A DNA stretch of 20,216 nt from a virus. Under the pieces are notes generated by a model. The model did not search any database. It was not told where the DNA came from and worked only from the letters and a program-made list of their open reading frames with translations. The stretch covers positions 1 to 20,216 of IMG/VR virus record IMGVR_UViG_3300009011_000064; one strand, written 5' to 3'. This document shows, piece after piece, positions 1 through 20,216 of this stretch (positions are counted from its first letter, which is position 1; each line of letters opens with the position of its first letter). Position numbers and translations under genes: made by a program.

Positions 1-2
1 AC

Positions 3-260
3 GCGATCGGCGGCGTGCACACCAACAACCGCGACAAGTCGCAACTGAAAGGGCGGCGCAACTCGATCCGCCAGCGCGACACGAAGAATAAGTCCGATGG
101 GCAGCACTTCTTCGGCAAGTATCCGGACATACCAGCGAGGCCGGCGCACCCATGGTTGCGGCCGTCTTTGGATGTAAACCGCGAGTTTGTGATGGCCGAT
201 CTCCAGGAGGCAGTCCGCCGAACGCTGCGCAAAGCAAGCCAGGGGGTAGGTAATGGCTGA
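3..260 (+). CDS. HK97 gp10-like / lambda Z-like tail completion protein (3' part only)
   Basis: The frame is open from the left edge, so the true start lies outside the window; the GTG at 15 is an internal Val. The 85 visible residues end in a stop at 258-260. The stretch FFGKYPDIPARPAHPWLRPS resembles the IPARPFLRPA-type signature near the C-terminus of HK97-gp10-family proteins, followed by a basic helix (LQEAVRRTLRKAS). These proteins act at the head-tail joining end of the siphophage tail. Its place directly before a tail terminator and tail tube gene matches lambda Z-U-V or HK97 gp10-gp11. It overlaps the next gene by 8 bases, which suggests coupled translation. The family is inferred from the C-terminal motif and synteny only; a Z-type protein is equally possible, and the two are functionally similar. 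Confidence 0.75.
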   Translation, partial: AIGGVHTNNRDKSQLKGRRNSIRQRDTKNKSDGQHFFGKYPDIPARPAHPWLRPSLDVNREFVMADLQEAVRRTLRKASQGVGNG

Positions 261-639
261 TCCATCGCTGGCATTGCAGGAGGCAATCTTCTCCAGGCTT
301 CAGTCCGAGGTCAGCTGCCCGATATACGACGGCGCCCCGCTGAACGCTGACATGCCGTACGTATCCATCGACCGGGAAGTATCAGTCAACAGCAGCCCTA
401 TCTCGGGCCGCAAGCGCGAAACGCGCCTGCTGTACCTGTCGGTCTGGTCCGATGCAGTGGGCCAGGCCGAGGTCAAGCGCATCAACGGCGAGGTCATCGC
501 CGCCTTGGACGAGCGCCGCCTCCCGCTGGAGGTGGGCCGCGCGGTATCCGTCCGGGTCGAGCAGTCCGACGCCCAGCGCGACGCCGACGGCATCACTTAC
601 CAGGGCTCGATCACCGTTCGCGTGATCACTACCCACTGA
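253..639 (+). CDS. Tail terminator / DUF3168-like tail completion protein (U-like)
   Basis: A 128-aa protein. The N-terminal helix (LALQEAIFSRLQ) followed by IYDGAP and MPYVSIDRE is the usual DUF3168 layout (helix, then a YDGxP turn, then PYVxI). An RLLYLSVWSD strand and a C-terminal beta strand (GSITVRVITT) follow. Proteins of this size and fold, like lambda gpU, cap the growing tail tube and form the interface with the head. The start ATG at 253 lies inside the end of the preceding gene, with a G-rich Shine-Dalgarno (AGGGGG) just upstream. The length is typical of the family. Assignment is by motif pattern and by its place between a gp10-like gene and the tube gene; no homology search was run. 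Confidence 0.8.
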   Translation: MADPSLALQEAIFSRLQSEVSCPIYDGAPLNADMPYVSIDREVSVNSSPISGRKRETRLLYLSVWSDAVGQAEVKRINGEVIAALDERRLPLEVGRAVSVRVEQSDAQRDADGITYQGSITVRVITTH

Positions 640-650
640 ACTACCCACCG

Positions 651-667
651 GCCGCGCCGCGGCTTTT
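651..667 (+). terminator. Hairpin with short T-run between tail terminator and tube genes
   Basis: GCCGC-GCC-GCGGC (651-663) forms a perfect 5-bp GC stem with a 3-base loop, followed by TTTT. The U-tract is short, so termination is probably partial. The next Shine-Dalgarno (GGAGGA) follows about 15 bases later. Confidence 0.45.
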
Positions 668-694
668 ATCCAATGTGCCTTTGGAGGAACCCTC

Positions 695-1195
695 ATGGCC
701 GACGACAACCTCAACACAGCCGCCGGCTGCCGCCTTGCAATTGGCGGCAAGACCGGTGCCGACACCGAAACCGCATACAAGGCCGATACCTACGTTGATG
801 TGGGCGAGATAGAAGATTTGGGTGAGTTTGGCGATACCTTCAGCAGCGTCACCTTTACCTCGCTGCGCAACGGCCGTGTCCGGAAATACAAGGGCACCGC
901 AGATGCTGGCGACCTCACTGTTACCGTCGGCCTGGACAATGGAGATGCTGGCCAGAACGCAGTGAAAGTGGCACATAAGGACCGCAGCAAGGGCGACTAC
1001 AACATCAAGATCACGTTGAACGACGGCGACCCTGATGCGTCTCCAGTGATCGCCCCTTCCACCTTCTACTTCCGCGTGAAGGTGATGAACAACACAGTAG
1101 CGCCCGGTGCTGCTGACAACGTGGTGCGCCGTAACATCACCTTGGGCATCAACTCCGACATCATCGAGCTGCTGCCTACCCCCGTCACACCATGA
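695..1195 (+). CDS. Major tail tube protein (V-like)
   Basis: A 166-aa beta-rich protein with a strong GGAGGA Shine-Dalgarno before ATG 695. Visible features are a YVDVGEIEDLGEFGD segment near the N-terminus, a central charged loop (RNGRVRKYKG), then DLTVTVGLDNGD, and C-terminal strands (TFYFRVKVMNN, NITLGINSDIIEL). This is the pattern of siphovirus tube proteins, which polymerise into the hollow tail tube around the tape measure. The protein is shorter than lambda gpV (246 aa) and lacks room for gpV's C-terminal Ig-like decoration domain. The position after the terminator gene and before the chaperone pair is the canonical slot. Identification rests on synteny and general sequence character more than on a diagnostic residue. 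Confidence 0.8.
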   Translation: MADDNLNTAAGCRLAIGGKTGADTETAYKADTYVDVGEIEDLGEFGDTFSSVTFTSLRNGRVRKYKGTADAGDLTVTVGLDNGDAGQNAVKVAHKDRSKGDYNIKITLNDGDPDASPVIAPSTFYFRVKVMNNTVAPGAADNVVRRNITLGINSDIIELLPTPVTP

Positions 1196-1201
1196 CCGGC
1201 C

Positions 1202-1215
1202 GGGGCTTCGGCCCC
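1202..1215 (+). other. C(UUCG)G tetraloop hairpin before the chaperone gene
   Basis: GGGGC-TTCG-GCCCC forms a 5-bp GC stem closed by a UUCG tetraloop, one of the most stable RNA hairpins known. No T-run follows, so it is not a classic terminator. It sits in the 40-base gap between the tube gene and the G-like gene, just upstream of a weak Shine-Dalgarno (AGGA, about 1225). It may stabilise the abundant tube mRNA 3' end or damp downstream expression; the role is inferred. Confidence 0.5.
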
Positions 1216-1235
1216 AGCAACACAGGACCTGATCC

Positions 1236-1565
1236 ATGAACAAGACTTTGCACGGTACTGTTACCGTGAAATTGGGCGACGAGGAGTTCTTGCTTCAGCC
1301 CACCCTCAAAGCTGTGCGCGCGATTGAAAGTCGCTTTGGCGGCCTGCGCGGCGCATCACAGACCATCACAGCCATGAGCATCGATGGTTGCGCGATAATT
1401 CTTGCCGCCGGCGCGGGCTTGGAGGGCAAGGATGCTGAAGCCATTCCGGACAAGGTTTGGCAGGCAGGAGTTATTAACGTTTCCACGCAGCTCAACAAGT
1501 ACTTGGTCGCACTTTACAACCCGCGCGGCGGTGACGAGGGAAAGGAACCGGCCGGGGAGGCGTGA
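1236..1565 (+). CDS. Tail assembly chaperone, G-like (GTA-gp10/TAC_11-like family)
   Basis: A 109-aa protein. The opening HGTVTVKLGDEEFLLQPTLK, followed by AVRAIESRFGGL and an alanine-rich helix, resembles the GTA-gp10/Phage_TAC_11 family. These proteins occupy the lambda gpG position and bind the tape measure during tail initiation. The gene ends GDEGKEPAGEA, and the slippery heptamer GGGAAAG (1538-1544) falls in these last codons, so a minority of ribosomes should shift -1 into the next frame. The stop TGA (1563-1565) overlaps the GTG of the T frame. The Shine-Dalgarno is weak, and a stable UUCG hairpin precedes it. Chaperone function follows from family and synteny. Confidence 0.82.
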   Translation: MNKTLHGTVTVKLGDEEFLLQPTLKAVRAIESRFGGLRGASQTITAMSIDGCAIILAAGAGLEGKDAEAIPDKVWQAGVINVSTQLNKYLVALYNPRGGDEGKEPAGEA

Positions 1566-1816
1566 GCGTCGTCGAGGACGGCAGCTACGTTGACCGGCTG
1601 TACGCGATCGCCACTGGGTGGCTCGGTTGGTCGCCAGAGGCGGCCTGGCGCACCCCTATGCCTGAGCTGTTCCTAGCAATGGATGCGCGCATTGAATGGG
1701 CCCAGATGACCAATCCTTTCGGCAACGGCAAGGCCTCTGGGCCAACCCGCATACCAGGCGCCTCTGCCGTGGCTGACAAGCTGCGGCAGGCGTTGACAGG
1801 GCGAAAGCCGGGGTAG
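1236..1816 (+). CDS. Predicted G-T frameshift fusion protein
   Basis: Zero-frame translation through AAG (1542-1544) gives 103 residues. A -1 slip then adds 90 residues starting at GGA (1544), for a product of about 193 aa. In lambda the G:GT ratio is critical for tail assembly: G coats the tape measure and the T extension recruits tube subunits. Here both frames are continuous across the join, with no stop in the shifted frame. This entry describes an alternative product of the two chaperone frames, not an additional gene. The slip rate cannot be read from the sequence. Confidence 0.75.
1538..1544 (+). promoter_or_regulatory. Programmed -1 ribosomal frameshift site GGGAAAG
   Basis: The zero-frame codons are GAG GGA AAG, so the heptamer reads G GGA AAG, the X XXY YYZ phase needed for tandem -1 slippage. 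The same heptamer is used between lambda G and T. After a slip, the -1 frame is open from 1544 to the stop at 1814-1816. A CCGGCCGG palindrome (1548-1555) lies just downstream, but no strong pseudoknot is evident. Confidence 0.85.
1562..1816 (+). CDS. T-like chaperone extension (probably made mainly by frameshifting)
   Basis: The frame is closed at TAG 1814-1816 and would give 84 aa from GTG 1562. It begins SVVEDGSYVDRLYAIATGWLGWSPEAAWRTPM and contains IEWAQMTNPF and a basic C-terminus, a Trp-rich helical pattern usual for the second chaperone frame of siphophages. The only Shine-Dalgarno-like run (GGGGAGG, 1554-1560) is one base from the GTG, too close for normal initiation. Expression as the C-terminal half of the G-T fusion is therefore more likely than independent translation. 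The frame extends upstream without a stop to the slippery site. The role, linking chaperone to tube protein, is taken from lambda gpGT. Confidence 0.75.
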   Translation: MSVVEDGSYVDRLYAIATGWLGWSPEAAWRTPMPELFLAMDARIEWAQMTNPFGNGKASGPTRIPGASAVADKLRQALTGRKPG

Positions 1817-1862
1817 GTGACCACAGGTGCTTTTGTTACTCTCCGAAGTTTTTGGAGGGGTT

Positions 1863-2273
1863 ATGAATAAAGTTCTTGTAACGCTGGGGCTGCTCAGCGC
1901 GCTAACGTCGGTCGTGCATGCTGACGGCCAGGGCAGAAGCCCACTTGAGGCAGAGATGGGCGGGCAGGTTTACCTCTGCGGCCTGAAATCACAATTGGCC
2001 CAGGCTACGAAGGGTAAGAGGCAAGACGGTTTAACTGCTGAAGCCAGAGAGTGCTCTGTTAGCAGTAAGGAATCTGCGAAGGCCAGGGTAAAGGGGGAGC
2101 TTGATAAATACCCAGAAGGCGATCCCATGCGGGACCGGCTCAAGGCGCTGTATTCCGCTTACCTCACCTACATGGACGCAGCTATGTGGGGTAAGGATTT
2201 GGTCGAAAGCAGCGAGGCATTGGCGTTCAAGGTGAAATCAAACGAGTACAAGGCCGAGCTTCAGCTTCGGTGA
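1863..2273 (+). CDS. Small exported protein of unknown function; moron at the HK97 gp15 position
   Basis: I chose ATG 1863 (136 aa) because GGAGGGG (1853-1859) precedes it and because it yields a signal peptide: MNK, a hydrophobic core (VLVTLGLLSALTSVV) and an Ala-X-Ala-like site VHA before DGQ. An upstream in-frame start at 1827 would add residues before the signal with no ribosome site. The mature part, about 116 residues, is mostly helical and charged, with two cysteines (39 and 64) that could form a periplasmic disulfide. It has no lipobox and no further membrane segment. It splits the chaperone-tape measure pair, is followed by a strong terminator (2287-2312), and sampled stretches are near 54% GC against 60-70% in J. 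These are moron traits. HK97 gp15, a superinfection exclusion protein, sits in the same slot, but I see no sequence resemblance and the function is open. Confidence 0.75.
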   Translation: MNKVLVTLGLLSALTSVVHADGQGRSPLEAEMGGQVYLCGLKSQLAQATKGKRQDGLTAEARECSVSSKESAKARVKGELDKYPEGDPMRDRLKALYSAYLTYMDAAMWGKDLVESSEALAFKVKSNEYKAELQLR

Positions 2274-2286
2274 AGAGATGACAGTT

Positions 2287-2312
2287 AAAAAGCCCGCTAC
2301 TGCGGGTTTTTT
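2287..2312 (+). terminator. Rho-independent terminator after the exported moron
   Basis: CCCGC-TACT-GCGGG (2293-2306) is flanked by an A-run upstream (2287-2291) and TTTTTT downstream, so it could act in both directions. The T-run leads into TTTTCTGGAGA, the Shine-Dalgarno of the tape measure gene. Confidence 0.8.
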
Positions 2313-2329
2313 GTTTTCTGGAGAAAAGC

Positions 2330-5300
2330 ATGGCCGATACCGATATTCAGGGAATGCTGGTCCGCATTGAAGCGACCACCGCCCAGCTACGCTCGGAAAT
2401 CGCCCGCGCCGACTCCAGCGTAGCGCAAGGCGCTATGAAGATTGATCGTTCTCTCGCGCAGATCGACGATGGTTTTGACCTTGTAGGGGAGAGCGCGAAA
2501 AGTGCGGGCGCACTGATCAAAAATGCAATGGGCTTGGCCGCCGGCGCGATCTCAGTCAAGTCAGTAATAGATGCTGCTGACTCATACTCGCAGATGTCCG
2601 ATCGGATCGGTCTGGCCACCGGCAGCTTTGGCGAATACAACCTGGTCCAGGAGCGGCTGCTCGAAACGGCAAAGCGTACCTACCGCCCGCTGAGTGAGGC
2701 GCAAGAGCTTTTCATCAGGACAGCTGACAGCCTGAAGTCCATGGGCAAGGGCACTGGCGAGGCGCTGGACGTCATGGATAGCTTCAGCTTCCTATTGGTG
2801 ACCAACTCCGCCAGCGCCGACAAGGCTTCATCTGCAATCGATGCGTACTCCAAGGCCTTACAGACAGGTAAAGTTGAGGCGGATGGGTGGCAGTCGATTC
2901 TGGCGGCAATGCCTACTGTCGTGGACACTCTATCCAAGGCAACAGGCAAAAGCGCCGAGGAGATCCGCTCCCTTGGTGCACAGGGCAAGCTGAGTCTGGA
3001 GGTCCTTACAGACGGCCTGCAGAAGTCGGCAGAAGCCAACGGCAAGCTGGCCGACAGCATGGGCGTAGCGGTGCGGGACGCTTTACAGAATCTCAGCAAT
3101 GCGTTCTCGGTCTATGTGGGTCAAGCAAATGAGGCCAGTGACTTCACCGGAATGCTCGCCGGTGGAATCTCGTTGCTGGGCGATAACTTTGGAACTCTCG
3201 CCGACATCGCTCTTGCTGCAGCCACTGCTGCGCTGGCCAAGTATGGAGCAGCAGCTGCGGGGGCAGCATACTCCGCGATCAAAGACGCATCAGCCAGGAG
3301 GGCTCAAGCTGCCGCGGTGCTGCTCGCCGCTCAGGCGGAGCAACAAAAAGCGCAGACAACGGTATTTCTTGCGGAAAAGGAGGCGATTGCCGCGCGCGGG
3401 ACGGGCGCGCAGACGCAGATGTCTTTGCAACTGGCCGAGGCCAGAATGGCGGAGGCACGAGCAACCGCTGCGGCCGGAGCGGCACAGGAGGTGGCGAGTC
3501 GTGCGAGCTTCAGCCTAATGGGAATGCTCGGCGGCCCTGTTGGAATGATCGCCCTTGCAGTTGGAGTGGCAACCGCCTTCCTCACGCTGCGAAACAACAC
3601 TGGTGAGCTGGAGAAGAAGCTTGGCGATCTTGCCGACCCAGTGGACAAGCTTGCTGAGCGCTTCAATAAGCTCAATCGAGCCACGCAATCGGTAACGTTG
3701 CGTGAGCTGACCTCAAAAGTTGAGGACATGCAGGATCAGCTTCGCCAGATGTCTGGCGCTATCGCTGACCAGTTCGAAGCCGACATGAGGAACATGGGCG
3801 CTGCCGGCGCTGATGGGTTAATGGCCGGCTTGGTGCCTCTGCCCGATGACGCGCAGAAAGCGCTCGAGCTTGTGAGGCAGGCGTCTACCAACCAGGCAGA
3901 CGGTATAAAGGTTGACTGGAAGGCAGTAGCTGACCAACTCCGCCAATTCCCTAGTGTGACCGAATCAATGGCTCGCGCCATTGAAAAGAGCCAAGCGCCG
4001 GTCACTGACTTCAGCGCTGAGCTTGAGCATCAACGTGAGGTTCTCGCGAGGCTCACGGATCAGACCGATCAGCATTCGGACGCTTTGGGACGCAACGCGG
4101 CCAAGGTTGCGGAGGCAGCCACTGCGGGCCAGAAGTACCTTGAACAACAGCTCAAACAGTTGGCTGCATCCCAGGACAAGACATTCCTCGCGGCCGCGAA
4201 TCGCTTCATCGAAGAAAACACTGACCTCACCGATGGTATGGCTGCTGCGATCCGATCGGCTGCCGCCGCTCGTGACGCTCAGAAAAAATCCGACGATGCG
4301 GCTGCCAAGGCGCTGAGGGAGGGCTCATCCGAATCTGAGAAGGCGGCCAAGAAGCAGCTCAAGGACTTCGCGGCCACCGAGGAAGGCTACAAGCGCCAAA
4401 TCGAGCTGATCAACACCACCAGCGACAGGCAAAAGGACGCCACTGAGGTGGCCAAACTCTCGTTCGAGATGCAGGAAGGCAAGCTCAGCAACCTGTCCAA
4501 GGCCCAGCAACAACGCCTACTTGAGCTGGCCGCAGAGCTGGACGGTCTCAACAAAATCAAGAAGGCCAACGAGGACGCGCTCAAGCTCAGCGCTTTTAAG
4601 TCGGCACAGGGAGCCGGCACGCAGACGATGGTCAACGGGTTTGACCAAGAGCTGGCCGGCATCGGTATGGGTGACAAAGCCCGTGACCGAATGCGGTCTG
4701 ACTTGGCCCTTCGGCAGAAGTACGTTGAAGACCTTAACGCTCTGAATGAGCAGCGTAACACCGGTCAGGTCACGCCAGAACTCTATGCCAGCGAGACCCA
4801 GGTCCTTCAGGACGAACTTGCAAAAAGACTCCAGGCCCAGCAGGACTTCTACACCGCAACAGATGAGCAGCAGTCAGAGTGGATGAACGGTGTTCATGAA
4901 GCCTGGGCTAACTTCGCCGACGAAGCGCAGAACTACTCGGCTCAGGCCGCTGACGCCACTAGCAGCATCTTGGGCGGCGCGCGCAGCGAATTGAGCACGT
5001 TTATGACGGATGTGGCGACTGGGGCAGAGACCGCCAGCGATGCCCTTGGGAACATGATCAGCGGGTTCGCTAAAAGCGTTCTCGCGGCCCTGGCCGATAT
5101 GGCCGCGCAGTGGCTGGTCTACCAGGCTGTGCAATTGGTGGTAGGGAAGACCACTCAGGCCAGCTCCGCCGGAATGCTGGCGGCGAACGCCCAGGCTACG
5201 GCGCTGCAGGCTGGCCTGGCTGCTTTTGCCTCGACGGCGGCAATCCCTATCGTCGGTCCTGCGCTGGCTCCTGGCGCTATGGCAACCGCTCTGACTATTG

Positions 5301-5713
5301 CTACGCCGCTTGCAACAGCGGTTGGCATGACAGCCCTGTCAGGCGTGGGCTTCATGGATGGCGGCTATACCGGCAATGGTAGGCGCGACGAAGTCGCCGG
5401 TCCGGTTCACCGTGGCGAATACGTGTTTGATGCTGAGGCGACAGCCAGGATTGGCGTGGGCAATCTCGAGGCCCTTAGCGACGGGCGGGTCGGAATGATT
5501 GGCCGAGAGTCTTCGGCTCTGGCTGGCACCGAGCGCCATCAGAGCGGTCCGCAGATCATCATCAACTCGCCAATCAACGTGCAGGCCCAGCAAGGCGTGA
5601 GCGATGAGCAGGCGCGGCGCCAGGGAGCGGGCCTGCGAGAAGGCTTCGAGGACGTAGTGCGTGATGTGCTTTACAGGGAAACCCAGCAGGGCGGCTTGCT
5701 TTGGAGAAAATAA
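2330..5713 (+). CDS. Tail tape measure protein (H-like)
   Basis: An 1127-aa protein with SD TCTGGAGA before ATG 2330. Residues 1-50 are a helical start. Residues about 70-270 (SYSQMSDRIGLATGSF, LSEAQELFIRTADSL) match the N-terminal TMP_3-like tape measure domain. Hydrophobic stretches lie at about 289-315, 396-421 and 963-1008. Long alanine-rich coiled-coil regions lie between. Residues about 851-940 (AWANFADEAQNYSAQA, ALGNMISGFAKSVLAALADM) fit the lambda/HK97 tape measure C-terminal domain, and GGYTGNGRRDEVAGPVHRGE near 1011 is the common C-terminal signature. It sets tail length and is thought to be ejected into the envelope with the DNA. At roughly 0.15 nm per residue this predicts a tail near 170 nm, longer than lambda's. 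Stop TAA overlaps the M start (TAATG). Confidence 0.95.
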   Translation: MADTDIQGMLVRIEATTAQLRSEIARADSSVAQGAMKIDRSLAQIDDGFDLVGESAKSAGALIKNAMGLAAGAISVKSVIDAADSYSQMSDRIGLATGSFGEYNLVQERLLETAKRTYRPLSEAQELFIRTADSLKSMGKGTGEALDVMDSFSFLLVTNSASADKASSAIDAYSKALQTGKVEADGWQSILAAMPTVVDTLSKATGKSAEEIRSLGAQGKLSLEVLTDGLQKSAEANGKLADSMGVAVRDALQNLSNAFSVYVGQANEASDFTGMLAGGISLLGDNFGTLADIALAAATAALAKYGAAAAGAAYSAIKDASARRAQAAAVLLAAQAEQQKAQTTVFLAEKEAIAARGTGAQTQMSLQLAEARMAEARATAAAGAAQEVASRASFSLMGMLGGPVGMIALAVGVATAFLTLRNNTGELEKKLGDLADPVDKLAERFNKLNRATQSVTLRELTSKVEDMQDQLRQMSGAIADQFEADMRNMGAAGADGLMAGLVPLPDDAQKALELVRQASTNQADGIKVDWKAVADQLRQFPSVTESMARAIEKSQAPVTDFSAELEHQREVLARLTDQTDQHSDALGRNAAKVAEAATAGQKYLEQQLKQLAASQDKTFLAAANRFIEENTDLTDGMAAAIRSAAAARDAQKKSDDAAAKALREGSSESEKAAKKQLKDFAATEEGYKRQIELINTTSDRQKDATEVAKLSFEMQEGKLSNLSKAQQQRLLELAAELDGLNKIKKANEDALKLSAFKSAQGAGTQTMVNGFDQELAGIGMGDKARDRMRSDLALRQKYVEDLNALNEQRNTGQVTPELYASETQVLQDELAKRLQAQQDFYTATDEQQSEWMNGVHEAWANFADEAQNYSAQAADATSSILGGARSELSTFMTDVATGAETASDALGNMISGFAKSVLAALADMAAQWLVYQAVQLVVGKTTQASSAGMLAANAQATALQAGLAAFASTAAIPIVGPALAPGAMATALTIATPLATAVGMTALSGVGFMDGGYTGNGRRDEVAGPVHRGEYVFDAEATARIGVGNLEALSDGRVGMIGRESSALAGTERHQSGPQIIINSPINVQAQQGVSDEQARRQGAGLREGFEDVVRDVLYRETQQGGLLWRK

Positions 5714-6063
5714 TGACAGAGATCTTCAGCTTTGACGTTGAGGCCGAAGCTGACGGCGAGGTCAAGCAAAACACCTGGGAAAATAACTTCGGCGACGGGT
5801 TCGTCCAGGCGGGCGGGGTAGGGATCAATACCAAGTCTCAGTCTTGGAGCCTATCCCACACAGGGCTCCTGGTTGAGGGTGAGGAAGCCTCGGAGATCCG
5901 CAAATTCCTGGATCGCCATGAAGGCTACCGAACCTGCTACTGGACCCCACCTGGTGGTGTGCAAGGGCGATATAGAGCTAAAGGCTACAAGATTCGATCT
6001 CGCGGAAGTCCAAATTTGGTGACGATCACGTGGACATTCGACCAGAGATTCACCCCTTACTGA
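5713..6063 (+). CDS. Minor tail protein M
   Basis: A 116-aa protein from ATG 5713. The in-frame TTG at 5701 is part of the Shine-Dalgarno (TTGGAGA) and is not the start. The family pattern is clear: NNFGDGFVQ near residue 25, GINTKSQSW, EIRKFLDRHEGY, YWTPPGG, a polar stretch, and a final NLVTITWTFDQRF strand. It belongs to the phage minor tail M family (PF05939 type), which lies between the tube end and the L/J tip complex in lambda. It overlaps the tape measure stop by one base (TAATG) and is followed by a terminator-like hairpin, after which L starts. The length is close to lambda gpM (109 aa). Confidence 0.93.
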   Translation: MTEIFSFDVEAEADGEVKQNTWENNFGDGFVQAGGVGINTKSQSWSLSHTGLLVEGEEASEIRKFLDRHEGYRTCYWTPPGGVQGRYRAKGYKIRSRGSPNLVTITWTFDQRFTPY

Positions 6064-6081
6064 CCCCGCTCTGCGGGGTTT
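6063..6081 (+). terminator. Hairpin terminator between M and L
   Basis: CCCCGC-TCT-GCGGGG (6064-6078), with A6063 able to pair with T6079, then TTTCTGC. It is a strong 6-bp GC stem with a short U-tract, running into TTTCTGAGG, the Shine-Dalgarno of L. Confidence 0.65.
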
Positions 6082-6098
6082 CTGCTTTCTGAGGCCTC

Positions 6099-6800
6099 AT
6101 GACTTTCGAAACTGACATCCAGAAACTCGAGCCGGGCAATCAGATCAGGCTGTACGAGGTTGACGCCACGCGCCTGGGCGGCAACGTCATGCGCTTCCAC
6201 GGCCACGCCCAAGAGGTCGATATCATCTGGCAAGGTCAGCTGTACTCGGCGATGCAGATCGAGGCAAAGGGCTTCGACATCCGCGGCGATGGCCGGCCAG
6301 CTACGCCAACGCTACAGCTGGTCAATGAAATCGACGGTATGCGGGGCGCAGTCACCGCGCTGTGCCTGGCTTTGAAGGACTTGGTGGGCGCCAAGGTGAA
6401 GGTCATTGAAACCTTCCGTCACTTCCTCGACGCCGCCAACTTCCCCGATGGGAACCTCGAGGCGTCCAACCAGGCCCGGGAAAACCTTTGGTATATCGAG
6501 CAGAAAACCGATGAAGATCGCCAGCAGGTGACGTTCCAGCTGTCCAGTCCGCTGGACATGGGCGGCATCATGCTGCCGAGCCAGCAGATCACCAAGTTGT
6601 GCCGCTGGGCCTGCCGAGGGCAGTACCGGGGCGAGGCGTGCGCCTACACCGGCGCGACCATGTACACCAAGCAGGACGAGCCCACCGACAACCCGGCGCT
6701 CGACCGCTGCCCGGGGCGCTGGAAGAGCTGCAAGCTCCGCGGCAACACCCGCCGGTTCGGCGGCTCCATGGGCGCGAGCCTGATCGCCAGTTCGAGGTAA
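6099..6800 (+). CDS. Minor tail protein L (Fe-S tail tip protein)
   Basis: A 233-aa protein, essentially the length of lambda gpL (232). The N-terminal beta domain includes LEPGNQIRLYEVD and IIWQGQLYSAMQIEAKGFD. The C-terminal region carries LCRWACRGQYRGEACAYTG followed by DRCPGRWKSC. Cysteines 172, 181, 204 and 211 have spacings of 9, 23 and 7 residues. These match, as I recall them, the four cysteines by which lambda gpL (173, 182, 205, 212) holds an iron-sulfur cluster; Cys168 is extra. L joins the tube end to the J tip. It starts at ATG 6099 after GAGG, and is separated from K by only 3 bases. Confidence 0.95.
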   Translation: MTFETDIQKLEPGNQIRLYEVDATRLGGNVMRFHGHAQEVDIIWQGQLYSAMQIEAKGFDIRGDGRPATPTLQLVNEIDGMRGAVTALCLALKDLVGAKVKVIETFRHFLDAANFPDGNLEASNQARENLWYIEQKTDEDRQQVTFQLSSPLDMGGIMLPSQQITKLCRWACRGQYRGEACAYTGATMYTKQDEPTDNPALDRCPGRWKSCKLRGNTRRFGGSMGASLIASSR

Positions 6801-6803
6801 CAG

Positions 6804-7586
6804 ATGCGCATCAACCAGACATTGCAGGCCGCGATCCGCGAGCATGCTGAACGCGAGTACCCTACCGAAGCGTGCGGGGTGCTGATCAAGACCGACCAGG
6901 GCCGGGTATACGTGCCGTGCCGCAACTTGGCGAAGACGCCGCGGGAGAATTTCCGCCTTCACCATGAAGACTTGGCAAAAGCCGAGGACCAGGGTGAGTT
7001 GCTGGCGATCGTGCACAGCCACCCTGATGCCGCGGCCATGCCGAGTATGGCCGACCTGGTCAGCTGCGAGCTGCATGAGGTGCCATGGGGCATCGTCGGC
7101 TGGCCCGGCGGTGACATGCAATGGTTCAAGCCGTCCGGCTACCAGGCCCCGCTGCTGGGGCGCGAGTTCGCCCATGGTCTGCTCGATTGCTGGGGCGCCT
7201 GCCGCGACTGGTACGCACGCGAGGCCGGGCTGGCGCTGCCCAACTTCGAGCGGGACGACCTGTGGTGGGAGCAGGAGGATGGCCCGAGCCTCTACGAGTC
7301 GAACTTCACCGACGCCGGCTTCTACCAGGTGGACGTGCCACAGCGCGGTGACATGTTGGTGTTCATGGTGCCATCACCCGGGCGGCCCTGTTTCCACCCG
7401 AACCACGCGGCTATTTACCTGGGCAGCCAGCCGGGCCTGGCCAGCGAGCCGGCGGCATCCCTTGGCGGTAGCGGGCCGTTCATTTACCACCACATGGCTG
7501 GGCGGGCATCGACTCGCGAGATATACGGCTGGTCGATGGCCAGCCGCTGCCGGCTGATCCTCCGGCACAAGGACTATCAACCATGA
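6804..7586 (+). CDS. Tail assembly protein K: JAMM/MPN+ plus NlpC/P60 domains
   Basis: A 260-aa two-domain protein with GAGGTAA before ATG 6804. Residues 1-115 form a JAMM-type metalloprotease domain: E22 in YPTEACG, then HSHPDAAAMPSMAD with H71, H73, S81 and D84, so all metal and catalytic residues are present. Residues about 118-256 are an NlpC/P60 cysteine peptidase-like domain with DCWG (Cys129), NHAAIYLG (His201) and a later polar pair (HH229-230). Lambda gpK has the same architecture and is needed for tip assembly; cell-wall cleavage at DNA entry has been proposed for it. Intact active sites in both domains suggest two real enzymatic activities. It overlaps I by ATGA. Confidence 0.94.
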   Translation: MRINQTLQAAIREHAEREYPTEACGVLIKTDQGRVYVPCRNLAKTPRENFRLHHEDLAKAEDQGELLAIVHSHPDAAAMPSMADLVSCELHEVPWGIVGWPGGDMQWFKPSGYQAPLLGREFAHGLLDCWGACRDWYAREAGLALPNFERDDLWWEQEDGPSLYESNFTDAGFYQVDVPQRGDMLVFMVPSPGRPCFHPNHAAIYLGSQPGLASEPAASLGGSGPFIYHHMAGRASTREIYGWSMASRCRLILRHKDYQP

Positions 7587-8167
7587 AGCGCACGGTGAAG
7601 TTGTACGGGGTGCTGCGCAAGCACTTCGGTCGCGAGTACGTTCTGGATGTGAACAGCACCCGTGACGCCATCCAGGCGCTTTGCAACATGCTCCCAGGCT
7701 TCGAGAGCTTCCTGTCCAACGGCGAGGAGAGGGGGCTGGTGTTCACTGTTTTCTCCGGTAACCGCAACCTCTCGGCCGATGATCTGGACCTGAAGGGTGA
7801 CGATGCCGGCGATATCCGTATCGCGCCGATCATCCAGGGCAGCAAGCAGGCCGGGTTGTTCACCACGATCCTCGGCGTGGCGTTGGTCGTGGCCGGCTTC
7901 TTCACGTTCGGCACAACTTCCGCCGTCGGTGTCGCCATGATCGCGGGCGGCGCGGCCATGGGGCTTTCTGGCGTCGTGCAGATGCTTTCGCCGACCGCCA
8001 ATACTGGCAGCCTTGACCGCAACGAAGACGGCAACAACCCCAGCTACGGCTTCGGTGGCGCGGTCACGACGATCGCCCAAGGCAACCCCTATCCGGTGCT
8101 CTACGGCGAGCGGGAGATCGGCGGGGCCGTCGAGTCCGGCGGGATTTATACGCAAGACCGGCTGTGA
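7583..8167 (+). CDS. Tail assembly protein I
   Basis: A 194-aa protein starting in the ATGA overlap with K. Residues 1-85 (TVKLYGVLRKHFG, LDVNSTRDAIQAL, IRIAPII) are the beta-grasp, ubiquitin-like N-domain of lambda gpI. Residues 91-135 are hydrophobic and Gly/Ala-rich (GLFTTILGVALVVAGFF, then VGVAMIAGGAAMG), a membrane-active segment. The C-terminal tail (NPSYGFGGAVTTIAQGNPYP, then a YGE turn) is typical of the family. Lambda gpI is required to build the J-I-K-L tip and is not clearly retained in the virion. The neighbouring JAMM domain in K suggests a protease-substrate link. A strong terminator follows. Confidence 0.93.
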   Translation: MKRTVKLYGVLRKHFGREYVLDVNSTRDAIQALCNMLPGFESFLSNGEERGLVFTVFSGNRNLSADDLDLKGDDAGDIRIAPIIQGSKQAGLFTTILGVALVVAGFFTFGTTSAVGVAMIAGGAAMGLSGVVQMLSPTANTGSLDRNEDGNNPSYGFGGAVTTIAQGNPYPVLYGEREIGGAVESGGIYTQDRL

Positions 8168-8181
8168 AAGCTGGAATCACT

Positions 8182-8203
8182 AAACCCGCTCCGGCGGGTT
8201 TTT
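8182..8203 (+). terminator. Strong terminator between I and J
   Basis: AAACCCGC-TCCG-GCGGGTTT (8182-8201) is a perfect 8-bp stem with a 4-base loop, then TT, AG and a further T-run that becomes TTTTTTGGAG, the Shine-Dalgarno of J. It is the most regular terminator of the window and sits before its largest gene. Confidence 0.8.
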
Positions 8204-8221
8204 AGTTTTTTGGAGAGTGGA

Positions 8222-11200
8222 ATGGGTCAAGCACTTAAACGCGCTGCCCGGCAAGTTGTCGGTAGCAAGGGCGGTTCCAAGAAGCAGAAGCAGCCCAGCA
8301 TCGCTTCTAACAGCGTGCCCTCTATCGCCACGGTGCGCATGGTCTACCTGTGGAGCTGGGGGCCAATTGTAGGCCCGGTCAACGAGTTGCGCTCGGTGAA
8401 GCTGGACGGCACCGCTGTCATGGCAGACGACGGCACCCTGAACTACCCAGGCGTCAAATGGCAGTTCCGGTCCGGCGAGCTTAACCAAGAGCGGATGACC
8501 GGGATCAGTGAGTCCAGCAACGAGATTGCTGTCGGCCAGCAGTTGCTCAGCACCACGCCCTACGTTCATTCCATCACCAACTCCATGCTGGATGCCGTGC
8601 GCTTGCGCTTCTCGTGGCCGCAGCTGCAGTCCCAGGATTCGGGGGGCAACATCGACGGTGTTCGCATCGAGTATGCGGTAGATGTTTCCACCGATAACGG
8701 CCCGTTCCAGCAGGTGCTGCTGTCCGAGGTCAACCGCAAGAACGTCACCAAGTACGAGCGTTCGCACCGCATCGATCTGCCCGCCGGCAGCCGCTGGGCG
8801 ATCCGTGCCCGCCGGATCACGCCGGAAGCCAACAGCTCGCTGGTGCAGGACGGCATGTACGTCGAAGCCATCGCCGAGGTGGTCGACAGCGACCAGGAGT
8901 ATCCGCTGACCGCCGTCAGCTGCCTGGAGTACGACGCTGAGCAGTTCGGTGGCGATATCGCTAAGATCGCCGTGCTGATGCGCGGGCGGATCGTGCGTGT
9001 GCCCATGAACTACGACCCGGTGAGCCGCACGTATGCCACCAGCGGCGCCGGCACCACCAATGGCGTTTGGGACGGCACCTTCAAGGAGGCGTACACCAAC
9101 AACCCAGCCTGGGTGTTCTACGACCTGGCCCTGCACCCGTACTACGGCCTGGGCGATCGCATCGACGCGACCATGATCAACCGCTGGTCGCTATACCGCA
9201 TCGGGCAGTACTGCGACCAACTGGTACCGGACGGCTTGGGCGGCCAAGAACCGCGCTTCACCTGCAATCTGTACCTGCAGAAGCAGGCCGAGGCCTGGGC
9301 GGTGCTGCAGGACCTGGCGGCCATCTTCCATGGCCTGGCCTTCTGGGACGGCAGCCAGATCACCGTCAACGCCGATATGCCGCAGGACCCGGTCTACAAC
9401 TACACCCTGTCGCAGATCCTCGACGACGGTGCGGTCAAGTACACCGGCAGCAAGCTGCGCGATCGGCACAGCCAGGCCATGGTGTCGTTCGATGACCCGA
9501 ATCGAGGCTACGACACCGACAAAGAGCCGGTCTTCGATGAAAGCGCCATTGCCGAGTATGGCGTGCGCGAGATATCCGTGGAGGCTGTGGGATGCACTTC
9601 GCGCGGCCAGGCCCAGCGCGCAGGCCAGTGGGCGCTGATGACGGAGCAGCTGCAACTGCGTGGTGCCAGCTTCCGGGTCGGCCTGGATGGCTATATCCCG
9701 AAGCCAGGCAAAGTCATCACGCTGTCCGATCCGATGCTCGCTGGCCGTGCCAATGGCGGCCGTATTGCCGCAGTGGCCGGTCGTGTCGTGACGGTAGATC
9801 GTGACATCAAGGTACCAACTGGTGCTCGCTTGCTGGTCAACCTGCCCAGCGGCAAGTCCGAGGCGCGCCAAGTACGTTCGGTGGACGGCCGCCAGATCAC
9901 TGTCACGGCGGACTTCAGCGAGATACCGCAGCCTGAATGCGGATGGGTGCTGGACTTCGACGACCTGAAGCTCATGCAGTTCTACGTGCGCAACGTCACG
10001 CGCCCGGAGTGGCACCAGTTCCAGCTGGAGTGTATCCAGTACGAGCCGAGCAAGTTTGACGCAGTGGATTACGGCACGGTGATCGATGACCGCCCCATCA
10101 GCGTCCTGCCCCCGGGTGTACAAGATGCCCCGGCGCGCGTGCTGATCGGCAGCCATTCCTCGATTGACCAGGGCATCGCTGTCACCACCATGACGATCTC
10201 CTGGGATGCAGCGCCCGGGGCCGTGGCCTACGACGTTGAATGGCGCTGGGGTTCGCGTGACTGGGTAAAAATGCCGAGAACCGGTGAACTGGCTGCCGAT
10301 GTGCGTGGTGTGTATGCCGGCCAGTATTTGGCCCGCGTGCGCGCTGTCAGCTCCATGGATGTCTCGTCGATTCCGACTATCTCGTCACTCACCAACGTGG
10401 CCGGTAAGATCACGCCGCCGCCGGCGGTTACTTTCCTGACCACCGAGAGCCTGCTGTTCGGCATCGGCATCAAGTGGGGCTTTCCGGCCGGCGCCGAGGA
10501 CACCCAGCGTACTGAGCTGTGGTACAGCGAAGGCGCTGATCTGGACAAGGCCACCAAGCTGGCCGACCTGGCGTACCCGCAAAACGAGCACGTCATGCAG
10601 GGGCTGCGCGCCGGGCAGACGTTCTATTTCTGGGTCCGTCTGGTAGACCGCACTGGTAACGTGGGTCCTTGGTATCCGGTCGGCGGCGCAGTGGTCAGTG
10701 GCCAGGCCAGTGCAGACGCAGGCCCTATCCTCGAACAGATTGCAAAACAGATCACCGAGACCGAGCTGGGTAAGGAACTGACCGAACGCATCGACCTGGT
10801 CGACAAGAATGGACCCGGCTCGGTTAATGAACGCGTTGGTGAGGTCCGCAACGAGCTCAACGAGCAGATTGCCGAGGTTAATACCTCCATCCAGTCGGTC
10901 AACGACTCGGTGACGGTGGCGCGGGATGAGTTGCGTCAGCAGATCAATGCGGTGGACCAGGATGTCGAAGCCGCCAAAATCGCACTCCAGCAACAGATTG
11001 CCGCGGTTGATCAGGAGGTTGATGCCGCCAAGGCAGACCTGCAGCAACAGATCAACAGCGTGTCTGTTCTGGCCGGCTCGCTGCCGTACAACAAGGACAA
11101 GGCCTACAGCATTAACCAGGGCACACTGGGCGCCGACGGCAAGCTGTATCAGGCGTTGAAGGCGGTACCGAAGAACAACCCGCCGCCGAACGCTACCTAC

Positions 11201-14200
11201 TGGACGGATGTTGGGCAGGCTATCGTCACGGCGGCCGGTACCGCTGCGCGTGTGTCCAAGGTCGAAACCGACGTGACCACGCTGGACGGCAAGACGACTG
11301 CCCAGGCCACACAGCTCAATGGCCTGCAGACCAGCCTTACCACCACCAACCAGAACGTGACCACCGCGCAGCAGGCAGCTGAAGCGGCAAACACGCTGGC
11401 AGGAGGCAAGGGCAAGGTGATCATCCAGGCAGCGGCCCCGGCGGTTGCCGATCGTCTGGCCCAGAATCTCTGGATCGATACCACGGGCAACGCCAACACG
11501 CCGAAACGCTGGAGTGGCAGCGCCTGGGTGGCGGTCACGGACAAGGCTGCTACTGATGCTGCTGCGGCGGCCGCAAGCGCTTTGGCGCTGGCCCAGACCA
11601 AGGCTGACGCCACGGTGGTGAACAACCTGACCCTGCGCGTCTCGGATGCCGAGGGCAAGCTGGTGGCCGAAGGTCAGCGGCTGGATGGCATGCAGACCAG
11701 CCTGGACGGCAAGGCGACCTCGGCCGCCCTGCAGCAGGTCACCAGCCGTGTCACCGCGACCGAAGGTAAGAACGCCACACAGGACCAGCAGATCAGCTCG
11801 CAGAGTTCTGCCATCGTCTCGCTCACCGACAGCGTGGCCAAGAAGGCCGAAGTCTCGACCGTGCAGGCCCTGAGCAACCTGGTCAACCAGCAGGGGCAAG
11901 ACCTCACCGCGCAGGGCCAGGCACTGGTCAGCATCAATGCTGCGCTGCCGACGATGGGCGGAGAGAACCTGGTCTACAACCCCTCGTTCGAGCGGCAAAC
12001 CGATAACAATGGCGTTGCCCAGGGATGGTGGCACGACCGGTCGAGTAACGTCGGTAGCAGTGCGCCGTCGCTGGTCCCCTCGAAGCTTGCCGCAGGTGTC
12101 GCGCAGCGTCTTGATGTCACCGACATTCCCACCAATGGCTGGGCCCGGGTTTATCTGCGCGCGTCGCTCAAAGCGATCAAAGTCCGGCCGGGCGCCGTTT
12201 ACACCGCCTCGGTGTACATGCGGGGCACTGCAGGGCTGCGGATTTTGGCGCAGGTGTATAGCCGAGATGCGGCCGGGGCCAACAGCGTTTCATGGCCAGG
12301 CAACCGAGTCGACGCGGCCGAGACATGGCAGCGGGTATCGGTGACCTTCACCGCCACCGACCAGACCGTCGACGTCTGGCCAGCGGCGGTTGTCTATGGT
12401 GGGGCCGGGGTCACGGCCGGGTTTATCGAAGTTGACCAGTACCAGCTGGAGGAAGGCTCTCAGGCAAGTGGTTGGCGCGACAATGGACAGGTCGAGGCCG
12501 GTAACCAGGCGGCCACAGCGGCCGCTGTCGATGCCATGTCCGCCAAGGTGACCCAACAGGGCGCCGACCTGACCAGCGTGTCGAGTAAGACCACCTCACT
12601 GGAAAACAGCCTGACCACTACCAACGGCAACGTCACGACGGCGCAGCAGGCGGCACAAGCGGCGTCCGACGCGGCCGGCGCCAAGGGCAAGGTGCTGTAT
12701 CAGTCGACCGCGCCGGCCGTGGCAGATCGCCTGGCCCAGAACCTGTGGATCGACACCACCGGCAATGCCAACACGCCGAAACGCTGGAACGGCAGCACCT
12801 GGGTGGCGGTCAGCGACAAGGTGGCCACCGATGCCGCGGCTGCCGCTCAGTCGGCGATCAATCAGGTTGCGCAGAAGGCCGATGCGAGTGTTGTGAGCGG
12901 CCTGACTACCCGCGTCAGCGATGCAGAAGGCAAGCTGTCTTCCCAAGCGACCCGCCTGGACGGGATGCAGACCAGCATCGACGGCAAGGCCAGCTCTCAA
13001 TCCTTGCAGCAGGTGACCAACCGCGTCACAGCGACCGAGCAGAAGGACGCCGCGCAGGATCAGCAGTTGTCGTCGCAGAGCCAGGCGCTGGTGTCGCTCA
13101 CGGACACCGTAAGCAAGAAGGCCGAAGCTGCTGCGGTGCAGGCCTTGAGCAATGATGTGAAGCAGCAGGGGCAGACCCAATCGGCCCAGGGCAAGTCGCT
13201 GACCGACCTCAATGCCAAGCTGCTGGCCAGCCAGGACAATTCGCCGACCAAGGTCTATCAGAGCGTGTTCTCGGACATGGCGGTGGACCAGTGGGCGAAC
13301 CTGTTCGGCGGCCCTACGGCCAGCACCGTTTTCTCCAATGAGGAAGGTAACACCAGCGGGGCAACCATCAAGGTCAGCGGTGGCGCTGGCAATTCCACCT
13401 GGTGGGGCGCTTCGACCCGCAAAATCAGGTTTGACCCGACGCGGCTGTACAAGCTGTCCATTCGGTTCAAGCAGTTAACCGCCGGCAAGGGCAATCCAAT
13501 CACCTATGCCGGGGTGGACGGATTTGCCGAAGACGGCGTAACCCGGATCAACTCCAGTGGGGCCAACACCAAGGACTCTTCGCACTATGTGATCACTGCT
13601 GGCAGATCGCACCCGATTGGTGAATGGATGGAGTTCACCACCCATGTCAAAGGCTACACCGTTGGCAGTGAAGGGGGCGGGGCAGGTGCCGGTACCGTTG
13701 CCGATCCGAAGCGGTTGAAGACTGGGATTGCCTGGATTTCACCGATGCTGGTTGCCGGTTACAACAACATCGGCGGTGAGTTGGCGGTTGACTACTTCTT
13801 GATTGAAGACGTCACCGAGCAGGCTCAGATCGATGCCGGCGCCACGGCGACCAACGCGCTGGCCGTTCGAGTCGAGAAGAATGAGCAAGGGCTAAGCTCG
13901 GTCAGCAATCAAGCTGTACAGCTGGAAAACAGCCTGACCACCACCAATCAGAACGTGACGAATGCGCAGAATGCGGCGCAGGCCGCGTCCAACCTGGCCG
14001 GCAGCAAGGGTAAGGTCATCGTCCAGCGGGAGACGCCAGCGGCCGCTGACCAGCTTGCGCAGAACCTTTGGATTGACATAACAAACGGAGCCAACACCCC
14101 GAAACGCTGGACTACGTCGGGTTGGCTGCCGGTGACCGATAAAGTCGCCGTCGACGCCGCAGCGGCAGCGGCGAATGCCCTGTCCGAGGTGGCCAAGAAG

Positions 14201-17200
14201 GCCGACGCGAGTGCGCTGCAGTCGCTGAACAGCAAGGTGGATCAGCAAGGACGAGACCTGACTGCCACCAGCAACAACGTGGTGTCGCTGGGCAGCACCA
14301 TTGGCCGCGCTCTGGACAACTCGCCCACCAAGGTCTACCAAAGCGTGTTCTCGGACATGTCCATGGACCAGTGGGTGTCGACCAACAGCGGCGCCGGTGC
14401 CACTGCTTCGTACGGCGCACCTGCCGGCATCAGTCGGGGCGCTGCCTTGATCCTGAATGGCGGAGCCTCCAACAGAGCTTGGTGGGGCGCGTCCACGCGC
14501 AAGATCAGGTTTGACCCTTCGCGGCTCTACAAGCTGACCGTTCGCGTGCAACAAGTCCTGATGGGCGCCGGGTCGCCTGGTACGTATGCCGGCGTTGACT
14601 GCTTTGCCGAGGACGGCGTTACCCGGATCGCAACAAGTGGCGTGAACAGCGTGGGCTCCTCGCACTATGTGGTGCTGTCGAACCGGAAGATTCCTCAAGG
14701 CGAATGGCTGATCGCCGAGGTGTATGTCAAAGGCCATACCACCGGCAGCGAAGGCGGCGGAGCCGGCGGGGGTACGCTGGCCGACCCGAAGCGATTGAAG
14801 GAGGGCACAGCCTGGTTCTCGCCAATGCTCATCGCGGGTTACGACAACATGGGCGGGCAGGCCATCTTTGATTTCTTCGACATTGAAGATGTGACCGAGC
14901 AGGCCCAGTTGGATGCCGGCGCCGCTGCGACGTCGGCGTTAGGGACGCGGATCACCCAGACCGAGCAGGGACTGACCAGTGCTTCCAATCAGCTCACTGA
15001 GCTGAATAACAACATAGGCGATGTCGGCGGGGAGAATCTGGTTTTCAACCCGTCCTTTGAGCGAGCGGACCCCGGCACCCCAGGGATGGCCGACGGGTGG
15101 TGGCACGACGGGACAGGGAGCGGTATTCGCACGCCTACGTTGGTGCAATCTACATTGGCTTCTGGTGTGGCCCAGCGCCTGGATGTGTCAGGCCTGTCCC
15201 CAGCAACCTGGGCTCGGGCCTATGTGAAGTCGGCCGGACGGTTCAAGCCAGTCCCCGGAAAGACCTACACAGCATCCGTGTACCTTCGGGGCACCCCTGG
15301 CTTGCGGGTTCTTCCCGGGGTGTACGGGACCAATGAGGCAGGAGCCGGGACCGAGAGCTGGGGGGCGGCAAGGGCTGATGCAAGTGAGTCCTGGGTGCGT
15401 CTGTCGGTGACCTTCACCCCTGGCCCCACCACCACCAAGCTGTTCGCGGCATTTGTGGTGTATGGCGGCGCATCAGTCAGCGGTGGCTACATTGAGGCTG
15501 ATCGCTACCAGATCGAAGAGGGCACCCGCGCCACGGGCTGGAGGGATAACGGTCAGGTCGCCAGCGCCCAGCAAGCGGCGACCTCCGCTGCTGTTGAGTC
15601 GCTCAGTTCGGCGGTCTCGCAGCAGGCTGGCACGCTGTCGAGTGTGGGGAGCCGGACCACCAGTTTGGAAAACAATCTCACCACGACCAATGGCAACGTG
15701 AACACAGCGCAGCAGGCAGCTGATGCGGCGAACACGCTGGCAGGTGGCAAAGGGAAGGTGATCATCCAGGCGGCCGCCCCGGCCGTGGCTGACCGTTTGC
15801 CCCAAAACCTGTGGATCGACACCACCGGCAACGCCAACACCCCCAAACGCTGGAGCGGCAGCGCCTGGGTGGCGGTGACCGACAAAGCGGCTACCGATGC
15901 GGCGGCGGCGGCACAGTCGGCGCTTACTCAGGTTGCGACCAAGGCCTCCGCCTCGTCGGTCGATGCGCTGACGCAGCGGGTCACTAGCAATGAAGGCGGC
16001 CTGGCTTCTCAGTCGAGCAACATCCTTGATTTGCGAAACTCGGTTGCAGCTGTACAGAAAGCGGCCGATGCCTCGGTTGGCCTGGACCCTGCGCCTGGGT
16101 GCACCTGGCAGTTCGATAATGGTGCTGAGGGATGGTATGGCGCGAACGCTACTGCAGTAGCTGGAACCGGGTTCTTGAAGGTCACAGCCACTGCAAGCAA
16201 CCCTCAACTGCAGAGCGCTGCGGCTGCTATTGGCCTTACTGGCGCGCTGTTCACCAGGGTCAGGGCGCGCATCACCCGAAGGGGCGGTAGCGGCTGGCGT
16301 GGAACGCTTTATTACGCCACTCCAGGTCACGGGTTTTCCTCCACCATCTACTCCACCTTGCCTAACCCAGGCTTGGCGATCGGCGATTCGGCGATCGTGG
16401 AATGGGACATGGAAAACCTGAACAGTGGGGGCACGGACTGGGTAGACAGCACCATCAGTCGCTTGCGTCTGGATCTTGGGGCGGTGAGCGGGGATGTGTT
16501 TGACGTTGACTGGATTGTCGTGGGCCGTGTGGCCCCGGCCGCATCGAGCCGTGCACTGTCGTCAGTGGAAAGCACTGTCACCCAGCAGGGCAGCAAGCTG
16601 ACGGCAGAGACATTGCGTATCGACGGGTTGTACACCGCCGTAGGCGATGCCAACGCGGCGATTCAGAACGAAGCCAAGGCCCGGGTTGATGGGGAAGGGG
16701 CGCTAAGCAAGCAGATCCAGACCACCCAGTCGTCGCTGGGCACGACCAATGCGGCGGTGCAGCAGGTTGCGACGGCTCAGGCGAACATGAAGGGGATGCT
16801 TAACGCCCAATACACCATGCGGGTGCAGGTGAACAACCAATATGGTGCGCACGTCTGGGCGGGCTTCGGTATTGGTATCAACGAGCAGAACGGCGTTGTG
16901 CAGTCTGCGTTTGTGATCAATGCGGACAAGTTCATCTTGCTCAATACGACCGGCGGACTTTCGTCGCCGTGGTCTGTAGTGGGTGGCCAGACCTTTGTGG
17001 CTGATGCCTACATTCGCAAGGGGAGTATCGGTCGCGCGAAGATCGCAGATGCGGCCATCGGTACCGCCAATATCGAAGATGGTGCCATTAAGGCCGCCAA
17101 GATCGGGGTGGCCGAAATTGACACGCTGCGCATCCGTGGCAACGCCGTCACGGTTCCGGTATCGGCTAATAACCCCGGGAATGTGCTCGGCGTCGGTGTA

Positions 17201-17500
17201 GGCCAGTGGCAAAACCTGATCGCCATCGGCGTGCAAATGGACGAGGGTGGTTTCATCACTGCCCAGTACAGCTGCTATCAGGGATTTGGCAGCGGTATTC
17301 GTAAGTACCAATTCCAGATGGATATCAACGGCCTGGTTATCGCTCAAGGTGGCGGCGACTGGGCGGATAGTTTCCCCAACCTTATGGGATCGATCGGTGT
17401 GGGCCCGGGTTACTTCGTCATCACGGTGAAGTGGTGGGGCGAGAACTCAGGGGTTGGCGTTCAGAACCACACCCTTTATGCAATGGGAACCAAGCGATGA
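8222..17500 (+). CDS. Giant J-type tail tip / host-specificity protein (3092 aa)
   Basis: Starts at ATG 8222 after TTTTGGAG; the in-frame TTG at 8210 lies inside that ribosome site. Lambda J is 1132 aa. Residues 1-630 are the conserved tip-forming J core (VRMVYLWSWGPIVGPVNEL, PAWVFYDLALHPYYGLGDRI). Residues 631-727 and 729-830 are FN3-like. Coiled coil runs at 834-950, with an aromatic chitin-binding-like module at 954-999. Then follows a mosaic: R1 1039-1118, linker 1119-1244, A1 1245-1423, R2 1464-1543, linker 1544-1671, B1 1672-1880, R3 1905-1984, B2 2032-2240, A2 2268-2445, R4 2486-2565, C 2622-2769. A DUF1983-like domain lies near 2856-2974 (GFGIGINEQNGVVQSAFVIN), and a unique beta-rich tip at 2975-3092. 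The reading frame is intact throughout. J proteins recognise the receptor; A/B/C modules probably bind surface glycans (inference). The stop overlaps the next start (ATGA). Confidence 0.95.
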   Translation: MGQALKRAARQVVGSKGGSKKQKQPSIASNSVPSIATVRMVYLWSWGPIVGPVNELRSVKLDGTAVMADDGTLNYPGVKWQFRSGELNQERMTGISESSNEIAVGQQLLSTTPYVHSITNSMLDAVRLRFSWPQLQSQDSGGNIDGVRIEYAVDVSTDNGPFQQVLLSEVNRKNVTKYERSHRIDLPAGSRWAIRARRITPEANSSLVQDGMYVEAIAEVVDSDQEYPLTAVSCLEYDAEQFGGDIAKIAVLMRGRIVRVPMNYDPVSRTYATSGAGTTNGVWDGTFKEAYTNNPAWVFYDLALHPYYGLGDRIDATMINRWSLYRIGQYCDQLVPDGLGGQEPRFTCNLYLQKQAEAWAVLQDLAAIFHGLAFWDGSQITVNADMPQDPVYNYTLSQILDDGAVKYTGSKLRDRHSQAMVSFDDPNRGYDTDKEPVFDESAIAEYGVREISVEAVGCTSRGQAQRAGQWALMTEQLQLRGASFRVGLDGYIPKPGKVITLSDPMLAGRANGGRIAAVAGRVVTVDRDIKVPTGARLLVNLPSGKSEARQVRSVDGRQITVTADFSEIPQPECGWVLDFDDLKLMQFYVRNVTRPEWHQFQLECIQYEPSKFDAVDYGTVIDDRPISVLPPGVQDAPARVLIGSHSSIDQGIAVTTMTISWDAAPGAVAYDVEWRWGSRDWVKMPRTGELAADVRGVYAGQYLARVRAVSSMDVSSIPTISSLTNVAGKITPPPAVTFLTTESLLFGIGIKWGFPAGAEDTQRTELWYSEGADLDKATKLADLAYPQNEHVMQGLRAGQTFYFWVRLVDRTGNVGPWYPVGGAVVSGQASADAGPILEQIAKQITETELGKELTERIDLVDKNGPGSVNERVGEVRNELNEQIAEVNTSIQSVNDSVTVARDELRQQINAVDQDVEAAKIALQQQIAAVDQEVDAAKADLQQQINSVSVLAGSLPYNKDKAYSINQGTLGADGKLYQALKAVPKNNPPPNATYWTDVGQAIVTAAGTAARVSKVETDVTTLDGKTTAQATQLNGLQTSLTTTNQNVTTAQQAAEAANTLAGGKGKVIIQAAAPAVADRLAQNLWIDTTGNANTPKRWSGSAWVAVTDKAATDAAAAAASALALAQTKADATVVNNLTLRVSDAEGKLVAEGQRLDGMQTSLDGKATSAALQQVTSRVTATEGKNATQDQQISSQSSAIVSLTDSVAKKAEVSTVQALSNLVNQQGQDLTAQGQALVSINAALPTMGGENLVYNPSFERQTDNNGVAQGWWHDRSSNVGSSAPSLVPSKLAAGVAQRLDVTDIPTNGWARVYLRASLKAIKVRPGAVYTASVYMRGTAGLRILAQVYSRDAAGANSVSWPGNRVDAAETWQRVSVTFTATDQTVDVWPAAVVYGGAGVTAGFIEVDQYQLEEGSQASGWRDNGQVEAGNQAATAAAVDAMSAKVTQQGADLTSVSSKTTSLENSLTTTNGNVTTAQQAAQAASDAAGAKGKVLYQSTAPAVADRLAQNLWIDTTGNANTPKRWNGSTWVAVSDKVATDAAAAAQSAINQVAQKADASVVSGLTTRVSDAEGKLSSQATRLDGMQTSIDGKASSQSLQQVTNRVTATEQKDAAQDQQLSSQSQALVSLTDTVSKKAEAAAVQALSNDVKQQGQTQSAQGKSLTDLNAKLLASQDNSPTKVYQSVFSDMAVDQWANLFGGPTASTVFSNEEGNTSGATIKVSGGAGNSTWWGASTRKIRFDPTRLYKLSIRFKQLTAGKGNPITYAGVDGFAEDGVTRINSSGANTKDSSHYVITAGRSHPIGEWMEFTTHVKGYTVGSEGGGAGAGTVADPKRLKTGIAWISPMLVAGYNNIGGELAVDYFLIEDVTEQAQIDAGATATNALAVRVEKNEQGLSSVSNQAVQLENSLTTTNQNVTNAQNAAQAASNLAGSKGKVIVQRETPAAADQLAQNLWIDITNGANTPKRWTTSGWLPVTDKVAVDAAAAAANALSEVAKKADASALQSLNSKVDQQGRDLTATSNNVVSLGSTIGRALDNSPTKVYQSVFSDMSMDQWVSTNSGAGATASYGAPAGISRGAALILNGGASNRAWWGASTRKIRFDPSRLYKLTVRVQQVLMGAGSPGTYAGVDCFAEDGVTRIATSGVNSVGSSHYVVLSNRKIPQGEWLIAEVYVKGHTTGSEGGGAGGGTLADPKRLKEGTAWFSPMLIAGYDNMGGQAIFDFFDIEDVTEQAQLDAGAAATSALGTRITQTEQGLTSASNQLTELNNNIGDVGGENLVFNPSFERADPGTPGMADGWWHDGTGSGIRTPTLVQSTLASGVAQRLDVSGLSPATWARAYVKSAGRFKPVPGKTYTASVYLRGTPGLRVLPGVYGTNEAGAGTESWGAARADASESWVRLSVTFTPGPTTTKLFAAFVVYGGASVSGGYIEADRYQIEEGTRATGWRDNGQVASAQQAATSAAVESLSSAVSQQAGTLSSVGSRTTSLENNLTTTNGNVNTAQQAADAANTLAGGKGKVIIQAAAPAVADRLPQNLWIDTTGNANTPKRWSGSAWVAVTDKAATDAAAAAQSALTQVATKASASSVDALTQRVTSNEGGLASQSSNILDLRNSVAAVQKAADASVGLDPAPGCTWQFDNGAEGWYGANATAVAGTGFLKVTATASNPQLQSAAAAIGLTGALFTRVRARITRRGGSGWRGTLYYATPGHGFSSTIYSTLPNPGLAIGDSAIVEWDMENLNSGGTDWVDSTISRLRLDLGAVSGDVFDVDWIVVGRVAPAASSRALSSVESTVTQQGSKLTAETLRIDGLYTAVGDANAAIQNEAKARVDGEGALSKQIQTTQSSLGTTNAAVQQVATAQANMKGMLNAQYTMRVQVNNQYGAHVWAGFGIGINEQNGVVQSAFVINADKFILLNTTGGLSSPWSVVGGQTFVADAYIRKGSIGRAKIADAAIGTANIEDGAIKAAKIGVAEIDTLRIRGNAVTVPVSANNPGNVLGVGVGQWQNLIAIGVQMDEGGFITAQYSCYQGFGSGIRKYQFQMDINGLVIAQGGGDWADSFPNLMGSIGVGPGYFVITVKWWGENSGVGVQNHTLYAMGTKR
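10931..11064 (+). repeat. 18-residue coiled-coil repeat in J (about 2.5 copies)
   Basis: Units begin at 10931, 10985 and 11039, exactly 54 bases apart: LRQQINAVDQDVEAAKIA, LQQQIAAVDQEVDAAKAD, then LQQQINSV. The periodicity, with hydrophobic I/V/A positions and Gln/Glu elsewhere, fits a trimeric coiled-coil stalk after the FN3 domains. Confidence 0.85.
11081..11218 (+). other. Aromatic carbohydrate-binding-like module in J
   Basis: About 46 residues: LPYNKDKAYSINQGTLGADG, then KLYQALKAV, and finally ATYWTDVGQ. The order (turn, 'LYQAL', proline stretch, YWxxVG) resembles CBM5/12-type chitin-binding modules found in phage tail proteins and chitinases. The resemblance is by pattern only; sugar binding is inferred. 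Confidence 0.5.
11336..11575 (+). repeat. J repeat R1 (80 aa, 'LWID...W' unit)
   Basis: First of four copies. It begins LTTTNQNVTTAQQAA (helical lead), then GGKGKVII, the core AQNLWIDTTGNANTPKRW, WVAVTDK and an Ala-rich helix. The invariant Trp residues (LWID, RW, WVAV) suggest a small beta hairpin between coiled-coil segments. It is 75/80 identical to R4. Confidence 0.9.
11576..11953 (+). repeat. J long coiled-coil linker, copy 1
   Basis: 126 residues joining R1 to A1 (TLRVSDAEGKLVAEGQRLDG, SRVTATEGK, IVSLTDSVAKKAE, VQALSNLVNQQGQ). It is paralogous to 12851-13234. Regular seven-residue hydrophobic spacing supports a fibre stalk. Confidence 0.82.
11954..12490 (+). repeat. J module A1 (jelly-roll/CBM-like, 179 aa)
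   Basis: Opens MGGENLVYNPSFER and GWWHD, has YTASVYMRGTAGLRI, AAETWQRVSVTFTA, VYGG, then a FIEVDQYQLEEG strand and GWRDNGQ. 'NLVxNPSFE ... GWxxD ... W.R.SVTFTA ... QLEEGS.A.GW' is the usual plan of CBM_4_9-type beta-sandwich modules. Second copy at 15023. Confidence 0.85.
12611..12850 (+). repeat. J repeat R2 (80 aa)
   Basis: Second copy, with the same length and the core AQNLWIDTTGNANTPKRW unchanged. The preceding segment differs (KVLYQSTAPAVADR instead of KVIIQAAAPAVADR). Follows module A1 after a 40-aa linker. Confidence 0.9.
12851..13234 (+). repeat. J long coiled-coil linker, copy 2
   Basis: 128 residues joining R2 to B1 (TTRVSDAEGKLSSQATRLDG, NRVTATEQK, LVSLTDTVSKKAE, VQALSNDVKQQGQ). 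It is clearly the same unit as 11576-11953, so R plus linker forms a composite repeat of about 207 aa. Confidence 0.82.
13235..13861 (+). repeat. J module B1 (209 aa beta module)
   Basis: Opens DNSPTKVYQSVFSDM, followed by WWGASTRKIRFDPTRLYKLS, YAGVDGFAEDGVTRI, GEWMEFTTHVKG, GSEGGGAGAG, KRLKTGIAWISPMLVAGY, and ends DVTEQAQIDAG. Probably a second type of beta-sandwich ligand-binding module. B2 has exactly the same length. Confidence 0.85.
13934..14173 (+). repeat. J repeat R3 (80 aa, most diverged)
   Basis: Third copy. The core is changed to LWIDITNGANTPKRW and the tail to TTSGWLPVTDKVAVDAAA, but length and Trp positions are kept. Lies between B1 and B2. Confidence 0.88.
14315..14941 (+). repeat. 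J module B2 (209 aa beta module)
   Basis: The start of B1 and the STRKIRFDP and RLYKL segments are conserved, as are YAGVDCFAEDGVTRI, GSEGGGAGGG and DVTEQAQLDAG. Differences concentrate in the region after DQW and in the exposed loops, as expected for ligand-contacting surfaces. Confidence 0.85.
15023..15556 (+). repeat. J module A2 (jelly-roll/CBM-like, 178 aa)
   Basis: Opens VGGENLVFNPSFER and GWWHD, with YTASVYLRGTPGLRV, ASESWVRLSVTFTP and RYQIEEGTRATGWRDNGQ. Same plan as A1 but visibly diverged. Each A module is followed by a 40-aa linker ending in TTSLEN and then an R unit. Confidence 0.85.
15677..15916 (+). repeat. J repeat R4 (80 aa)
   Basis: Fourth copy, nearly the same protein as R1, including GGKGKVIIQAAAPAVADR. 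In R4 residues 23-79 I count about 26 silent codon differences from R1 and only one replacement (Ala to Pro before QNLWID). Confidence 0.9.
16085..16528 (+). other. J module C (single-copy beta module)
   Basis: About 148 residues opening DPAPGCTWQFDNGAEGWYG and containing RVRARITRRGGSGWRGTLYY and GDVFDVDWIVVGR. The 'WxFDxGxEGW...' start and final 'FDVDWIxVG' strand are typical of CBM-like jelly rolls. Not repeated in this window. Confidence 0.7.
16787..17497 (+). other. J C-terminal DUF1983-like domain and unique tip
   Basis: MRVQVNNQYGAHVWAGFGIG and VVQSAFVINADKFILL match the DUF1983 domain common near J C-termini. It is followed by an IG/KI hexad stretch (KIADAAIGTANIEDGAIKAA), probably a small trimeric beta-helix. 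The last 118 residues (from 17144) are Gly-rich and beta-like, with several Trp and Tyr (GVGQWQNLIAIGVQM, FVITVKWWGENSG) and no recognisable family. This is the likeliest receptor-contacting end. Confidence 0.7.
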
Positions 17501-17877
17501 GCAGCATTGGACACTACGCAGCCTATGAGACTGACGGACGAATCGTGTTTGCCGTCAGCTGTCCGCCCGACCACGGGAAGAAAATCATCAGGCTCAACAC
17601 CGACCGGCCCTATATCCAAGTGCCCACCCCGGCACGGACTGCTGACCACTTCGTGATGGGGCAAATGCTCAAGGAGCGCCCTCAGATGGGGGCGGTTCTC
17701 CAAGGGCACTGGTTAAAAGGCGTCCGCGAAGGTGCCGCCGTCAACATAGAGAGCGAAACCTACACCGCTGACGGCAGTGACATCGAGCTGGAATTCTCGG
17801 CGCCGGGTACCTACCACGTCACGGTCAGCCTTTGGCCCTACCGCGATCAGGAGTTCACCTTTGAAAATTCAGCATAA
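17497..17877 (+). CDS. Conserved small post-J protein, tail-fibre associated
   Basis: A 126-aa protein beginning in the ATGA overlap with J, so translation is coupled. I rejected the in-frame start at 17431 because it lies inside J without a ribosome site. The N-terminal GHYAAYETDGRIVFAVSCPP, a central TADHFVMGQMLKERP and a C-terminal GTYHVTVSLWPYRDQEF match, from memory, the 'DGxI ... DHxVxxGxxxxRP ... PGxYxVxxxxWPY' outline of small proteins encoded after phage fibre genes. The fold is probably beta-sandwich. It may be a fibre tip component or assembly factor; no function is demonstrated by the sequence. Its last 5 codons contain the ribosome site and start of the next gene. Confidence 0.75.
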   Translation: MSSIGHYAAYETDGRIVFAVSCPPDHGKKIIRLNTDRPYIQVPTPARTADHFVMGQMLKERPQMGAVLQGHWLKGVREGAAVNIESETYTADGSDIELEFSAPGTYHVTVSLWPYRDQEFTFENSA

Positions 17878-18031
17878 GTGCAACCACACCAAGCGCCGGG
17901 CGGCCGAGTATCCGCCGGTGGAGGAACAACTGGACATGCTGTGGCATGCCATGAATCAAGGATATATGCCCAAAGCAGAGCCGTTTTTCTCGACCCTGCA
18001 GCAGATCAAGCAGCAATACCCCAAGGCTTGA
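17861..18031 (+). CDS. XkdW-like small tail-fibre-linked protein
   Basis: A 56-aa protein. The start is TTG 17861, chosen because a perfect AGGAG (17849-17853) lies 7 bases upstream and the protein then begins MKIQHKCNHTKRR; other in-frame starts lie far inside the preceding gene. The core YPPVEEQLDMLWHAMNQG, followed by a C-terminal LQQIKQQYPKA, is the 'YPxxxEQLDxLW ... IKxxYP' pattern of XkdW-like and related proteins found beside phage tail fibres. Their role is unproven, possibly fibre assembly. It overlaps the preceding gene by 17 bases in another frame and is followed by a strong terminator. Confidence 0.78.
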   Translation: MKIQHKCNHTKRRAAEYPPVEEQLDMLWHAMNQGYMPKAEPFFSTLQQIKQQYPKA

Positions 18032-18051
18032 ACCCAAGCCAACTACCCAAT

Positions 18052-18077
18052 GCCCGCCATCGAGCGGGCTTCTTTTT
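18052..18077 (+). terminator. Rho-independent terminator after the XkdW-like gene
   Basis: GCCCGC-CATCGA-GCGGGC (18052-18069) followed by TTCTTTTT. The T-run passes into GTCTGGAGA, the Shine-Dalgarno of the next gene. Confidence 0.82.
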
Positions 18078-18086
18078 GTCTGGAGA
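18064..18086 (+). repeat. 23-base terminator/RBS direct repeat, copy 1
   Basis: The right stem arm GCGGGC, U-tract TTCTTTTT and GTCTGGAGA ribosome site form 23 bases identical to 18343-18365. Each copy ends within a few bases of an ATG. Confidence 0.9.
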
Positions 18087-18093
18087 TTGACCC

Positions 18094-18312
18094 ATGCCTT
18101 TCGTAGCCATCAACGCAACCAACCTGTACGACGCCGCCAACCTGACTTCGTACGCCACCCAGGAGCAGGCCGATTCCCGCGCCCGGGAAATCCTGCAGCA
18201 GTTCCCGGCCGCCCAAGTGCTGGTAGCCAAGGTGCTGAGCGAGTATCGGGCCACCGTGACCGTAACTGTTCAGGATCCGGCTGAGCCGGAGGCTGAAGCG
18301 CCTGCCGCCTGA
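18094..18312 (+). CDS. Small phage protein of unknown function (72 aa)
   Basis: ATG 18094 is preceded by TCTGGAGA. The protein is alpha/beta: an N-terminal strand (MPFVAINATNLYDAANL), a helix (EQADSRAREILQQFP), strands (QVLVAKVLSEYRATVTVTVQ) and an acidic Pro/Ala-rich tail (PAEPEAEAPAA). No signal peptide, membrane segment or catalytic motif. It stands alone between two near-identical terminator/ribosome-site cassettes, which suggests a mobile single-gene unit inserted between the fibre and lysis modules. I do not recognise the family beyond a sense that similar small genes occur at this place in Pseudomonas prophages. Confidence 0.7.
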   Translation: MPFVAINATNLYDAANLTSYATQEQADSRAREILQQFPAAQVLVAKVLSEYRATVTVTVQDPAEPEAEAPAA

Positions 18313-18329
18313 CATCGCTGCCCCCATCC

Positions 18330-18356
18330 AAGCCCGCCCAGCGCGGGCTTCTTTTT
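18330..18356 (+). terminator. Rho-independent terminator before the lysis genes
   Basis: AAGCCCGC-CCAGC-GCGGGCTT (18330-18350), an 8-bp perfect stem with a 5-base loop, then CTTTTT. It runs into GTCTGGAGA, the ribosome site of the hydrolase gene. Confidence 0.82.
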
Positions 18357-18365
18357 GTCTGGAGA
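18343..18365 (+). repeat. 23-base terminator/RBS direct repeat, copy 2
   Basis: Identical over 23 bases to 18064-18086; the two copies lie 279 bases apart and bracket the 72-aa gene. Confidence 0.9.
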
Positions 18366-18371
18366 AAACCC

Positions 18372-18818
18372 ATGAGCACACCCCGCGGCGTCCGCAACCG
18401 GAACCCCGGCAATATCGATTACAACCCACGCAACGCCTGGCAGGGCCAGCTTGGCCTAGAGGAAGGCGTAGCCAAGCCGCGATTCGCTCGCTTCGATCAT
18501 CCTGAGAACGGCATCCGAGCCCTGGGCAAGCTGCTGATTAACTACCGTGGCAAGGACGGCATGCCCGGGGTGGGGGGGAAGGGCATCGATACGGTGCTCG
18601 AAACCATCAATCGCTGGGCGCCGAGCAACGAGAACGATACGCAGGCCTACGCCAGCGCCGTGGCCAAGCGCCTGGGTGTGCGCACCACCGATCCGATCAA
18701 CATCAAGGACCCGGCCACGCTGCGGGGAATGGTGCTCAGCATCATCATCCACGAGAACGGTGGTAACCCTTATCCGTCGGCAATCATCGATGAGGGCGTT
18801 CGGAGGGCGCTGACATGA
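18372..18818 (+). CDS. Phage cell-wall hydrolase (probable endolysin)
   Basis: A 148-aa soluble protein without signal peptide or transmembrane anchor, with GGAGA before ATG 18372. Motifs: RGVRNRNPGNIDYN at the N-terminus, RFDHPENGIRALGKLLINY (residues 37-57), RWAPSNENDTQAYASAVAKR (81-100) and IIHENGG (126-131). The 'RNxNPGNI ... F..pE.GIRA ... RWAPxxENdT..Y' outline belongs to a phage lysozyme/transglycosylase-like family often labelled 'structural protein' in Pseudomonas prophages. Placement directly before overlapping spanin genes argues for the endolysin role. Candidate catalytic acids are Glu45, Glu88 and Glu129. Needing no signal, it should depend on a holin, which is not encoded nearby. 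Its stop overlaps the spanin ATG (ATGA). Confidence 0.8.
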   Translation: MSTPRGVRNRNPGNIDYNPRNAWQGQLGLEEGVAKPRFARFDHPENGIRALGKLLINYRGKDGMPGVGGKGIDTVLETINRWAPSNENDTQAYASAVAKRLGVRTTDPINIKDPATLRGMVLSIIIHENGGNPYPSAIIDEGVRRALT

Positions 18819-19324
18819 CCTGGCTCGGCACGGTACCGGCCTGGTGCTGGTGGCTGATCGCGCTGGTCCTGGTGGCTGGAGGCCAGGAAATTCGTGTGGG
18901 AGCGGGAAAGTCGGATGCCTCGGTGGCAATGTCGGAACTATCCGACTACCGACTGGAGGTAGCGGAGCGCGACCGCCGCGCCGCCGCCAAGGCCAGAACA
19001 GAAGAACAGCGCCGCCAAGCCGTGGCGGACGAGGAGGGTGAGAGTGCACGACAGCAACTGGAATTGGCCCAAGGCCGCGCCGCTGCTGCTGAGTCTGCTG
19101 CTGGCGGGCTGCGCGGGGAAATCGCCCGACTGCGGGCCGGGCACGGAGCCACCTGCGACACCATCGCTGCCCAGCACCGCCAAGCAGGAACCTCTGCCCT
19201 CGTGGTGCTCGGGGGATTGCTTGAAGAAGCTGACCAAATGGCGGGCAGCTGCGCAGCAGCGCTTGAGCGAAGCCGAATAGCTGGGCTGGCGTGCGAGTCG
19301 ATCTATAATGGCCTGACCAAGTGA
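18815..19324 (+). CDS. Inner-membrane spanin, Rz-like (DUF2514-like)
   Basis: A 169-aa protein starting in the ATGA overlap with the hydrolase. Residues 4-23 (LGTVPAWCWWLIALVLVAGG) form the single N-terminal membrane anchor. Residues about 38-108 are a charged coiled coil (AERDRRAAAKARTEEQRRQA, QLELAQGRAAAAESAAGGLR). The C-terminal part (ATCDTIAAQHRQAGTS, LGGLLEEADQMAGSCAAALE, ACESIYNGL) resembles DUF2514 spanins of Pseudomonas phages. The i-spanin spans the periplasm and, with the lipoprotein encoded within its own gene, fuses inner and outer membranes at the last step of lysis. Confidence 0.88.
   Translation: MTWLGTVPAWCWWLIALVLVAGGQEIRVGAGKSDASVAMSELSDYRLEVAERDRRAAAKARTEEQRRQAVADEEGESARQQLELAQGRAAAAESAAGGLRGEIARLRAGHGATCDTIAAQHRQAGTSALVVLGGLLEEADQMAGSCAAALERSRIAGLACESIYNGLTK
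19044..19280 (+). CDS. Outer-membrane lipoprotein spanin, Rz1-like, nested in Rz
   Basis: A 78-aa protein in the +1 frame, entirely inside the i-spanin gene. I prefer GTG 19044 over GTG 19038 because AGGAGG (19032-19037) is 6 bases from the former and touches the latter. The signal sequence WPKAAPLLLSLLLAGC ends in a lipobox (LLAGC) with the lipidated Cys at residue 23. The mature protein is small and Pro/Ser-rich (GPGTEPPATPSLPST, EPLPSWCSGDC) and ends in a helix (LKKLTKWRAAAQQRLSEAE). This is the classic Rz1 layout. The extra cysteines may form disulfides, as in o-spanin dimers. Confidence 0.9.
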   Translation: MHDSNWNWPKAAPLLLSLLLAGCAGKSPDCGPGTEPPATPSLPSTAKQEPLPSWCSGDCLKKLTKWRAAAQQRLSEAE

Positions 19325-19337
19325 ACAGGAGCTCGCA

Positions 19338-19562
19338 GTGGACAAGCGCACGTTTATCGGAATGGTCGAGGCCGGCGAGCCGCTGATTCAGCAGGCAATC
19401 GACGCCATGCGCGAGTATCACCAGGCCCAGGATCGGGGCGGTTCGCCAGAGGAAATCGAGCGCCTGCGCCTGCTAGCCGAGTCGCTGTTCCAGGCGGTCT
19501 CCGACTACCAGCTTCGCGCTGTGGCCAGGGCTCGGGGCAAGGAGCTGCCGCCTCTTCACTGA
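19338..19562 (+). CDS. Small helical protein of unknown function (74 aa)
   Basis: Starts at GTG 19338 with AGGAG (19327-19331) 6 bases upstream, 13 bases after the spanin stop. The sequence is almost wholly helical and charged: FIGMVEAGEPLIQQAIDAMR, then REYHQAQDRGGSPEEIERLR, then LLAESLFQAVSDYQLRAVAR. It has no signal peptide, Cys or membrane segment. Co-transcription with the lysis genes is likely. I do not recognise a family; small acidic helical proteins here could be late regulators or host-takeover factors, but that is speculation. Confidence 0.7.
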   Translation: MDKRTFIGMVEAGEPLIQQAIDAMREYHQAQDRGGSPEEIERLRLLAESLFQAVSDYQLRAVARARGKELPPLH

Positions 19563-19577
19563 TCCGCTGATCGGCGA

Positions 19578-19606
19578 TTGCCCAGGGCTAGGTCCGCCTA
19601 TACGAT
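19578..19606 (+). promoter_or_regulatory. Sigma-70 type promoter of the SOS unit
   Basis: -35 TTGCCC (19578-19583), a 17-base spacer, -10 TACGAT (19601-19606). Each hexamer matches consensus at 4 of 6 positions, with ideal spacing. The predicted start of transcription (about 19613) falls inside the LexA box. Confidence 0.6.
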
Positions 19607-19607
19607 G

Positions 19608-19623
19608 CTGTATCTTTATACAG
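19608..19623 (+). promoter_or_regulatory. LexA box (SOS operator)
   Basis: CTGT-ATCTTTAT-ACAG: both half-sites match the gamma-proteobacterial CTGT-N8-ACAG consensus exactly, with an AT-rich centre. It begins 2 bases after the -10 and ends 12 bases before ATG 19636, the classic position for LexA to block initiation. Confidence 0.9.
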
Positions 19624-19635
19624 TAATGGTGCCCC

Positions 19636-19929
19636 ATGTATTTTCTCCTCGTTTGCCGCCGGGTGAATGGCGCGGCCATCCCTTCCGAACAGCTCAGTAA
19701 GGTGAAGCCTTTGCGCGCCGACATCCACATCGGTGACCATCACAGTGAGCCGCTGGGCCGGGTATCGACCCAGGCATGGGTGTTCAATCCAACGCCCGGG
19801 CCCGATATCATCCCGCGCCTGCACGACGCCAGGGTCAACGGGATGGCCCAGCTCGGCATCAACATCAACGGGCTTGAGGAAGTCGACGGCGTTCTGTACG
19901 CCCAGTCCTGGTGGTGCAGGGCAGAATGA
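19636..19929 (+). CDS. SOS-controlled protein of unknown function (97 aa)
   Basis: First gene after the LexA box, from ATG 19636. The Shine-Dalgarno is weak (GGTG, 4 bases from the ATG) and the leader only about 22 bases. The sequence starts [20 protein letters not shown], then [53 protein letters not shown] and ends QSWWCRAE. It looks like a compact alpha/beta soluble protein with conserved-looking His/Asp clusters (DIHIGDHH) and a Trp-Trp-Cys end; no membrane segment. I recognise no enzyme family. The next gene starts in an ATGA overlap, so the two are translationally coupled. Confidence 0.8.
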
Positions 19930-20216
19930 TGGCCGGGATACCGCAGGCTTGGCTGGATGAACTGAACGACCGATTCGCTCTGGTCACTGATCCCGAGGGG
20001 CGCGCGGCTGTGCTCGACGAGATGGCCTATGCAGCCCATCGTCGCCGAGAGGTTGCGGAGGAGAACCTGGTAGACATGCTGGAACTTACGGAATCGGCGA
20101 GGGCGTGGGCGCTGCTCGAGCACGAGGAGGCTTGGCACATTGGCCTTTTTCAATACGAGGGTTGGGTAGATCGCGAGCCAGGACGGATCGTGGTCGGCAG
20201 GGCGCCGGGGAAGGGG
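19926..20216 (+). CDS. Second gene of the SOS unit, unknown function (3' end outside the window)
   Basis: ATG 19926 overlaps the preceding stop (ATGA); a second ATG follows at once. The frame stays open for 97 codons to the window edge. The visible protein starts [20 protein letters not shown], then [20 protein letters not shown] and [17 protein letters not shown], and continues [17 protein letters not shown]. It is helical and acidic with a glutamate-rich centre; no signal peptide or catalytic motif is evident. Synonymous coding style matches its neighbours. Function unknown; coupling to the LexA-regulated gene implies DNA-damage induction. Confidence 0.7.

What the first reader, a model, noticed from the sequence alone, without database searches (positions are those of the whole stretch)
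19578..20216. LexA-controlled two-gene unit of unknown function beside the lysis genes
A textbook promoter-LexA box arrangement drives two coupled genes that I cannot assign. Their expression would rise with the SOS response, the same signal that induces many prophages. They could be a DNA-damage repair or checkpoint pair, an anti-host factor timed with induction, or the first genes of a host SOS operon just past the prophage end. One hypothesis is that an SOS-associated peptidase (SRAP/YedK type) or another repair gene follows downstream.
Basis: partly seen in the sequence, partly recalled or inferred. Interest (0 to 1): 0.7.

Follow-up and report, generated by a model that had tools for sequence, protein, structure and literature searches.

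The report
SOS-switched gene pair in Pseudomonas prophages
At the end of this Pseudomonas prophage sit two small, never-described genes behind a switch that DNA damage turns on; the same switch is kept in hundreds of relatives on phages, plasmids and chromosomes, often beside known DNA-damage genes, so the pair probably helps cope with damaged DNA.

Summary
Confirmed: a perfect LexA box (CTGTATCTTTATACAG, 19608-19623) over a weak sigma-70 promoter precedes two overlapping, purifying-selected genes (ORF1 97 aa, 19636-19929; ORF2 from 19926, cut by the contig end within a few codons of its stop). The box is functional by comparative evidence: 143 of 153 distinct ORF1 relatives carry one upstream (125 within 60 bp, versus 1.4% of control ORFs). 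This holds in prophages, an inovirus, conjugative plasmids and apparently non-phage chromosomal sites, down to 22-31% identity. Both proteins are unannotated (phrog_5560, phrog_6137; no Pfam, NCBIfam or PDB relatives). In relatives the pair shares its LexA promoter with SRAP/YedK (27 of 168 loci), UmuD or UmuD'-like proteins (8), or lies in operons SRAP<-box->umuD-umuC-ORF1 or -ORF2; one such operon occupies the window's own slot in a sibling prophage. Best reading: a modular, LexA-controlled SOS cassette of Pseudomonas mobile elements whose two unknown proteins assist DNA-damage tolerance near Pol V/SRAP; regulation is near certain, biochemical role inferred. A LexA-controlled antirepressor (Gifsy/Tum type) is the main rival. 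The 'host operon past the prophage end' idea is rejected: free phage Medea1 carries the pair between Rz and integrase.

The parts
19578..19583 (+). putative -35 hexamer TTGCCC (17 bp before the -10)
   Evidence: read; TTG weakly conserved in 126 relatives
19601..19606 (+). putative -10 hexamer TACGAT
   Evidence: conserved T, A, T positions directly before the box in 126 distinct upstream regions; below threshold of the consensus scan
19608..19623 (+). LexA (SOS) box CTGTATCTTTATACAG, over the expected transcription start
   Evidence: conserved upstream of 143 of 153 relatives
19636..19929 (+). ORF1, 97 aa, phrog_5560; predicted all-beta protein with invariant C-terminal QSWWCR-type motif
19926..20216 (+). 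ORF2, at least 97 aa (stop lies just past the contig end), phrog_6137; predicted helical, conserved core DPDGRAAVLxEMA..LxDMLELAEAAR, variable tail
19338..19562 (+). small gene of unknown function upstream (phrog_9523), not LexA-linked; marks the slot in which sibling prophages carry SRAP/umuDC cassettes
18815..19324 (+). Rz-like i-spanin (DUF2514), with Rz1-like 19038-19280 nested inside: lysis genes next to the pair

Best explanation
The unit is a minimal version of a modular, LexA-repressed SOS cassette that Pseudomonas temperate phages (and some plasmids, an inovirus and chromosomal sites) carry. Undamaged cell: host LexA sits on 19608-19623, over the transcription start, and keeps the pair off, independently of the phage repressor. 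DNA damage: RecA-triggered LexA cleavage opens the promoter and ORF1 and ORF2 are translated together. Larger versions of the cassette add SRAP/YedK on the divergent side and UmuD, UmuD' or UmuC on the same side, so ORF1 (small beta protein) and ORF2 (small helical protein) most likely act as accessory factors in tolerance of damaged DNA, at or near Pol V-type translesion synthesis or abasic-site handling, so that the host and the induced phage genome survive the damage that triggers induction. Shown by computation: box, promoter position, coding, conservation, operon partners. Inferred: LexA binding, induction, and the biochemical role.
For: Box conserved upstream of 143/153 ORF1 relatives, 1.4% in controls, also before ORF2 where it occurs without ORF1 (L314, L328, L329) and in relatives outside Pseudomonas (L308-L310). 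Neighbours: SRAP in 27/168 loci, S24 UmuD-like in 8. L199: SRAP <- box -> UmuD-UmuC-ORF1. L029, a sibling prophage with the window's own upstream gene: SRAP <- box -> UmuD-UmuC-ORF2. L390: SRAP <- box -> UmuD-UmuC-ORF2, genes overlapping. L013: box-ORF2-UmuD'-ORF1. Plasmids L132, L133: SRAP <- box -> ORF1-UmuD'-ORF2-like. SRAP and small partners of Y-family polymerases are established neighbours of SOS mutagenesis genes (PMC3765255, PMC6511836).
Against: Most ORF1/ORF2 copies, this window included, have no SRAP, UmuD or UmuC neighbour (138 of 168), and the 30 best-scoring umuC loci sampled have neither ORF1 nor ORF2, so the association is one-sided. No homology to any protein of known function; fold matches are insignificant. 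Some co-location could reflect a shared LexA promoter slot, not shared biochemistry. No expression data were found.
Confidence: 0.5

Rival explanations
1. The pair is a LexA-controlled induction switch: one protein is an antirepressor that inactivates the phage repressor when LexA is cleaved, the other a DinI-like SOS modulator, as in Gifsy prophages and phage 186 (Tum).
For: Gifsy and 186 phages have LexA-controlled small-gene operons outside the immunity region, with dinI and antirepressor in either order (PMC3121763); our pair also occurs in both orders. 11 of 15 readable repressors of sister phages carry Met-Gly instead of Ala-Gly at the expected cleavage position, so their self-cleavage is uncertain.
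Against: All 16 sister or related phages tested encode an S24-type repressor, and those read keep the catalytic Ser (and, in most, Lys); Medea1, PG1 and two others have a canonical Ala-Gly site and still carry ORF1. ORF1 occurs on plasmids, in an inovirus and at chromosomal sites without a phage repressor to inhibit, and inside umuDC operons. No Pfam match of either protein.
Confidence: 0.17
2. The pair is an SOS-timed host-takeover or cell-cycle effector, for example a division inhibitor or mild toxin that arrests the lysogen during induction.
For: Small, fast-evolving, LexA-controlled proteins beside the lysis genes; SOS-linked division inhibitors are a known kind (general knowledge).
Against: Conserved solitary copies at chromosomal sites and co-operonic UmuC/UmuD and SRAP fit repair better; no match in the defence library.
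Confidence: 0.15
3. The pair is a toxin-antitoxin module under SOS control.
For: Two small, translationally coupled genes on mobile elements.
Against: Either gene occurs without the other under its own LexA box (ORF1: L202, L203; ORF2: L314, L328), gene order is reversible and UmuD' can lie between them; padloc gives no match.
Confidence: 0.05

Closest known systems
Gifsy dinI-gfoA/gftA operons and phage 186 Tum (LexA-controlled antirepressor operons; PMC3121763)
   Same: LexA box over the promoter of a short operon of small genes, outside the immunity region of a prophage; gene order interchangeable
   Different: no detectable DinI or antirepressor homology; the pair also lives on plasmids and chromosomes and in umuDC operons; sister phages encode S24 repressors
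SRAP/YedK and ImuB-C, SOS-operon companions of Pol IV/Pol V (PMC3765255)
   Same: recognised by gene neighbourhood with umuDC and by LexA control; SRAP itself is a recurrent neighbour of our pair
   Different: neither ORF matches SRAP (PF02586); far narrower distribution (mainly Pseudomonas)
YolD family, small partner of UvrX/YqjW Y-family polymerases (PMC6511836)
   Same: small SOS-controlled beta-type protein (YolD is predicted to have an SH3-like barrel), found on prophages and in polymerase operons
   Different: no sequence match; ORF1 is next to UmuC in only one locus seen, whereas YolD almost always accompanies its polymerase
Phage P1 HumD and other pre-shortened UmuD' proteins (own knowledge; library papers on P1 mention it)
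   Same: LexA-controlled UmuD'-like protein on mobile elements; in relatives of our unit such a protein is encoded between or beside ORF1 and ORF2
   Different: ORF1 and ORF2 themselves are not S24 proteins; the window has no umuD

Membership tests
LexA (SOS) regulon | CTGT-N8-ACAG box over or beside the promoter | tested here: met
   19608-19623; directly downstream of TACGAT
LexA (SOS) regulon | box conserved in orthologous loci | tested here: met
   143 of 153 relatives; 125 within 60 bp versus 61 of 4433 controls
LexA (SOS) regulon | LexA binding and induction by DNA damage | not testable with these tools
   needs gel shift and reporter assays
LexA-controlled phage antirepressor (Gfo/Gft/AntC/Tum) | LexA-controlled small gene of a prophage, outside the immunity region | tested here: met
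   pair lies next to lysis genes; the S24 repressor lies tens of kb away in most sister records
LexA-controlled phage antirepressor (Gfo/Gft/AntC/Tum) | cognate repressor not RecA-cleavable | tested here: inconclusive
   S24 repressors in 16 of 16 records; 4 with Ala-Gly, 11 with Met-Gly at the site, 1 not read
LexA-controlled phage antirepressor (Gfo/Gft/AntC/Tum) | binds and inactivates the phage repressor | not testable with these tools
   needs protein-protein and induction assays
DinI family | match to a DinI profile | tested here: not met
   no Pfam match for ORF1 or ORF2 up to E = 1
SRAP/YedK | SRAP domain (PF02586) | tested here: not met
   no match in ORF1 or ORF2; present in neighbouring genes of relatives
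UmuD / UmuD' (HumD) | S24 peptidase domain | tested here: not met
   no match; present in neighbouring genes of relatives
YolD family | sequence-profile relationship | tested here: not met
   no Pfam match; hhalign probability 0.5% against SPbeta YolD, a single sequence, so shallow
YolD family | encoded with a Y-family polymerase | tested here: not met
   only rare relatives: L199 (ORF1), L029 and L390 (ORF2); not in this window
Toxin-antitoxin module | two genes obligatorily together | tested here: not met
   solitary ORF1 (L202, L203) and solitary ORF2 (L314, L328)

The most novel reading that the evidence does not exclude
ORF1 and ORF2 are previously unrecognised cofactors of a Pol V-type mutasome (or of SRAP-mediated abasic-site protection), spread by phages, plasmids and inoviruses as interchangeable parts of one LexA-controlled cassette, so that prophages tune mutagenesis and survival of their Pseudomonas hosts.
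Probability: 0.25. Interest if true: 0.75.

Novelty: new variant of a known kind. Interest (0 to 1): 0.5.

Why it matters
Two widespread protein families labelled 'unknown function' (ORF1 in 101 of 399 Pseudomonas genomes sampled, and in at least 418 stretches of IMG/VR contigs) get a firm regulatory assignment and a short list of testable roles. If they assist translesion synthesis or lesion protection, mobile elements carry a plug-in DNA-damage toolkit beyond SRAP and UmuDC, which bears on mutagenesis, prophage induction and evolution of environmental pseudomonads. The modular slot beside the lysis genes also offers a natural series of variants for comparing the parts.

Tried and rejected
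Pfam, NCBIfam, PADLOC and PDB sequence searches: no relatives. Fold searches with a confident ORF1 model (pLDDT 92): only weak PH-like-barrel and EndoMS N-domain resemblance, VIA Z at most 5.6, Foldseek E at best 0.014, taken as uninformative; ORF2 model helical, no significant match. YolD homology: none. ORF1-ORF2 relatedness: none. ORF2 versus the upstream small gene: none. Host-operon idea: rejected (Medea1). Downstream tRNA search for attachment sites: a tRNA follows shortly after ORF2 in L005, L017 and L026 but not in most others, so only weakly informative. The RNAalifold consensus of the element after ORF2 shows almost no covariation. Literature: no SOS transcriptome naming these genes was found; P. 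fluorescens DC206 and P. putida LexA regulon papers are not in the library.

Full report
WHAT IS THERE. The window is a virus record of 20,216 bases. Its right end reads endolysin-like gene 18372-18818, Rz (DUF2514) 18815-19324 with an Rz1-like gene nested at 19038-19280, a small gene of unknown function 19338-19562, then the reported unit. The unit has TTGCCC (19578-19583), 17 bp, TACGAT (19601-19606), a perfect LexA palindrome CTGTATCTTTATACAG (19608-19623), ORF1 (19636-19929, 97 aa) and ORF2 (ATG 19926, overlapping ORF1's stop; open at the contig end). Sister proteins end one to a few residues past the point where the window stops, so the pair is essentially complete. The promoter is weaker than 'textbook' (8 of 12 consensus positions).

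IS IT MORE THAN CHANCE. In this window alone the box would not convince (0.27 perfect CTGT-N8-ACAG expected). Relatives convince. tblastn-confirmed relatives were fetched from 84,980 genomes and from IMG/VR, from phage and plasmid records and by profile from Pseudomonas genomes. Of 153 distinct ORF1 proteins, 125 have a box within 60 bp upstream (mostly 12-13 bp before the start codon) and 18 have one 180-380 bp upstream, where an ORF2-like gene usually lies between; 10 have none. Control ORFs of at least 90 codons in the same loci: 61 of 4433 within 60 bp. Controls include spurious ORFs, and relatives are not independent, so this is an enrichment and not a p-value. The box persists where the proteins are only about 22-31% identical to ORF1 and outside Pseudomonas (L308-L310). 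The -10 TACGATA is also conserved (the CTG/CAG ends of the box are imposed by that search and are not evidence). Both ORFs show third-position-biased substitution.

WHERE THE UNIT LIVES. (a) Prophages: next to lysis genes, last viral genes before the end of many trimmed prophage records. In free phage Medea1 the order is Rz, box, ORF1, ORF2, then integrase on the other strand, which places the unit inside the phage. (b) P. fluorescens-group chromosomes: reversed order box-ORF2-ORF1 beside phage baseplate genes (L182, L185, L193, L197). (c) Conjugative plasmids of P. syringae/P. cerasi. (d) Inovirus PfAC02b with its own box. (e) Apparently non-phage chromosomal sites with ORF1 alone and its own box (L202, L203). 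In a sample of the genus, 101 of 399 genomes have ORF1; in a sample of the class only 2 genomes besides the query strain.

PARTNERS. SRAP lies beside ORF1 in 27 of 168 distinct loci, nearly always divergent and sharing the LexA box; S24 UmuD-like proteins in 8; UmuC in 1. Several arrangements seem independent: SRAP <- box -> ORF1-ORF2 (putida-group prophages, e.g. L322); SRAP-ORF1 on one strand (phages PG1, pAN); SRAP <- box -> ORF1-UmuD'-ORF2-like (L132, L133; the third gene matches the ORF2 profile, E 2.4e-5; L219 has SRAP, ORF1 and UmuD' in the same order); box-ORF2-UmuD'-ORF1 (L013); SRAP <- box -> UmuD-UmuC-ORF1 (L199; UmuC confirmed by IMS, IMS_C and DUF4113); SRAP <- box -> UmuD-UmuC-ORF2 (L029 and L390). 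L029 is a prophage whose preceding gene is the same as the one before the window's unit, so one genomic slot holds either the bare pair or a Pol V cassette. The UmuD' of the plasmids starts at the region after the usual cleavage site, as in pre-shortened UmuD' proteins. The association is one-sided: the 30 best umuC loci sampled lack both genes.

PROTEINS. ORF1: confident AlphaFold2 model (pLDDT 92), one short and five long strands, invariant G12, A47, L62, G79, Q90, W92. Weak likeness to PH-like barrels and to the N-terminal domain of EndoMS, below significance. ORF2: helical, conserved DPDGRAAVL..MLELAEAAR core, variable tail. Neither resembles a known family.

MECHANISM. LexA repression of the pair and release by RecA-stimulated LexA cleavage follow from established SOS biology and the conserved box. 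Because the switch is the host's LexA, the pair can respond even when the phage repressor holds; it may also be read from the upstream late genes, which run on the same strand. The role is inferred from company: SRAP, UmuD' and UmuC act on abasic sites and translesion synthesis, and neighbourhood analysis of this kind identified SRAP and ImuB-C (PMC3765255) and supported YolD as the UmuD counterpart in Gram-positive bacteria (PMC6511836). I therefore favour a DNA-damage-tolerance accessory role (0.5). The best rival is a Gifsy/Tum-like antirepressor operon (PMC3121763): the architecture fits and many sister repressors have an unusual Met-Gly at the cleavage position, but the unit also lives where no phage repressor exists.

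VERDICT. Observation confirmed; interpretation partly supported; family undescribed as far as the searched library shows; mechanism open but sharply testable.

Noticed in passing
L049:6597-6745 and about 48 other sister loci, also L029:10600-10751; just past the end of the window: A conserved non-coding element of about 145 nt follows the ORF2 stop: near-perfect 10-bp inverted repeat TGTCTAAAAC...GTATTAGACA, then a GGCCGC hairpin, then CTACTGCTGCA, after which sequences diverge. Not in Rfam, little covariation: perhaps a DNA site rather than an RNA.
   Followed up: partly
L166-L170, L172-L177: S24-type repressors of putida-group sister phages have Met-Gly instead of Ala-Gly at the expected self-cleavage position.
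   Followed up: partly
L124 (Pseudomonas phage PfAC02b): A filamentous phage carries an ORF1 relative with its own LexA box next to its Gabija defence genes.
   Followed up: no
L204:3906-4253, L205:3983-4336, L206:3928-4275, L207:3929-4276: A subgroup of ORF1 relatives has a conserved C-terminal tail (PW..CPR..L..LI), possibly a short binding peptide.
   Followed up: no
window 19338-19562: Small gene phrog_9523 between Rz and the LexA unit; in sister L318 it is present in two tandem copies. Function unknown.
   Followed up: partly
window 8210-17500: A 3096-residue tail-tip (J-like) open frame with several repeated modules (NLVYNPSFER...GWWHD and KGKVIIQ...WIDTTGNANTPKRW).
   Followed up: no
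L308, L310, L311, L312 (one genome, G661): A gammaproteobacterial genome outside the Pseudomonas sample has four diverged ORF1 copies, at least two with a LexA box.
   Followed up: partly
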